DNA from: an uncultured Kordiimonas sp. | GTDB taxonomy: Bacteria; Pseudomonadota; Alphaproteobacteria; Sphingomonadales; Kordiimonadaceae | Length of the DNA: 64,000 nt | Reading direction: 5' to 3' | Assembly (NCBI GenBank): GCA_947503575.1 | Contig: CANNDZ010000001.1 | Span: 1,488,001-1,552,000, forward strand | Notes under the pieces: generated by a model | Databases searched by the model: none | Told to the model about the DNA's origin: nothing | What the model saw: only the letters and a program-made list of their open reading frames with translations | In this document: in pieces, positions 1-64,000 of the stretch | Position numbering within the stretch: position 1 is the first letter of the stretch | Layout of the letters: the number at the start of each line of letters is the position of its first letter | Translations under genes and position numbers: made by a program

Positions 1-865
1 CATTTTCGAATAAGAAGCTCAGGCCGCCTGAACCGCCTTTTGTTTCAACAGCGCTGTTTTCAAGTGTGCCGAATGCTTCTTCCTCGTCACCGTGTTCATC
101 ATCGTGATCTTCATCATGATCGTCGTCGTGTTCTTCTTCCTCTTCAAGTGCCCGTTGCTGTGCACTTTCTGCAAAGCCAGGGATGTCATAGTCATCTGTA
201 TCCCGGTAGAAAAAGTCACCATGCAAAATGATTTTGGCTGCATCGCCGTCATTAATCAGCGCGTTGAAGGCCGCAGTAGCTTCATGGCCGTTATCAACGC
301 TTGTAAAACCGTAGCGAACGGCGCCTTCAAAGCCGTCTTCAGGCACTGTTGAAGGGATGCGGTTGTCTATAACATTCACCACACCGCCAGCGGCAGAGCT
401 GCCATACTTCAACATTGCTGTTCCACGCAAAATTTCAATGCGTTCAGCAAGGGCAGCTTCAACAGCGACTGCATGATCGGGGCTGTTGGACGACGCATCA
501 ATAGAGCCGATACCATTGTCGAGTACCCGAATTCTGTCACCGCTAAGGCCGCGGATGACCGGGCGGCTAGCGCCAGCCCCAAAGAATGTGGAGCTAATTC
601 CTGGCTGGCTTCTGAGTGTTTCACCAATTGTGCCATTCAGACGGCGCAGGATTTCATCCTGAGTTAGAACTGTCGCGCCCAGAATAGTTTCACCAACTTT
701 ACGGTCTTCAAAAGCACCAGAGACGATGATTTCTTCCAGTTGGTCCTCTAACGGTGGTGCCGCCCGCTCAGCCACTGCTGCGGGCGCTACCATTGTGATT
801 GCTGAGGTGAAAAGAAGAGCCTGTTTCAAGTTTTTGATGCCGTTTTTCGGCAGATTTTTTGACAT
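1..865 (-). CDS. TonB-dependent outer membrane receptor with His/acidic loop (partial)
   Basis: The gene runs off the left edge; 288 N-terminal residues are visible from an ATG at 863-865. A signal peptide (about residues 1-33) is followed by a plug domain with the typical run of features: a segment ending IRGLSGDRIRVLDNG (105-119), EILRG (144-148) and YGSSAAGGVVNVI (154-166). Early barrel strands follow. Residues 241-263 form a loop of Glu, Asp and His with His at 246, 250, 254 and 258. Such receptors import scarce metal complexes or other ligands across the outer membrane using TonB energy. A His/acid loop recalls the ZnuD zinc receptors, so zinc or another transition metal is the likeliest substrate; this is inference. 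A small exported protein lies just upstream on the same strand. Confidence 0.9.
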   Translation of the reverse strand, partial: MSKNLPKNGIKNLKQALLFTSAITMVAPAAVAERAAPPLEDQLEEIIVSGAFEDRKVGETILGATVLTQDEILRRLNGTIGETLRSQPGISSTFFGAGASRPVIRGLSGDRIRVLDNGIGSIDASSNSPDHAVAVEAALAERIEILRGTAMLKYGSSAAGGVVNVIDNRIPSTVPEDGFEGAVRYGFTSVDNGHEATAAFNALINDGDAAKIILHGDFFYRDTDDYDIPGFAESAQQRALEEEEEHDDDHDEDHDDEHGDEEEAFGTLENSAVETKGGSGGLSFLFEN

Positions 866-971
866 TATTTTAACCCAAATTTCGTTTGGACAGACGCGTT
901 TCGCAAAGAAACACTCCGTATCCCATTCAAAGAGTGATTAGCGACGTCATGGTCGCCGGACGAATGTAAAT

Positions 972-1253
972 CTAGGTTGTTAGAGGCGGTGCCCGCGCTG
1001 GGTCTGAATGCACCAAACGCTGTTTGGCTGCTTCCAGCACGAAACCTGCGGTTTCATCGCTGGTGTAAACGACGCTTACAAGAATTAGCGGGGAAGAAAA
1101 ATCTGCAATTGGCTGATTAAGGCTTTTGCATTCCAGGCAATCAACATGCTCTGCGGTAAACGACTGGTCGACCATATGGCCTGCCTGTGTCGCTTGGACC
1201 CAGATAAAGGTGCAAAGCGCAATAAGTTTAAATGTTGCCAAAAACCGTGTCAT
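972..1253 (-). CDS. small exported Cys-containing protein upstream of the TonB receptor
   Basis: About 93 residues from the ATG at 1251-1253; an in-frame TTG at 1263-1265 would add four residues. The N terminus is a signal peptide ending near ATQA-GH. The mature part holds a short His/Cys motif (AEHVDCLECKS) in which the paired Cys could bind metal or form a disulfide. I do not recognise a named family. Its position, 106 bp upstream of the receptor on the same strand, suggests co-transcription and a role in the same uptake process. The function is inferred from context only. Confidence 0.6.
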   Translation of the reverse strand: MTRFLATFKLIALCTFIWVQATQAGHMVDQSFTAEHVDCLECKSLNQPIADFSSPLILVSVVYTSDETAGFVLEAAKQRLVHSDPARAPPLTT

Positions 1254-1297
1254 CTCAGCTATCAAGCCAATTGTGATTAAGCTGCACGGAATGTAAT

Positions 1298-1316
1298 GAC
1301 GTAACCATTTAACGTC
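1298..1316. promoter_or_regulatory. inverted repeat upstream of the small protein/TonB genes
   Basis: GACGT-N9-ACGTC lies about 45 bp upstream of the minus-strand small-protein start, in the divergent gap with the radical-SAM gene. It could be an operator for the receptor operon. It does not match a Zur or Fur consensus that I can recognise, and the arms are only 5 bp. Confidence 0.25.
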
Positions 1317-1340
1317 AAGCGAACTTCAGATTAATAACTT

Positions 1341-1355
1341 GTTCTTGTTTTGTTC
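1341..1355 (+). promoter_or_regulatory. LexA (SOS) box, alphaproteobacterial type
   Basis: An exact direct repeat GTTC-TTGTTTT-GTTC is seen. GTTC-N7-GTTC is the established LexA site in Alphaproteobacteria. It ends 2 bp before the first possible ATG (1358) of the radical-SAM gene, where bound LexA would block expression. The divergent minus-strand gene starts about 90 bp away and is less likely to be the target. Confidence 0.6.
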
Positions 1356-1357
1356 TT

Positions 1358-2515
1358 ATGGTATCCAAAGCCATGATAAAAAGTAATACAAGCTCGGAAA
1401 AACACCCTCAACCTTCGCCCTGGACCATGGATAGTAGGGCGATATACAAGGGTAGGGGCTCTGTATCCAAGCGATCAGGGCGTTATGAACTCCTGCAAAG
1501 GGCAGCATTCAGTGATGGCTGGTCCAACCAGCCTGAGCAAACTCAATTGAAAACTGAAGTTACAGACGAATTTCCCAAGTCTGTCATTGCTCGTAATAAA
1601 TCACCCGACATTCCGTTTGACCAATCAATAAATCCGTACCGGGGTTGTGAACATGGCTGCGTCTACTGCTTTGCCCGGCCCTCCCATGCATATATGGGGC
1701 TTTCACCCGGACTGGATTTTGAAAGTCAGTTGTTTGCAAAGCCCCAAGCAGCAGAGATTTTGCAATATGAACTCTCCAAAAAATCTTACAAAGTTAAGCC
1801 AATTGCTTTGGGCACCAATACAGACCCATACCAGCCGATTGAGCGGGATCGGCGTATTACCCGTCAGGTACTGAGTGTTTTGGCGGAGCATGATCACCCG
1901 GTAACAATATTAACAAAGTCCAGACTTGTCGTGCGTGACCTCGATATTATCGTGCCGATGGCGCGCAAAGGCTTGGTTAAAGTGGCTTTGTCCATGACGA
2001 CGATGGACCATTCGCTTGCCCGAAATTTGGAACCCCGGGCATCAATGCCGCAGCGCCGTCTTGACGCGATAAAACTGCTGGCTGATGCGGGTGTGCCAAC
2101 AGGCGTGATGTTTGCGCCTGTTATCCCGGCCTTGAATGACCATGAAATGGAACAGATTTTGGCGGCAGCCGCGCATGCCGGTGCTCAGGACGCAAGTTAT
2201 TTGTTGTTACGGTTGCCGCTGGAGGTTGCGGAACTGTTCGAAGAGTGGTTGGAAGAATATTACCCGGATCGGAAGAAACGGGTTCTCAACAGATTAAAAG
2301 CGCTGCGCGGCGGACGGCTCAATGATCCGCGCTTCATACATAGGATGAAGGGCAAGGGCTTTGAAGCCGACCTGATGAGGCAGCGCTTTACCAACCTGTG
2401 CCGAAGACTGAAGTTGAATCAAAAGACAACTAACCTCAGAACAGACTTGTTCAGGCCGCCGGAAGGCGACCAGCTTGGCTTTGATTTTGGACCCCGTCGT
2501 TCAGCGCTGGCATAG
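1358..2515 (+). CDS. PA0069/Rv2578c-family radical SAM protein
   Basis: 385 residues from ATG 1358. The radical-SAM cluster motif C-X3-C-X2-C is at Cys97, Cys101 and Cys104 (CEHGCVYC), inside the family hallmark NPYRGCEHGCVYCFARPSH. This places it in the SplB-like PA0069/Rv2578c family, whose reaction is unknown; relatedness to spore photoproduct lyase suggests a nucleic-acid role. Residues 1-28 precede the usual family start (around KGRGSVSKRSGRYE). A start at ATG 1373 or 1427 is therefore possible, especially as no Shine-Dalgarno precedes 1358. The adjacent LexA box suggests DNA-damage induction. It converges with the OYE gene. Confidence 0.88.
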   Translation: MVSKAMIKSNTSSEKHPQPSPWTMDSRAIYKGRGSVSKRSGRYELLQRAAFSDGWSNQPEQTQLKTEVTDEFPKSVIARNKSPDIPFDQSINPYRGCEHGCVYCFARPSHAYMGLSPGLDFESQLFAKPQAAEILQYELSKKSYKVKPIALGTNTDPYQPIERDRRITRQVLSVLAEHDHPVTILTKSRLVVRDLDIIVPMARKGLVKVALSMTTMDHSLARNLEPRASMPQRRLDAIKLLADAGVPTGVMFAPVIPALNDHEMEQILAAAAHAGAQDASYLLLRLPLEVAELFEEWLEEYYPDRKKRVLNRLKALRGGRLNDPRFIHRMKGKGFEADLMRQRFTNLCRRLKLNQKTTNLRTDLFRPPEGDQLGFDFGPRRSALA

Positions 2516-2551
2516 CCAGTTTTGCCAACAAGGGCCTGTAAGGGTTTTACC

Positions 2552-3655
2552 TCAAACCAACTGTGTCAGCATATCCTTGGTATACGGCTTTAGTTCGGTA
2601 CTTTTGCCGTCGCGAATTTGACTGGCCCAATCAGGATTGGCAATCAGGGCTCTGCCAACCGCAACCAAGTCAAACTCGCCTGCCGCCAGGCGTTTCTCCA
2701 GGCCTTCCAAACTGACAGGGGACGCTTCAGAAAACCCAACCTGTCCTTCTTCAGTGAAAGCAGCATCAAGCCCGACACTGCCAACTGTAATTGTGGGTTT
2801 TCCTGTCAATTTCTTGACCCATCCAGCGAGGTTAAGGTCGCTGCCATCAAACTCCGGTTCCCAAAACCGCCGTGTCGAGCAATGGAAAATGTCAACACCG
2901 GCATCAACCAGCGGTTTCAGGAAAGCTGCGAGGTCTTCCGGAGTTTCTGCAAGCCGCGCAGAATATTCCTGCTGTTTCCATTGTGACCAGCGCAGAATGA
3001 TGGGGAAGTCTGCACCTACCCGTTCGCGAATTGCTTTAATAATTTCCACCGCAAATCGCGTTCGTTTTACAAGGTCCCCACCCCATTTGTCAGTGCGTTC
3101 GTTAAGGGCATCCCAAAAAAACTGGTCAATAATATAGCCATGCGCTCCGTGCACCTCCACGCCGTCAAAACCAATACGCTTGGCGTCTTCCGCGGCTTGC
3201 GCAAAAGCCTCAATCACGTCTTCAATGTCCTGTTCCGTCATTTCATGGCAACGTTTCTTGCCCCGCGCAACCAGGCCCGATGGGCCATGTCCCGGTACCT
3301 CCGGGTCCGGTTCAATGCCGGGTTTGCGTACGGCACCAACATGCCACAGCTGCGGCATTATCTTGCCGCCTTCTGCGTGCACCGCCTCTGCAACCTTTTT
3401 CCATCCCTTCAGTGCATCAACGCCGTAAAAGAAGGGGACATTAGGATACCCGCTCGCCGCCTTGTGTCCTACACAGGTGCCTTCCGTGATAATAAGACCC
3501 ACGCCGCCTGCTGCCCGCCGTCGGTAGTATTCGATATTTTTGGCGTTCGGAACATTCCCCGGCGAATAGCTACGGGTCATCGGGGCCATCACAATTCGGT
3601 TATCCAGATGCAGATTACCTAGGTCATAGTGCTCGAAAAGTGGAGATGCGGTCAC
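2552..3655 (-). CDS. NADH:flavin oxidoreductase, Old Yellow Enzyme family
   Basis: 367 residues, GTG start preceded by AAGGGG at good spacing. It is an FMN-binding TIM barrel. The N-terminal NRIVMAPMTRS segment (19-29) and the QLWHVG strand (102-107) are typical. The substrate-binding pair is His169/His172 (EVHGAHGY) with Tyr174 as the likely proton donor. The C-terminal AVGRALIANPDW contacts the flavin phosphate. Members reduce activated C=C bonds or nitro groups with NAD(P)H. A single-gene transcript is likely; the physiological substrate cannot be told from sequence. A role in electrophile detoxification would fit the neighbouring peroxidase. Confidence 0.92.
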   Translation of the reverse strand: MTASPLFEHYDLGNLHLDNRIVMAPMTRSYSPGNVPNAKNIEYYRRRAAGGVGLIITEGTCVGHKAASGYPNVPFFYGVDALKGWKKVAEAVHAEGGKIMPQLWHVGAVRKPGIEPDPEVPGHGPSGLVARGKKRCHEMTEQDIEDVIEAFAQAAEDAKRIGFDGVEVHGAHGYIIDQFFWDALNERTDKWGGDLVKRTRFAVEIIKAIRERVGADFPIILRWSQWKQQEYSARLAETPEDLAAFLKPLVDAGVDIFHCSTRRFWEPEFDGSDLNLAGWVKKLTGKPTITVGSVGLDAAFTEEGQVGFSEASPVSLEGLEKRLAAGEFDLVAVGRALIANPDWASQIRDGKSTELKPYTKDMLTQLV

Positions 3656-3828
3656 AAAAAACCCCTTAAGTCAGATGGTTAGCAGAAAATAGCCTAGAGT
3701 TTGACTTAGCGCACCTTATATTTGTTTCAAGGCAATCAGGCTGGTTTTCCAAACCAATATTGATATAGTCCCGTAACAAAGTGAGGGTGTCGGGGTTGGC
3801 ACCTTTTTTGGCATGAGGGAGTTTTGCC

Positions 3829-4380
3829 ATGTTTTTCAAAAAATTGATGGTACTGGCGACTGCGGCAGTACTAACCGCGAGTGCGCAGGCGGAAAATGAA
3901 TCGTCAATCCACGACTTTACAGTCCAATCGATTGATTACAGCGACATGCCGCTATCTCAGTATGAGGGCAAGGCTGTTTTGATGGTGAACACAGCATCCT
4001 ATTGTGGCTACACACCGCAGTATGAGGGGTTGCAGGCCCTGTGGAGTGAATACCGCGACAAAGGTTTGGTTGTACTAGGGGTTCCAGCGAACGACTTTGG
4101 CGACCAAGAGCCAGGCGACGAGCGCAACATCAAGAACTTTTGCAAGGTCAACTTTCAGGTCGATTTTCCGATGACCAAAAAAATGGTTGTCAAAGGTGGC
4201 GAAGGCAATGCCCCCGTTTATGACTGGTTGGCTGCTGAACTGGGTGAAGAGTCGCGCCCGCGCTGGAATTTTCATAAGTATTTGATTGGCCCGGACGGTG
4301 AGGCTGTTGCTTTCTTCCCCAGTAAAGTAACGCCGCAGTCGCCCGAGCTGCGTGCAGCGATTGATCGTGTTCTGCAGTAG
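3829..4380 (+). CDS. glutathione peroxidase-family protein, exported
   Basis: 183 residues with a signal peptide (1-21, SAQA-EN), so it is periplasmic. The peroxidatic Cys59 sits in NTASYCGYTPQYEGLQ; Gln93 (GDQEPGD) and Trp146-Asn147 (RWNF) complete the catalytic tetrad. Cys105 (KNFC) is placed like the resolving Cys of thioredoxin-dependent members, so the true reductant may be a thioredoxin-like protein rather than glutathione. The usual FPCNQF strand is altered to VPANDF, losing one non-catalytic Cys. A good ribosome site (GAGGGAG) precedes the ATG and a terminator follows. A cytosolic paralogue lies at 28134-28613. Confidence 0.93.
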   Translation: MFFKKLMVLATAAVLTASAQAENESSIHDFTVQSIDYSDMPLSQYEGKAVLMVNTASYCGYTPQYEGLQALWSEYRDKGLVVLGVPANDFGDQEPGDERNIKNFCKVNFQVDFPMTKKMVVKGGEGNAPVYDWLAAELGEESRPRWNFHKYLIGPDGEAVAFFPSKVTPQSPELRAAIDRVLQ

Positions 4381-4404
4381 CGAGAACTAAATACCGCAAC
4401 GAAT

Positions 4405-4438
4405 AAACGGTCGCCTCGCAGGTGGCCGTTTTCTTTAT
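4405..4438 (+). terminator. Rho-independent terminator
   Basis: An 11-bp stem (AAACGGTCGCC / GGTGGCCGTTT, two G-U pairs) with a 5-nt loop is followed by TTTCTTTATCT. It closes the peroxidase gene and sits directly at the end of the convergent dioxygenase gene. Confidence 0.8.
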
Positions 4439-5308
4439 CTAAAAACCTTTAAAGGGCATGTCTTCCGGTCGCTGCAGCCAGTTGTCTGCAGGATAGTCTG
4501 CATCGCCGTCAATCACATGCAGGGTAAAAGCATGCCGCGACTTATCCGAGCGGTTTGCGGATGACATATGTGGGAATAACCCGCCAAACACCAGCACCGT
4601 TCCTTTGGGTGCAGGCAAGGAAACTCGTTTTTCTTCTGCGTAGGGGGTTTCATCCAAAACATGGGTTCGCGTCCCGTCACCTTCCCGGATGAAGAGTGAT
4701 TTTGGCATGTCACTTTTGTGCGCGCCGGGAATGCCCCACAAGCAGCCATTTTCTTCGGTGGCATCTTCCAGGGCAACCCAGAACCCCAGGCAACTGTTCG
4801 GCCGAGTGCGAATAAAGGTGGCGTCCTGATGGCAGACCACTTCACCGCCTATGTGCGGTTGCTTGAAAATATACATGGACTGGGCAAGGCGCGGGCTTTG
4901 TATGCCAAGGCCCTGTGCCAATTCGGAAAACGCCAATTGCCGCGAAAACCTGCTAAATACAGGATCGGTATCATGCATTGCATGCCCAACTTTATTTATC
5001 GCTGACTCCAATGGCTTATTTAATGTGCCGTTATTGTCAAATGCCTCTTCTTCGTAGAAAAACCGTGTCGTGTGGCCTGACGACAGGAAATAGGCGTCTT
5101 GTGCGTGGGTCTGGTGGGTCGTTGAAAAAACGCTCGCATGTTCGTCTGCATCGAACGATTGAATCATACCGTTCATGTGAGTGCGTAAGTCATCGCACAT
5201 TTGTGTTGGCACAAGGCCATCCAGCACCAACACACCGTCGCGATCAAAGGCGTTGCGCATTTCGACCGTGACACCAGTAAAGTTCCGGCCATCAAATCGG
5301 GGTAACAT
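4439..5308 (-). CDS. phytanoyl-CoA dioxygenase (PhyH) family protein
   Basis: 289 residues from ATG 5306-5308, chosen because CGGAG lies 8-12 bp upstream and the alternative start 63 bp earlier only adds a basic tail. This is a double-stranded beta-helix Fe(II)/2-oxoglutarate oxygenase. The HxD iron ligands are His160 and Asp162 (CHQDATF), the distal iron His is likely His247 (FPHMSS), and Arg258 can bind 2-oxoglutarate. Members hydroxylate lipids or small molecules; the substrate is unknown. It converges on the peroxidase gene and appears to be transcribed alone. Confidence 0.9.
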   Translation of the reverse strand: MLPRFDGRNFTGVTVEMRNAFDRDGVLVLDGLVPTQMCDDLRTHMNGMIQSFDADEHASVFSTTHQTHAQDAYFLSSGHTTRFFYEEEAFDNNGTLNKPLESAINKVGHAMHDTDPVFSRFSRQLAFSELAQGLGIQSPRLAQSMYIFKQPHIGGEVVCHQDATFIRTRPNSCLGFWVALEDATEENGCLWGIPGAHKSDMPKSLFIREGDGTRTHVLDETPYAEEKRVSLPAPKGTVLVFGGLFPHMSSANRSDKSRHAFTLHVIDGDADYPADNWLQRPEDMPFKGF

Positions 5309-5473
5309 CGAAAGTCTCCGGGGCTTTGCCCGCCGATTGGACGATAGCCCGACGGAGGTTGATTTAGGCAAAACCCTACCTTGTTAGTCAATCATAGCGT
5401 TACTTTTCGGTCAAGCCTTGCTGTTGCTGGTCGGGCAGGCTAGTCAATACACAACAAAAGGAAAATTTTCACC

Positions 5474-6715
5474 GTGACGACAATAGATATCATCTTCATT
5501 GCAGGCCTTGTTGCATTGCTTGGTCTTAGCTTGTTTCAGCTTGTGCGTTTAAAGCAGGCGACCCGCAATGACGCCGGAGAGCATATCAGTAAGCTGATTG
5601 AAATCCAGACGCGAATTGATATTTTGTCATCGCAAGCTGATGCTCGGGAAAAAGCAATACGCTCCGAATTCCAGGGCAACCGCGAAGAAATAAGTAAAGC
5701 AATCAATGACCTGTCGGACACGTTGCGTAAATTTGGTCAGCACCAAACTGACCAGCAGGAGCAGATGCGCAATAAGCTTGATGATAAAATGAAGGAACTC
5801 CGTACGGAAAACAGCCAAAAGCTGGATGAAATGCGCAAAACTGTTGACGAGCATCTGCAAACAACCCTTGAAAAACGTCTGACTGAAAGTTTTAAAACGG
5901 TGTCCGACAGGCTTGAGCAGGTACACAAGGGCTTGGGTGAAATGCAGGCTCTTGCGACAGGCGTGGGGGATTTGAAACGTGTGCTGACAAACGTTAAAAC
6001 ACGCGGCACGTTTGGCGAGGTACAATTAGGATTGCTGATAGAAGATATCCTGACACCAAACCAGTTTGTGGCGAATTATGATTGCGGCAAATCCGGCGGC
6101 CAGCAGCGAGTAGAGTTTGGTATTCGCATGCCCGGAGCAGAGACAGAAGTGTATTTGCCTGTTGATGCCAAGTTTCCGACAGAAGATTATGAGCGCCTTC
6201 AGGCGGCGGTTGAAGCGGGTGATAAAGATGCTATTGCATTGGCCCAACGCGGTCTTTCCAACCAGGTAAAGTCTTTCGCCAAAGATATCGCGCAGAAATA
6301 TATTAACCCGCCTTACACAACGCCTTCAGCGATTTTATTTCTGCCCACAGAAGGACTGTATGCCGAAATGCTGCGCTTGCCGGGCTTCATTGAGGGCGTG
6401 CAGCGAGAGCTGAACGTCACTATTACAGGCCCAACAAACTTCCAGGTCTTGCTAACCACCTTCCGCATGGGCTTCCAACAGCTCGCTATGCAAGAACATG
6501 CCGCTGAAGTCTGGAAAGTGCTGGGTGCCGTTAAAAGGGAATTCAATAAATACGGCGAGCAAATCTCGTCAATGGGCAAGAGCGTCAAGGCACTCGAAAA
6601 CCATATAGATAAGCTGGAAACCCGCAAAAACGTGATGTTACGGGCGCTCAAGACGGTTGATGAGGTTGAGGAAGGCGAAGCGAAGACGATGTTGCCTGAT
6701 CAGTCTGATATATAG
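5474..6715 (+). CDS. rmuC: DNA recombination protein RmuC
   Basis: 413 residues, GTG start with AAAGGA upstream. An N-terminal membrane anchor (about 5-25) is followed by a long coiled coil rich in Glu, Lys and Gln (35-160). The conserved RmuC core begins around LKRVLTNVKTRGTFGE and includes VYLPVDAKFP and FLPTEGLYAEM. RmuC has a nuclease-like fold and limits DNA inversions at short repeats. The length fits the family. It appears monocistronic. Confidence 0.95.
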   Translation: MTTIDIIFIAGLVALLGLSLFQLVRLKQATRNDAGEHISKLIEIQTRIDILSSQADAREKAIRSEFQGNREEISKAINDLSDTLRKFGQHQTDQQEQMRNKLDDKMKELRTENSQKLDEMRKTVDEHLQTTLEKRLTESFKTVSDRLEQVHKGLGEMQALATGVGDLKRVLTNVKTRGTFGEVQLGLLIEDILTPNQFVANYDCGKSGGQQRVEFGIRMPGAETEVYLPVDAKFPTEDYERLQAAVEAGDKDAIALAQRGLSNQVKSFAKDIAQKYINPPYTTPSAILFLPTEGLYAEMLRLPGFIEGVQRELNVTITGPTNFQVLLTTFRMGFQQLAMQEHAAEVWKVLGAVKREFNKYGEQISSMGKSVKALENHIDKLETRKNVMLRALKTVDEVEEGEAKTMLPDQSDI

Positions 6716-6829
6716 ACGGCCTTTTTTGAAAGCCCCTGCATAATTTCGTCAGGCCTTTGACCATCGTCAAGTCAGGGTTTGCTGTACATTCCTACAATTT
6801 TTCCAATGTCCGGACAAAGGAGGGTACAG

Positions 6830-7069
6830 ATGAGCCACGCGCCTCATGAATTGAGGGAAGATTTTCCAGAGTTTGAAGATCAAATCCATACACTGAAAGA
6901 GAGTAACCAACATTTCAGAAAACTTGCTGACGAGTATCATGTCGTCAATCGCGAAATCCATCGTATCGAAATTGGTGACGAGCATGTGTCGCAGTTTGCA
7001 GAGGATGATATGCGCAAGAAGCGGATGACACTAAAAGATGAAATCTATGCGATGCTGAAGGCCAGCTAA
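6830..7069 (+). CDS. YdcH/DUF465 family small protein
   Basis: 79 residues from ATG 6830, preceded by AAGGAGGGT at ideal spacing; a longer in-frame start at 6779 lacks a ribosome site. The protein is charged, helical and cytosolic. It has the DUF465 pattern of FPEFEDQIHTLKESNQHF early and KKRMTLKDEIYAML near the end. The function of this widespread alphaproteobacterial family is not established. It stands alone between rmuC and a strong terminator. Confidence 0.88.
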   Translation: MSHAPHELREDFPEFEDQIHTLKESNQHFRKLADEYHVVNREIHRIEIGDEHVSQFAEDDMRKKRMTLKDEIYAMLKAS

Positions 7070-7094
7070 CGTTTTAGATGCCAGGGAAGCGGAG

Positions 7095-7121
7095 AAAGAG
7101 GGCGTTATCGCCCTCTTTTTT
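7095..7121 (+). terminator. Rho-independent terminator
   Basis: A perfect 10-bp stem AAAGAGGGCG / CGCCCTCTTT with a TTAT loop and a T-run. It ends the YdcH-like transcript just before the ArsR promoter. Confidence 0.92.
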
Positions 7122-7127
7122 ATCGCC

Positions 7128-7155
7128 TTGACATGCATCTTTTAAGCTGCATAAT
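7128..7155 (+). promoter_or_regulatory. sigma-70 type promoter of the ArsR/SRPBCC pair
   Basis: TTGACA (7128-7133) and CATAAT (7150-7155) are separated by 16 bp; ATAATA one base on gives a 17-bp spacer. The -10 lies inside the large palindrome at 7133-7177, which implies repression by its own product. Confidence 0.7.
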
Positions 7156-7177
7156 AAATGCAGTCAAAAGGATGCAT
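7133..7177. promoter_or_regulatory. 45-bp nested palindromic operator
   Basis: The site is an interrupted palindrome. The outer arms are ATGCATC/GATGCAT, the middle arms TTT/AAA and the inner arms CTGCAT/ATGCAG, around an AATAA centre. It covers the -10 region up to the ribosome site of the ArsR gene. This is the expected position for an autoregulatory ArsR operator, possibly two dimers bound side by side. Confidence 0.75.
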
Positions 7178-7178
7178 T

Positions 7179-7607
7179 ATGAGCCACCCCGACGATCCTG
7201 TTTTTAAGGCGCTGGCAGACCCGACCCGGCGCATGATGCTGGATAAGCTATTTGCGACACCCGGTCTTACAGTAGGGGATTTGGTGGCCAACACAGGGAT
7301 GCGTCGCCAGTCCGCCAGTAAACACCTCAAGCTGCTAGAGCAGGCAGGTTTGGTACATGTGGAATGGGAAGGTCGGGAGAAAAGGCATTTTTTGAACCCC
7401 GTGCCAATTCGCGAAATTGCACTACGGTGGGTCGATAAATTCAACCAGGTACAGGCAGATGCTTTAATTGCCATGAAGCAGGCTCTGGAAGACCCGGACC
7501 AGAAGAACAGCGAACCTGAGCAAGCCATGGATAGCCTGCCTGAAGAGGGTATAAAAAGCCCGCAGGGACCAATAGTTACATCGTTCTTTACCCCTATAGA
7601 GGACTGA
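7179..7607 (+). CDS. ArsR-family winged-helix transcriptional regulator
   Basis: 142 residues from ATG 7179, with AAAAGGA 6 bp upstream; an ATG at 7158 lies inside the operator and is unlikely. The winged helix runs from about residue 5 to 90. The ALADPTRRMMLDKLF helix and the recognition helix RRQSASKHLKLLEQAGLV are typical of the ArsR subgroup paired with SRPBCC proteins. No CxC metal site is visible, so a metal inducer is unlikely. It shares a transcript with the SRPBCC gene 43 bp downstream. Confidence 0.93.
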   Translation: MSHPDDPVFKALADPTRRMMLDKLFATPGLTVGDLVANTGMRRQSASKHLKLLEQAGLVHVEWEGREKRHFLNPVPIREIALRWVDKFNQVQADALIAMKQALEDPDQKNSEPEQAMDSLPEEGIKSPQGPIVTSFFTPIED

Positions 7608-7650
7608 CATAGCTGATTGATAAACGGGTGCACAAGTAAAGGACCAAGCA

Positions 7651-8127
7651 ATGCAAACGCCTGAATTTTATTATGTGATCTTGATTGATGCACCCCGCAC
7701 CCGGGTTTGGAAGGCTTTAACGACCGGCGAATTTACCAAGCAATATTGGCATCAGACCGAGGTCCAGTCAGATTGGACAGAAGGTAGTTCTGTTGAGTTT
7801 TTGACGATGTCAGATGATGGCCCGATCGCTGGATGTATCGGCACTGTGCTGGAGGCAGATGAACCCTCCCTATTAAGCTACACGTGGCATTTTCCTTTAA
7901 ACCCCAACTGTGCTGGTGAAGAACCATCACGCATTACTTTTCAACTGATAGATGTTGCGGGCAGTACAAAACTGATTGTTCGTCATCATGGCTTTGCAAA
8001 CGAGAATAGCACTACATACCAAATGGTGAGGGATGGCTGGCCTTATGTCCTTTCTGGTCTGAAGACCCTGTGTGAGGCTGGCTCAACCTGCGATTTCTCT
8101 ATGTTGGACCAAGTCGCGGGAACGTAA
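7651..8127 (+). CDS. SRPBCC (AHSA1-like) domain protein
   Basis: 158 residues, ATG with AAAGGACC upstream. It starts with the typical strand (YYVILIDAPRTRVWKALTT) and contains a GxxxExxxxxxxSYTWHF-like strand near 70-85. The fold is a hydrophobic ligand-binding START-like cavity. ArsR-SRPBCC pairs are very common; the partner may bind the small molecule sensed by the system, but ligands are mostly unknown. No terminator is obvious after its stop. Confidence 0.9.
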   Translation: MQTPEFYYVILIDAPRTRVWKALTTGEFTKQYWHQTEVQSDWTEGSSVEFLTMSDDGPIAGCIGTVLEADEPSLLSYTWHFPLNPNCAGEEPSRITFQLIDVAGSTKLIVRHHGFANENSTTYQMVRDGWPYVLSGLKTLCEAGSTCDFSMLDQVAGT

Positions 8128-8242
8128 TCAAAAAACAATGAGGGTGGGTCAGCAAGCCAACCGGATGCTGTTTGCGGTGAAGCGTGCGCAAAACAGGGTG
8201 GGTGCTATTGAAGTCCTGTGTGATGATGCCTAAGTTACAAAT

Positions 8243-8341
8243 GTAGCAACAAGACAGACCTGAAAACAGGCGGTGCTACGAAAAACGACAACGACAGCCC
8301 GTGCTAGGCAAAAATAGGGCAATAAGCCCATCGCAGAGCAC
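8243..8341 (+). ncRNA. structured leader upstream of the Arg-rich small ORF
   Basis: Two nested hairpins are seen. The first is GTAGCA (8243-8248) pairing with TGCTAC (8274-8279), with CCTG-aaaa-CAGG inside. The second is GTGCT (8301-8305) pairing with AGCAC (8337-8341), with GGGC-aataa-GCCC inside. They end about 20 bp before the ATG of the small ORF. The pairings suggest a folded 5' leader. No known riboswitch class is recognised. The 235 bases between the SRPBCC stop and this ORF otherwise hold only a weak 31-residue frame at 8138-8233. Confidence 0.4.
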
Positions 8342-8362
8342 TCATAATGAGCGAGGATAAAA

Positions 8363-8503
8363 ATGTTTACCAATTTGATTGCCAGCGCACGCCCTGTAAG
8401 AGGTTTGCCTAACGCGACGCAGCGAGTTAATCGCGTGCCGTCCCGGTCGCGCCGCCATCGCAGGCGTCAGGAACGCAATTCCCGCCTGACATCTGCAGCG
8501 TAA
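8363..8503 (+). CDS. Arg-rich 46-residue small protein
   Basis: ATG 8363 is preceded by GAGG at 7-8 bp spacing, and the frame is open for 46 codons. The product is strongly basic, with the cluster SRSRRHRRRQER at about 27-38, which suggests RNA or DNA binding. No family is recognised; it is not clearly DUF1127. It lies between a folded leader and a hairpin array ending in a terminator-like hairpin. It may therefore be the coding part of an sRNA precursor transcript. Confidence 0.45.
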   Translation: MFTNLIASARPVRGLPNATQRVNRVPSRSRRHRRRQERNSRLTSAA

Positions 8504-8520
8504 CCGCCAACGACTTGGGT

Positions 8521-8758
8521 CTGCGATCGCCCTTAAGCTCCAGCTTATGAACTTATAGCCCTTACGCGATCGTAGATTCTGGCCGGACTTGGGTGCGGAT
8601 CACGCCCCTGACCCTAGCCCCTAGTGCCCATCCGGGTCCGGCCAACTTATAGCTCCTTGCGGACTAGCCCCTATCACACGGTCCGCAAAATCTGGTGTAT
8701 AACCCTCCCAAGGAAACACACCAACTTTAAGGCATCCCCTTTACCCGGGGGATGCCTT
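8521..8758 (+). ncRNA. candidate sRNA array of consecutive hairpins with C-rich loops
   Basis: Several stems follow each other. H1 is CTGCGATCGC/GCGATCGTAG (8521-8575). H2 is GGCCGGAC/GTCCGGCC (8581-8643). H3 is TTGCGGAC/GTCCGCAA (8657-8688). H4 is GGTGT/ACACC (8694-8722). The array closes with a hairpin at 8729-8758. Unpaired or loop parts repeat a C-rich motif: TAGCCC in H1, TAGCCCC in H2 and H3, CCCTCCC in H4. The words ACTTGGGT and ACTTATAGC also recur. The pattern indicates a structured RNA made of related units, not a protein gene. Its function is unknown; C-rich loops could pair with Shine-Dalgarno sequences. Confidence 0.5.
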
Positions 8759-8760
8759 TA
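8729..8760 (+). terminator. terminator-like hairpin ending the hairpin array
   Basis: AAGGCATCCCC pairs with GGGGATGCCTT around a short loop. The stem is strong but followed only by TTA rather than a long T-run, so termination may be partial or the stem may instead protect a 3' end. Confidence 0.5.
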
Positions 8761-8961
8761 CCATATCAGGGCTGTTGGCCGGCGGCGGTGCGTTGTTAGG
8801 TTTTTTGCAAGCACGCTGTACTGGGTTTTGATGTGCCTTACCGCGCTTGGGCACACGACCCGTATGAGTATGTATTAGTACTGATACAAAAGAATACACA
8901 ATTAGTGTCGAATTATAGCCATCTTTGCCATATACTTTGCCGAACAGCATGGGGGTGCACG

Positions 8962-9174
8962 ATGGCAATTGAGTTTTTACCCGTTATTGTGACGGATCGG
9001 ACGACAGGCAAGACGTTCAGACAATCGAGAGCGTCAGACAACTTTGGTATGCGCAAATATCGGCGGGCGCGAAAACTATTACCAGGTGTTTGGTACACCT
9101 ACCGCAATAGTTTTCATGATTATCCCGGGCAATACCAGTCTGGGAAAAAGGATTCATCCCGGCTTGTCGTTTAA
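8962..9174 (+). CDS. hypothetical small basic protein
   Basis: 70 residues from ATG 8962 with GGGGG 6 bp upstream. The frame extends further upstream but without a ribosome site. The sequence begins MAIEFLPVIVTDRTTGKTF and is rich in Arg, Tyr and Lys; it has no membrane segment. I recognise no family. The 200 bases before it show nothing definite. It converges with the minus-strand small membrane protein. Confidence 0.4.
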   Translation: MAIEFLPVIVTDRTTGKTFRQSRASDNFGMRKYRRARKLLPGVWYTYRNSFHDYPGQYQSGKKDSSRLVV

Positions 9175-9196
9175 CCAAATAGTCGGAAACTGCTTA

Positions 9197-9448
9197 TTAT
9201 TCGGCCCTGCGCTCAGCCCTTTTAGCAAGCTTGGTATTATCGTTCCTTAGTGCCCGGATTTCAGCGGTATTATAATTGGTTGCCCGCGTCAGTTGTGCCA
9301 CCTTGCCTTTAATGCCGATCAGCGCAAACGGCAGCATAATCCAGGCAATGGCAATCATCGCCACTACTGTAGCGACAGCTATCGCAATAGCCATATCGGT
9401 TCCGCCAGCGCCCCACATTCTCTCAAACCAACGGATCAAGTCCTGCAT
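9197..9448 (-). CDS. small single-span membrane protein
   Basis: 83 residues from ATG 9446-9448, chosen because AGGGGA stands 7 bp upstream. An amphipathic start (MQDLIRWFERMWG) is followed by one long hydrophobic helix (about 20-43) and a charged tail ending in KLAKRAERRAE that may form a short coiled coil. No family is recognised. It lies downstream of the phosphotransferase gene on the same strand, 45 bp after its stop, so the two may be co-transcribed. Confidence 0.6.
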   Translation of the reverse strand: MQDLIRWFERMWGAGGTDMAIAIAVATVVAMIAIAWIMLPFALIGIKGKVAQLTRATNYNTAEIRALRNDNTKLAKRAERRAE

Positions 9449-9493
9449 AGTGTGTCCCCTGCCAAACATACGCTTAACCATGCCGCCATGTAT

Positions 9494-10558
9494 CTAGGGG
9501 TGATTAAGCCAACCCATAGTTTGGCGCACAATCCTTATTGTTCTGTTAATTAGCCAACGCGTTGCAGCATCGTTTGCACCTTTTCCCAGCCTTTGCTCGT
9601 ATGCGACCCATCGCCTGAGCTGCTGATACAGCAGTATGAAGTTCCAGGCGTTGGACTGTATGTCCAGCACCTCCTTGCCGTAGCCTTTAGCGAACGCCGT
9701 CATCAACTGGCCGTCCGGATGTAAGGGAGCCGTCGACAAAGAGTAAGGTGATCTGATAGCCAGATAGGTCATCAGCCTTGCTGCATCTTCATAAACGGGT
9801 CCAAGGCGCGCACCCCACATATCAATGCCGATGATATCATTGCCGTTCACGAGTATATTGCTGGATGTAAAATCACCATGCAGCAAGGCGTGAGGCACCT
9901 TGGTGTCCAACAGCGACGCACTGGTATGAAAACGATCCCAAGCTGACCAAAACGTTTGGCTTTTTGTGATGGAAAGCCCTGAACTTTCTGGGCTTTCAAA
10001 GGGGAAACCTATTTTGCCGGTCAGTTTTTTTGCCAGTTTGTTTGCATCCAACGGAGCTGAAGCAATACAGGAAATATCGTGAAAGCCCCGAAGCCATTTG
10101 CCGGTATTCTCAATAAGCTTTAGTCGATTACCTGGCGAAAGAAGGCGCTGCCACAGATGCTTTTGCAACCGCTCAGCATCCTGCCAGCTCATCAGGATGG
10201 CAGGAACATCAGGCAGAAAAGTGATGGGTTTTGGCGCTAATAGCACCCTTGAGGTGTTAGCCGCTTTCGCAACCCGTTCCATGGCGCGGTATTGTATTTG
10301 AGGCGCTTGCGCCGACGATACACCGGGTCGGTATACCTTTAGAGCTAGCTTTTTGTCGCTTATGGTATTTGACAATTGATAGATGTCGCATTTGCGCGAA
10401 TTGCCGTTGGGGCCATCCGCCTGCCAGTTTGCAGCAGGTTCCACCGTATCAAGTGCGTCTGAGAGATCGTCAAGTAATTGGGTAATGTCTGGCACAAGGG
10501 GTCTACTGGTTAATTTGGCGGGATAAGCACTTGCCGAAGTGCCGCTTTTCTGGCGCAA
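9494..10558 (-). CDS. aminoglycoside phosphotransferase (APH)-like kinase
   Basis: 354 residues if the TTG at 10556-10558 is used; no good ribosome site is visible and a slightly later start is possible. The kinase-like core has the catalytic loop HGDFTSSN and the metal-binding IIGIDMWGA, as in APH/choline kinase enzymes. An N-lobe strand with KKLALKVYRPG could hold the ATP-binding Lys. Members phosphorylate sugars, choline, aminoglycosides or homoserine; the substrate is not deducible, and resistance should not be assumed. It is divergent from rnhB across only 40 bp. Confidence 0.82.
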   Translation of the reverse strand: MRQKSGTSASAYPAKLTSRPLVPDITQLLDDLSDALDTVEPAANWQADGPNGNSRKCDIYQLSNTISDKKLALKVYRPGVSSAQAPQIQYRAMERVAKAANTSRVLLAPKPITFLPDVPAILMSWQDAERLQKHLWQRLLSPGNRLKLIENTGKWLRGFHDISCIASAPLDANKLAKKLTGKIGFPFESPESSGLSITKSQTFWSAWDRFHTSASLLDTKVPHALLHGDFTSSNILVNGNDIIGIDMWGARLGPVYEDAARLMTYLAIRSPYSLSTAPLHPDGQLMTAFAKGYGKEVLDIQSNAWNFILLYQQLRRWVAYEQRLGKGANDAATRWLINRTIRIVRQTMGWLNHP

Positions 10559-10598
10559 TGCCGTTAACGCACCCTAACAAACCGGCAGTGGCTTTTCT

Positions 10599-11267
10599 AT
10601 GGACCTTTTTGATGCGATGCAGGTAGCGATCCCGAGCGGGCCTGATTTTACTGCCGAGATATCCATGGCTCGAGGGCAAGGTGCAGATACTTGCAAGCTG
10701 ATGGTTTGCGGTGTTGACGAGGTAGGGCGCGGGCCCCTTGCGGGCCCAGTGGTTGCGTCGGCGGTTATTCTTGATCCTGCACGTATTCCTGTTGGCCTTG
10801 ATGATAGCAAGCGCCTGACAGCAAAAAAGCGTGAACTTTTGTACGAGAGCATTATGGAGACGGCGATCGCGCACGCCACTGCGCAGGCCTCTGTCGAGGA
10901 AATTGATAGCCTCAATATATTGGAAGCGTCGATGCTGGCGATGCGCCGGGCGGTGGTTGGCTTGAGCACAACGCCAATAGCGGCTTTAGTCGACGGAAAC
11001 CGCGACCCGGGATTGGGGGGAATTCCCACCAGAACACTAATCAAGGGGGATAGTCGCTCTCTTTCCATTGCTGCAGCGAGCATTCTTGCGAAAGTTTTTC
11101 GCGATCGTTTGATGGCAAAACTGGGTGAAGACTTCCCCGAGTATGGATGGGCGCAAAACGCAGGATATGGTGTTGAAAAACACCGGCAGGCACTAAAGCT
11201 TGTGGGGGTGACGCCTCACCACCGTCGAAGTTTTGCCCCGATTCGATATATTTTAGATGAAGAATAA
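10599..11267 (+). CDS. rnhB: ribonuclease HII
   Basis: 222 residues. The hallmark [20 protein letters not shown] gives catalytic Asp40 and Glu41; further acidic residues lie in ALVDGNRDP and in the [15 protein letters not shown] helix. The enzyme removes single ribonucleotides and RNA/DNA hybrids. About 35 residues precede the core, longer than many homologues, so translation could begin later (for example Met23). It is followed after 153 bp by ccrM, an adjacency often seen in Alphaproteobacteria. Confidence 0.95.
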
Positions 11268-11280
11268 CTAACAAGATATT

Positions 11281-11331
11281 GATTCATATTAAAGAATCAC
11301 TTGACCTCGATTCGCTTTCGACTCATGATTC
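11281..11331 (+). promoter_or_regulatory. cluster of five GANTC sites upstream of ccrM
   Basis: GANTC occurs at 11281, 11294, 11309, 11320 and 11327, five times in 51 bp, in the gap between rnhB and ccrM. These are the sites methylated by the adjacent enzyme. In Caulobacter, ccrM transcription is known to depend on methylation state, so this is a plausible feedback or cell-cycle control region. A TTGACC at 11301 could be a -35 element; no full CtrA box was found. Confidence 0.65.
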
Positions 11332-11343
11332 CTCCTGAATTTG

Positions 11344-12566
<1,223 letters not shown>

Positions 12567-12646
12567 TAAGGTCGATTTGGGGTGTAAGCCCCAAAAAGTT
12601 CCCAAAGCCGCAGCCGCCCTGATTCAATGGCTGTGGCCTCCGTTGG

Positions 12647-12679
12647 CGCCCCTCTTGCCCGAGAGGGGCGTCTTTTTTT
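12647..12679 (+). terminator. Rho-independent terminator after ccrM
   Basis: A 9-bp GC-rich stem CGCCCCTCT/AGAGGGGCG with a TGCCCG loop is followed by TCTTTTTTT. It lies 80 bp past the ccrM stop. Confidence 0.9.
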
Positions 12680-12777
12680 CCAGACAGCCAGGTTTTCGCC
12701 CGGCTGTTCGGAACTTCAGATTTCCACCAATATGTTTATGCGACGGCGATTGCCGGCGTGTTTTGCACTGGATATTG

Positions 12778-12814
12778 AAAAAAAAGACCGGTGGATGACA
12801 AAGTCATCTACCGG
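12778..12814 (-). terminator. Rho-independent terminator on the minus strand
   Basis: Read on the minus strand, a 12-bp stem (CCGGTAGATGAC / GTCATCCACCGG, one G-U) is followed by TC and an eight-T run (12785-12778). It must end a leftward transcript arriving from 12.8-13.1 kb, either a long mutY 3' region or a short unannotated RNA. Confidence 0.85.
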
Positions 12815-12893
12815 CCATCAGGTGTTGCGTGGACTTCGTGAAGTCCAGTGGTTCATTCATGTTTAATGCGACTGACGCGGCCACTATGTAAGC

Positions 12894-13013
12894 TTATGCC
12901 GCAGACGCACTGTTGCCTTTATTCCCCTGTTTTTTCTCTGTCGTGACTTGGGTTTGTTCTTTAGGGGTGAAATAGCAATCAGCGGGCCAAGTTTTGTTCC
13001 ATGAATTTATCAA
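12894..13013 (-). CDS. possible 39-residue ORF between mutY and the minus-strand terminator
   Basis: A TTG-initiated frame encodes a product ending KKQGNKGNSASAA. No Shine-Dalgarno is visible and no family is recognised. Its only support is position: downstream of mutY and about 80 bp before a strong terminator. Between them lies a 7-bp hairpin GGACTTC/GAAGTCC (12831-12846). The wider 12567-13146 stretch holds otherwise only the two terminators. Confidence 0.2.
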   Translation of the reverse strand: MINSWNKTWPADCYFTPKEQTQVTTEKKQGNKGNSASAA

Positions 13014-13146
13014 TATAAAATAATGACTTATTTGGTCATGGTGTCTTGGGTATCGCTTAAGTGTGCAAAAACGAACACACGTACTTCGATAAATTGTCCG
13101 TTTACGAACAGTAATTGAGTGGGCTCAGTTAAAGGGACTGAACGGG

Positions 13147-14187
13147 TTATTTTGCCAGTTTCACAATTTTGGCAAAAGCTGTTGGTAGCCCAACGGCTTC
13201 CATGTCACTTATCGGATGCCAAAACCCACCCTTAATATTCAGCCGCGTCTGCGCCTTTGCTGTGGCCAACTTCGTTTCCAGGTGAAAATGCGTAAACGTA
13301 TGTTTGGCAATGGTATTGCCAACGGACCAAGCACTCGTCGCAGGGGCGTGGTCAGCCCACTCTGTCTTTTCCGGAAAAGTATCCCGTTCCTCCCATGGAG
13401 TGGAAAACAAGCCAGGCATGCCACCCAGCAAGCCTTTATCAGGGCGGCGCTCCAGAAGAAGATGCCCATCATGTTCCAGCCAAAAGCTGATGGCACGCCG
13501 TATTGGTTTTTGTTTTTTTGCGGCCTTCACTGGAAAGCGTTCCATGTCACCCGCGGCTTGTGCTGCGCACATGCCTGATATTGGGCACAACAGGCATTTG
13601 GGATTGCGGGGAGTGCAGATACCAGACCCAAGGTCCATCATGGCTTGGGCAAAGTCGCCGGGCCGCCGCTCAGGGGTAATTATTTTTGTTGCAGCCTTTA
13701 TCGGCTTTTTGGCGGCGGGAAGCTGATCTTCAATCCGGTAAAGGCGCGCAACAACACGCTCAATGTTCCCGTCCACAACCACGGCAGGCACATCAAAGGC
13801 GATGGCGGCAATGGCGGCGGCGGTATACTCGCCAATACCTGGCAGAGCCCTGAGGCCTTCTTCTGTTTGCGGGAAGTGTCCGCCATGTTGGTCAACAACC
13901 ACGCGCGCACACTTATGCAGGTTACGGGCTCTGGCGTAATACCCCAGACCAGCCCACTCCTTCAGTACCTGTTCCTGTGGTGCTGCTGCCAGATTTGCAA
14001 CAGTCGGCCATAGCGATAAAAACTTCCGGTAATAGGCTTTGACAGTGGCAACAGTGGTTTGTTGCAGCATTACTTCGGATAGCCAGACATGATAGGGGTC
14101 TGCCCGCTGCCCCGGCGCGGCGCGCCATGGCAGGTCACGTCTTTCCCTGTCATACCAGGTCAAAAGTTCTTGCGTTATTTTCGCCAT
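13147..14187 (-). CDS. mutY: A/G-specific adenine DNA glycosylase MutY
   Basis: 346 residues from ATG 14185-14187, whose start overlaps the end of the symporter gene by 13 bp. The HhH-GPD domain has catalytic Glu38 (SEVMLQQT), the hairpin LPGIGEY (114-120) and catalytic Asp138 (VVDGN). The [4Fe-4S] cluster ligands are Cys190, 197, 200 and 206 with C-X6-C-X2-C-X5-C spacing. The C-terminal NUDIX-like domain (about 230-346) recognises 8-oxoguanine. MutY removes adenine opposite 8-oxoG. An in-frame upstream ATG would add 12 residues inside the symporter gene and is less likely. Confidence 0.96.
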   Translation of the reverse strand: MAKITQELLTWYDRERRDLPWRAAPGQRADPYHVWLSEVMLQQTTVATVKAYYRKFLSLWPTVANLAAAPQEQVLKEWAGLGYYARARNLHKCARVVVDQHGGHFPQTEEGLRALPGIGEYTAAAIAAIAFDVPAVVVDGNIERVVARLYRIEDQLPAAKKPIKAATKIITPERRPGDFAQAMMDLGSGICTPRNPKCLLCPISGMCAAQAAGDMERFPVKAAKKQKPIRRAISFWLEHDGHLLLERRPDKGLLGGMPGLFSTPWEERDTFPEKTEWADHAPATSAWSVGNTIAKHTFTHFHLETKLATAKAQTRLNIKGGFWHPISDMEAVGLPTAFAKIVKLAK

Positions 14188-15614
14188 AGCAAAACCACCA
14201 AAACATTTATCAAAACGCCCCATACGCCAGCATGCACACCCAGCGGTTCGCTATAATCGTAGGGCGTATAACTCGAAAGCTTCAGCATGACTGCCACAGC
14301 GCTTCCCGCCAATAACCCGGCAAAAACCGATGTGGCAGAAACGCTTGATGACCGGACCCCCAAAATAATTGCGGGCGCGATCTGGATAAGCAACTCAAAC
14401 TTGAAAATCATCAGCGCCCATATGGTCTGCGGTAATATAATGGCCAACGTAACCATAACGGCCATCAAGCCCCATGACGTCAGCTTGCTGATACGATACA
14501 GGCTTTTGTCATCCAAAACGCGCCCTTTGCGGCTGATGATATCTTTTGTGATGGTAGACCCGAGCGATAACAGCGCAGAATCTATCGTTGACATGATCGC
14601 TGCGATAGCCGCCCCTAAATATAGCACCAGTAACCACGATAGGGCAGGGTAAGCGCGGGTAATTTCTTCTACCGCGTAAATCACCACATTTTCGCTTTGT
14701 TGCTCACTCAGGCTTGGCAGCCAGTCAACAACCAGAATACCAACAAGGATCATCGGCACTGTGGTCAGCAAGGGCATAACCAGCAATGCGATGTAGGACC
14801 GACGCAAAACACGCGGGTTTTTAGCAATGTAAATACGCTGCAATGCTTGTGGGTAAACGGCAGCGCCAATGCCCACAAGCGCAACAACGCTCAGGAAACC
14901 AACGGTATCAATTTCTACGGTGAAATATGTCTGCAGTTTACCGGAAAGGGTTGCGGCACTCGCCGCCGTGCCGTTAGGGCCTAGCGACAGAACGGCAAAA
15001 AACAGCAGAAGGCAGCCCATGAATAACAGGGACCCTTGAATAATATCTGTCCATATAACCCCGCGAAGGCCGCCCAAGCTTTCATAAACCGCCATGATCA
15101 ATCCCAGCAGAACAATGCCTGCCGCAAACGGAATGGCACCGCCTGTTGTGCTTTCCAGCAACAAACCGATTGCCTTGAAGTTGCCCAGCGCATAGCTGAT
15201 CAGAGTAACAACAGCGATAGTATTAACGGCAATCAGAAGGGCGCGACTATTGTACCGCCAGGTCAAAAAGTCACCGACAGACACAAAACCATGCTGGTGG
15301 GCAAGCCGGTTTAGCCGCCCGGCAAAGGTAAAATATACCAGAACGACCGACATCACGGCGGCGGCTACACTCAGCCCGATAAAGCCGTTTCTGTAGGCAT
15401 TGCCCGGGATCGCAAACAGGGTATTGCCGCTATATTGTGTTGCGTACAGCGTGAAGAACAGGCTGACGCTTCCCAGTGAACTGCCGGCTAGGTAATAGTC
15501 TTTTAAGCTGTCTTCCTTGCGGGAGCGGTTAGCCAGCCAGCCGATCAGCAAAAGCGATGCGAGATAAAACCCGATAAACAACATTCCGGTCGGCCCCAAC
15601 AAAGTATCTTGCAT
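14175..15614 (-). CDS. sodium:solute symporter (SSS) family permease
   Basis: 479 residues with about 13 hydrophobic segments. The N terminus (LLIGWLANRSRKEDSLKDYYLAGSSLG) and the motif GGLRGVIWTDIIQG are typical of SSS proteins such as proline or pantothenate carriers. It uses the sodium gradient to import an organic solute that cannot be named. mutY overlaps its 3' end on the same strand, so the two are probably co-transcribed. The 255-bp gap to the divergent DUF721 gene must hold promoters for both directions. Confidence 0.92.
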   Translation of the reverse strand: MQDTLLGPTGMLFIGFYLASLLLIGWLANRSRKEDSLKDYYLAGSSLGSVSLFFTLYATQYSGNTLFAIPGNAYRNGFIGLSVAAAVMSVVLVYFTFAGRLNRLAHQHGFVSVGDFLTWRYNSRALLIAVNTIAVVTLISYALGNFKAIGLLLESTTGGAIPFAAGIVLLGLIMAVYESLGGLRGVIWTDIIQGSLLFMGCLLLFFAVLSLGPNGTAASAATLSGKLQTYFTVEIDTVGFLSVVALVGIGAAVYPQALQRIYIAKNPRVLRRSYIALLVMPLLTTVPMILVGILVVDWLPSLSEQQSENVVIYAVEEITRAYPALSWLLVLYLGAAIAAIMSTIDSALLSLGSTITKDIISRKGRVLDDKSLYRISKLTSWGLMAVMVTLAIILPQTIWALMIFKFELLIQIAPAIILGVRSSSVSATSVFAGLLAGSAVAVMLKLSSYTPYDYSEPLGVHAGVWGVLINVLVVLLWRK

Positions 15615-15869
15615 GTTATATACCCGTTGTGGACTCGTTGGACTTCAGTGCCGCGCTTTACGTTCGCCTGCGCAGATGTTTAAGCGGTCTCCGTCCTAAA
15701 TTAAACAGCTTTTTTGAAAAGCAGGCTGTTGTTTTGTGTGGTGCGGTTTTTCTGCTCCAGTCATCACAACCGGTTGAACCGTGCCGATAAGCCTTGCAGC
15801 GTTTTTGACCACCTGATAGCAACAAACACAATGGACGCGCGTGTTTCATCGAGGACCGGAGGCGAGCCA

Positions 15870-16388
15870 ATGGCGGCAGCCAAACAATCCAAGGACCAAA
15901 TAACGCCGAAGCGACGAAGGCGAACCACCAGCGTGTCAAGGGTGGCATCTTCGCTTGTTTCAAAAGCTGTCCGCGCCAAAGGTTTTGCCGAAGCTGAGAT
16001 AGTCACGCGCTGGGGGCGTATTGTTGGTGCTGATCTGGCGAAAGCGACGGTCCCGATTAAGCTGCAGTTTCCGCGCGGTCGTCGGGACGGCGCAACACTT
16101 CATGTCAAAACAGTTTCGGCTTTTGCGCCTGTGCTACAGCAACGCGCGGATCATGTTATTGAGTTGGTGAACAGGTTTCTGGGGTACGCTGCTGTGTCCC
16201 GTCTTCAGGTAACGCAGGGACCATTGCCCATCGCGACAGTCCGAAAAGACATTGAGAAAAAGCCACTTAATCGCCATCAACAGGATGAATTGAACAGTCT
16301 TGTCGGCGGCGGTGAACTGAGTCCGTTGCGTGAAGCCGTTAAAAGCCTGGGTGAAAGGGTTTTATCAAACCCGGACAAAGGAAAGTAG
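15870..16388 (+). CDS. DUF721 / DciA-like protein
   Basis: 172 residues from ATG 15870, chosen for CGGAGG 8 bp upstream; longer frames lack a ribosome site. After a basic N terminus (RRRRTT) comes the DUF721 core: a VTRWGRIVG helix, then the strand LHVKTVSAFAPVLQQRADHVIELVNRFLG. DciA proteins load or operate the replicative helicase DnaB in bacteria lacking DnaC, and DUF721 proteins at this locus are the alphaproteobacterial representatives. It precedes the DsbA-like genes and smc. Confidence 0.88.
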   Translation: MAAAKQSKDQITPKRRRRTTSVSRVASSLVSKAVRAKGFAEAEIVTRWGRIVGADLAKATVPIKLQFPRGRRDGATLHVKTVSAFAPVLQQRADHVIELVNRFLGYAAVSRLQVTQGPLPIATVRKDIEKKPLNRHQQDELNSLVGGGELSPLREAVKSLGERVLSNPDKGK

Positions 16389-16455
16389 AGATCGTCTGCA
16401 ACGATGCCTAACTTTGAAAATAGGCGTTGATGCATAAAAGTGAGGATATTCCGGA

Positions 16456-17136
16456 GTGAAAAAGTTAGGAAACTTGAAGTCTGCTGTTGCAGCCATTTTG
16501 GTAGGGGCGTTTTTGCCAATCGTAGCGTCGGCGCAGCCGTCGGCAGACCAGCAGCCTGGCGTGCAGGAACAGGCAATAACTATACCCGCGCGCCCCGGCA
16601 TTTGGGGTGATATCGTATATGGATCTGCTGACGCACCAATTGAATTGATCGAGTATGGCTCCCTAACGTGCCCGGCTTGCGCAAATTTTGCTGCAACAGC
16701 GGTACCGCGTTTGCTGGAAGATTTTGTCAATTCCGGGCAGCTTAAATTTGTTTTTCGGAACTTTGTACGCGACAGGTATGATCTTGCGGCCGCGTCTGCC
16801 AGTCGCTGCGTTGCAACAGAGGCTGATGCGAAAGCCGCTCTGGATGACTTGTTCAAGCAGCAGAAAACATGGTTGGGTAGCGACAACCCGTATCAGGCGA
16901 TGGCCGATATCATGGGACGCTACGGTATGACCCAGGATGAAATGGGGCAGTGCATTTCTGATCAGGATGTTCAGCGCCATATCATCGAGATGCGGCAGTA
17001 TGGTCAGGAACAATTTGAGGTGTCTGCAACGCCCACTTTGGTGCTGGACGGGGTGCCGATGTCTTTTCCAGGGTATGATCGACTGAAATTGCGGATTGAA
17101 ACGCTGATTTCTACAAAAGAGCTGACCGCCAATTAA
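16456..17136 (+). CDS. DsbA-family periplasmic thiol oxidoreductase
   Basis: 226 residues, GTG start. A signal peptide ends at VASA-QP (about 26). The thioredoxin fold has a CPAC active site (Cys72, Cys75) after IELIEYGSLT, an inserted helical domain, and the cis-Pro loop SATPTLVLDG. It probably oxidises or isomerises disulfides in exported proteins. Two further Cys (SRCVATEADAK and MGQCISDQ) lie in the helical insert. A homologue lies 114 bp downstream; both precede smc. Confidence 0.92.
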   Translation: MKKLGNLKSAVAAILVGAFLPIVASAQPSADQQPGVQEQAITIPARPGIWGDIVYGSADAPIELIEYGSLTCPACANFAATAVPRLLEDFVNSGQLKFVFRNFVRDRYDLAAASASRCVATEADAKAALDDLFKQQKTWLGSDNPYQAMADIMGRYGMTQDEMGQCISDQDVQRHIIEMRQYGQEQFEVSATPTLVLDGVPMSFPGYDRLKLRIETLISTKELTAN

Positions 17137-17250
17137 AAAAGGCTGCCAGAGTTTTATCCTGTTTTGAATAGTGCTCTATCTGTTTTGAAAAAAGGACTCG
17201 TAACACCGTTGCGATCACGCTAAACACAATATCTAGTATGTGAGGTTTCT

Positions 17251-17958
17251 ATGAACTACCAGACTTATTCGCGTTTTTCAGTAAAAGCTTTGATTGCAGG
17301 CGTTTTTTTCGCTGTTGCTGCCTGTAGCAATGACAGTGCTAACGAGTCGGAGCCGATTGACCCCGAAGCTGTTGCCGCAGCAGAAGCGGAAGCGCTGGCT
17401 GAAGCCAAAGAGCTTGCAACGGCTGCTGGCGGTGAAGGAACATGGGGCGATATTGTTTATGGTGATGAAAATGCGCCGGTGGAGATTATTGAGTATGCGT
17501 CTCTTACATGCTCGCATTGCGCACGGTTTTCGGCGGATATCTTTCCCAAAATCAAAGAAGAATATATCGACACGGGTAAGGTGAAGTTCATTTATCGCAA
17601 TTATGTCATGAATCAATATGACATGGCTGCATCTGTTGTTGCGCGTTGCAAAACGCCTGAAGTGGCCAAACGCCTCATGACGGTCTTTTTCGACCGCCAG
17701 GCTGCCTGGGTAGGTGCCGAAGACCGGGTTGGTGCGCTTGCAGGATTAGCGCGCCGTGCGGGTGGCCTGAGCCGCACGCAGTTTGACCGCTGTATCGCAA
17801 ACCGCGATATGCAGCAGCATCTGACAAAAATGACCCAGACGGGCGCGCTTCGCTACAAAGTAAATGCAACGCCTACCTTGCTGGTGGATGGTGACAAGGT
17901 CGACCGCACCGATAGCTGGGATGAAATCAAAGCAGCGATTGAAGCGGAGTTGAACTAG
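17251..17958 (+). CDS. DsbA-family thiol oxidoreductase, lipoprotein
   Basis: 235 residues with a lipobox VAAC at Cys25, so it is probably membrane-anchored. An Ala/Glu-rich linker (about 36-60) leads to the thioredoxin domain with CSHC (Cys87, Cys90) and cis-Pro in NATPTLLVDG. Its closest relative appears to be the preceding gene: the segment WGDIVYG..APIE(L/I)IEY is nearly the same in both. The pair therefore looks like a tandem duplication with one soluble and one anchored copy. GAGG precedes the ATG. Confidence 0.93.
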   Translation: MNYQTYSRFSVKALIAGVFFAVAACSNDSANESEPIDPEAVAAAEAEALAEAKELATAAGGEGTWGDIVYGDENAPVEIIEYASLTCSHCARFSADIFPKIKEEYIDTGKVKFIYRNYVMNQYDMAASVVARCKTPEVAKRLMTVFFDRQAAWVGAEDRVGALAGLARRAGGLSRTQFDRCIANRDMQQHLTKMTQTGALRYKVNATPTLLVDGDKVDRTDSWDEIKAAIEAELN

Positions 17959-18067
17959 GAACGAGGCGCATCAGCGCCTAAGAAGGGGATATGGCTGGTT
18001 TGCTGGGCGACAGGGGTGTCACCGCGACAAAGATGCAAATCAGCCGCTAGGGGAGAACATGTAGCCA

Positions 18068-21000
18068 ATGCGATTTTCGCGACTGCGACTATCGGGCTTT
18101 AAGTCCTTTGTTGATCCGACCGAGCTGCTGATTGAGCCCGGTCTGACCGGAGTCGTGGGCCCAAACGGTTGTGGCAAGTCCAACCTTTTGGAGGCAATTC
18201 GCTGGGTCATGGGTGAAAATCGCGCCAAGTCTTTGCGTGGTAGCGGCATGGACGATGTGATCTTCGCCGGCACGGACCGCCGACCCGCACGCAACATGGC
18301 GGAAGTCACGTTAGTGATTGATAACAGCGACCGCGCTGCCCCCGCAGATTATAATGACACTGATTTAATAGAAGTGACGCGCCGGATTGAGCGCGAGTCA
18401 GGCTCTGCTTACCGGATTAATGGTAAAGATGTGCGCCAGAAGGATGTTCAGCTTCTTTTTGCTGATGCGGCCACGGGCGCGCATTCGCCAGCTCTTGTCA
18501 GTCAGGGTCGTATCGGCAGCCTGATTAACGCCAAGCCACAGGATCGCCGCGCGATCCTTGAAGAAGCGGCTGGCATCTCAGGGTTGCATACCCGTCGCAA
18601 GGAAGCAGAAAGTCGTTTGCGGGGGGCAGAAAACAACCTTGTTCGCGTTCATGACGTGATTCAGGCGATGGAGAGCCAGATTAACAGCCTGAAACGGCAG
18701 GCCCGTCAGGCTGTCCGGTATCGATCGGTTTCTGGTGATATTCGCAAAGCAGAAGCAAGCCTGATGTTTCTTCGCTGGAGCCATGCCTCCGAGGAGGTGA
18801 TTTCACTTGAACGAAAACTGAGGGAAGCCGAAGCCGCCGTTGGCGAAATAGAAGGCCAGGTAGCTACGATCAGCAAGCAGCAAGCGGATGTGGCAGCGGC
18901 TATGCCTCCTTTGCGGGACCGGGACGTTGAGGCTGCTGCCGCACTACAGCGATTGTCGATTGCCCGTGAAAACCTGGAAGCAGAGGCCGAGCGCCGCAAA
19001 CAAACCGCCCTCACGCTGCGTGCAACACTTGAACAAATTGCCGGAGACCGCGCCCGCGAGCAAGACATTGACCATGATGCAAGCGCAGCGTTAGAGCGAT
19101 TAAATACCGAAAAAGCCCGCCTGGAAGCCGCCCGCGACGCTGAAAAGTCGGTGGGGATTGAGGCGCAGGAGGCCCTGGAAGCGGCGGTTCAGGCTGCAGG
19201 TGAGGCGGAAGCCGCTTTTGACCAGATCAGCGAGCAGGCGGCAGGCGCGCGCGCGCAGCGATCCAGCCTTGAAAGTGACAGGCTCGCGATTAATCGGCGG
19301 GCAGAGCAACTGGTGGCAGAAACTGTTCGTCTGGAATCGGAACTTGCTGGATTGATGGATGCAGACGAAAGTCTATCATCTCTCAAGGCCGCGGAAGAAA
19401 AAGTCTCTGCCGAAGAAAAACGGCTTGGCGTTGCGACTTCTGCACTAGCCAGCACGGAGCAGGCGACGCAAGAGGCGCGCAGTCGCCGTCAGGATAGTGA
19501 AACCGCGAGGGCTGAACTGTCAGGCCAGCTAAAGGCTATAGAGGCAGAAGCCGCCAGCATCGTGCGGATGCTCTCTACGGATGAAAACGAGGACAATGCC
19601 CCTGTTTCAGAAGCCTTGTCTGCTGTTGCCGGTTATGAAAAGGCTGTTGGTGCCGCCTTGGGTGATGCATCTGAAGCGGGTGTCGAGAGCGATGCCGCCC
19701 GGTTTTGGGCGCAGCGCGTTGATGTTCCGTCTTTCACGTGGGCGTCCGGCGTTTCGCCTTTGTCAGATTTTGTCGAGGGACCAACAGAGTTGGCGCGCTT
19801 GTTTGCCGCAACAGGTGTGGTTGATGATGATGCGGCAGGTGATGCGCTGGCACCCGCGCTGCAGCCTGGGCAGATGCTTGTCAGCAAAGATGGCTCTATC
19901 TGGCGCTGGGATGGCTTTACCACCCGTGCGGATGCGCCAAATCAGGCCGCTTTGCGGTTGGAACAAAAGAACCATCTTGTAGAGCTTGAGCGCGAGATCG
20001 AGCAAACCCGTGGGCGTGTCACAGACGCAGACGCCGCGGTTAGTGCCGCCGCAGACGCCCACGCCAGTGCTCGTGAGGCAGAAAACGCCCAGCGCCAGAT
20101 GCGTCAGGACGCGGAAAAGGCACTCGCTGAAGCACGTCGCGCATTCGTGGCGGCAGAGCAGGAAGCCAGCAGTCGCGCGAGCAAAGTCAATTTGCTGAAA
20201 GAAACGCTGACGCGTGTTGCGGGTGAAAACGCAGAAACAACGAAAAGACTGAGCGATATAGATCAGCGGATCAGTGATTTGCCGGACTCGACGGAGCTTG
20301 AAACACAACTTGCGACAGCACGCCAGCAGGTTGAAGCCCTTCGCGCTGATCTGAGCACCCGTCGGGCAGCCTATGACAGCCTGCGTAGGGAGGCGGAAAG
20401 TCGCACAGACCGTTTGACGGCCATAGGCACAGAAAGTGGGGCCTGGCAATTGCGGGTCACGAGTGCGCGCAAGCAGCTCGCCTCTCTTGAAGAGCGCGAG
20501 GCAGCAGCGAAAGAACAACTGCAAGCGGTTGAGGCCGGACCCGATGATCTTATCAGACAGCGAGATGCCTTGCTTGACCAGATTACCGTTGCGGAAGCCA
20601 CCCGCCGCGAAACAAGTGACGCCCTGATGACGGCTGAAAACTCGTTGGCCGAGCAAGACAGAGCATTGAAAGCTATTCAGGAAGCGCAGGCACAAGCCCG
20701 CGAACGTCAGATCAGGGCGGATGCTGCCGTCGAAAACGGTGTTGCGCGCCGTAAAGATATCGCGTCGCAGATTGGTGAGCGGTTTGAATGTGCGCCGACC
20801 CAGCTTCTCGAAAAAGTTGAAATTGAACCCTCAGATAGTCTGCCAGATGTCAGTGTGCTGGAAGCTCGCCTTGAAAAACTGAAACGAGAGCGCGACGGCA
20901 TGGGCGCGGTGAACTTGCGCGCGGATGAGGAACTAAACGAAATTGACGAACAGATGCAGCATCTGGTCAGCGAACGTGTTGATTTGGAAGAGGCGATTGC

Positions 21001-21526
21001 TCGCTTGAGACAGGCTATTGCCGGTCTGAACAAAGAAGGTCGTGAGCGCCTGCTGGCGGCTTTTGATATCGTCAACAATCATTTTGGTGAGCTGTTCAAA
21101 AGTCTGTTCGGTGGGGGTGAAGCGCACTTAAAGCTAACGGAGTCTGATGACCCACTGGATGCTGGACTAGAGATATTCGCAAGCCCGCCGGGTAAACGCT
21201 TGCAGGCGCTTTCTTTGTTGTCCGGCGGTGAACAGGCCTTGACCGCGCTTTCGCTGATTTTTGCGGTCTTTATCACCAATCCCGCCCCCATTTGCGTGCT
21301 GGATGAGGTGGATGCCCCCCTGGATGACGCCAACGTAGAACGGTTCTGCAATTTGCTCGATGAAATGATGGACCGGACCGACACGCGCTTCCTTATCGTG
21401 ACCCACAATGCCGTTAGCATGGCACGCATGCGTCGGTTGTTCGGGGTAACGATGGTAGAACGCGGAATCTCAACGCTGGTTTCAGTCGACTTGGAACGGG
21501 CCGAAGAATTGCGTGACGCAAGCTGA
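18068..21526 (+). CDS. smc: chromosome segregation ATPase SMC
   Basis: 1152 residues. Walker A is GPNGCGKSN (31-39). Two long Ala/Glu-rich coiled coils (about 165-500 and 640-960) flank a hinge near 510-620. The C-terminal head has the ABC signature LSGGEQAL (about 1050) and Walker B with CVLDEVDAPLDD (about 1076). SMC with ScpA/ScpB organises and segregates the chromosome. It is the last gene of the rightward DUF721-dsbA-smc group; an AT-rich gap and a new promoter follow. Confidence 0.98.
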   Translation: MRFSRLRLSGFKSFVDPTELLIEPGLTGVVGPNGCGKSNLLEAIRWVMGENRAKSLRGSGMDDVIFAGTDRRPARNMAEVTLVIDNSDRAAPADYNDTDLIEVTRRIERESGSAYRINGKDVRQKDVQLLFADAATGAHSPALVSQGRIGSLINAKPQDRRAILEEAAGISGLHTRRKEAESRLRGAENNLVRVHDVIQAMESQINSLKRQARQAVRYRSVSGDIRKAEASLMFLRWSHASEEVISLERKLREAEAAVGEIEGQVATISKQQADVAAAMPPLRDRDVEAAAALQRLSIARENLEAEAERRKQTALTLRATLEQIAGDRAREQDIDHDASAALERLNTEKARLEAARDAEKSVGIEAQEALEAAVQAAGEAEAAFDQISEQAAGARAQRSSLESDRLAINRRAEQLVAETVRLESELAGLMDADESLSSLKAAEEKVSAEEKRLGVATSALASTEQATQEARSRRQDSETARAELSGQLKAIEAEAASIVRMLSTDENEDNAPVSEALSAVAGYEKAVGAALGDASEAGVESDAARFWAQRVDVPSFTWASGVSPLSDFVEGPTELARLFAATGVVDDDAAGDALAPALQPGQMLVSKDGSIWRWDGFTTRADAPNQAALRLEQKNHLVELEREIEQTRGRVTDADAAVSAAADAHASAREAENAQRQMRQDAEKALAEARRAFVAAEQEASSRASKVNLLKETLTRVAGENAETTKRLSDIDQRISDLPDSTELETQLATARQQVEALRADLSTRRAAYDSLRREAESRTDRLTAIGTESGAWQLRVTSARKQLASLEEREAAAKEQLQAVEAGPDDLIRQRDALLDQITVAEATRRETSDALMTAENSLAEQDRALKAIQEAQAQARERQIRADAAVENGVARRKDIASQIGERFECAPTQLLEKVEIEPSDSLPDVSVLEARLEKLKRERDGMGAVNLRADEELNEIDEQMQHLVSERVDLEEAIARLRQAIAGLNKEGRERLLAAFDIVNNHFGELFKSLFGGGEAHLKLTESDDPLDAGLEIFASPPGKRLQALSLLSGGEQALTALSLIFAVFITNPAPICVLDEVDAPLDDANVERFCNLLDEMMDRTDTRFLIVTHNAVSMARMRRLFGVTMVERGISTLVSVDLERAEELRDAS

Positions 21527-21580
21527 TAAAAATTTAAAAAATTAATATAAATCAATTACTTAACATATTTTTATTGGTTC

Positions 21581-21609
21581 TTGACACAGGATAGGGCCTT
21601 CACTATGTT
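21581..21609 (+). promoter_or_regulatory. sigma-70 promoter of the F0 ATP synthase operon
   Basis: TTGACA (21581-21586) and TATGTT (21604-21609) are 17 bp apart, preceded by a very AT-rich stretch (21530-21575) that could act as an UP element. It lies about 75 bp before atpI. Confidence 0.7.
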
Positions 21610-21682
21610 GCGCGTGCCTTTGGCAGAGTTCTGATTCTACGCAGAGCAAACCAGTTGGAGCGGGCGGAAAAGGTTGATTTTG

Positions 21683-22015
21683 ATGGGTGACAACGAAAAA
21701 GGCCCGGACGATCAATCGTTTGATAAGCGTCTTCAACAAGCTCAGGCGAGAGCAAAGGGACAGTCTTTCGAAGATGCGGAAGATCGTCCGACTTCCCCGA
21801 TGGGAGTAGCTTTCAAAATGGGCATTGAACTGGTGGTGGGTAGCGGCGTTGGCGCCTTTATCGGCTTCTGGTTTGATCGATGGATCGGAACGGCACCGCT
21901 CTTTTTGATCGTGCTTCTGATCCTGGGGTTCGCAAGCGGCATCCGCAACGTGGTACGTGAAGCCACGCGAATGCAGGAAGCAGAAGAGAACGCCGAAAAG
22001 GCAGATAAAGATTGA
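21683..22015 (+). CDS. atpI: ATP synthase protein I
   Basis: 110 residues from ATG 21683 with AAAAGG upstream; an in-frame TTG 9 bp earlier is less likely. A charged N terminus is followed by two membrane segments (about 45-65 and 72-92) with GxGxxxGFWxDRWIGTAP between them, as in AtpI. It helps assemble the c-ring. It is the first gene of the F0 operon, 45 bp before atpB. Confidence 0.9.
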   Translation: MGDNEKGPDDQSFDKRLQQAQARAKGQSFEDAEDRPTSPMGVAFKMGIELVVGSGVGAFIGFWFDRWIGTAPLFLIVLLILGFASGIRNVVREATRMQEAEENAEKADKD

Positions 22016-22060
22016 TCGCCAACGGTTTTGTGCCGTTGCCAGTAAGAAGAGATTAGACTC

Positions 22061-22810
22061 GTGGCCACAAGTCCAATTGAACAGTTCCAAATCCAGACAA
22101 AGGTTCCTATTGAACTAGCAGGCATTGACGTCTCCTTCACGAATAGTTCCCAGTGGATGCTGATTGTATTGATTGCCCTGACTGTTTTTATGGTTGGTGG
22201 GATGCGCAAAAGTGCTGTTGTGCCGGGGCGCTGGCAGTCGATGGTGGAAATGGCTTATGAATTTATCGCAGGGATGGTGCGTGACAATGTTGGTAAAGAA
22301 GGCAAGGCCTACTTCCCGTTCATTTTCACGCTCTTTATGTTCATTTTGGGCTCTAACCTTGCAGGCATGATCCCGGGGTCATTTACGGTAACTAGCCACA
22401 TTGCGGTTAACTTCGCGATGGCTATTTTCGTTTTCATCGGTGTGACGCTTATTGGATTTGCGAAAAATGGGGCAGGGTATTTGAAGTTGTTTGCGCCTGC
22501 GGGTGTTCCTGGCTGGTTGCTGCCGTTGATCGTTTTGATCGAGATTATTTCATACTGCACGCGCCCCATCAGTCTGGCTGTACGGTTGTTCGCAAATATG
22601 CTTGCGGGCCATATCATGATGAAGGTGTTTGCCGGATTCATTATCAGCTTGGGCGCAATTGGCGCTGCTGGCGTTATTGGTGCCGTCGCGCCGCTTGCAG
22701 TGACGGTACTGCTGACTGGCCTAGAAATTCTTGTTGCCTGCCTTCAGGCATTTGTTTTCACCATTTTGACCTGCATCTACCTGCACGATGCGATGCATCC
22801 AGCACACTAG
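22061..22810 (+). CDS. atpB: F0F1 ATP synthase subunit a
   Basis: 249 residues, GTG start. It has five to six membrane helices; the essential Arg is Arg175 in ISLAVRLFANMLAGH. This subunit forms the proton half-channels next to the c-ring. Length and order (atpI-B-E) fit the alphaproteobacterial operon. Confidence 0.97.
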   Translation: MATSPIEQFQIQTKVPIELAGIDVSFTNSSQWMLIVLIALTVFMVGGMRKSAVVPGRWQSMVEMAYEFIAGMVRDNVGKEGKAYFPFIFTLFMFILGSNLAGMIPGSFTVTSHIAVNFAMAIFVFIGVTLIGFAKNGAGYLKLFAPAGVPGWLLPLIVLIEIISYCTRPISLAVRLFANMLAGHIMMKVFAGFIISLGAIGAAGVIGAVAPLAVTVLLTGLEILVACLQAFVFTILTCIYLHDAMHPAH

Positions 22811-22876
22811 TTGGTAGAAACCAGGACAAAATCTACTGTTTAACTTGATATTCTGACACACGAAAAGGACTTAATC

Positions 22877-23101
22877 ATGGAAGCTGAAGCAGCAAAATAT
22901 ATTGGCGCTGGTATCGCAACTCTCGCTCTCGCAGGCATTGGTATTGGCCTCGGCAGCATCTTTGGCAACTACTTGGCTGGTGCTCTGCGCAACCCGTCTG
23001 CTGCACCAAAGCAGTTCACGAACCTGCTGATTGGCTTTGCCTTGACTGAGGCAACTGGCCTGTTTGCTCTTGTGATCGCATTCCTGATCCTGTTCTCATA
23101 G
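22877..23101 (+). CDS. atpE: F0F1 ATP synthase subunit c
   Basis: 74 residues forming a two-helix hairpin. The polar loop RNPS is at 38-41 and the proton-binding carboxylate is Glu58 (ALTEATGLF). No sodium-type ligand set is obvious, so proton coupling is likely. The next gene begins 107 bp on, with two hairpins between, as expected for a subunit needed in many copies. Confidence 0.97.
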   Translation: MEAEAAKYIGAGIATLALAGIGIGLGSIFGNYLAGALRNPSAAPKQFTNLLIGFALTEATGLFALVIAFLILFS

Positions 23102-23112
23102 GGTTCAGGTTG

Positions 23113-23176
23113 CAGCCCCATGGGCTGTAGGCATACGTGCCACTAGATATGGATAAGGCGCCAATGTTGGTGCCTT
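23113..23176 (+). promoter_or_regulatory. two intercistronic hairpins after atpE
   Basis: CAGCCC-CAT-GGGCTG (23113-23127) and AAGGCGCCA-ATGT-TGGTGCCTT (23155-23176) lie between atpE and atpF'. Neither has a T-run, so they more likely stabilise the upstream mRNA or tune translation than terminate. Confidence 0.45.
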
Positions 23177-23208
23177 CTCCTGACACTATCTGTGACTGAG
23201 GTTAAGCA

Positions 23209-23754
23209 ATGGCTCAAGCCACCACTGAAACGGTTGAACAAGACGCAGGCGGCCTGCCGCAGATAAGCGTTTTTGAAGACGGAACCTACACCAATCAGAT
23301 TGCCTGGTTGCTGATCACGTTTGTTCTTCTTTATGTCGTTGTTTCGCGCTTGGTTGTACCTCGCGTAACAACTGTGCTTGAAGAACGCGAAGAGAAAATC
23401 GCTGGTGACTTGGACACGGCGGCGCGTCTGCGTGCCGAAGCACAAGGTGTACGGGAAGCTTACGAAGCTTCAGTTGCTGATGCTCGTGCCAAAGCACAAC
23501 AAACCCTACTTGATGCCAAAGACGCAGCCCGCGCCGAAATTGCAAAAGCGCAAGCTGAACTGGATGCTAAGCTTCTGGCTGACGCTGAAGCCGCCGAAAG
23601 CCGGATTGTCGAGGCCACAGCCAAAGCCCTAGCCGGAATAGAAGGCATCGCGACCGAGGTTGCAGTAGACATGATTGCCAAGCTGGGTGCGTCGGACGTC
23701 TCAGCAGATGCTGTCGGCAAAGCGGTTGCAGCCGCCGTGAAGGAGGCCTCGTAA
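23209..23754 (+). CDS. atpG: F0F1 ATP synthase subunit b'
   Basis: 181 residues, GAGG before the ATG. An N-terminal membrane helix (about 28-47) is followed by a long Ala/Glu coiled coil forming half of the peripheral stalk. It overlaps the b gene by one base (TAATG), so translation is coupled. Alphaproteobacteria commonly carry separate b and b' genes; b' is named atpG or atpF2 in different annotations. The N-terminal 25 residues before the helix match the b' type rather than b. Confidence 0.92.
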   Translation: MAQATTETVEQDAGGLPQISVFEDGTYTNQIAWLLITFVLLYVVVSRLVVPRVTTVLEEREEKIAGDLDTAARLRAEAQGVREAYEASVADARAKAQQTLLDAKDAARAEIAKAQAELDAKLLADAEAAESRIVEATAKALAGIEGIATEVAVDMIAKLGASDVSADAVGKAVAAAVKEAS

Positions 23755-24245
23755 TGGAATTTCTTACGAATACTACCTTCTGGGTAGCTGTCGCGTTTTT
23801 TGGTTTTATTGCGCTCATTCTGTACTTCAAGGCGCACAAAACAATCGGTGCCATGCTGGACGAGCGGTCTGCGTCCATTCAGGCTCAAATCGAAGAAGCC
23901 AAAACTCTTCGTGCGGAAGCTGAAAACCTGCTGATTGAATACCAGCGCAAGCAACGCGATGCAGAGCGCGAAGCAGAGGACATGGTTGCTCAGGCTAAGG
24001 AAGATGCCAAACTCATGGCGGATCAGGCCAAGCAAGACCTTGACGCTCTGATGCGCCGCCGTGAGCGCGGTGCAGCAGAGAAAATCGCCCAGGCCGAAGC
24101 GAATGCGATTAAACAAGTAAAAGCGGCTGCCGTTAACATTGCGGTAGAAGCGGCGACAACCGTTTTGGCGGACGCGATGAAAGGCAAAGCTGGCACTGCT
24201 CTGGTTAACCAGGCAATCGCTGACGTAGAAAGCAAGCTTCACTAG
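23754..24245 (+). CDS. atpF: F0F1 ATP synthase subunit b
   Basis: 163 residues. The membrane helix is at the very N terminus (about 5-25), then KAHKTIGAMLDERSASIQAQIEEAK and a long coiled coil. It pairs with b' as the stator stalk. It is the last gene of the F0 operon, followed by a terminator; the F1 genes are not in this window. Confidence 0.95.
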   Translation: MEFLTNTTFWVAVAFFGFIALILYFKAHKTIGAMLDERSASIQAQIEEAKTLRAEAENLLIEYQRKQRDAEREAEDMVAQAKEDAKLMADQAKQDLDALMRRRERGAAEKIAQAEANAIKQVKAAAVNIAVEAATTVLADAMKGKAGTALVNQAIADVESKLH

Positions 24246-24275
24246 TTTATCTGTTGGTGTCACTGGCAACATTAT

Positions 24276-24303
24276 AAAGCGTCCGTTTTCGGGTGCTTTT
24301 TTT
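24276..24303 (+). terminator. Rho-independent terminator of the F0 operon
   Basis: AAAGCGTCCG-TTTT-CGGGTGCTTT (two G-U pairs) is followed by a T-run. It overlaps the longest possible reading frame of the next gene and so argues against that frame's first start. Confidence 0.8.
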
Positions 24304-24328
24304 ATCGGCACAGTCTTTTATTTTCCAG

Positions 24329-25315
24329 ATGACAACAAAAGCGCCAGTTGCGACAGTGGCGGTTATGAAATCGGGCCAGCATAACAGTGATACTTTGTCG
24401 CGTGAGCAGGCAAATAGCCTTATGCGGTGGGCGACGCGTGCGTCTGTTTGCGTCGCGGCTTTGCTTGTTGTGGGCAAAGCCATAGTATGGTGGATGTCCG
24501 GGTCTGTGGCATTGCTGGGATCATTGGCAGATAGTGGCCTGGATTTGGCGGCATCGCTTGTGACACTTTTTGCCATCAAAACAGCTGTTATGCCACCTGA
24601 TGCCGAGCACCGTTTTGGCCACGGTAAGGCGGAGGCTCTTGCCGGTCTTTTCCAGGCCACGCTTATGGGCGGATCAGCGGTGTTTCTGTTGTTGCAATCC
24701 GTGGAGCGGCTTTTTGACCCTCAACCGGTGTCTGCGCCAGCAACGATTATTCAGGTATCCATTGTTGCGATTGGACTTTCGCTCGTTTTAGTGCTGTTTC
24801 AGGCCTACGTTGTACGGAAAACGCGGTCACTTGCGATTGCGGGCGACCACCTGCATTACAAGGGCGATTTGTTGCTAAACTTGGGGGTGATTGTCGCGGC
24901 CTATGCCGTGGGTGAAGGGGTGCCACAGGCTGACCCTTTGATCGGTATAGCGATCGCGTTTTATATATTGTTCGGGGCGCTGGGTATTGCGCGCCCGGCC
25001 ACCAACATGTTGATGGACCGCGAGTTTGATATCGCAGACCGCGAGCGAATTTTTAATCTTGTGCTTGAAAGCAAGGCGGTGCGCGGTCTGCATGAGCTAA
25101 AAACCCGTGCTGCCGGCCGCGACAGGTTTATCCAAATGCATATTGAGGTGGATGGTGACCTGACTGTTCGGGAAGCACATTTTATTGCCCATGAGGTTGA
25201 GGCAACCGTTGGGGAAGCCTTCCCTGATACCGAGATTATTATTCATGTTGACCCGCCAAGCGAAAAATCGCTTGATTTAACGCTCAAGGAACTCCCGGAA
25301 CAGAAGGACATATAA
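24329..25315 (+). CDS. cation diffusion facilitator (CDF) family metal exporter
   Basis: 328 residues from ATG 24329; ATG 24365 is an alternative and neither has a strong ribosome site. Six membrane segments are predicted. The transport-site pattern appears as [12 protein letters not shown] and [14 protein letters not shown] (an Asp pair in helix 2; His and Asp in helix 5), with [14 protein letters not shown] between. A cytosolic ferredoxin-like domain (about 225-328) follows. This matches the FieF/YiiP group exporting Zn(II), Cd(II) or Fe(II). Its stop overlaps the start of the ArsC-like gene, so the two form an operon. Confidence 0.93.
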
Positions 25316-25671
25316 TGCTGACACTCTTTGGCATCAAAAACTGCGACACCGTAAAAAAGGCCCGTAAATGGCTGGAGGGTGCAGGTATTGACTATCATTT
25401 CCATGATTACCGTGTTGATGGCATTGACGCCGAGTTGCTGTCGGGGTTTTCTACCGCCCTGGGTTGGGAAGCATTACTGAACACTCGCGGCACCACATGG
25501 CGCAAGCTGGATGAAGCTGACAAAGCTGATGTGGATGAAGCCGGAGCGATTGCCTTGATGGCAGCCCATGATGCGCTTGTGAAGCGCCCGGTGTGGATGA
25601 AAGACGGCGACTACCGGCTCGGCTTTGCGGCCAAGGACGCTGATGAAATTAAAGCGTGGGCATCGAGTTAG
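25315..25671 (+). CDS. ArsC/Spx-family reductase-like protein
   Basis: 118 residues with a thioredoxin-like fold. The N terminus [17 protein letters not shown] places it in the YffB/ArsC-like subgroup: one Cys (Cys10) and no CxxC. The C-terminal [14 protein letters not shown] strand holds the usual Arg. These are annotated as arsenate-reductase-like, but arsenic resistance is not implied. Start overlaps the CDF stop (ATAATG). Confidence 0.9.
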
Positions 25672-25675
25672 GCTA

Positions 25676-26056
25676 ATGGCTTCAATAACTTTTCGGGCAT
25701 CATGGTTTCGGTCGCTGTTATTGCCTGTTTTTCTAACAGTTTTTGTGTTGGTTTCGCTTGAAAGCGGGCGTTTTCAGCCGCAGGCACTATATTTTCTGGC
25801 GGTGTTCTGGTTGGTTGCAATTGGTCGGTTGTTGTATATTTTCCTGCGCAAGGGCCGGGATACTTTTACCGTTGATGCAGATGGCTTCGTGGACAGTCGT
25901 TGGAAAGGCAAAATGCGGTGGGAGAATGTCGAGAGAATTCTATCGTATCCGACGTCGCTGAATACCTATATTTGCTTTATGCTTAAAGGTGGACAGCAAC
26001 CCAAATCCAACAGGCCTTGGCCAAGCGGCCTGTTCGATCGTTCAATAGTGCCGTAG
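25676..26056 (+). CDS. membrane protein with PH-like tail, probably truncated by frameshift
   Basis: 126 residues from ATG 25676, 4 bp after the ArsC-like stop. Two hydrophobic segments (about 12-30 and 36-53) are followed by a strand-rich part (DTFTVDADGFVDSRWKGKMRWENVERI) like small bacterial PH-domain membrane proteins. The end looks abrupt. Twelve bases later a frame offset by one reads on for 40 residues with coding-like composition (26068-26190). A one-base change around 25990-26050 would join them. I cannot name the family with certainty. Confidence 0.55.
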   Translation: MASITFRASWFRSLLLPVFLTVFVLVSLESGRFQPQALYFLAVFWLVAIGRLLYIFLRKGRDTFTVDADGFVDSRWKGKMRWENVERILSYPTSLNTYICFMLKGGQQPKSNRPWPSGLFDRSIVP

Positions 26057-26067
26057 ATCGAGGAGAA

Positions 26068-26190
26068 ATGTGGGTATCTACCAGCATTTACCCTGATCAG
26101 CATTTTGATATGCTCAACGCAACCTTTGACGCATTTTGCACTGCTATCCCTGACGCTGTTCGTGAAGAAAAAGAGTGTCGGGCGCCTTAG
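26068..26190 (+). pseudogene. likely displaced C-terminal part of the preceding gene
   Basis: 40 residues from an ATG preceded by GAGGAGAA, beginning MWVSTSIYPDQHFDMLNATF. It could be a real tiny ORF. The alternative is that it is the out-of-frame end of the PH-like membrane protein: the frame stays open upstream to 25985 and the sequence looks like the end of a folded domain. Confidence 0.4.
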
Positions 26191-26214
26191 AAAAATTTAG
26201 AGAGTTCAGTGTCG

Positions 26215-27027
26215 ATGACTGAAATTCCGATTTACCAAGTTGATGCTTTCACCAGCCAGGCGTTTGGCGGTAACCCGGCGGCCGTATGCCCACTGGATGC
26301 ATTTTTGCCCGATGACGTGCTGCAAGCCATTGCGCTGGAAAACAATCTGTCTGAAACCGCTTTCATAGTGCCGCTTGACGGAGCAGAGGCAGACTATCAC
26401 CTGCGGTGGTTCACACCGGGTACAGAGGTCGCCTTGTGCGGGCACGCGACCCTCGCCACAGCCCATGTGGTGTTCACGCATCTGTGCCCCGCGTTTAAGA
26501 CGGTTCGATTTCAAACACTTTCAGGTATCCTAACCGTTAAAAGGTTAGGGGACCGCTATCAAATGGATTTCCCAAGCTACCCACCGGCGCCATTTGAAGC
26601 ACCTACCGGCCTGGGTGCCGCGATGGGTGCAGAACCTGACGCTGTGCTGAAAAGTGAGCAGGGCGACCGTGACTTGCTGCTGGTGTACCCTGACGCAGCA
26701 ACTGTGGCTGCTTTGACACCTGACCTTGGTGCTTTAACGGCATATGCGCCGTTCGGTTTTATTGCAACGGCACCCGGTGATGGTGACGTTGATTTCGTGT
26801 CACGATGTTTTTTCCCGAACCATGGGCTTGGGGAGGATCCGGTCACGGGCTCCGCGCACAGTGTTTCCGGCCCCTATTGGGCCAAACACCTGGGAAAAGT
26901 CCAGCTTTATGCCCAGCAAATCTCTGCCCGTCGAGGCGATTTGTGGCTGGACGTCGTCGGTGACAGAATTCTGATCTCGGGCTATGCGGTTGAGGTTATG
27001 CGAGGCACCTTTATCCTGCCAAAATAG
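26215..27027 (+). CDS. PhzF-family isomerase/epimerase-like protein
   Basis: 270 residues from ATG 26215; a GTG 6 bp earlier is possible. It is a diaminopimelate-epimerase-like two-domain fold. YQVDAFTSQAFGGNPAAV starts the protein and catalytic Glu47 lies in NNLSETAF. The second half has GEDPVTGSAHS, the substrate-binding loop. PhzF proper acts in phenazine synthesis, but most homologues have unknown substrates and no phenazine genes are nearby. Confidence 0.92.
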   Translation: MTEIPIYQVDAFTSQAFGGNPAAVCPLDAFLPDDVLQAIALENNLSETAFIVPLDGAEADYHLRWFTPGTEVALCGHATLATAHVVFTHLCPAFKTVRFQTLSGILTVKRLGDRYQMDFPSYPPAPFEAPTGLGAAMGAEPDAVLKSEQGDRDLLLVYPDAATVAALTPDLGALTAYAPFGFIATAPGDGDVDFVSRCFFPNHGLGEDPVTGSAHSVSGPYWAKHLGKVQLYAQQISARRGDLWLDVVGDRILISGYAVEVMRGTFILPK

Positions 27028-27130
27028 CCCAAAAGCGTAAGTTTTTTGCATAAATTCCGTATCTTTGCGAACCTGATAGGCCTGCTGCGCGTCTTAACAG
27101 CAACAGGGCAAAACGGGTGAGAAGAGTATC

Positions 27131-27730
27131 GTGTCCATGATTGACACACGCGCGAAAGAGGAAAAGCTGGTGCTGGCGGCGCAGGATGGCAATGAACGCG
27201 CGTTTGAAGTGCTATACCGGCTTTACCAGCCTTCGTTGTTGCGGTTTTCCTTTCGGCTTTGCGGGGATGAAACGCTGGCCCGGGACGCCGTACAGGATGC
27301 CTGGATGCTGACGCTTCGCAGCCTGAAACAGGCCTTTCCACCGCATACGTTCAGGGCAAGGGTTTTTAAAGCGGTTCGCTGGCGGACGTTTGACCGTATC
27401 CGAAGGCGTGGTCGTACTGCCGGCGAAGAGCTGATTGAAGATCAGGTCGCCGAAGAAAAAACAGAAGTATGGGCAACCAGCGATCAGCTTCGTCGGTTGA
27501 TCAAGACCCTGCCGCAAGCGGAGGGGGAAGCTTTATATCTTTTTTACCTTGAAGACCTGAGCGTTGCAGAAATCGCGGCCATACAGGAGGTGCCGGGGGG
27601 CACAGTGAAGTCCCGTCTTGCACGCGCGCGCGACAGACTAAAACAGAAAATTGACCCACCAAACGACCCAAACGAGGCGCTGGAAACCCGCCCGAGACAC
27701 GACAGAATCAACTTGGAGATAGTAAAATGA
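27131..27730 (+). CDS. ECF-type RNA polymerase sigma factor
   Basis: 199 residues, GTG start with GAAGAG upstream (ATG 27137 also possible). Region 2 spans about 18-85 (FEVLYRLYQPSLLRFSFRL, ARDAVQDAWMLTLRSL). Region 4 spans about 125-175 (LPQAEGEALYLFYLEDLSVAEIA, GTVKSRLARARDRLK). Its stop overlaps the start of a small membrane protein, the usual place of an anti-sigma factor. The target promoters are unknown; a glutathione peroxidase follows in the same direction. Confidence 0.92.
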   Translation: MSMIDTRAKEEKLVLAAQDGNERAFEVLYRLYQPSLLRFSFRLCGDETLARDAVQDAWMLTLRSLKQAFPPHTFRARVFKAVRWRTFDRIRRRGRTAGEELIEDQVAEEKTEVWATSDQLRRLIKTLPQAEGEALYLFYLEDLSVAEIAAIQEVPGGTVKSRLARARDRLKQKIDPPNDPNEALETRPRHDRINLEIVK

Positions 27731-28101
27731 ATAGTATTGATGAACGAATTAAACGGGAATTGGAGGCGGAAAGCCTGGATGTTGACAAGATCATCGGCGA
27801 AACCGGCGATATCAACGAAATGTTCCGCGCTGCGCTGAGTGGCAGCACCGGCGGTATTGTAAAATTGGTGATTGCCCTTGCCACTTTGACTGGTCTGGGT
27901 GTCGCCTTCTGCTTATGGAAGTTTTTTGGTGCAGCCGATCTTTCGAGCCAGCTGTTTTGGGGCGTATGGTCAATCCTTGCGGGTGTTTCCATGATCGGTT
28001 TTGAAATATGGGCCTGGATGGAGATCAATAGGGCCGCAACTCAGCGGGCCATCACGCGGCTGGAGCTTGCCATCCGCGATAAAGGCGCTAGGTTGGACTG
28101 A
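27727..28101 (+). CDS. DUF6768-like membrane protein, putative sigma-factor partner
   Basis: 124 residues with a 4-bp ATGA overlap with the sigma gene. A charged cytosolic N terminus (1-40, with [16 protein letters not shown]) is followed by two membrane segments (about 45-65 and 78-98) and a short basic helix. It resembles the DUF6768 proteins encoded after ECF sigma factors. It lacks a recognisable zinc anti-sigma HxxxCxxC motif. An anti-sigma role is inferred from position only. Confidence 0.7.
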
Positions 28102-28133
28102 AGGTAAACAGTGAAACCCATACGAGGCCAGCC

Positions 28134-28613
28134 ATGACCGCAATATATGATTTTTCCGCCCCGCGCCTGAACGGCAAGGACCAGCCGCTTGCCGACTATA
28201 AGGGCAAGGTGCTTCTGATTGTGAATACAGCCTCCAAATGCGGGTTCACGCCCCAGTTTGAAGGTTTAGAAAAATTGTACGGCGACCTGAAAGACCAAGG
28301 CCTTGAAATCCTTGGGTTCCCCTGCAACCAGTTTGGTAGCCAGGATCCAGGCACCAATGATGAAATTGGTGAGTTTTGCCAGATTAACTACGGCGTTAGC
28401 TTTCCGATGTTCTCGAAGATAGAGGTCAATGGCTCTGGCGCGGACCCACTCTATAAATACCTCAAGGCAGAGAAACCCGGCCTGATGGGCAGTAAGCGCA
28501 TCAAATGGAACTTCACCAAATTTTTGGTGAACCGTGATGGCCAAGTGGTCAAACGCTTTGCGCCGACGGATACCCCGCATGCCATCCGCAAAGAGATTGA
28601 GAAGCTACTCTAG
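28134..28613 (+). CDS. glutathione peroxidase
   Basis: 159 residues, no signal peptide, so cytosolic. The tetrad is Cys36 ([11 protein letters not shown]), Gln70 ([10 protein letters not shown]) and Trp125-Asn126 (KWNF). Cys82 (EFCQINYG) is the likely resolving Cys, suggesting thioredoxin as reductant. It reduces peroxides, including lipid peroxides. It follows the sigma/membrane pair by 32 bp and may belong to their operon. The stop overlaps the convergent amidohydrolase gene by 4 bp. Confidence 0.95.
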
Positions 28614-30256
28614 TCAGCTTTGAGGTAACTAGAACCAGCCCCTGCCTCTGCGTTCTTCGCGGCCTTTACCATCGCGCGCACATCGGCGCGCATCGCGACA
28701 GCATCATAAATTATGCCGTCCTTGATGGTGTATTTCACACCGCCAACCCGCTCGACTTCATTCGTGTCATCATTCAGGCGCATATGGCCTGTGCCATATA
28801 AAACCTTGAAGTTTCGCACAGGGTTTTCGTCTATAATCACCAAATCTGCCAGCTTACCGGGCTCCACGCTGCCCAGATCTGCTTCGCGGCCGATGAGTTC
28901 CGCACCGTTCAGGGTTGCGCTTTTAATCACTTCAAGCGGATGAAAGCCTGCTTCCTGCAATAGTTCAAGTTCGCGGATGTACCCAAAACCATATAGTTTG
29001 AAGATAAAGCCGCTGTCCGACCCCGCCGTTACCCGGCCACCGCGGTTCTTGTATTCGTTGACGAACGCCATCCAAAGCTGAAAGTTCTTCTTCCAGTCAA
29101 TTTCGTCCTTTGTGGTCCAGTCGAAATGGTAAGATCCATGCAGCACGCGGTTGGGTTGAAAAAAGCGCCAAACAGAGGGCAGAGTATAGTCTGCATGCCA
29201 ATCGGCGTTTTTCGCGCGCATGACATCGCGGTTGGCCTCATAAATCGTGAAAGTCGGGTCCAATGTGAAATCAAGCGACAGCAACTCCTCCATCACTGCG
29301 TTCCATTTGTCGCTTCCTGGCTTCGCGGCCTGGCGCCACAATCGCCCCGCTTCGCCAAAACGGTCTTGCTCGTTGTTGTAGTTGTAATCAAAGGGGTAGT
29401 CCTGAACCACGCGGTCATCAAACAATGCTTCTGGCAGGCCGTACCAATGCTCCATGGACGTCAGTCCCCACCGCGCTGATGTAAGCACATTCACCCGGCT
29501 GACCGACATTTGCGCATGATGAAACGCCGTGCGCAGTTCTTGTTTTTTTGCTTCATCAAAAGCGGCTTCCAGCACCCGTGGGTTGCCACCAAAGAATTTG
29601 ATACCATTCGCGCCCTTGCGTTTGATGGCCTTGACCCAGTCACGCGCTTGCTTGCCCTCGCTGAACCCGGTTGGGAACCCACAGTGAACAACCAGACGCG
29701 GCGCAGTGATTTCATTGCGTTCCGATCGACGTTTTTCACTGATCGTATAATTTGCGCCCAAGCCACAGCCCACTTCGCGGCTTGTGGTGATGCCATGGCT
29801 CATCCACAGTTTAAAGATGTAATCCATCGAGGGCATATCGCCGGTCAGCCCTCAAAGGGCATTGCCAATGTGGCTGTGGGCATCAATAAAACCGGGCAAA
29901 ACATAGCTGCCATGGGCATCAATTTCATGGTCCCCAGCGGCGGGTCGTCCTTCTTCTCGTATCGGAACGCCAGGGTTGCCGACAGAGCGTATTTCGCTGA
30001 TACGATTGCCTTCAATCACTATGTCAACCGGGCCAATGGGCGGTGCACCTGTTCCATCCACCAGCGTCGCGCCGCGAATGACCAATCGGTTAAAAGGCCC
30101 TTTGGACAGGTGGTTTTCCCGAGGGCTTGCGACAGTTGGGAATTTTTTGATCGAAGCGGTACGTTCCTCACCGGGCTCTGGCGCATCCTGCGAAAGGCTG
30201 GATACAGTAAAAAGCATTCCTGCAATCAAAACCTTTAACACTGTTTTTATTAACAT
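28610..30256 (-). pseudogene. exported amidohydrolase interrupted by an in-frame TGA
   Basis: From ATG 30254-30256 (GGGGGAA upstream) the frame gives a signal peptide (1-about 24), an amidohydrolase entry domain (RLVIRGATLVDGTG) and the metal motif FIDAHSHIG. It then hits TGA at 29852-29854 (codon 135). The same frame resumes at once and runs 408 further residues with the C-terminal family features (TAGSDSG, GSVEPGKLADLVIID). In full it would be about 548 residues, a normal size for imidazolonepropionase-like or prolidase-like secreted amidohydrolases. No base is missing. A nonsense mutation (CGA or TGG to TGA) or sequencing error is likeliest; recoding is possible but unsupported. Confidence 0.8.
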
Positions 30257-30352
30257 TTTCGTTCCCCCGTTACCTTTCCCCGGATAGTCTTGCAAAACGA
30301 TGGAGGGCTTGCCCCGCCTTGGCAAGAAAAATTGCAGGATGCAGGAAACCGT

Positions 30353-32251
30353 ATGCGAAGGCTTAAAGGCATAACGCGGCGCGACTTTCTGGACGGTGTT
30401 GCTGTTGCAGGGGTAGCTGCGGCTGTACCACCCATTGCGGCAATGGCAAACAATGCTATGACTGGCACTGACCCAGTGATAGCAGGCTATCCACCCGCTT
30501 TGACGGGCTTGCGCGGCAGCCACGCCGGTAGCTTTGAGGTTGCCCATCAATTGGCGATGGACGGCGCAACCTACGAACGACCTGATTTGCGAACAGACCG
30601 CCCATATGACCTTGTTGTTGTTGGTGCCGGTATCAGCGGATTGGCGGCGGCCTATCTTGCCCGTGAAAAAATTGGCAATCAGGCGAGGATACTGATTCTG
30701 GACAACCACGATGACTTTGGTGGGCATGCCAAGCGCAATGAATTCACGGTGGATGGCAAACGCCTTATCGGCTATGGTGGTAGCCAGTCGATTGATCAGC
30801 CAGCACGCTATAGCCCGGCATCAAGCCGCTTCATGCGTGACATGGGTTTCTGGGCTGAAGATTTTTACCAGCATTTTGATATGGATTTTTACAAGCGCTT
30901 TAACACGGGCGTTGCGCTGCATATGGACGCAAAAACCTTCGGGACAGACACTCTGCTTCAGCGATCATCGGGTTATAATGCTGGGGGACTGTGGGATTAT
31001 GAAACCGACAGAGAGCGCACGGACCTGGCAGCTTTTATCGCCGGTATCCCGATTGCGGCAAATGATAAGGTAATTTTGACACGGCTTTTTGTTGATTTAG
31101 AGGACTGGCTTGCCCCCATGTCCCGCGCCGAAAAAATAAGCTATCTGAAATCCAGTTCCTATGAGGATTGCCTTCGCAAACATACTGACTTGTCGGAAAA
31201 GGCGTTAACACTGCTGCGCAACGATTATGTTGGGCTATGGGGTCTTGGCTGGGATGCCCTTTCAGGCTTGGAGGCAGTTCGCCTGTACCACCCCGCCACA
31301 TATGGTCTCGGCCTTGACGCAGAAAACATACCAGGTGCTTATAAGGGCGACGAACCCTACATTTTTCATTATCCGGATGGCAACGCAGCACTGGCCCGCA
31401 TGGCGATTGCAAAGCTTGTACCAAACGCTATTGATGCTGATACTATGGCAGAACTTGTCGATGCACGCGTTCGGTATGATCTTCTGGACCAGCCTGACAA
31501 TCCTGTTCGTTTGCGCCTGTTGTCGACGGTTGTGGACGTTCGGAACATCGATGATGCGGTCGATGTCACTTATATCCGCGCTGGTGGCAAGATTGAACGT
31601 GTTACAGCAAAACATGGTATCATGGCCGGATACGGTCACATGCTGCCTCACATCATGCCGGACCTACCGACAGCGCAGAAAAATGCGCTGTTATGGCCTG
31701 AAAAAGTACCGCTTACATACACGACAGTGGCGCTGCGCAACTGGCGGGCCTTTGCCAGCGCAGGCGTAAACTATGTCTACGCGCCAGGTGGGTTGTTTTC
31801 CAATTATTCGCTCGATTTCCCGGTTAGCATTGGAAAATACCAGTTTTCTGCATCACCAGAGCAACCTGTTTTACTGCATATGACACACTGTCCCACGCGT
31901 CCTGGTTTGCCGGCGCACGACCAACATCGCCTGGGTCGATATGACATGCTTGACCTTAGCTTTGATGACTATGAACGAGCCATTTTAGGGCAGCTTTCTA
32001 GTGCGATGGGGGCGCATGGCTTTGACGCAGAGCGTGATATAGCCGCAATTACCGTCAACCGATGGCCGCATGGTTATGCTTATGAATACAACGAACTGTT
32101 TGATGGCGACCTGAACCCTGACAATGGCCCACATATTGTGGGCCGTCAAAAAGTTGACAACATAGCCATTGCCGGATCAGACTCGTCTGCTTTCGCCTAT
32201 GTCAATGGTGCTATCGATGCGGCTGTGCGCGCGGTTGATGAACTCTATTAA
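30353..32251 (+). CDS. Tat-exported FAD-dependent oxidoreductase, spermidine dehydrogenase-like
   Basis: 632 residues from ATG 30353 (AGGA upstream); the frame opens 63 bp earlier without support. A twin-arginine signal TRRDFLDG (8-15) and hydrophobic stretch precede the family marker YPPALTGLRGSHAGSFE (46-62). The Rossmann FAD site is VVVGAGISGLAAAY (88-101). The closest remembered family is the exported amine oxidase/spermidine dehydrogenase group, so oxidation of a polyamine or amine is plausible but not shown. It is divergent from the interrupted amidohydrolase gene. Confidence 0.85.
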   Translation: MRRLKGITRRDFLDGVAVAGVAAAVPPIAAMANNAMTGTDPVIAGYPPALTGLRGSHAGSFEVAHQLAMDGATYERPDLRTDRPYDLVVVGAGISGLAAAYLAREKIGNQARILILDNHDDFGGHAKRNEFTVDGKRLIGYGGSQSIDQPARYSPASSRFMRDMGFWAEDFYQHFDMDFYKRFNTGVALHMDAKTFGTDTLLQRSSGYNAGGLWDYETDRERTDLAAFIAGIPIAANDKVILTRLFVDLEDWLAPMSRAEKISYLKSSSYEDCLRKHTDLSEKALTLLRNDYVGLWGLGWDALSGLEAVRLYHPATYGLGLDAENIPGAYKGDEPYIFHYPDGNAALARMAIAKLVPNAIDADTMAELVDARVRYDLLDQPDNPVRLRLLSTVVDVRNIDDAVDVTYIRAGGKIERVTAKHGIMAGYGHMLPHIMPDLPTAQKNALLWPEKVPLTYTTVALRNWRAFASAGVNYVYAPGGLFSNYSLDFPVSIGKYQFSASPEQPVLLHMTHCPTRPGLPAHDQHRLGRYDMLDLSFDDYERAILGQLSSAMGAHGFDAERDIAAITVNRWPHGYAYEYNELFDGDLNPDNGPHIVGRQKVDNIAIAGSDSSAFAYVNGAIDAAVRAVDELY

Positions 32252-32347
32252 CCGCCATCATAAATCATGGTTGCGTAAACCTGCAGAACTGCCTACGCCT
32301 TATGGGGGCCGATGCCATGAGCATACGCGGCGTGTAGGGGAGTGTGT

Positions 32348-33718
32348 ATGAGCATGCAGTCGGGCGGTCCGCGTTTTTCAAGCCGATTTGCCTTTATTAT
32401 TGCGACAGCAGGGTCTGCCATCGGACTCGGCAATGTCTGGAGCTTTACCTATGTTGCGGGCATAAATGGCGGTGCAGGGTTTATCCTCGTTTATCTGCTG
32501 GCGCTTGCCTTCATTGCTACGCCGGTGTTCATTGCTGAACTTCTGCTTGGCCGAATGGGCCGCGCGAACCCGGTAACGTCGCTTAAAACATTATCGGCAG
32601 AGGCCGGTAGCAAACTGCCCTGGCATTGGGTTGCCTGGGTAGGCCTTGTTGCCACGATCCTTGTGCTCAGTTTCTACAGTGTTATCGCTGGTCAGATTAT
32701 GGCCTATGGCTATGAAGCCATGTTTGGCGGCATGACAGGTTGGAGCGACGAGGCAATCCGAGCTTTTGACGCTGAATTTAAATCGGACCCGACAGGGCCA
32801 CTTCTATGGTCTGCTGTTTTTTGTGCCATTACTGCATTCATTGTGGCGGCGGGCGTTCAGGGCGGCATTGAACGCGCAAGCAAACTGATGATGCCAGCGC
32901 TGTTCCTGATGCTGCTGGGCATGGTGATCTATGCCGTATTTAGTGGCGGTTTCGGCCAGGCGGTGGATTTCCTGTTTGGCTTTAACAGGGTTGAGTTTGG
33001 CCCCAAACTGTTTCTGGATGCAGTGGGCCAAGCCTTTTTCACCATTGGTGTTGGTGTAGGCGGTATTATGATTATGGGGTCCTATATGGGGCGCGATGTG
33101 CACCTGCCAAAAGCGGCAGGCATCGTGGTCTTGATGGATCTGGCCGTTGCGTTGTTAGCAGGACTTGCCATCTTTCCACTGCTTTTTGCCAGTGATATGG
33201 ACCCGGCGGTTGGTCCTGGGCTTGTGTTTGTGACATTGCCAGTGGTTTTCACCGAAATTCCCGCCGGAATAGTTGTGGCGTTCGTGTTTTTTCTCTTGCT
33301 GACGTTTGCAGCCCTTACGTCGTCCATTGTTTTGCTGTCGCCAACCACTGCAAAGCTTGAGGAGTGGGGTGTGCCGCGTGCTGTTGCCGCATGGGTAATG
33401 GCTGCGATTGTGCTGGTTCTAAGCAGTTTGACAGTTCTATCGTTTTCAAGCTGGAAAGAGGTGTATCCGCTCGCTTTGATTGGGCTGGACGGTCACACTT
33501 GGTTTGACCTTATTCGGGAGGGCGTTAACAACATCGTATTGCCTCTTGGAGGGTTGGCCTTTGCCTTAATGGTTGGGTGGGGTCTACCAAAGGACAGGGT
33601 CGTGCAAACCTTGTCGCTGGAAAATGGGGCGCTATTTCAGATACTGTATGCCCTGATCCGGTATGTTGTGCCGGCGGCGATTATTGCGTTGTTTGTCGGT
33701 GTAGTGTTTGGAACATAA
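32348..33718 (+). CDS. sodium-dependent transporter, NSS/SNF family
   Basis: 456 residues from ATG 32348, with AGGGGA at 6 bp spacing. Eleven to twelve membrane segments are expected. The N terminus SRFAFIIATAGSAIGLGNVW holds the unwound first helix that binds sodium and substrate (LeuT-like). Family members import amino acids or related amines. The next gene starts 16 bp after its stop, so both are probably one operon. Confidence 0.94.
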   Translation: MSMQSGGPRFSSRFAFIIATAGSAIGLGNVWSFTYVAGINGGAGFILVYLLALAFIATPVFIAELLLGRMGRANPVTSLKTLSAEAGSKLPWHWVAWVGLVATILVLSFYSVIAGQIMAYGYEAMFGGMTGWSDEAIRAFDAEFKSDPTGPLLWSAVFCAITAFIVAAGVQGGIERASKLMMPALFLMLLGMVIYAVFSGGFGQAVDFLFGFNRVEFGPKLFLDAVGQAFFTIGVGVGGIMIMGSYMGRDVHLPKAAGIVVLMDLAVALLAGLAIFPLLFASDMDPAVGPGLVFVTLPVVFTEIPAGIVVAFVFFLLLTFAALTSSIVLLSPTTAKLEEWGVPRAVAAWVMAAIVLVLSSLTVLSFSSWKEVYPLALIGLDGHTWFDLIREGVNNIVLPLGGLAFALMVGWGLPKDRVVQTLSLENGALFQILYALIRYVVPAAIIALFVGVVFGT

Positions 33719-33734
33719 AGAAGGGACCACAGGC

Positions 33735-34739
33735 ATGGTTGATTTCGATAATCCCGAATATGTCAATAACGGTGGCGTCAAACTGGCCGTTTATCGAAAT
33801 GGGCCTTTGCCATCAGATACCGATAAGCCTGCAGTGATCTTCATGCATGGCTGGCCCGATGTGGCGATTACCTGGAATCATCAGCTTAAGGCCCTTGGGG
33901 AAGCCGGGTATCCGGTGTTTGCCTATGATGGGCGCGGGTATGGCCGGTCTGATGCGCCAACCGGGGTGGAAAACTATACAATGGCAAAACTGACCAGCGA
34001 TATTGTCGCTGTTCAGGACCATTATGGTATTGATACTGCTGTGTTGGTCGGCCACGACTGGGGCGCCATTGTGCTGTGGCAAACACCCTTTTATATCGGT
34101 GACCGGGTTCTGGGCTGTGCGGGCATGAATGTGCCGCTTTTGAGGCATTATCCCATGGACCCGGTGTCTATTTTCCGGCAGGCGCTGGGTGAAAACATGT
34201 ATATTGTCCGCTTCCAAACGGAAGGCGCATGTGAGCCAATTTTAGAACGTGACCTTAATGAAACCTTCCGCTTTTTCCTGCGCCGACCAACCGGGGGGCG
34301 GAGCGTTAAAAAACCGACAACTGAAAACCTGGCCTTCGCTATCAAAAGCCTTGACCTGATCAGTTTGCTGGAGGCTGGCGAGGATACATGGGGCGGCGAA
34401 ACGCTGCTCGCCCAAGAAGAGATGGATTATTACGTCGATGCATTTTCGCGTAAGGGCATGACAGGGCCATTGCACTGGTACCGGAATATGGCAAACAACT
34501 GGGAAGTACAGAAACAGTTCCTTGTTGACGGTGCCTTGCCCAAAGTAATGAAGCCTTGTTTGATGTTCACCGCAGAGCTTGACGGGGTGTGTCCACCGAA
34601 ACTGGCAGATGGAATGGAAGACCTGTGCGAGCCCTATGAACGGGTTGATTTCAAAGGCATTGGCCATTGGACTCAGCAGGAAAAAGCCGACGAGGTGAAT
34701 GCTGCATTGCTGGATTGGGTTGGTCGACATTTTGGTTGA
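33735..34739 (+). CDS. alpha/beta hydrolase, epoxide hydrolase-like
   Basis: 334 residues from ATG 33735 (AAGGGA upstream). The oxyanion motif HGWP is at 38-41, the nucleophile Asp108 in VGHDWGA, and the catalytic His in GIGHWTQQE near the C terminus; Asp in TAELDGVCPP is the likely acid. An Asp nucleophile and HGWP point to an epoxide hydrolase rather than an esterase (Ser) or a dehalogenase. It opens epoxides to diols. It follows the NSS transporter directly. Confidence 0.9.
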   Translation: MVDFDNPEYVNNGGVKLAVYRNGPLPSDTDKPAVIFMHGWPDVAITWNHQLKALGEAGYPVFAYDGRGYGRSDAPTGVENYTMAKLTSDIVAVQDHYGIDTAVLVGHDWGAIVLWQTPFYIGDRVLGCAGMNVPLLRHYPMDPVSIFRQALGENMYIVRFQTEGACEPILERDLNETFRFFLRRPTGGRSVKKPTTENLAFAIKSLDLISLLEAGEDTWGGETLLAQEEMDYYVDAFSRKGMTGPLHWYRNMANNWEVQKQFLVDGALPKVMKPCLMFTAELDGVCPPKLADGMEDLCEPYERVDFKGIGHWTQQEKADEVNAALLDWVGRHFG

Positions 34740-34798
34740 TGAACCGCGCCAGATTTAGACGGTAGTGCATTAGTTTAGCTTTTCATCTCGAATAGCAA

Positions 34799-34827
34799 CA
34801 CACGCTGGTAATGCGGGCCTGCGTGTG
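34799..34827 (+). promoter_or_regulatory. hairpin upstream of the LysE gene
   Basis: CACACGC pairs perfectly with GCGTGTG around a 15-nt loop, ending 36 bp before the GTG start. It could be a leader hairpin or the terminator-like end of the preceding transcript; no T-run follows. Confidence 0.3.
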
Positions 34828-34863
34828 CGAAGGATTTCTCTTCCATTCATAGAGAGAACACGC

Positions 34864-35505
34864 GTGTCCCTGTTACTGTCATTCATTGAAGGTTTTGTTG
34901 TCTCAATCGGTCTGATCGTCGCGATTGGTCCGCAAAACGCCTATGTCCTTCGGCAGGGCATCAGGCAGCGCCATGCCGCACAAGTGGCTGGCGTTTGTTT
35001 TGTAATAGACGCAACGCTGATAACCTTGGGGGTGGTTGGTGTTGGCAAGTTTATCGCAAGCAATGAGACTTTATCCATGGTTCTTGGGTGGGGTGGAGTT
35101 CTTTTCCTTGGATGGTTTGCTGCCCGCAGCATCAAGGCCGCGATCAAACCCGAGGTATTGGATGCCGCCCATATGGATGCAGCAGCAGGAGACGCCAAGG
35201 GCGGCAACGCCAAAACAGCGATGATGCATGCTGCGGCGTTTTCACTTTTGAACCCTTGGGTTTATATGGACACGATGGTGCTGATCGGCGGTGTTAGCGT
35301 TCGGTATGCGACGGATGGTGAGCGGCTGGCTTTCCTGATTGGTGCGGTGCTTGCATCTTTCGTGTGGTTTTTTGGCTTGGCGCTTGGTGGTAAAAAAATG
35401 GCACCCTTGTTCCAGAAAACCATCACATGGCGGGTGTTGGATAGCTTTATCGCGTTTGTCATGATTGCTGTTGCTCTTAACCTGATCCGGTTCCAGCTCG
35501 CCTGA
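34864..35505 (+). CDS. LysE/ArgO-family amino acid exporter
   Basis: 213 residues from GTG 34864 with GAGAG upstream. Six membrane segments are expected. The family signature IGPQNAYVLRQGI lies at about 26-38 and SLLNPWVYMDT in the second half. It exports basic amino acids such as lysine or arginine. ArgP/LysG-type regulators usually flank such genes; none is present here. Confidence 0.93.
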   Translation: MSLLLSFIEGFVVSIGLIVAIGPQNAYVLRQGIRQRHAAQVAGVCFVIDATLITLGVVGVGKFIASNETLSMVLGWGGVLFLGWFAARSIKAAIKPEVLDAAHMDAAAGDAKGGNAKTAMMHAAAFSLLNPWVYMDTMVLIGGVSVRYATDGERLAFLIGAVLASFVWFFGLALGGKKMAPLFQKTITWRVLDSFIAFVMIAVALNLIRFQLA

Positions 35506-35578
35506 TCGTTGACGTGCGTCATCGCGATTTGGTTTCATCTGGTTAGATTTTGTCTGTGACCCGACAAGGAGCCAGACA

Positions 35579-36236
35579 ATGAAGTTATGCGGTATGCATC
35601 TTTCTCCGTATTATGAACGCGCCTATTTGGTGCTAGAAATCAAAAGTGCCGTCGACAAAGTTGAACTGGCGGGTATGCCGGGCGCCTTTGGCTCTGATGA
35701 ATTATTGGCAGAAAGCCCTTTGGGGAAAATACCGTATCTTTTGCTGGATGACGGTAGTTGTCTGCCTGAAGGGCAGGTTATTGCAGAGTATTTTAACGCC
35801 ATTTTTGATGGCCCCAACCTAGAACACGAACACCCGGCCAATGCCGCGCGCTCACTTGGTTGCAAGGATAGTAGACCTGTATATAGCGCCGCATACCGCC
35901 GTTCTGTCCCGCCCGATGTTTGGCAGGGTGGCGCGCGATGAGGCGGCAACCGCCTATGCCATTGAAACAGGTTTGCCATCTGGCTTTGATTTTCTGGATA
36001 AAACGCTGTCAGGCGATGTTTTTGCCATTGGAAATGCACTTTCTTTTGCAGATATTGCGCTTATTCCGCACATGTTTTTCTTTGAGAACTTTTTATCAGC
36101 CTTCGACTTGAGGCCGTTAGCGGGCCGAAAAAACATTACTACCTGGTGGCAGGCTCAAAAAGACACCAATCTGGTTCAAAATTGTCATGCGCGGATACAA
36201 ACTTCGCTTGATGCCGTGATGGCGAACATGAAATAA
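35579..36236 (+). pseudogene. glutathione S-transferase, frameshifted
   Basis: AAGGAG precedes ATG 35579. The first frame gives a normal thioredoxin-like N domain (MKLCGMHLSPYYERAYLVLE, SPLGKIPYLL, EGQVIAEYF). It leaves homology near 35852. The helical C domain continues one base out of phase (LVARIVDLYIAPHTAVLSRP, FAIGNALSFADIALIPH) to a stop at 36236. Removing one base around 35852 restores a full-length GST parallel to the intact neighbour at 36273. This is a recent decay, a sequencing error or, less likely, programmed frameshifting. Confidence 0.8.
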
Positions 36237-36272
36237 TCCACTCAACGAATAGCAAAAGGCGAGGAGAGTATT

Positions 36273-36929
36273 ATGAAGCTTTGTGGCCACAGCGTATCAC
36301 CCTTTGTTGAGCGTGTTTTAATCGCGCTGGAGATGAAAGGCACGCCTAACGCGGTTGTACTGTCGGATGTCGCAGGCGGCTTTAAGTCAGAGGAACATTT
36401 CTCGCACCATCCTTTGGGGAAAATACCATTTTTGCTGCTGGATGATGGGCGCTCGCTGTCGGAAAGCCAGTCGATTGTTGAGTATCTAGATTCTGTTGCC
36501 GGGGGCGCATCGCTTGTGCCCACAGATCCGTTTGACGCGGCGAAAGCGAGCCGTATTGTCCGCGTACTGGACATCTATTATTCCAATGCGATTGGCCCGA
36601 TGGGTCGTGTTGCGTTTGGTGGTACAGCAACGGATGAAGAAGTTGCAGATGCCAAGAACAGGGCATTGCCTGAGGCGCTGAAATACCTTGATGCCTGCAT
36701 CGAAGGCGAGACTTATGCCGTTGGTGATGGCTGGACGTTTGCAGATGCCGCGATCATGTCTCATCTGTATTGGTTTGAGCGTTTGATGCCGCAATTTGGT
36801 GCCGCAGACTTGAGCGATTATCCAAAATTATCTGCTTATTGGGACACTGCACAAAAATCTGAAATTTATCAGGCAAGTAAAGCCCGCGCGGATAGAAGCG
36901 TTGCCAAGTTTTTTGAGAATAAAAAATGA
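36273..36929 (+). CDS. glutathione S-transferase
   Basis: 218 residues, GAGGAGAG before the ATG. The thioredoxin-like N domain (1-about 80) includes the cis-Pro segment LGKIPFLLLDD and the glutathione-binding ESQSIVEYLD. The all-helical C domain has GDGWTFADAAIMSHLYW with the conserved N-capping Asp. It conjugates glutathione to electrophiles or acts in reductive reactions. It is a tandem paralogue of the broken gene just upstream and overlaps the GFA gene by 4 bp. Confidence 0.94.
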   Translation: MKLCGHSVSPFVERVLIALEMKGTPNAVVLSDVAGGFKSEEHFSHHPLGKIPFLLLDDGRSLSESQSIVEYLDSVAGGASLVPTDPFDAAKASRIVRVLDIYYSNAIGPMGRVAFGGTATDEEVADAKNRALPEALKYLDACIEGETYAVGDGWTFADAAIMSHLYWFERLMPQFGAADLSDYPKLSAYWDTAQKSEIYQASKARADRSVAKFFENKK

Positions 36930-37345
36930 GCCTGGAGCCTGATCATACCGGTGGGTGCCTGTGCGGTGATGTCAAAATTGAAGTGCACGGTGACCCTTTA
37001 TGGGCCGGTCATTGTCATTGTCCTAGCTGCCAAAAAGCTGTGGGAGCGGCGTTTGCAACCTATGCAGGGTTTAAGAAGCAAGCTGTCAGGCTGTCGGGAG
37101 ATACACTCGAAGTGTTTCGTTCAAGCCCCGGTGTCACGCGCCGCTTTTGCAAAAAATGTGGCAGTGCGGTCTCTTTTGAAGGGGAGGCCTGGCCCGACGA
37201 AATACACTTACATCTTGTGCTGCTGGATGATGCTGACATGTTCGAGCCACAGAACCATACCTATGTGAAAACTCGTCAGCCTTGGGTGCACCTGCAGGAT
37301 GGCCTGCCAACAAGCCGAACCTTCGGCTCTGGTAATGATGACTAG
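36926..37345 (+). CDS. GFA-family zinc protein (CENP-V/GFA domain)
   Basis: 139 residues with an ATGA overlap with the GST gene. Zinc ligands are seen as GGCLCGDV (Cys11, Cys13), HCHCPSCQ (Cys30, Cys32, Cys35) and RRFCKKCGS. The family includes glutathione-dependent formaldehyde-activating enzyme, but most members have unknown reactions. Coupling to a GST supports a glutathione adduct as substrate. Confidence 0.92.
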   Translation: MSLEPDHTGGCLCGDVKIEVHGDPLWAGHCHCPSCQKAVGAAFATYAGFKKQAVRLSGDTLEVFRSSPGVTRRFCKKCGSAVSFEGEAWPDEIHLHLVLLDDADMFEPQNHTYVKTRQPWVHLQDGLPTSRTFGSGNDD

Positions 37346-37435
37346 TCGGCATTAGACGCACAATCCTGCTTGTTTCAGGCCAGTTTCTGCGCTAATTGAG
37401 GCGCAATCTTTCCAATTTTTCGAGGTCGTACACCC

Positions 37436-39106
37436 ATGGCTGCTTATCAGTATGTCTACCAGATGCAGAAACTGTCCAAAACCTATCCAGGGGGCAAACA
37501 GGTTCTGAACGGCATTTCGCTCAACTTCCTGCCAGACGCCAAGATCGCCATCATCGGTCAGAATGGCGCCGGTAAGTCGACGCTCATGAAAATCATGGCG
37601 GGCTATGACACGGAATTTGGTGGCGAAGCATGGGCTGCGGATGGCATCCGTGTCGGGTATCTGCCGCAAGAACCGCAGTTGGATGAAAGCAAGGATGTGC
37701 TTGGTAACGTGATGGACGGCCTTGCTGAAACTCAGGCGCTGGTCGATGAGTTCAACCAGGTTGCCGCCGACTATGGCATGGACCCGGAAAACATGGACCT
37801 GTTGAATATAATGGGCGAGCTGCAGGAACAAATAGATGCTGCCGATGCCTGGGACCTGCAAAGCCAGGCTGAAGTGGCAATGGATGCGCTGTGTTGTCCG
37901 CCCAATGAATGGTCTGTGGACAAATTGTCTGGCGGGGAAAAACGCCGTGTTGCCCTGTGCAAGCTGTTGCTTGAAAAGCCTGAAATTCTGCTTCTTGATG
38001 AGCCAACCAACCATTTGGATGCCGAAACTGTTGCTTGGCTGGAGCGGTACCTGCAGAACTATACGGGCTGCGTTATTCTGGTCACCCACGATAGGTACTT
38101 CCTTGATAATGTTGTGGGCTGGGTGCTGGAGCTGGATCGCGGGCAGGGTATTCCGTTTGAAGGTAACTATACTGCTTGGCTGGAAATGAAAACCAAACGG
38201 ATGGCGCAAGAAGAACGCACTGACAAAGCGCGCCAAAAAGCCATGAATGACGAGTTAGACTGGATTCGCCAAAGTCCAAAGGCTCGGCAGGCAAAATCCA
38301 AGGCCCGGATCAAGGCATATGATGAGATGCTCAAGCAGCAACAGGACCGGGTTTCCGGACCGGCGCAGATCAAAATCCAACCACCAGCTCGCTTAGGCAA
38401 CAAGGTGATTGAGGCGAGTGGCCTAACCAAGGCGTTTGGCGACAAACTGTTGTTTGAAAACCTTGAATTTTCACTGCCACCTGGCGGTATTGTTGGCATC
38501 ATCGGCCCCAACGGTGCCGGTAAAACCACCCTGTTTCGCCTGATCACCGGAGACGAGAAGCCCGATGCCGGTACCATAGAATTGGGTGAAACCGTTGAGC
38601 TTGGCTATGTTGACCAGTCAAGAGATGCCCTGGATGCCAACAAAAACGTCTGGGAAGAAATTTCAGGTGGGCATGATATCTTCACTTTCGGGAAAACCGA
38701 AGTAAGCACACGGGCTTATGTTGGGGCGTTCAATTTTAAGGGTGGCGACCAACAGAAAAAGGTTGGACTGTTGTCTGGTGGTGAACGAAACCGCGTGCAT
38801 CTGGCGAAAATGCTGAAGGGTGGCGGGAACGTCTTGCTGCTTGATGAGCCAACCAACGATCTGGATACAGAAACATTGGCGGCCCTTGAAGAAGCACTTG
38901 AAAACTTTGCTGGGTGCGCTGTGGTCATCAGCCACGACCGCTTTTTCCTGGATCGTATTGCTACCCATATTCTGGCATTTGAAGGCGACAGCCATGTAGA
39001 GTGGTTCGAGGGCAACTTCGAAGCCTATGAAGAAGATAAAAAGCGCCGCCTGGGGTCAGATGCAACACAGCCGCACCGCATCAAATATCGCAAATTTGCC
39101 CGCTAG
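37436..39106 (+). CDS. ettA: energy-dependent translational throttle protein EttA (ABC-F)
   Basis: 556 residues with two ABC domains and no membrane segment. Walker A motifs are GQNGAGKST and GPNGAGKTT; signatures LSGGEKRR and LSGGERNR; Walker B LLLDEPTNHLDAET and LLLDEPTNDLDTET. The arm/linker with KTKRMAQEERTDKARQKAM matches EttA. EttA binds the ribosomal E site and links translation to ATP/ADP. It appears monocistronic. Confidence 0.96.
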   Translation: MAAYQYVYQMQKLSKTYPGGKQVLNGISLNFLPDAKIAIIGQNGAGKSTLMKIMAGYDTEFGGEAWAADGIRVGYLPQEPQLDESKDVLGNVMDGLAETQALVDEFNQVAADYGMDPENMDLLNIMGELQEQIDAADAWDLQSQAEVAMDALCCPPNEWSVDKLSGGEKRRVALCKLLLEKPEILLLDEPTNHLDAETVAWLERYLQNYTGCVILVTHDRYFLDNVVGWVLELDRGQGIPFEGNYTAWLEMKTKRMAQEERTDKARQKAMNDELDWIRQSPKARQAKSKARIKAYDEMLKQQQDRVSGPAQIKIQPPARLGNKVIEASGLTKAFGDKLLFENLEFSLPPGGIVGIIGPNGAGKTTLFRLITGDEKPDAGTIELGETVELGYVDQSRDALDANKNVWEEISGGHDIFTFGKTEVSTRAYVGAFNFKGGDQQKKVGLLSGGERNRVHLAKMLKGGGNVLLLDEPTNDLDTETLAALEEALENFAGCAVVISHDRFFLDRIATHILAFEGDSHVEWFEGNFEAYEEDKKRRLGSDATQPHRIKYRKFAR

Positions 39107-39189
39107 GTGGACGAACTGGTAAGAAGTTAGTTATCTTTTTGTTTCACCTTGGTGCACGCATAAATACGTTCAAGCCTTCGGAGGGAACA

Positions 39190-39975
39190 ATGCGCACACT
39201 ATGGTCGGCGATGATACTAGCCTGCGTCTGGGTGCCATCTGTATCCGCCGACACTGATGGCTCACCCGTAACCTATGTGTTGGCTGACTGGTTTCCGTAT
39301 GGGTGGCAAGATAACGCCACGCCACAAGGACTGTTGGTTGATATTGCCAAGGCGGTGGATAAAGCCTTGTCCGTCGAAAACAACTACGCGATCGCTCCGG
39401 TCTCGCGTGTTTTGCGATCCATCAAGTCTGGCGAATATGATTTTTCTATCATCTACCGCGGCAAAAAGCTGAACCGTCAAGTTGATCATGTCCTGGATGT
39501 TGGCTGTATCCGTACTGCGGTCGTGTCAATGCGTGACCGGCCAGTAAGAAAAATCGAAGATTTGAACGGAATGCGTGTCGCTTATTCAAGTAGCGGCTAT
39601 TTCGCTGATAATTTCCTGCCCACTCTGGACCTGGAGGGTATGGCAGTCGCCAACGCAGACATTATGTTCCGTATGGCCTTGCGTGGCCGTCTGGATGCTT
39701 TCGTAATTGATGATGCTGTCTTGCAAGGATATCGACTAGAGCTTGACCAGGCACGCAAAGAAACAGCCGCACAGTGGCAGTCTTTTTCACAACCATTTTA
39801 TCTTGAGTCTCTGCGATTGGCCGTTACGTCGTCATTTGACAACAAGCACAAAGTCTTGAAAGAACGCATGCGTGGGTTGCTGAGCAATGCCTCTTTCGTT
39901 GGCGACCTGCAAGATATCTATGACAGATACGGTTTGCCGTCTGGCACGGCTTGTCTGCATCTGGTTGACCAGTAG
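39190..39975 (+). CDS. periplasmic solute-binding protein (SBP type 3-like)
   Basis: 261 residues from ATG 39190, with GGAGGGAA upstream. A signal peptide ends at VSA-DTD. The rest resembles amino-acid-type periplasmic binding proteins: an early WFPYGW segment, GLLVDIAKAVDKAL, then KIEDLNGMRVAY opening the second lobe. No permease or ATPase genes are adjacent, so it may serve a distant transporter or act as a sensor. A distant relative lies at 51072-51842. Confidence 0.82.
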   Translation: MRTLWSAMILACVWVPSVSADTDGSPVTYVLADWFPYGWQDNATPQGLLVDIAKAVDKALSVENNYAIAPVSRVLRSIKSGEYDFSIIYRGKKLNRQVDHVLDVGCIRTAVVSMRDRPVRKIEDLNGMRVAYSSSGYFADNFLPTLDLEGMAVANADIMFRMALRGRLDAFVIDDAVLQGYRLELDQARKETAAQWQSFSQPFYLESLRLAVTSSFDNKHKVLKERMRGLLSNASFVGDLQDIYDRYGLPSGTACLHLVDQ

Positions 39976-40043
39976 GGCCACGGTGGGCCTCAGGGCAACC
40001 AATTTAAACTTCCATTTAAGGATTTGTGGCAGTTGGATGCGGC

Positions 40044-40835
40044 TCAATTACCTCCGTTTGCGTTATCTTCTGCCTCTACATCATCTTCCAGATCATCAAA
40101 AAAATCTTCTTCCGCTTCGTCAGCAGGCGGATTTCCATCATAAATCTGAAAACGGCGGTTCTGAAGATACAAAGATCGCATAACTACGTATGGATCATCT
40201 TCCTGGTATAATTGATCAAGGGCATCATGTAACTGCACCCGGGCTGCCAATGCGTCTGTACCGTTCCTGGCGAGGGCCAAGCCATCCAATCCTTCGCTGT
40301 CCAGTGTCATTGTAACCGGGTCAAAGAAGAAGAACCCTGCAAAACCGACAAAATCTCGGTTGGTTGACGGGCCAATAAAGGGAATTACAAAATAGGGACT
40401 TTCTTTCACGCCCCACGCGGCCAGTGTTTGCCCCAGGTCTTCGGAATGGTATGGAATGCCCATACCGTCAGATACCCTGAAAAGGCCAGCGGCACCGACA
40501 GTTGTGTTCAGGGCAAACCGTGTCAACGTAGTCAGAGCGCGCTTGAACTTAAACTGCAGTATATCATTCACGAAAACCCATGGCTCCCGAAGGTTGCGCA
40601 TTGCATTGCTAACCCCGTCTTCCAGCGGATCTGGCATTACAAACTGATAGGCAGAGGAGATGGGTTTGAAAATCTGGCGATCAAAAGTGCGGTTAAACTC
40701 AAAGATTTTCCGGTTCATCGCTTCATACGGGTCGTTGACATCAGGATTTAACGTCGCAGATTTCGTGGCACAGGCCGAAGTCGCAATCACCAGGACAAAA
40801 GCAACAGCCAAGCGTGCGGTTATTTGACGTATCAT
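40044..40835 (-). CDS. mlaA: MlaA-family outer-membrane lipoprotein
   Basis: 263 residues, GGAG before the ATG. The lipobox is TSAC (about Cys22). The VacJ/MlaA core shows NDPYEAMNRKIFEFNRTFD, the doughnut helices, WGVKESPYFVIPFIGPS and FFFDPVT. MlaA sits in the outer membrane and removes misplaced phospholipids through the Mla pathway. The C terminus is acidic (EAEEDFFDDLEDDVEAED). The partner genes mlaFEDCB are not in this window. Confidence 0.94.
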   Translation of the reverse strand: MIRQITARLAVAFVLVIATSACATKSATLNPDVNDPYEAMNRKIFEFNRTFDRQIFKPISSAYQFVMPDPLEDGVSNAMRNLREPWVFVNDILQFKFKRALTTLTRFALNTTVGAAGLFRVSDGMGIPYHSEDLGQTLAAWGVKESPYFVIPFIGPSTNRDFVGFAGFFFFDPVTMTLDSEGLDGLALARNGTDALAARVQLHDALDQLYQEDDPYVVMRSLYLQNRRFQIYDGNPPADEAEEDFFDDLEDDVEAEDNANGGN

Positions 40836-40974
40836 ACAGGCTCCAAGTGTGGTCTTGAGTTCAACCTTTGCAGCTCAACTGACCGCAAACTATGGCTTTA
40901 TCAAGATTACGTGCTCGCGAATAGAGAAGATCAATCACATTTTACTGAAGGGGGCCAATAAAACGAGCTTTACT

Positions 40975-40996
40975 TATATAAAGAAAACTTTATATA
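40975..40996. promoter_or_regulatory. perfect palindrome in the ArsR-methyltransferase/metF/metH promoter
   Basis: TATATAAAG-AAAA-CTTTATATA: two perfect 9-bp arms, 26 bp before the ATG of the ArsR-type regulator. It is a typical autoregulatory operator for a winged-helix dimer and overlaps a possible -10 (TATATA). Confidence 0.65.
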
Positions 40997-41022
40997 GGAT
41001 CCTTCGGTTATGGAAACAGTCA

Positions 41023-41955
41023 ATGAATCAGCTTTTAACAGCGTTACGGGGTGCAGGTGAGGCGACACGGCTACGCATTGTTGCTTTGTTATCCAAGGGT
41101 GAACTGACAGTTGGTGAGTTGGTTCAGATATTGGGTCAAAGCCAACCCAGAGTATCCCGACACCTGAAACTAATGGGCGAATCGGGTCTGCTGGACCGTT
41201 TTCAGGAAGGCACACAAGTGTTCTACCGCCTAGCCACAAAGGATGTTGGCGGTGCTTTGAATAAGGCCATTGTTAACTTGATGTCGGATGCAGATTTTGC
41301 AGGCGACATACAAAGCCTTGATACCATTCGTAAGGAACGGGTTGAACGGGCGCAGGCGTATTTTCAACAAAACGCGAAGGACTGGGACCGGCTCAGGTCG
41401 CTGCATGTTTCTGAAGAACAGGTTGAACAAGCCCTTTTGGAGCAGCACGGCGATGCAGTTGTCCCACGGTTGCTGGATATTGGTACAGGCACCGGGCGCA
41501 TGCTGGAGGTATTTTCTCCCTTTGCTGATGAGGCGCTTGGCATAGATGTTTCGCTTGCCATGCTGGGTATGGCGCGCGCCCAGCTTGACGGGGCGGATAT
41601 GGGCAACTGCCAGGTACGCCTTGGCGATATGTATGCCCTTAATCTGCAGGACAACAGCCAAAACCTTATTCTATTTCATCAGGTATTACACTTTGCTGAA
41701 GACCCTGCCCGCGCAATCGCAGAAGCAAGCCGTGTCTTGGCACCAGGCGGCAAGATTTTGATTGCTGATTTTGCCCCCCATGACCAAGAGTTTCTGCGCG
41801 ACGAGCACGCCCATCGTCGCTTGGGTTTTTCTGATGATGAGATAACGTCTTGGGGGCAGTCGGTTGGGCTCAATCTTGAAAAATTAACCCATTTGGATGG
41901 TGGCGAACTCCGCGTCACGATCTGGAATTTTGGTAAAAAAGGCTTCAATCAATGA
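41023..41955 (+). CDS. ArsR-type regulator fused to a SAM-dependent methyltransferase domain
   Basis: 310 residues from ATG 41023; the frame is open further upstream but crosses the palindrome. The N-terminal winged helix (1-about 85) has recognition helix SQPRVSRHLKLM. The C-terminal Rossmann methyltransferase has motif I LLDIGTGTGRMLEV (about 150-163) and the post-motif LAPGGKILIADFAPH. Its stop overlaps metF by 4 bp. A regulator able to bind SAM or SAH, leading an operon of metF and metH, suggests methionine-cycle control comparable in logic to SahR. That is inference; such fusions at this locus are common in Alphaproteobacteria. Confidence 0.9.
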   Translation: MNQLLTALRGAGEATRLRIVALLSKGELTVGELVQILGQSQPRVSRHLKLMGESGLLDRFQEGTQVFYRLATKDVGGALNKAIVNLMSDADFAGDIQSLDTIRKERVERAQAYFQQNAKDWDRLRSLHVSEEQVEQALLEQHGDAVVPRLLDIGTGTGRMLEVFSPFADEALGIDVSLAMLGMARAQLDGADMGNCQVRLGDMYALNLQDNSQNLILFHQVLHFAEDPARAIAEASRVLAPGGKILIADFAPHDQEFLRDEHAHRRLGFSDDEITSWGQSVGLNLEKLTHLDGGELRVTIWNFGKKGFNQ

Positions 41956-42872
41956 TTGATCAAAACAACGCACTTGCTCGATCTGGCTCTTTGTTTGCTG
42001 ACTCTATTTCAGATGCGAATGTATCTTTTGAATTCTTTCCCCCAAAGACACCCAAAATGGAGGAAACCCTCTGGGCGTCGATCAAAAAGCTCGAGGTGCT
42101 AAGCCCGTCATTTGTGTCTGTAACCTATGGTGCTGGTGGTTCAACCCGGGAACGCACCCACAATACGGTTAAACGTCTGCTTGATGAAACCAAACTCAAG
42201 CCTGCAGCCCACCTCACGTGTGTTGGCGCCACACGTGAAGAAGTGGATGACGTTATTCGAGATTACCACACGGCTGGTGTGCGCAACATCGTTGCGCTTC
42301 GGGGTGACCCACCAGAAGGGGCTGAAGGCTACCAACCTCATGACGGCGGATATGCAAATGCAACAGAATTAGTCGCGGGCATTCGGGCAATTGGTGATTT
42401 TGATATCTCTGTTGCAGCTTACCCTGAAATACACCCTGATAGCCCAAACCTGGCTGCTGACCTTGATAACCTCAAGCGCAAGATTGATGCTGGTGCGAAC
42501 CGTGCGATTACACAGTTCTTTTTCGAAACAGATCAGTATTTTCGCTTTCTGGATCACTGTCAGTCGTTTGGTATTGATGTGCCGATTGTGCCCGGGATAC
42601 TGCCGGTGTCCAATTTCAAAACACTCAAAAACTTTGCAGGGTCAACCGGAGCAAGCATTCCACAGTGGCTTGGAGAATTGTTTGATGGGTTAGATGACCG
42701 GCCGGATACCAGGGCGCTGATTGCGGCGACTGTTGCCGGTGAAATGTGTCGTAAGCTTTATGCTGGCGGCGTTAAAGACTTTCATTTCTATACTCTTAAT
42801 CGTGCAGACCTGACATTTGCTGTCTGTCACATGTTGGGGCATCGCCCGTCAAAACAGGAAGAAGGGGCGTAA
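41952..42872 (+). CDS. metF: 5,10-methylenetetrahydrofolate reductase
   Basis: 306 residues, ATGA overlap with the regulator gene. It is an FAD TIM barrel. [18 protein letters not shown] starts the barrel with the catalytic Glu, and [14 protein letters not shown] and ALRGDPP follow. It makes 5-methyl-THF, the methyl donor used by the MetH encoded next. Confidence 0.97.
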
Positions 42873-42874
42873 TC

Positions 42875-43963
42875 ATGGCAACCACCAACAGATCAGATGT
42901 AGTGGATTTGCTAAACGCGTGCGCCGAAAAGCGTATTTTGATCATGGACGGAGCCATGGGCACCATGATCCAGCGCGAAAAACTGCAAGAAGCAAACTAC
43001 CGCGGCGAACGCTTTAAGGACTGGCACAAAGACCTAAAAGGCAATAACGACCTGTTGGTTCTGACAAAGCCATCTGTGATCGAGAAAGTGCACAATGATT
43101 TTCTGGCGGCGGGCGCAGACATCATTGAAACAGACACATTTAATGCAACGCGTGTTTCGATGGCTGACTACGACATGCAAGACTATGCCTATGAGATGAA
43201 CGTTGAAGGTGCAAAGCTGGCGCGTCGAATTGCTGATGAATGGACGGCGAAAACGCCTGACAAACCCCGTTTTGTTGCGGGCGCAATCGGTCCAATGAAT
43301 CAGTCTTTGTCCGTTTCACCGGATGTGGATAACCCGGGGTTCCGTTCTGTCACCTTCGATCAGGTCATGGCGTCCTACAAGGAACAGGTTGAGGGGCTGA
43401 TAGAGGGCGGCGTTGATATCATCCTGATTGAAACCATCTTCGATACACTGAATGCAAAGGCAGCGATTTTTGCCACCGAGGAAGTTTTTGAAGAACGCGG
43501 TTTTAGGCTACCTGTATTCATGTCCTGTACCATCACTGATATGTCTGGACGCAATCTGTCTGGCCAGACAATCGAAGCTTTCTGGCACAGTGTGCAGCAT
43601 GTGAAACCCTTTGCTGTGGGCTTGAACTGTGCCTTTGGTGCTGAATTATTGCGGCCTCATGCCGTCACTATCGCGGCCGTAGCAGACACGCGGATTTGTG
43701 TGTACCCCAACGCGGGTCTGCCCAATGAAATGGGTGAATATGACGAAACGCCCGAGGTTACAGCAGGTTTGCTCAAGGGCTGGGCCGAAGAAGGTATTTT
43801 GAATATTGTTGGTGGCTGCTGCGGCACAACACCAGAGCATATCGCGGCTATCGCAGAAGCTGTTGCCGACAGCAAACCTCGAGAGATTCCCACAATTGAA
43901 CCAGTTATGCGCTTGTCGGGCATTGACCCTGTGCAAATCGCAACCCTGACACCGGCTGAGTAA
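42875..43963 (+). CDS. metH: methionine synthase, homocysteine-binding subunit (split MetH, N part)
   Basis: 362 residues, 2 bp after metF. It is a homocysteine S-methyltransferase barrel. [13 protein letters not shown] opens it and the zinc Cys are Cys252 (GLNCAF) and Cys315/Cys316 ([10 protein letters not shown]). It lacks the folate, cobalamin and activation domains, which are encoded by the next gene 5 bp downstream. Such a two-gene MetH is a known alphaproteobacterial arrangement, not a broken gene. Confidence 0.95.
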
Positions 43964-43968
43964 CTTTT

Positions 43969-46599
43969 ATGAACAAACCAATCGCACAGTTTATCAATGT
44001 GGGTGAACGCACGAATGTTGCCGGGTCTGCGCGCTTCAAGAAGCTGATTTTTGAAGGTGACTATGAAGCGGCGGTAGAGGTTGCTCGTCATCAGGTTGAA
44101 GGCGGGGCGCAAATCGTTGACGTCAATATGGACGACGCCATGCTTGATGCCGAAGACGCAATGGTTAAGTTCCTCAACCGGATTGCAGCAGAACCTGATA
44201 TCGCCCGTGTGCCAGTAATGATTGACAGTTCAAAATGGTCGGTGATTGAAGCAGGCCTTAAGTGCGTGCAGGGTAAGGCGGTCGTTAATTCCATCAGCCT
44301 TAAAGAAGGGGAAGGGCCCTTTATCCAGCAGGCGCGCCGTATCATGCGCTACGGCGCTGCCGTTGTGGTTATGGCGTTTGATACAGATGGTCAGGCCGAC
44401 AGTGTCGAGCGGAAGTTTGAAATTTGCAAACGATCGTATGACATTTTGGTCAACAACGTTGGTTTCCCGCCTGAAGATATCATTTTTGACCCGAATATTT
44501 TTGCGGTCGCTACGGGCATTGAAGAACACAACAACTATGGTGTTGATTTCATTGAAGCCACGCGGTTGATCAAAACACACCTGCCTCACGCCAAGGTGTC
44601 CGGCGGCGTTTCCAATGTGTCTTTTTCGTTCCGGGGCAACAACCCGGTGCGCGAAGCAATGCACAGTGTCTTTCTGTACCACGCTATCCGCGCTGGAATG
44701 GACATGGGTATTGTAAATGCCGGTCAGTTGACCGTGTATTCTGATATACCAGAAGATCTGAAAGAGCGCGTTGAAGATGTCATTTTAAACAGGCGGGATG
44801 ATGCCACCGAACGCTTGCTGGATATCGCCGACGAATATCGCGGGCAGGGCGGCAAGAAGAAAGTGGAAGACCTTTCCTGGCGCGAACAACCGGTGCAAAA
44901 ACGAATGGAGCATGCCCTGGTGAAGGGGATTGCTGATTACATCGAAGAAGATGCTGAAGAAGCGCGCCAGCAGTTTGATCGCCCCATCCAGGTAATTGAA
45001 GGCCCGTTGATGGATGGTATGAATGTGGTTGGCGACCTGTTTGGTGCCGGTGAAATGTTCCTACCGCAGGTGGTGAAGTCTGCGCGTGTGATGAAGCAGG
45101 CAGTGAATTATCTGCAGCCCTATATCGAAGCTGAAAAAGAAGAGGGCGCCGCCGCCAAAGGCAAGATCATTATGGCGACGGTAAAGGGTGATGTTCATGA
45201 CATCGGTAAAAACATCGTTGGTGTTGTTTTACAGTGCAACAATTATGAAGTGATCGACATGGGGGTGATGGTACCCTGGTCTGATATCCTGCAGGCCGCA
45301 AACGACCATGGCGCTGATATGATTGGCCTTTCTGGTCTTATTACGCCGTCACTGGATGAGATGGTTACCGTCGCTGCCGAGATGAAACGGGCTGATTTTA
45401 CTGTACCTTTGCTGATTGGCGGGGCGACAACAAGCCGGGTGCACACTGCGGTCAAGATCGCACCTGAATACTCTGGCCCGGTGGTGCATGTGCTTGATGC
45501 GTCGCGGGCTGTGGGGGTTGCCAGCACTCTGCTGTCTGATGACCTAAAGGATAATTTCGTTGCCGAAACAAAAGCCGCATACGAGGATATTCGCCAAAAG
45601 CGATTGGCCAAACCAAAGTCAGACCGCTTGGCATCGCTGGCAACGGCGCGGGGCAATGCTGCTGATGTGTCATTTGATAGCTACACACCTGTAAAGCCTC
45701 AGTTTTTAGGCACAAAAACGTTTGAGAGCTACCCTCTCGAAGACTTGATAGACCGTATTGACTGGACCCCATTTTTCCGCACATGGGAGCTGGCAGGCAC
45801 ATACCCTGCCATCCTTCAGGATGACATCGTGGGAGAAAGCGCTCGCAGCCTGTTTGACGATGCGCAAGCGATGCTAAAGCAAATCGTGTCAGAGAAATGG
45901 CTAACGGCAAAAGCCGTCATCGGTTTCTGGCCTGCGGCCCGTCACGGCGATGATGTGCAGTTATTTAATGACGAAAAACGTCAAAAAAATTACGAAAAAG
46001 TCCATTTTCTGCGCCAACAAGTGCAAAAAAGGGAAGGTCGCAGCAACGATTGCCTTGCTGATTTCATCGCGCATAAAAATGGCCCTGAAGATTATCTGGG
46101 TGGTTTTGTTGTTACGGCCGGGCATGGCATCGAAGAGCATGTCGCGCGCTTCAAAGCAGCGCATGACGACTATAATGAAATTTTACTGAAAGCACTTGCG
46201 GACCGTTTGGCTGAAGCGTTCGCAGAGCGCATGCATGAGCGGGTGCGGACAGAATTTTGGGGATTTGTGCAAAACGAAGCTTTGGACAACACCGATCTGA
46301 TCAAGGAGCGCTATCAGGGCATTCGCCCTGCACCAGGTTATCCTGCGTGTCCGGATCATTCTGAAAAAGTGAAACTGTTTGAAATGTTGGACGCGACAGA
46401 GTCCATCGGCGTGTCCCTGACGGATAGTTTTGCCATGCTGCCAACAGCGGCAGTGTCGGGGTATTATTTTGCGCACCCTGAAGCGCGGTACTTCGGTATT
46501 GGCAAAATTGGAAAAGACCAGCTGGAAGATTACGCCAACCGGCGCGGTGTTGACCTAAAGACGGCGGAGCGTTGGCTTCGGCCAAATTTGGCTGACTAA
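43969..46599 (+). CDS. metH: methionine synthase, folate/cobalamin/activation subunit (split MetH, C part)
   Basis: 876 residues. Domains in order: pterin-binding barrel (about 1-290, [16 protein letters not shown]), cobalamin cap and Rossmann domain (about 320-540) with GDVHDIGKN giving Asp408, His410 and Gly413, and the SAM-binding activation domain (about 560-876, including [15 protein letters not shown]). Together with the upstream subunit it methylates homocysteine using cobalamin. It converges with the RND adaptor gene, the stops being 3 bp apart. Confidence 0.96.
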
Positions 46600-46602
46600 C
46601 AC

Positions 46603-47673
46603 CTACCGAGAGGGGTCCATTACCACAACGCTTTGGCCCGGTTGCAGGCGTTCAGCGCCGCGCACCACCACTTGATCGCCTGCTGCAACACCTTCAGCGA
46701 CCGGTACCCAAAGGCCGATGGCGTTGCGCAGGTCGGCGGTAACGCGCTCAGCAACATTTCCACCGTTTATTTTGAAGAAATACATATCGCCGCCCTTAAG
46801 CACAATGGCGTCTCGGGGAACAGCAACGCTGCTGTGTGCTGCCGCGCGCGGCAAGCTGACGGTTACAGGCGTGCCGATAATCCAGCCCGCGTCTGATGCT
46901 TCTAGTCGAACCTCAATCATGCGCGACACCATGTCCCCCACAGGTACAACAGTTCTGATAGGAAGGGAGCGCAGCATTTCACCGGAGCGAACATCCACGA
47001 CCGCGCCTGTAGTCAAATGAGGCATCACTGCAATCGGTGCGGGGATCGCGACTTCCAAGTTGGTGGTATCTACCAGTCTGACCACATTGGCACCGATGTT
47101 CAGATATTCGCCAATGTTTGCCAACCGCTCGACAACCGTACCGGGGAAGGGGGCGCGTATTTGCGCGCGCGCCAGGTCGCCTTCTGCACGCTCCACGCGG
47201 GCGCGGGCATCTTCAATGTCTTGCGCGACCATTTCCCGCTGGGCGATCACTTCCTGCAACCTTGATTGGGATGCATTATTACGTGCGGCAAGGTCTTTAA
47301 AGCGCGTGACTTCCTCGGTCCGGAAAACCATGTCCGCCTCAAGACGTTTGAGGGCGGCCTTTGCCTGGCGCAAGGCGACAGACAGCAACCTGTCATCAAT
47401 TGTCGCGATCACGTCCCCTGTTTCCAGATAATCACCCACATTGGCTACCGCGCGCAGACGGCCTTCTACTTCGGTCGCAATACGGCTGTCGTTCAGGCTG
47501 ATAACCGTGCCGCTCACATCGATCAACGGTGCCATCAAGCGTTCTTCTGCTATCGCCACGCGGACTTGTGCCGGTGGCTGCTCAGGCTGTTGTGCTGTCG
47601 CATCCAGCGACAGTGGCATGAATGCTAGGGCTACCATAAAGCTGATAGCTGGTAACTTTATGAGTTTTCGCAT
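46603..47673 (-). CDS. RND efflux periplasmic adaptor (membrane fusion protein)
   Basis: 356 residues with a signal peptide ending near ATAQQ. A biotinyl-lipoyl-like domain (VSGTVISLNDSRIATEVEGR, DVIATIDDRLL) is split by a coiled-coil hairpin (about 100-165). Beta-barrel and membrane-proximal domains follow. It links the inner-membrane pump to an outer-membrane channel. Unusually, it lies downstream of the pump gene in transcription order. No channel (TolC-like) gene is adjacent. Confidence 0.93.
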   Translation of the reverse strand: MRKLIKLPAISFMVALAFMPLSLDATAQQPEQPPAQVRVAIAEERLMAPLIDVSGTVISLNDSRIATEVEGRLRAVANVGDYLETGDVIATIDDRLLSVALRQAKAALKRLEADMVFRTEEVTRFKDLAARNNASQSRLQEVIAQREMVAQDIEDARARVERAEGDLARAQIRAPFPGTVVERLANIGEYLNIGANVVRLVDTTNLEVAIPAPIAVMPHLTTGAVVDVRSGEMLRSLPIRTVVPVGDMVSRMIEVRLEASDAGWIIGTPVTVSLPRAAAHSSVAVPRDAIVLKGGDMYFFKINGGNVAERVTADLRNAIGLWVPVAEGVAAGDQVVVRGAERLQPGQSVVVMDPSR

Positions 47674-47713
47674 TGTATAAATCTATTTCGCTTAAAAAAT
47701 CTTCTCAACACCG

Positions 47714-50700
47714 TCACTCGGCTGCCGACGGGGTTGCTGCAAGGGACTGCGTCTTAGACCTGAATGTCAGTTGAAGCAAGCTTGGCAGCAGTACAAGCGT
47801 GAAGATTGTTGAAATGCTCATGCCACCAACGATGGCAGCAGCCATGCCACGATATATTTCACTACCCGCACCCGGGAACAGCAACAAGGGCAACATACCA
47901 AACAGGCTTGTCAAAGTGCTCATGAAAATGGGGCGCAGCCGCAAGCGCAGGGCTTCATGCACGGCTTCCTCGCGGTTCATGCCTCGGCTTTGTGCCTTGC
48001 GTGTTTGCGCCACCAGCAGGATGGCGTTGTTGACCACAAGGCCGAGCAGGATAATAAACCCAATCATGCCCAACAGGTCGAGCGACTGATATTGAATCTG
48101 GTTCATCACATAAATACCAATCATGCCGCCTGCACAGGCTGTTACAATCGAAACAACAACCATCAACGCATCAACGACAGATCGGAACAAGCCCGCAAGA
48201 ATGAAGGTCAGCAGTACCAGCGCCACACCAAAGTTTTGTCCCAGAATTATAAGTGCCTGTGCCAGGTCATCGGCGCTACCTGCATACTTGATGGTGGCAT
48301 TTGACGGCAAGCTGGCCTTCAATGCCGGCTCCACTTTGGTTTGTAACTCGGTTATCAGGGTATCAAGAGACATGCCTTCGGGCGGGTTCACCATCAGGCT
48401 GTAGGCCCGCACCCTATCCACTCGCATAATAGAGTTTGGCCCCAGCGCTGCTGTGATGTTTGCAAGTTCACCCAGCGGAACAACGCCGCCAAGCGGCGTT
48501 TGCACCGGCACTGCGGCAATCCGTTCCGGCGTGTCAAACCGCTCGGACTTCAGATAGATATCAAGCCGTTCGGTTCCATCGAAATATTCCCCTAACCAGG
48601 ACCCCTGACCCAATTGTAGAATAACCTGTGTCAGGTCATCGCGGTTCCAGCCAACCTCGGCCAGCCGGACATCGTTGGGCTCAAATCTTAACTCTGTGTT
48701 TTCAGCAAACGGATCAGGTTGGGGGTTTGCAGCCGCGCCGGGGATCTGTGACATAACCAATCCCATGCCTTGCATGGCCGCGTTCTGGGCGGCACGAAGG
48801 TCCGGGGCGCTGATACGCAGTTCCACACTGTTTTCGTCACCAAATCCGCCAAACAGGCTGCGTCTGAGGGTGAAACCAAACATGTCGGGGATACCCGCGA
48901 TTATTTCGGTTTGTACAATGTTTTGCAGGTCTTCAATTTGTGTACCGTCTTCGCCGTTCAGCGCAAGCCAGCCCCCGGATGCGCCCGGAAATGACCACAA
49001 GAAGTAATCCCGCACCTTTGGTTCTTTTTCGCCGGTCAGGTAGGGTTGGATGCGTGCGCCCAGCACTTTGGCAATCTCCCTGTCTGCCGTTTCAACGTTG
49101 GTGCCGGGTGGGAAAAACAGAAAGCTATCTACAGTGTCACGTTTTACTGGTGGAAGATAATCCATTTGCGGCATCAACAGGAAAAACAGGGTGAACGACG
49201 CCCCGATCAGGCCGGCAACCCAACCCGCACGTTTGGCATTGTTGTTGGTCAGCGTCATCAAACCGTCAGACATTGTCTCCCAAATAGATTTTTTATCGTC
49301 AGGATCTGGCAGCTCGCGCATCCAGAAGCGCGCCATTGTAGGCAATACCGTTACGGCCACAATCAGCGAAACACCTACGCCTATGGCGATCGTCAGCGCA
49401 AGGTCGGCAAACATTTGCCCGATAGCGTCCTTGAGGAACATAATAGGTATGAACACAGCTACTGTTGTAGCCGTTGACGCCAGCAGGGCGCCCCATACCT
49501 GGCTGGCGCCAAGGTTACTGGCGTCTTTGGGTTTTTCGCCTCGTTCCCTTAGCCTGACGATGTTTTCTAGGACAACGATAGCAGCATCCAGCACCATACC
49601 GGTTGCAAAGGCTAGTCCAGCCAATGAAATGACATTCAATGTGCGCCCCGTCAGGTTCAGGACCAGAAATGTTGCCAGCAAAGAGACAGGTATTGCAGTC
49701 GCGATAAGCAAAGTTGCCCGCCACTGCCGTAAAAACAGCCACAACACACCGACGGCCAACAGCATGCCAATAATCAAGTTGCTTCCGAGCAGATTGATTG
49801 ACCGGTTAATGTAAAGCCCGGGATCGAAACTATATTGGGCGACAAGACCCCGGTTTTTGAATTCGCCGGCATTGAGTTCGTCCATACGGGTTTTTACCGC
49901 AGCGAGTGCTTCCAGAACATTGGCATCGTTGGTTTTTGATATCCCAAGCCGGATGGACGGGTTGCCGTTCTGGTAGATAAAACCATCTGCCTGCCCCGGA
50001 CCAATTTCAATGCGGGCAATGTCGCCAAGTTTGATGGGCAAGCCATTGCGCCATTCCAAAATGAGGTCAGCAAGTTCGTCCGCGTCATACCGTCCTTCAT
50101 AGCGGACAGTGTATTGTTTGCGGCCAACATCCACCGACCCGGAGGATATATCGACAGAACGACCGATACGCGCCGGAACGCGGGCGATATCAATACCCAA
50201 TTCGGCTGCGCGGTAGGGGTTGAAAATAATCTGGAGCTGATCGCCGCCACCGCCTGTTCCGTCATCAAGCTGGATTTCCGAGACACCGTACAGGGATTGC
50301 AGTTCTGGCTTGATCACATCTCGCAAATATTTTGCGTTTTCTGACGCACGGTCCTCAGTGCCCGGCACCTGCTGGACATAATATTCAATCAATTGATCGT
50401 TGGCATCGCCCCATTCTCCCATCATCACCTGGGGTTTTTGAGCGTTGGCGGGCAAGGGGCGCAGGCGGTTCAGGCGGCTGATAATATCAATCAGCGCGCG
50501 TGTCATGTCTGTCTCGATGGCGAATTCAAGCTGCATAAACCCAAAATTGGCCATATTCCAGCTCACCATTTCGGTCATGCCGGGCGTGCCTTGCAAGACT
50601 TCTTCAACAGGAACCGTGATTTCGCTCTCGATTTCCGCTGGTGAAGCGCCGGGCCAGGAATTGATTACTGAAATGATCGGCTTCTGAATTTGGGGCAGCA

Positions 50701-50806
50701 ATTGTGCGGGAAGGTTGAAGATGGAAGCGACACCCAACAACATCACCACAGCCGCAACAATTGCTACTGTTGCCGGGTTATCAAGGCTTTGGCGTGTTAG
50801 TTTCAC
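47714..50806 (-). CDS. RND family efflux permease (AcrB/HAE-type)
   Basis: 1030 residues, GTG start. The usual RND plan is seen: a membrane helix at 12-30, a large porter loop, helices 2-6 near 340-550, a second porter loop, and helices from about 850. Markers are PAQLLPQIQKPIISV, SWPGASPAEIE early and the transmembrane LAGLAFATGMVLDAAIVVLENI carrying a proton-relay Asp. It exports drugs, lipids or metabolites in exchange for protons. A strong inverted repeat lies in its promoter region. Confidence 0.95.
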   Translation of the reverse strand: MKLTRQSLDNPATVAIVAAVVMLLGVASIFNLPAQLLPQIQKPIISVINSWPGASPAEIESEITVPVEEVLQGTPGMTEMVSWNMANFGFMQLEFAIETDMTRALIDIISRLNRLRPLPANAQKPQVMMGEWGDANDQLIEYYVQQVPGTEDRASENAKYLRDVIKPELQSLYGVSEIQLDDGTGGGGDQLQIIFNPYRAAELGIDIARVPARIGRSVDISSGSVDVGRKQYTVRYEGRYDADELADLILEWRNGLPIKLGDIARIEIGPGQADGFIYQNGNPSIRLGISKTNDANVLEALAAVKTRMDELNAGEFKNRGLVAQYSFDPGLYINRSINLLGSNLIIGMLLAVGVLWLFLRQWRATLLIATAIPVSLLATFLVLNLTGRTLNVISLAGLAFATGMVLDAAIVVLENIVRLRERGEKPKDASNLGASQVWGALLASTATTVAVFIPIMFLKDAIGQMFADLALTIAIGVGVSLIVAVTVLPTMARFWMRELPDPDDKKSIWETMSDGLMTLTNNNAKRAGWVAGLIGASFTLFFLLMPQMDYLPPVKRDTVDSFLFFPPGTNVETADREIAKVLGARIQPYLTGEKEPKVRDYFLWSFPGASGGWLALNGEDGTQIEDLQNIVQTEIIAGIPDMFGFTLRRSLFGGFGDENSVELRISAPDLRAAQNAAMQGMGLVMSQIPGAAANPQPDPFAENTELRFEPNDVRLAEVGWNRDDLTQVILQLGQGSWLGEYFDGTERLDIYLKSERFDTPERIAAVPVQTPLGGVVPLGELANITAALGPNSIMRVDRVRAYSLMVNPPEGMSLDTLITELQTKVEPALKASLPSNATIKYAGSADDLAQALIILGQNFGVALVLLTFILAGLFRSVVDALMVVVSIVTACAGGMIGIYVMNQIQYQSLDLLGMIGFIILLGLVVNNAILLVAQTRKAQSRGMNREEAVHEALRLRLRPIFMSTLTSLFGMLPLLLFPGAGSEIYRGMAAAIVGGMSISTIFTLVLLPSLLQLTFRSKTQSLAATPSAAE

Positions 50807-50846
50807 TGTCAGTCTCTCTTGTCTTCATTCAATCAGTGCGCGAAAC

Positions 50847-50876
50847 TATATATTCAACTGATTGGTTGAATATATA
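50847..50876. promoter_or_regulatory. 30-bp inverted repeat, probable TetR-type operator of the RND operon
   Basis: TATATATTCAAC-TGATTG-GTTGAATATATA: 12-bp perfect arms, 41 bp upstream of the permease start. Size and symmetry fit a TetR-family site. No tetR gene is present within the window, so the regulator would act from elsewhere. Confidence 0.65.
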
Positions 50877-50920
50877 AAAACCGGGCATTTTTAAGCTGGG
50901 GCTGTGCCTTTTAATACAGA

Positions 50921-51000
50921 ATGATGCAGTTTTGCATCATCAATTGGCTGCCCCTATCAATATTGTGATGACGTATGATGGTCCGCGATTTTGACGGACC
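50921..51000. other. small hairpins between RND permease and solute-binding protein genes
   Basis: ATGATGCA-GTTT-TGCATCAT (50921-50940) is a perfect 8-bp hairpin, and GGTCCG/CGGACC (50980-51000) another. CCTATCAATA also occurs twice (around 50954 and 51000). There is no T-run. They may be operators or mRNA structures at the end of the leftward solute-binding-protein transcript. Confidence 0.3.
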
Positions 51001-51071
51001 TATCAATAAATCGATGAGAAGTATCGCCAGTGAGATAAATGGAGTAGCGACAGATACCAAGGCAGGTTGGT

Positions 51072-51842
51072 TTAGCGATAGTCTTTCAATGTGTCGTCAA
51101 GCCAGCCTGAGTCGGTTATGTCCTGCAAGCGCTTGCGGATATGGGCTCTGAATTCAGTTGTTTTCGGATTGTCAAAGCAAGCGATCCCGTCGCCCATCGA
51201 GTCCAGCCGTATGGTTGCCTTTTTTAATTGATCCCTCACGCCCCGTTTTTTGGACAGAAAATCAAGATCAAAGTCAAAACCGATTAAGGCGTCTACCCTG
51301 CCAGCGACCAGCATATCAATCATCTGCAATTGGCTTTGAAGATGAAAATCATCCTCGACCCCAAGCTGATCAAGGAAGTCTACCAGGTTAACATCGGATG
51401 CTATTTTCAGTCCCTTGAGTTGGTCAACATCTGTAATATCGGGCGATGACTTTGGCAAGTAAGCGACCACGGATATTGTGTTCACTGGCCCAATAAAATC
51501 GAGATCGCGGTACGCGCTGCCATCCTCGCCTTTGCTGACAATTCTGTCTGTGGCTATGTACATGCAGTCCATTTGCCGATTAACGAGAGCACGGGTAAGC
51601 CGGTTGGAAGGCAGAAATGTTGTTTTGACTTCGCCGGAGTATCCTTCGAGCAGTTTGTTGTAGATGGTGTTGTACACACCGCTGCCGTTTTGTTCATAGG
51701 CAAAGGGGATGCTCATACTGCCGACATTGATGTCAGGCGTTGCTGCTTCTTGGGAAAGTATGTCACGCGAGAACAGCATGTTAATGGCGGATGCCAAAAT
51801 GGCTAAAGCCATGTATCTTTGCAGTTTTATGGATAGTGGCAT
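51072..51842 (-). CDS. periplasmic solute-binding protein-like
   Basis: 256 residues with an N-terminal signal segment (about 1-32). The body resembles type-3 solute-binding proteins: MSIPFAYEQNGSGVYNTIYN for the first lobe, VDQLKGLKIASD opening the second, and a MDMLVAGRVDALIGFD-like stretch. It lacks transporter partners, as does the similar protein at 39190. It may be a sensor or an orphan receptor. It may be co-transcribed with the RND genes downstream, although 265 bp and a probable operator intervene. Confidence 0.78.
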   Translation of the reverse strand: MPLSIKLQRYMALAILASAINMLFSRDILSQEAATPDINVGSMSIPFAYEQNGSGVYNTIYNKLLEGYSGEVKTTFLPSNRLTRALVNRQMDCMYIATDRIVSKGEDGSAYRDLDFIGPVNTISVVAYLPKSSPDITDVDQLKGLKIASDVNLVDFLDQLGVEDDFHLQSQLQMIDMLVAGRVDALIGFDFDLDFLSKKRGVRDQLKKATIRLDSMGDGIACFDNPKTTEFRAHIRKRLQDITDSGWLDDTLKDYR

Positions 51843-51964
51843 AAGGGCTCCTAGAGCATACTATACATATAACACCATGTTATGGTGAGATAAAACCCTG
51901 CATTTGGTTGAAAGAACCTGTTTGTGCACGCATTGCGCCTTCCGCCTAAGATATCGGTTTCGGT

Positions 51965-52150
51965 TCAAGGCGTTTTCAGGCCGAGCTGATTTCTTGAGTT
52001 GGAGATGCCTGTTTCATTATTGATTTGGTTAATTTGGGCGAGTTTAAGCTGATCCGCGATTTGGCGCGCAAAGTTATCGCCCTGAGCATTTTTGACGCCA
52101 CGTAACCCACGGTTTGCCGTATTTGAGGCAGTAAAAGAAAAATGTATCAA
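51965..52150 (-). CDS. possible 61-residue ORF
   Basis: A TTG-initiated frame gives a polar protein rich in Asn, Gln and Ala with no signal or membrane segment. No Shine-Dalgarno is present and the start overlaps a tandem 10-bp repeat. I do not recognise it. The 51843-52364 gap otherwise holds only that repeat and presumably the kinase promoter. Confidence 0.25.
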   Translation of the reverse strand: MIHFSFTASNTANRGLRGVKNAQGDNFARQIADQLKLAQINQINNETGISNSRNQLGLKTP

Positions 52151-52171
52151 TATGTATCAATATGTATCGTT
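52142..52171. repeat. three tandem 10-bp repeats
   Basis: ATGTATCAAT, ATGTATCAAT and ATGTATCGTT follow each other without spacer. The 10-bp phase places each copy on the same DNA face, as in arrays of activator or repressor sites. It lies about 195 bp upstream of the hybrid kinase gene. Confidence 0.6.
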
Positions 52172-52364
52172 AGTGTCTCAGGCAGTTGAAGCGAAACAAC
52201 TGGTTACGTAGGGTCGATAGAATAAAGAAGAAATTGCCATAGCGACACCCCGGCTTAATGCTGAAATGTTGCATCGCAGAAATTGTGTTAACCGATGGGT
52301 TTTACTAGATATGCTGCCCAAAACTAAAATTCCTGCCGCGGTACGTCGTATAAAGGGCTGACCT

Positions 52365-55316
52365 TTGGAACAGCTTCCCTTCGCCATACTAACGCTTTTG
52401 TTTATCAGCGCTGCTTTTAGTGCGATATTTTTCTTTGCTTGGCGAACATTTGGCCGCATGAAGCACGCGCTTACATGGGCCATTATGTTTGTTATGTCCA
52501 CTTTACAATGGGGCTTCAACCTGAGCCTCGCAGTGGAGTTTGTGCCCAGTCAATTGTTATTCGATGTGGCCCAATCCTTCCTGGGGCCTGCGACCACTTG
52601 TATGTCCGTAGTAGGCTATCTTCAACGGGCGCAGCGGTTGGTCAATGTCCCGTTTATTACTGCCCTAATCCTTGCCAGTGCAGGTGGATCCATCTGGTTA
52701 ATCTATGTACAACCGCATGTGGGCCTTCGGGCAGCTATTTTGCCGACTCTCATTGTTGCCAATAGCTTCTGGAGCATGTGGATACTTTATAGCGAGCCCA
52801 GAAAAAAAAGGCTTGTGGAATGGGCGGTGATTGTAACCCTTGGGCTTTTTGCCGCATCTCAAATGTTTGTTGGTTCTGTTGCGCTAAGCCAGGGGGCGAC
52901 AAGAGACCCGGTAGCGGAACAATTGTATGTCACTATCGCTTTTCTTACGCTGCCGCCGTTTTTCACGTTGCTGGGCATGTTCGCACTTTCGTTGATCGCT
53001 TCCGATATTTCTACACGTGCAGAAGTCCTCGCAGAGTATCAGAAACAAAAGCGACGAGAGGAGGCCGAGAAAAGCTGGGGCACGGTCCAGGATGCCATTG
53101 AGGCAATGCCTGATTTGATTGCGATTGATGACGGTGATGGAACCTTCCTTACATGCAATGGAGCCATGGCGTCATTTTTGGGCAAAACTAAAGAGGAACT
53201 AGCGGGCCTAAGAACCCTGGAGGTTATAGACCTTTACCGCGAAAATTTTGCCTTTATCGACGGAAATCCGGTCCAATTCAGTGAAGATATTGCACAAAAG
53301 CTCTGGCACGCACTGACCACGGGTACGCGCTTGAACGTGCTCACCAATGATGATCGTAGTTTTATTGTCGACTGCGGCTACTTGCGGGCTGGGGGTCAAA
53401 TTCTGGTGTCCCGTGATGTTACACAGCTATACCGAGCAAGGGCGCGGCTTGAATCCGCAATTAGCTCTATGCCCATTGGTTTTGCCCTGTTCGATAAAAA
53501 CCATCAGTTGGTCGCTTGCAACAAATCCTATGAAAATATCTTGCAGCGTGATCAGGACTGGATTGTCCGGCAGCCATTGACCACTCTCGTATCGGCTTTG
53601 ATGCGGCGTCTCAAGGTAGCAAAAGATGCGAGTCTTGTGCTGCGCAGTGAGTGGATGCACGAATGGATGGATGCAATTGAGGCAGGAGAGCAAAAAAGCT
53701 CGACAGTTCTTCTGGACGATGACACCTGGGTTGACCTGTCAATACGCCCCGTGCCCAACGAAGGGTTTGTTACTATCGCCAACGATGTCACGAACCGGCG
53801 GTTACTGGAAATTGATCTTGAAAAAAATGAAGCTCAGTTAAGACAGATATTAGGTGGCCAGCCATTCCCTGTGATGCTGGTGAGACCTGACGACAGTAAA
53901 ATTCTGTTTGCCAGCGCGGCCGCAATAGATGCCTTGGGGGGGGATGAAAAACAAGTGATGAAAAACACGGCGCAGGCATTTCTTGGTGGCTTGCTTGACA
54001 ATGCACCAGATCGGTTTGTGGATGACCAAGATCACGTGGCAACAGTAACAGAGACCACTGTGACCAGACTTTCTGGTGAAAAGTTTTCTGCACTTTTTTC
54101 ATCGCATGGAATTTCCTATGCTGGCCGGGAGGCACAGGTTGTCAGCTTTATCGATATTTCCAACATAAAAGACCTTCAGTCAGAACTCGAAAAACAGCGG
54201 GAAGCTTTGTTCCAAAGTGAAAAGCTGAACGCTCTAGGCACCCTTCTGGCAGGTGTTGCTCACGAGTTGAACAATCCTCTCACCGTGGTGGTCGCAAACG
54301 CCCATGTTCTTGCATTAACAAGCGAAGATGAGGCGGCGCAAACGCGGATTCAAAAGATCACAGACGCAGCTGACAGATGTGCAAAAATTATCCGGTCATT
54401 TCTTGATATGGCGCGCAAAAGCCCGGGTGAAAAAGTCGAGTTTGATGCAGCTGCTTGTGTCCGGCAGGCGATTGATCTGTCAGTTTATGGTTTGCAGGAA
54501 GACCAAATTGACCTTGAAACAAAAATTGCCAGCAGCTTGCCGGCCATCAAGGGCGACCCCGATCAGTTTGCTCAAGTTGTCCTGAATTTGATCATCAATG
54601 CAAAACAGGCCTTGGTAAACCAAGACGCCCCCCGACGCATCGTGGTTGAAATGCATCTGAATAAATCCGGCGACAGCATTGAACTTCATGTGATTGATAA
54701 TGGTGGCGGTGTACCCACCGAGATTCAGGATAACATTTTTGATCCCTTCTTTACCACCAAAAGGGTAGGAGAGGGTACGGGCATGGGCTTGTCGCTTGTG
54801 CGCGGAATTGTCAACTCGCACGGTGGCAGGATTGATCTGATCCAAAATGGCGCGGGTGGACATTTCAGGGTATCAGTTCCGCATGTCGGGCATGTATTGA
54901 AACAAGATGATAATCTAATTGGCGACACAGTGGGTGATGCTCAGCAGCGCATTCTGATAGTGGACGACGAACCCGACGTACTTGCCGCGCTTGAGGATAT
55001 TCTGGTGCTGCAAGGGCATGCAGTGCACGCTGTAAGTTCGGGGGTTGAGGCCCTTGACGCTCTGAAGGTTCAAAAATTCGACGGTATGCTCAGCGATATT
55101 CGGATGCCAGGGATGGACGGTCAGGAACTTTTTAGGACAATTCGCACTGAGCATCCCGATATGGTTGACCATATTGCGTTTATCACGGGTAATGATTTGT
55201 CTGACCAAACCAAAATATTCCTTGATACCTGCAATAGGCCTTATCTAGGAAAACCTTTCATTCCGCAAGAAGTCGCAGACCTTTTGCAAGATTTGGGCGA
55301 CAGAACCACGGTTTGA
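52365..55316 (+). CDS. hybrid sensor histidine kinase with membrane sensor, PAS domains and receiver
   Basis: 983 residues from a TTG with AGGG upstream. About seven membrane helices occupy 1-225. Three PAS-like segments follow: about 240-355, 360-470 (MPIGFALFDKNHQLVACNKSYE) and 485-600. The HisKA domain has His633 in VAHELNNPLT. HATPase follows with N, G1 and G2 boxes (NLIINAKQAL, IDNGGGVP, GTGMGLSLVRGI). The C-terminal receiver has phospho-acceptor Asp911 (SDIRMPGMDG). It senses an unknown membrane or redox signal. It converges with an OmpR-type regulator, its likely partner. Confidence 0.94.
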   Translation: MEQLPFAILTLLFISAAFSAIFFFAWRTFGRMKHALTWAIMFVMSTLQWGFNLSLAVEFVPSQLLFDVAQSFLGPATTCMSVVGYLQRAQRLVNVPFITALILASAGGSIWLIYVQPHVGLRAAILPTLIVANSFWSMWILYSEPRKKRLVEWAVIVTLGLFAASQMFVGSVALSQGATRDPVAEQLYVTIAFLTLPPFFTLLGMFALSLIASDISTRAEVLAEYQKQKRREEAEKSWGTVQDAIEAMPDLIAIDDGDGTFLTCNGAMASFLGKTKEELAGLRTLEVIDLYRENFAFIDGNPVQFSEDIAQKLWHALTTGTRLNVLTNDDRSFIVDCGYLRAGGQILVSRDVTQLYRARARLESAISSMPIGFALFDKNHQLVACNKSYENILQRDQDWIVRQPLTTLVSALMRRLKVAKDASLVLRSEWMHEWMDAIEAGEQKSSTVLLDDDTWVDLSIRPVPNEGFVTIANDVTNRRLLEIDLEKNEAQLRQILGGQPFPVMLVRPDDSKILFASAAAIDALGGDEKQVMKNTAQAFLGGLLDNAPDRFVDDQDHVATVTETTVTRLSGEKFSALFSSHGISYAGREAQVVSFIDISNIKDLQSELEKQREALFQSEKLNALGTLLAGVAHELNNPLTVVVANAHVLALTSEDEAAQTRIQKITDAADRCAKIIRSFLDMARKSPGEKVEFDAAACVRQAIDLSVYGLQEDQIDLETKIASSLPAIKGDPDQFAQVVLNLIINAKQALVNQDAPRRIVVEMHLNKSGDSIELHVIDNGGGVPTEIQDNIFDPFFTTKRVGEGTGMGLSLVRGIVNSHGGRIDLIQNGAGGHFRVSVPHVGHVLKQDDNLIGDTVGDAQQRILIVDDEPDVLAALEDILVLQGHAVHAVSSGVEALDALKVQKFDGMLSDIRMPGMDGQELFRTIRTEHPDMVDHIAFITGNDLSDQTKIFLDTCNRPYLGKPFIPQEVADLLQDLGDRTTV

Positions 55317-55349
55317 TGACAGTAGTCGGGCCAGGCTTCAGCTGCTGGG

Positions 55350-56063
55350 TTAGTCAGTTTCGCATGTTAGCGCGTAACCGCCACCCCAATATGTTTTAAG
55401 GATCCGTGGTTTACTCGGGTCATCCTCAATTTTTTTTCTGATACGGCTGACATAGTTGTCGATGCTTCTGTCAAAGGCATTTGCTTCCCGTCCTTTTGAT
55501 AACTTCAGAAGTTGGTCGCGCGTTAAGACAATATTGGGATGGTTGATAAAGACCTGCAACAAGCGGGCTTCGCCGGTACTGAGAGACTGTGCCACACCCT
55601 CGCCGGACACAAGCTCTTGGTTTGCCACATCCAGTGTCCAACCGCCAAAGGTCGGCTGACTCGCTGGTTTCATGCCGGTGCTATCATCACGGGCTGTTGC
55701 ACGCCGCAGGACGGAGCGGATTCGGGCCAACAATTCTCTGGGGTTAAAGGGCTTGACGACATAGTCGTCTGCGCCGAGTTCCAATCCGATAATACGTTCA
55801 GTGTCTTCGCTGCGGCCGGACAGAAATATGACCGGCACTTCCGACACTTTTCTAATATCCCGACACAATGTAAACCCATCGTCTTTACCCAGCATAACAT
55901 CAAGGACAGCCAGGTCGCAGTCTTCCCCATTGATACAGGCCATTGCATCGCTGGCGTTGCTTGCCAAGCTTACCCTAAATCCTTGGGACTCCAGATAGAC
56001 ACCGATTGGTTCCCGGATGCCTTCTTCATCATCAACGACAAGAATGTGCTTGCTAGTTGGCAA
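55350..56063 (-). CDS. OmpR-family response regulator
   Basis: 237 residues from TTG 56061-56063, chosen because AGGGAGAGG stands just upstream; a TTG 33 bp earlier is weaker. Receiver residues are Asp11/Asp12, phospho-acceptor Asp55 (AVLDVML) and Lys104 (VVKPFNP). The C-terminal winged helix (about 140-235) includes LTRDQLLKLSKGREANAFDRSIDNY-type sequence. Its gene is tail-to-tail with the kinase and divergent from tpsB (276 bp), so it may control the two-partner secretion locus. Confidence 0.94.
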   Translation of the reverse strand: MPTSKHILVVDDEEGIREPIGVYLESQGFRVSLASNASDAMACINGEDCDLAVLDVMLGKDDGFTLCRDIRKVSEVPVIFLSGRSEDTERIIGLELGADDYVVKPFNPRELLARIRSVLRRATARDDSTGMKPASQPTFGGWTLDVANQELVSGEGVAQSLSTGEARLLQVFINHPNIVLTRDQLLKLSKGREANAFDRSIDNYVSRIRKKIEDDPSKPRILKTYWGGGYALTCETD

Positions 56064-56338
56064 TCGCCTCTCCCTAACCTTGAGTTGGGCCAACAATCTA
56101 GGATTTTGTTATCTGGTACTTTTGTATATTCCCAGCTTAGAAATTTTGAACAGTCGACACCAGACTTTTCCTCACCGATTTGCCATCCTGATACATATTG
56201 CGACAATTTTAAACAAAGTTAGCAAATTTCAAACTTATGCCCGTGGTATCTCCGTAATCACACGCAGGTCATATTTCATCTGTTGATTTGAATGAAGACT
56301 TTTTCACTGTTTTAAGTCGGTGACGATTGGGGAATAAG

Positions 56339-58111
56339 GTGAAAACGAATAGTTCAGAGTTGGTGTGGACATTTGTCCCTACCGATGGCTATCGGTCCGT
56401 TAAAGTAAATCGGCTAACAAGTTGGGGTGGACGCGTTACAGCGTTTGTTCTGTTGTTTTGTGTAATGGTGCTGATTGTTGCGCTTGATGCACGGGTAGTC
56501 AGTGCTCAGCAGCCTCCAGTTCTTCCTGACCCATCTCAGTTAGAGAGCCAGTTTGAAGAGCGAAAGCTTCCGCAGTCAAGTTTCACAATCAATAACAGAT
56601 CCGATGACCAGCAACCTATTGGTCCTGCGGCTGATATCAGGTTTGTTCTGGAAAGCCTTACTATCCAGGGCCTGTCTGCACTCCCTGTGTCTGAACTGGA
56701 ACCATTTTATGCTGACTTGATCGGCACTGAGATTTCTGTTGCCCAGCTTTTTGATATTGCTGCTCGAATGTCGGCCTTTTATCGAAACCGGGGCTATATC
56801 CTGTCCCGCGTTACAGTGCCTGCGCAGGAAGTCACAGATGGCGCTGTTACCCTGACTGCCGTTGAAGGTTACATCCATAAAGTGACAGTTGAAGGTGATA
56901 TGGTTTTCGCCGCAGGGAAACTGGCTCGGCTCGGAAACAAAATAACCCAATCCAGGCCGTTGCTTGCCAAAGACCTTGAACGATACATGTTGTTGGCCAA
57001 CGATATTCCTGGTGTAACAGCAAGTGCTGTGTTGCAGGCCTCTGATCAACCGGGCGCAACCGACCTGACTATTGTTGTCTCACAAGACCGGGCCGAGGTT
57101 TTTGCATCGGTGAACAATCGGGGGTCACGGTTTAACGGGCCGGTACAGGGCCAGGTTGGCGCATACTTCAACGGACTTTTTGGCGGCGGGTCGCGCACAG
57201 GTGTCCGTGCCATTGGTGCAGCTCAAATATCGGAATTCCGCCTCTATGAAGTGGCGCACCTGCAGGTATTGGGGACCGAAGGAACAACCCTGCAACTTGT
57301 GGGTCGTCGGACGTTCTCGGAACCGGGTAGCAGTCTTAGTGATCTTGAAATTGAGGCAAATTCAATTTTTGGCAGAGTCGTTCTGCAGCATCCACTCATG
57401 CGGTCTCGTGCGCGCAGTTTATATGTTCGAGCGGCTTTGGACATACGCGACACAGAAACCGACATTCTTGGTCAAGCCTTCAGCGAGGACCGTATCCGCG
57501 TGGCTCGTTTGGGTGCGGCCTACGATTTTGTTGACCGGCTAGACGGGATAAACCTTGTGGACATAGAAGTCTCGCGAGGTCTGGACATTTTTAATGCCTC
57601 GCGAACACGAGACCCCTTTCAATCCCGGGCAGACGCTGAGACCGGTTTTGTGAAGGTAAATGCCTCAGTAACGCGGTTGCAGCGTATTGCTCCTAAAGTC
57701 AGTCTTTTACTGGATACGGCCGGTCAGTTCACGAGCGATGGTCTTGTTGCTGCGGAAGAGTTCGCGCTAGGCGGTGGCCAGTTTGGTCGTGCTTTTGATC
57801 CATCCGAGATATCCGGTGACCGTGGTGTCGCTGGGCGCGCAGAACTTCGTTATGACGGCACAAGCAACATGCGCTGGCTGGAAAAATATCAGCTCTATCT
57901 TTTTGGCGACTATGGGGTGGTCTGGAATCAGCAAAACGGGAGCTATCAGTCTGTTGACATTGGCTCTGCCGGTGGTGGCCTGCGCCTGACGGTGAACGAA
58001 AACATCTCTGCTTATGTTGAATTAGCTGCTCCTTTTGAAAAAACCGCAGACTTTGAAGCACGCTGGGGAGACTCGGTGCGTGGATTTGCGGGCATCAGCT
58101 TTAGATTTTGA
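56339..58111 (+). CDS. two-partner secretion outer-membrane transporter (TpsB, FhaC/ShlB family)
   Basis: 590 residues from GTG 56339 with GGGGAATAAG upstream; a TTG 12 bp earlier is possible. A long signal region (ending about VVSAQQ) is followed by a Pro/Gln linker and two POTRA domains (about 80-240). The first has VLESLTIQGLSALPVSEL and the second VEGYIHKVTVEG. The C-terminal 16-strand barrel ends in Phe (GISFRF). It exports the TpsA protein encoded 10 bp downstream across the outer membrane without ATP. Confidence 0.92.
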   Translation: MKTNSSELVWTFVPTDGYRSVKVNRLTSWGGRVTAFVLLFCVMVLIVALDARVVSAQQPPVLPDPSQLESQFEERKLPQSSFTINNRSDDQQPIGPAADIRFVLESLTIQGLSALPVSELEPFYADLIGTEISVAQLFDIAARMSAFYRNRGYILSRVTVPAQEVTDGAVTLTAVEGYIHKVTVEGDMVFAAGKLARLGNKITQSRPLLAKDLERYMLLANDIPGVTASAVLQASDQPGATDLTIVVSQDRAEVFASVNNRGSRFNGPVQGQVGAYFNGLFGGGSRTGVRAIGAAQISEFRLYEVAHLQVLGTEGTTLQLVGRRTFSEPGSSLSDLEIEANSIFGRVVLQHPLMRSRARSLYVRAALDIRDTETDILGQAFSEDRIRVARLGAAYDFVDRLDGINLVDIEVSRGLDIFNASRTRDPFQSRADAETGFVKVNASVTRLQRIAPKVSLLLDTAGQFTSDGLVAAEEFALGGGQFGRAFDPSEISGDRGVAGRAELRYDGTSNMRWLEKYQLYLFGDYGVVWNQQNGSYQSVDIGSAGGGLRLTVNENISAYVELAAPFEKTADFEARWGDSVRGFAGISFRF

Positions 58112-58121
58112 GAGATCAAGC

Positions 58122-61100
58122 ATGACAAATACTAAGCGGTATTCGCTTTCGCCCAGATTGGCCAATAACAGCCAGACTACGCCGGCATCAGTCTCGGTTA
58201 GGCTCCGTTCCAGGCTCATGACATCAACGTCTCTGGCTGGACGCCTTATTGTCGCTGGACTTCTCGCCGCCGTGCCGATGTCTCCAGCTTATGCTGGTCC
58301 CCGTGATGGTATCGTCGTGGCCGGGAATGCCGCAATTACCCGGCCTGATAACCTGCAAACAGATGTGCATCAGAATACCGACAGGGCTATTATTAACTGG
58401 CGGGATTTCTCCATCGCGGAGCAGGAGGTTGTAACCTTCTATCAGCCGTCGGCGGACTCGATCACGCTAAACCGGGTTATCGGCGACTATGGGTCCGAAA
58501 TTTTAGGACAGTTGAACGCCAATGGTCGGGTGATGATTATTAATCCCAATGGCATCTTGTTCGGTGCAACTGCACGGGTTGATGTGGCTGGGTTAGTTGC
58601 CACTACGTCAGATATTTCAGACACTGATTTTATGAGTGGCAACATGGTGTTTGACCACTCCGTTGATACCAATGCACATGTCATCAATCACGGTAGTATC
58701 ACAGCACGAGACCATGGTCTGGTTGCGCTGGTGGCACCAGGTGTTGAAAACAATGGGACGATAACGGCGAAATTTGGCCAAGTCGCATTGGCAACAGGTA
58801 CTCGTTTCACGCTCGATTTATATGGCGATGACCTCATCCAACTGGCTGTTGGCGACGCCGTTGCCCAGAACGCGACCACTGGTAAGGGGAGCGACCAGTT
58901 TGTCAGCAACACGGGCAGCATTTTTGTTGATGGCGGCTTTGTTTCCATCGACGCACGCTCTGCGGCAGGTGTGGTCGAAAATATTGTTAATATGTCAGGC
59001 GTTATTCAGGCCAGATCGGTTGCTGAACTAGGGGGACGGATTGTCATCTCGGGCGATGACAACAGCAATATCAGTATTTCCGGAAAATTACTGGCTGACC
59101 AAGTCGGCGATGGCGGCGATGGCGGCATTATTTCCGTGACGGGTGGTGTAATTTCTGCGTCTTCAGACGCAGAGTTGTCAGCCGATGCAGGCGTTGTCGG
59201 TGATGGCGGTGATATTCGCGTGATTGCGTCTGACAGTCTGTCATTTTCGGCTTCTGCCAGTGCTCTTGGGGGTCGCGCTGGAGGGGACGGCGGTTTTGTC
59301 GAAACATCGGGCACTCGTTTGATGGTCGGCGAAACCGCACGTGTCGACACCAGTGCAGCATTCGGCGACTTTGGTACGTGGTTACTGGACCCTGATGATC
59401 TTGAGGTTGTCGAAACGTCCGATGGCACCGACAGCCAGGTTTCTGCGGCCACAATCGTTACCAATCTTGAAACTTCTGATGTTCAGTTGATGGCGAACAA
59501 TTCGATCACGGTCAGCGTGGGTATCGACAGCAGCAGTCAAACCAGCTCAACAACATTGTCGCTCACCGACCAAAATAGTGATGGCAACCTCACGGTCAAT
59601 CTGAATGCTGAGATATCTCTTGGCGCCAACCAATCGCTAGCTGGTGAAGGCAGCACCGTGAATGTTGCCAATGGTACGACAATTCAGAATGGTGTTGACG
59701 TTGCGGCCGAGGGGGCCACTGTCAATGTTGCTGCGGGCACCTATGACGAAAATGTCGTGGTGTCGACTGCGGACCTCACTCTAGCGGGGGCTCAGGCTGG
59801 GATGGCGGCTTCTGGGCGTTCTGGAAGTGAAACAGAAATCACCAGTATTCACATCGAAGGTGGCGCCGATGGTGCGACTGTTGATGGGGTGACCATTGCG
59901 GACGGTGCATCCATTGATGGCAGTAAAGCAGGTATATATGTTGATCGCGGTGCTGCGGATATTACCGTTGAAAACACTGTTTTTCATCGTGATGGCGGCA
60001 GCAATGGTGACGGATATCGTGGAATACTAACGGCAAGTGACGGGGCCCAAACAGGTCTAGTTATCCGGAACAATAGTTTTCTGGGCTGGGCTACAGGTGT
60101 GTACCTGAATCCAGGCGCGACAGATGCAACGGTCACGAGCAACGACTTTGACGGCAACTTTGTCGGTATTTCAGTAGATGGCCCCGATGGAGTGATCATA
60201 ACGGGTAATAGTTTTGCCAATAGTGGTTTCGAGGGCTTGGGCTTTGGGTCATGGACAGGCAACCCGGCAGACGAGCCGGTTACCTTAACAGCGACCATCG
60301 CGGATAACGATTTCGCTGACAGCAATACAATGCACGTAGGCATGTATGCTGGTGATGATACCGTGATTGATTTTAGCGACAACAGCTTTGGTGGTGTTCT
60401 GGCCGGTGGCATGACCGCGATTGAACTGTTGGCCGTGGCTGAAAAAATTGGTGATGGTATACGCGCCGTCGATGGGTATTCGGGTGTTGCGCATCTTCGT
60501 GACGGATTTGTTTTTGTTACGGACGGTGGCAGTATCGACCTGGGTCTTGATCGTGCCGACGAGGGTGACAGCGTCATGGTCGGCGCTGGCACCTACGCAA
60601 TCACCGAGACGATTGAGATTGATAAATCTGTCTCTCTAATTGGTGCACAGGGCGGCGTCGATCCCCGGAGCGGCGCGAGTGCGCGCTCATCCGGTAGCGG
60701 CGACGAGTCAATTATTGATGGTGGGGGCAGTCTCTCTACTCTTGTCCGTATTGCTGCTGATGACGTGACCCTGAGTGGGTTTGAAATCCGAAACGGAACG
60801 GGCGATCTGGTTGAGACCGATGTCGCGGTCGATAACCTGCTGATAAGCTATAACCTGATCCATGGTACTTCGGGTGACGAGGGTATCCAGATCAGGAACG
60901 CGACCAATCCGGTCATTGAGTATAACCGCATTTATGACACCGCCGGGGATGGCATCAATTTTACGACCGTTACTGACGGCTTCATCCGGTTCAACGAAGT
61001 GCACGACAGTGCATCCACGAATGCCGCGATCTATATCAACGAAGCCTCAACGGGCAGCACGGTTCGGGGCAATTTTGTTCATAATGTCTCCGTTAATGAT

Positions 61101-64000
61101 GGTATCAAGATCGGCAACAAAAGCGGCACCGACAGTGCACTTTCCGGTGGCACTATTGTCGATAATGTCGTCGAGGACGTTGCTGGTGACGGCATCACAG
61201 TTTACATGAGCGACGTCACGGTCACGGGCAACACGGTCAGCGGCAGCACCAGTTCAAACGGCGCAATTTTTGTGGACTTTGACGTCGACAACGTCAGCAT
61301 CACTGGCAACACCCTGCAGAATAACGGCAGCGAGAACGATGCAAATACAACATACGGTGTTCGGGTGGGCAAAGACCAGAACCCGACAAACGTAACGATA
61401 AGCGGCAATATTTTCTCAGGTAATGAAGCGCAGCTTATCGACAAAAACGGCGTTGCGACGCTTTCAGATACTTTGGCCAATAATACGTTTGACGCCGCTG
61501 TCACCGTAACGGACGGCAACGCCATATGGTCGTCAATACAGGACGGCGTAGACAATGTTGCAAGCGATGGGCTTGTTACCATTGCAGCCGGTTCCTATGC
61601 GGAAGATGTTGAGCTAGCCACCGCTGACATTACTCTCTCTGGAGCACAGGCCGGTATTGCAGCCTCCGGCCGAAGCGGCGATGAGGCGGTATTGACCGGC
61701 AGCATCAATGTAACCGGCGACGCGGATGGAACCATCATTGACGGTCTGACCATCGCCGATGGGTCGTCTGCTACCACAGAAAATACGGGTCTGTTTATCG
61801 GCACCGGCGCAACAAATGTTACGGTCCAAAACACCGTTTTTACACGATCAGGCACTGTCGACGGCGATAGTTTCAGAGGTATTGTTACAACTACGAACGG
61901 CGGTCAGACTGGCTTGGTGATTCAGAACAACAGTTTCTCGGGCTGGGCGACGGGTATTTATCTCAACCCCGGTGCCACGGGCGTTCAGGTTCTGAGCAAC
62001 GATTTTGATGGCAATTATGTCGGCATGTCTGTCGACGGCCCTAGCGGCACGATCATTACTGGTAACACATTTTCCAACAATCTTTTTGAAGGGTTGGGAC
62101 TGGGGCCTGGATCGATTGATGAGACGGCGACGATTTCCGGCAACGACTTTACCGGCAATGCCATGCATCTTGGTCTTTATATAGGCGACGATGTTGAGTT
62201 CGATGTCAGCGCTAACAGTTTCGGCGGCGTGAATGTAGTTGATATGACGCTTGACGAATTACTGGCTGTTGAGGCCCTGATTGGCCACGGCGTTGACGGC
62301 AGCGGTGGGTATTCTGGTTTTGCGCAATTGCGTGACGGCTATGTTTTCCTGAACGACGGCGGCGATGTTGATGCGGGTATTGGTTTTGCGGAAGAGGGCG
62401 GTACCGTGCTGCTGGGCGATGGTTCTTACACGCTCACGTCAACGCTGGATATTGGCAAAAGCATTACATTTGCGGGCCAAAGTGAAGGCGGCACCATCAT
62501 CGATGGCTCGGGTGTCAGCGGTTATGGCATTCATGTGACCGCTGATGATGTTACTATGAATACCTTCACGCTTTATGGCCCCGCAGTCAACGCCGGCACA
62601 AGCTATGGGGTTAAGGTTAATCCGACTGGTGATGTCAGCAGCCGCTTGCTGAACTTCGCCATCAATGATGTCACAATCCGAGGGTCGGGCAGAGCAGAAC
62701 TTGATTTAAATGGCGTTACTGGTGCGGTTGTTACGAATGTAACGGCAGATGGTCGTCTGTTGGCTGATGAAAGCCTGGAAACAGCTGGTGCAGGTATTCA
62801 AATTACCAACAGCGCCAATGTAACTCTTTCTGGAGTTGAAACACTGGGCAACGCTTGGGGTAGCGCTGCCATCTATCAATCCGACTTTGATAGTGGACAA
62901 AGTTTCGACCAGCAGACGACGAACATCAATATTGATGCCAATCAGAACACGTTTAATGAGTCTGGAGGACTATTTTCGCAGGATAGTTCAGATACTTTCG
63001 ATTTTGGCACGCTGAACCTTACCAACTTCTCCCATACCGTCGAAAACCCGGACTTCAGAAGTGATGGGTCGCAATTCGTTTTCTATCGCACCTCAGAGCA
63101 AGACGCGATCGACTTCGCTGTTTCTTTCTCGCCGTCGGACTCAAGTTATATCCGTTTGTGGTCCGGCACATCGGCAGGCAATGACTATACGGTGGGCACG
63201 GGCACAGGCGGTGTGGCGATGAGCATACAAGCCGCGCTTGATCAAGCCATTGATGGCAGCACCGTGTCCGTTCGAGCTGGGAGCTACGCTGAAAACCTCA
63301 GTCTTGCAACGGACGGTGTAACACTCACTGGCAGCAGTGGCGCTAATCTGACTGTTGCTGAAGGCGAAACCGGTATTTCCATCTCTGGCGACGACGTGAC
63401 CGTCTCCGGCCTGTCGATAACAGGACCGTTCAGCGAGAATTTTGTCAATGTTGATTGGGACACCGCGGCCAGCACTTTTGGCATTGTCACATCACCTTCT
63501 GCGCAAGGGTTCTCTATCACCGACAACACTATCACCGACGTGCGGACCGGCATCTCTCTCAGCAGTGGTAGTCAAGGTACCGTCAGTGGCAATGTGATCG
63601 ACAATACAAAAGGTGCTATTCTGGTCCGCACCGATGACGCGACCATCACCGGAAACGCCGAGGCGACGGAAAGCAACGAGTGGGGCATCGTGTTCCTTAC
63701 CGTTAGTGACGGCGCTTATACCACATCGCCAACCGTCAGCGAGGCAACCTACGGCGCCGATATCATGGCGCTTTCAAGTGCAAATGATGGCATGTCAGTC
63801 CTCGACCGACGGTATGGCTCAAACGGATTGTTGGGTATCGCGACCGATGTAGGCAACCGTTCCCATGTTCATACATCGGCTGGATCATCCTTTACAGCGT
63901 CTGATGACTTTGACCTTGGCAATGGCCTTGGCAATGCGCGCCAGCCGCTCGGTTCCATTGCAGACGCATCAGATGCCGCAGTTATAGGTGGCACACTAAT
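58122..64000 (+). CDS. giant TpsA exoprotein: haemagglutination domain plus beta-helix repeats (partial)
   Basis: Open from ATG 58122 to the right edge, at least 1959 residues. An extended signal (about 1-60, cleavage at AYA-GP) precedes the TPS secretion domain (about 60-300). That domain shows INWRDFSIAE, QPSADSITLNRV and the marker INPNGILFG (Asn141-Gly144). From about residue 430 the protein is made of right-handed beta-helix turns (repeated GN.F, GN.I and NNSF motifs) of the pectate-lyase/NosD type. Two copies of a roughly 320-residue block are present. It is Asp, Gly, Thr and Ser rich with almost no Cys. It is probably a secreted adhesin or matrix protein. The C terminus is outside the window. 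Confidence 0.9.
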   Translation, partial: MTNTKRYSLSPRLANNSQTTPASVSVRLRSRLMTSTSLAGRLIVAGLLAAVPMSPAYAGPRDGIVVAGNAAITRPDNLQTDVHQNTDRAIINWRDFSIAEQEVVTFYQPSADSITLNRVIGDYGSEILGQLNANGRVMIINPNGILFGATARVDVAGLVATTSDISDTDFMSGNMVFDHSVDTNAHVINHGSITARDHGLVALVAPGVENNGTITAKFGQVALATGTRFTLDLYGDDLIQLAVGDAVAQNATTGKGSDQFVSNTGSIFVDGGFVSIDARSAAGVVENIVNMSGVIQARSVAELGGRIVISGDDNSNISISGKLLADQVGDGGDGGIISVTGGVISASSDAELSADAGVVGDGGDIRVIASDSLSFSASASALGGRAGGDGGFVETSGTRLMVGETARVDTSAAFGDFGTWLLDPDDLEVVETSDGTDSQVSAATIVTNLETSDVQLMANNSITVSVGIDSSSQTSSTTLSLTDQNSDGNLTVNLNAEISLGANQSLAGEGSTVNVANGTTIQNGVDVAAEGATVNVAAGTYDENVVVSTADLTLAGAQAGMAASGRSGSETEITSIHIEGGADGATVDGVTIADGASIDGSKAGIYVDRGAADITVENTVFHRDGGSNGDGYRGILTASDGAQTGLVIRNNSFLGWATGVYLNPGATDATVTSNDFDGNFVGISVDGPDGVIITGNSFANSGFEGLGFGSWTGNPADEPVTLTATIADNDFADSNTMHVGMYAGDDTVIDFSDNSFGGVLAGGMTAIELLAVAEKIGDGIRAVDGYSGVAHLRDGFVFVTDGGSIDLGLDRADEGDSVMVGAGTYAITETIEIDKSVSLIGAQGGVDPRSGASARSSGSGDESIIDGGGSLSTLVRIAADDVTLSGFEIRNGTGDLVETDVAVDNLLISYNLIHGTSGDEGIQIRNATNPVIEYNRIYDTAGDGINFTTVTDGFIRFNEVHDSASTNAAIYINEASTGSTVRGNFVHNVSVNDGIKIGNKSGTDSALSGGTIVDNVVEDVAGDGITVYMSDVTVTGNTVSGSTSSNGAIFVDFDVDNVSITGNTLQNNGSENDANTTYGVRVGKDQNPTNVTISGNIFSGNEAQLIDKNGVATLSDTLANNTFDAAVTVTDGNAIWSSIQDGVDNVASDGLVTIAAGSYAEDVELATADITLSGAQAGIAASGRSGDEAVLTGSINVTGDADGTIIDGLTIADGSSATTENTGLFIGTGATNVTVQNTVFTRSGTVDGDSFRGIVTTTNGGQTGLVIQNNSFSGWATGIYLNPGATGVQVLSNDFDGNYVGMSVDGPSGTIITGNTFSNNLFEGLGLGPGSIDETATISGNDFTGNAMHLGLYIGDDVEFDVSANSFGGVNVVDMTLDELLAVEALIGHGVDGSGGYSGFAQLRDGYVFLNDGGDVDAGIGFAEEGGTVLLGDGSYTLTSTLDIGKSITFAGQSEGGTIIDGSGVSGYGIHVTADDVTMNTFTLYGPAVNAGTSYGVKVNPTGDVSSRLLNFAINDVTIRGSGRAELDLNGVTGAVVTNVTADGRLLADESLETAGAGIQITNSANVTLSGVETLGNAWGSAAIYQSDFDSGQSFDQQTTNINIDANQNTFNESGGLFSQDSSDTFDFGTLNLTNFSHTVENPDFRSDGSQFVFYRTSEQDAIDFAVSFSPSDSSYIRLWSGTSAGNDYTVGTGTGGVAMSIQAALDQAIDGSTVSVRAGSYAENLSLATDGVTLTGSSGANLTVAEGETGISISGDDVTVSGLSITGPFSENFVNVDWDTAASTFGIVTSPSAQGFSITDNTITDVRTGISLSSGSQGTVSGNVIDNTKGAILVRTDDATITGNAEATESNEWGIVFLTVSDGAYTTSPTVSEATYGADIMALSSANDGMSVLDRRYGSNGLLGIATDVGNRSHVHTSAGSSFTASDDFDLGNGLGNARQPLGSIADASDAAVIGGTL
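59682..60656 (+). repeat. copy 1 of a ~320-residue beta-helix block in TpsA
   Basis: The block starts around AEGATVNVAAGTYDENVVV, contains the signatures GAQAGMAASGRSG, NNSFLGWATGVYLNPGA and NDFDGNFVGISVDGP, and ends with a SVSLIGAQGG turn. The same order recurs about 1.85 kb downstream. Boundaries are approximate. Confidence 0.75.
61535..62494 (+). repeat. copy 2 of the ~320-residue beta-helix block in TpsA
   Basis: It matches copy 1 in order: GAQAGIAASGRSG, NNSFSGWATGIYLNPGA, NDFDGNYVGMSVDGP, a RDGYVFLNDGG segment, then a DIGKSITFAGQ turn. Protein identity is clearly high while DNA has diverged, so the duplication is old and selected. A third, more degenerate start of the block appears near 63218. 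Confidence 0.75.

Follow-up and report, generated by a model that had tools for sequence, protein, structure and literature searches.

The window (the whole 64,000-nt stretch of DNA analysed here, from a genome of 3.6 Mb designated G000) carries a locus at which an ORF for a small arginine-rich protein is preceded by a promoter of the type found before groES and followed by an array of four stem-loops and a terminator hairpin (Table 1). The small ORF with its downstream hairpins recurs in 27 of the 29 Kordiimonadaceae genomes sampled, some of them incomplete, and in 8 of the 9 genera, a count that combines a start-site pattern, a leader model and inspection. The reading that we favour for the whole, with modest confidence, is that of a stress-responsive transcript which would both encode a protein and hold a reservoir of small RNAs (sRNAs) with loops that pair in trans.

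Table 1. Features of the locus, in window coordinates; z-scores are for each hairpin folded separately with short flanks.
Feature	Position	Strand	Remarks
Upstream box TTTGCGGTGAAGCGTGCGCAAA	8171..8192	+	Inverted repeat here; about 34 nt before the -35 element
groES-type (RpoH-like) promoter, TTGAA-N18-TAAGTT	8208..8236	+	-35 element and spacing as in groES
5'-terminal leader hairpin, TGTAGC...GCTACG with CCTG/CAGG nested	8242..8280	+	Predicted
Leader motif CGACAG	8292..8297	+	GACAG in the aligned leaders
Shine-Dalgarno sequence GAGGATA	8353..8359	+	Upstream of the 46-aa ORF
Small ORF	8363..8503	+	ATG start; 46-aa arginine-rich small protein, MFT...RSRRHRRRxxRxxR
Hairpin 1	8517..8579	+	z -3.1; GCTCC and TATAGCCC inside
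Hairpin 2	8580..8644	+	z -3.8; covariation; loop core CCCTGACCCTAGCCCC at 8606-8621
Hairpin 3	8657..8688	+	z -3.2; loop ACTAGCCCCTATCACAC
Hairpin 4	8693..8723	+	z -1.1; loop TAACCCTCCCAAGG, anti-Shine-Dalgarno-like
Terminator hairpin	8729..8758	+	z -4.3

The 46-codon ORF and its proper ribosome site, first proposed from the letters of the window alone, are confirmed. GAGGATA-N(1-10)-ATGTTTA precedes the small ORF in many Kordiimonadaceae genomes, with GAGGACA or GAGGAG as the Shine-Dalgarno variant at some orthologous loci. By codon comparison the ORF is under purifying selection, the dN/dS values lying between 0 and 0.36 in 10 overlapping genome pairs. An alignment of 26 protein sequences from the 27 genomes (two are identical) has M1, F2 and three arginines invariant, with T3 and a fourth arginine nearly so; 24 of the proteins begin with MFT, one with MFI and one with MTNFT. 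When these 26 proteins were searched, Pfam gave a single match, at E 0.32, and NCBIfam two, at E 0.042 and 0.11, all at chance level; the window's own protein had zero matches in Pfam, NCBIfam or PHROG, and its best chain among solved structures stood at E 0.95.

Among the 29 family genomes, the locus seems to be missing from G008 and G019; a candidate for G019 (L243), taken from weak protein hits, had no matching ORF. The weakest loci are those of G002, which has a short array and was missed by both models, G026 and G024. Locus DNA was found by blastn in 14 of 59 genomes, this one included, and a covariance model of hairpin 2 with a cut-off of E 0.1 picked up 18 of the 29 family genomes (two hits lay near 0.08); run with stricter filters over 385 genomes of the class at E <=0.01, it returned this genome only. 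The leader model, also with stricter filters, gave hits in 9 genomes outside the family at E 0.001-0.09, and the best of these in four genomes (L319 to L322) were rejected for want of an ORF with an array. Plasmid relatives were set aside as well, the matches being two weak ones in Neisseria. The neighbourhood is largely shared: rnhB lies near the locus in 17 of 20 stretches, rmuC in 15 and either or both in 18, and ccrM is beside rnhB in 16 of the 17 stretches that have it, while the two genomes of genus g3 have neither rnhB nor rmuC nearby. The window itself (5474-12566) has the order rmuC - locus - rnhB - ccrM that is common in the family. After the array lies a 70-aa ORF (8962-9174) with relatives at 61-73% identity in G006, G018 and G014 and no family match. 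A title-level search of the literature on small RNAs of Kordiimonas or Kordiimonadaceae yielded nothing on this locus.

The promoter was judged against the groES genes of the genus, 19 of 19 of which have TTGAA-N18-TA[ACG]ATA. The pattern TTGAA-N18-TANNT stands upstream of 20 of 25 orthologous loci, as compared with 2 of 322 control genes sampled in G000 and 2 of 285 in G018; the five loci that do not fit comprise two with N17, two with TTGTA and the poorly fitting, aberrant promoter of G002. A matrix made from groES scores 10 or more in 17 of the 25 loci and in 12 of 2000 random stretches of 260 nt. The site in this genome has a moderate score of 6.6, a value reached by 5 of 200 shuffles. From the likeness to groES we infer control by RpoH. 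HSP20 proved a weak second heat-shock yardstick, a loose pattern fitting only 11 of 30 loci, though several HSP20 loci show, by eye, CTTGAA or CTTGCAAG with CCTAAAT. The one strict match to the groES-type promoter pattern among the 322 sampled G000 genes belongs to lepA, for elongation factor 4 (L349:10413).

Upstream of this promoter lies TGCG, whose distance to TTGAA is constant in 23 of 25 loci as counted by script, other genera included. The box in which it lies here, TTTGCGNTGAAGCGTGCGCAAA, is a clear inverted repeat in some genomes and may be an activator site. Downstream, 20 of 24 leaders are predicted to form a local hairpin at the 5' end, the stems differing between them (the exceptions are G009, G021, G025 and G028). 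GACAG is present in all 24 aligned leaders, a count that is partly by construction since the leaders were cut at the motif; outside the alignment, G002 has two copies, G026 has the motif and G024 lacks it.

That four stem-loops and a terminator-like hairpin follow the ORF was tested by folding against shuffles and holds. For the 3' region (8504-8762) the folding energy is -101.8 kcal/mol, whereas shuffles average -73.0 (z -6.4, 0 of 200 shuffles as good). Hairpin 4, from its z-score alone, is unremarkable on its own in this genome. Across the family the array folds have z-scores of -2.9 to -7.8 in 25 arrays (60 dinucleotide shuffles each) and of -4.0 and -4.1 in G026 and G024, so that all 27 of 27 arrays beat dinucleotide shuffles. 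Array ends were set by a script-found terminator in 19 of 25 cases and placed by hand in the other six, among which G022 and G025 are without a clear T-run terminator; the end of the G024 array is uncertain and was set arbitrarily. The arrays of G002 and G026 are short, the latter having one hairpin and the terminator. TCCC occurs in the stem or loop of the terminator hairpin in 15 of the 19 script-found cases; in this genome the terminator loop itself is without it. A scan of the window with Rfam gave 0 matches above the gathering threshold, and a known Rfam RNA was rejected, the sole hit being SAM-Chlorobi at a chance-level 15.1 bits.

The first-pass annotation also saw repeated loop parts, shared C-rich loops and related units, and these fared differently. 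TAGCCC does repeat, with 3 copies in the array, but CCCTCCC occurs once, in hairpin 4. ACTTGGGT and ACTTATAGC have two copies each, and repeated 8-mers number 8 where shuffles average 0.76 (1 of 500 shuffles reaches 8). Neither word is in any of the 24 other arrays compared, so both are peculiar to this genome, and the recurrence, above chance as it is here, does not mark conserved duplicated units. Specific loop words are conserved; of 25 arrays, however, only 8 have a clear excess of unpaired C ('clear' being an excess reached by at most 3 of 60 shuffles), and the richness in C is therefore partly a matter of strand composition. CCCTAGCCCC is present in 18 of 25 arrays, genera g3, g4 and g6 among them, and 16 of 25 genomes have CTCCC at some point of the array. 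Between genera the stems differ completely while the loop words persist.

All 15 genomes of one alignment share the 16-base loop core of hairpin 2, CCCTGACCCTAGCCCC, without a change; they were gathered by this very word with one mismatch allowed (14 of the 15 also by blastn), and four more divergent relatives, G004, G013, G016 and G023, have an altered core. A second copy of the word in this genome, with one mismatch (C1:292230), was rejected, since the reading direction of the gene there matches that of the word and pairing is excluded. The stem below the loop is in two parts in most of 20 sequences inspected, G013 and G016 being the most irregular. In 19 aligned sequences 92.8% of the cells are paired, against 85.3% when shuffled, two-sided changes fall at 6 of 11 pairs, and the covariation score is 0.309 against 0.177, which 0 of 500 shuffles reach; versions slid along the alignment pair at most 53.6%. 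The alignment was fitted to the hairpin model, which favours that model, and covariation was counted for hairpin 2 alone; for this hairpin the compensatory changes on which the proposal of an RNA array depended are there.

These results bear on whether the RNA matters at all. The small protein alone might be what counts, with the hairpins no more than intergenic repeats in decay or an elaborate kind of terminator region, and the purifying selection on the protein and the wholly different stems of different genera would agree with that; the covariation and conserved loop of hairpin 2, together with fold z-scores no higher than -2.9 in all 27 arrays, make it very improbable.

Loop-to-mRNA pairing energies in initiation regions were compared with those in gene interiors for 326 genes of G000 and for 289 genes of G018 with that genome's own loops; the first ATG served as the start codon, a source of noise. 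The idea that the loops pair with Shine-Dalgarno-like G-rich sites survives in part. As far as such energies indicate, only the CUCCC-type loops, those of hairpin 4 and the terminator, lean to ribosome-binding sites, and they do not do so in every test. In G000 the loop of hairpin 4 has a preference for initiation regions (p 1.4e-4, with 0 of 40 shuffled loops equalling it), while in G018 the difference from gene interiors is not significant (p 0.1, 2 of 40). The terminator loop does so in G018 (p 2e-6, 0 of 40), and its preference in G000 (p 2e-8) is discounted, as 26 of 40 shuffled loops equal it. Hairpin 1 gives p 0.51 in G000 (14 of 40 shuffles as strong) and p 0.89 in G018 (8 of 40), and hairpin 3 p 0.034 (9 of 40) and p 0.62 (2 of 40). 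The hairpin 2 loop has no preference over gene interiors, with p 0.25 in G000 and p 0.89 in G018, and leans to initiation regions beyond most of its own shuffles, 1 of 40 being as strong in G000 and G018 alike. The loop of the cuckoo RNAs (see below), as a positive control in G000, gives p 3.5e-13 with 0 of 40; the 16S anti-Shine-Dalgarno sequence gives p 9e-10 with 17 of 40 shuffles equalling it, which shows the shuffle test to be conservative when loops are short. In an initial test on 40 genes of the window, hairpin 4 had p 0.011 and the other loops nothing significant.

In G000, hairpin 4 is predicted to pair best with the start of lpd, with 12 contiguous pairs at -21.6, the best of 326; the 12-nt complement lies at 8700-8711. 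This gene encodes dihydrolipoyl dehydrogenase (TIGR01350, above cut-off) and belongs to an operon for a 2-oxoacid dehydrogenase, the other subunits of which have matches below cut-off only. The initiation region is kept in G018, where the lpd proteins are 89% identical to those of G000, and the pairing ranks fourth of 289 there with 9 contiguous pairs at -18.1. The pairing was picked post hoc and may be due to chance; it falls from 12 to 9 pairs in G018 and could reflect a conserved strong Shine-Dalgarno sequence. For the hairpin 2 loop a possible target is a 185-aa ORF (L348:15319) that has GCTAGGGTC, complementary to the loop, just before its start, at -32.2 kcal/mol the best of 326.

Alternatively, the array may act in cis, stabilising the mRNA of the small protein or serving as the binding site for the protein's autoregulation, without trans-acting sRNAs. 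The array follows the small ORF in all 27 loci found, and the hairpin 2 model matches the array locus only (18 hits in 18 genomes); the stems are long, with structure kept while sequence turns over, and the most conserved loop, that of hairpin 2, does not prefer initiation regions to gene interiors. Yet a 16-base loop common to 15 genomes exceeds what stability needs, though a protein-binding site would explain it, and so does the preference of hairpin 4 for initiation regions in G000. We regard action in cis alone as unlikely, while still a serious contender.

C-rich loops are functional in the stand-alone sRNAs GsrN of Caulobacter and sX13 of Xanthomonas, which the present array resembles in its loops; they are not known to have a gene for a small arginine-rich protein ahead. 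Closer in layout is ccaF1 (RSP_6037)-CcsR1-4 of Rhodobacter sphaeroides, where, in published accounts, a DUF1127 protein gene is followed by four sRNAs and a terminator behind an RpoHI/HII promoter, and the CcsR sRNAs are matured by RNase E and affect C1 metabolism and pyruvate dehydrogenase (PMC10253847, PMC8625941, PMC8307010). The RFM SmelA075/SmelA099 RNAs of the cuckoo RNA family in Rhizobiales are described as adjacent hairpins with CCUCCUCCC loops and variable stems (PMC3927594). The present locus shares with the latter its several adjacent hairpins, conserved C-rich loops and variable stems, but the cuckoo loop is an anti-Shine-Dalgarno sequence, which the main loop here is not evidently.

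The analogy with RSP_6037/CcsR drawn in the first-pass annotation is supported as to layout: the groES-like, RpoH-type promoter pattern, the gene for a small basic protein, and a 3' array of hairpins with C-rich loops ending in a terminator, all apparently on one transcript, agree with what those accounts describe for ccaF1-CcsR and the CIN1 arrays. The differences lie in the parts. The protein is without DUF1127 and shorter (36-51 aa across the family, theirs 71-72 aa), the loop words are CCCUAGCCCC and CUCCC where those of CIN1 are CCUCCUCCC, and the units are unlike one another whereas CIN1 units are near-copies. DUF1127 (PF06568) was found in 0 of 29 family genomes, by a search whose control was positive in 1 of 14 named genomes, and had no match among the 26 small proteins; hhalign of the small protein with a CcaF1-like protein gave a probability of 0.4%, and CCTCCTCCC is in 0 of 27 arrays. 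The tandem CCUCCUCCC hairpin pattern was missing from G000, the only family genome in that search, and present in 11 of 372 genomes of the class, with an evident array in G316. There, on the minus strand at about 830-1460 of L239, lies a textbook CIN1/CcsR locus, with a protein that matches DUF1127 at 1.5e-14, tandem CTCCTCCTCCC hairpin units and a terminator loop that carries CCTCCTCCC.

The annotation had left homology unclaimed, and it is still unsupported: with both DUF1127 and the CCUCCUCCC loop absent, the locus has a ccaF1-ccsR-like layout, and membership in that family is not supported. It might be a true but highly diverged member, with loops that have drifted and a protein no longer recognisable by its DUF1127 signature, as the order of the parts, the kind of promoter and the C-rich words even in the terminator, like those of the G316 array, would allow; given the uniform absence of DUF1127 from the family genomes and of CCTCCTCCC from the arrays, and the hhalign result, we think this improbable.

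In the favoured reading, a stress-responsive, protein-plus-sRNA transcript, a single RNA would be made from an RpoH-type (heat-shock sigma) promoter, presumably on heating, and would encode the arginine-rich small protein. Its structured 3' UTR would be a reservoir of at least one sRNA released by cleavage, with the C-rich loops kept open on long stems. Acting in trans, hairpin 4 and the terminator would pair through their CUCCC-type loops with G-rich ribosome-binding sites and reduce translation, lpd being a candidate target, and the conserved loop of hairpin 2 would pair with, or be bound by, some further partner. By analogy with CcaF1, the basic protein probably binds the array RNA and influences its processing.

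More tentatively, and less likely than not, Kordiimonadaceae may have built independently a heat-shock-type operon of mini-protein and C-loop array, with an unrelated arginine-rich protein and a new loop code, CCCUGACCCUAGCCCC, whose target would not be the Shine-Dalgarno sequence. The candidate pairing with lpd echoes the reported effect of CcsR on pyruvate dehydrogenase, so that a physiological role common to both systems can be tested directly. Carried on changing stems, the conserved loop of hairpin 2 is a concrete probe for its target. If the proposal is true, hairpin-array stress RNAs would have a second, apparently unrelated protein partner, and comparison of the two systems could reveal whether selection keeps the array, the basic protein or the coupling of the two. 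Protein-plus-array stress operons would then be a recurrent solution in Alphaproteobacteria.
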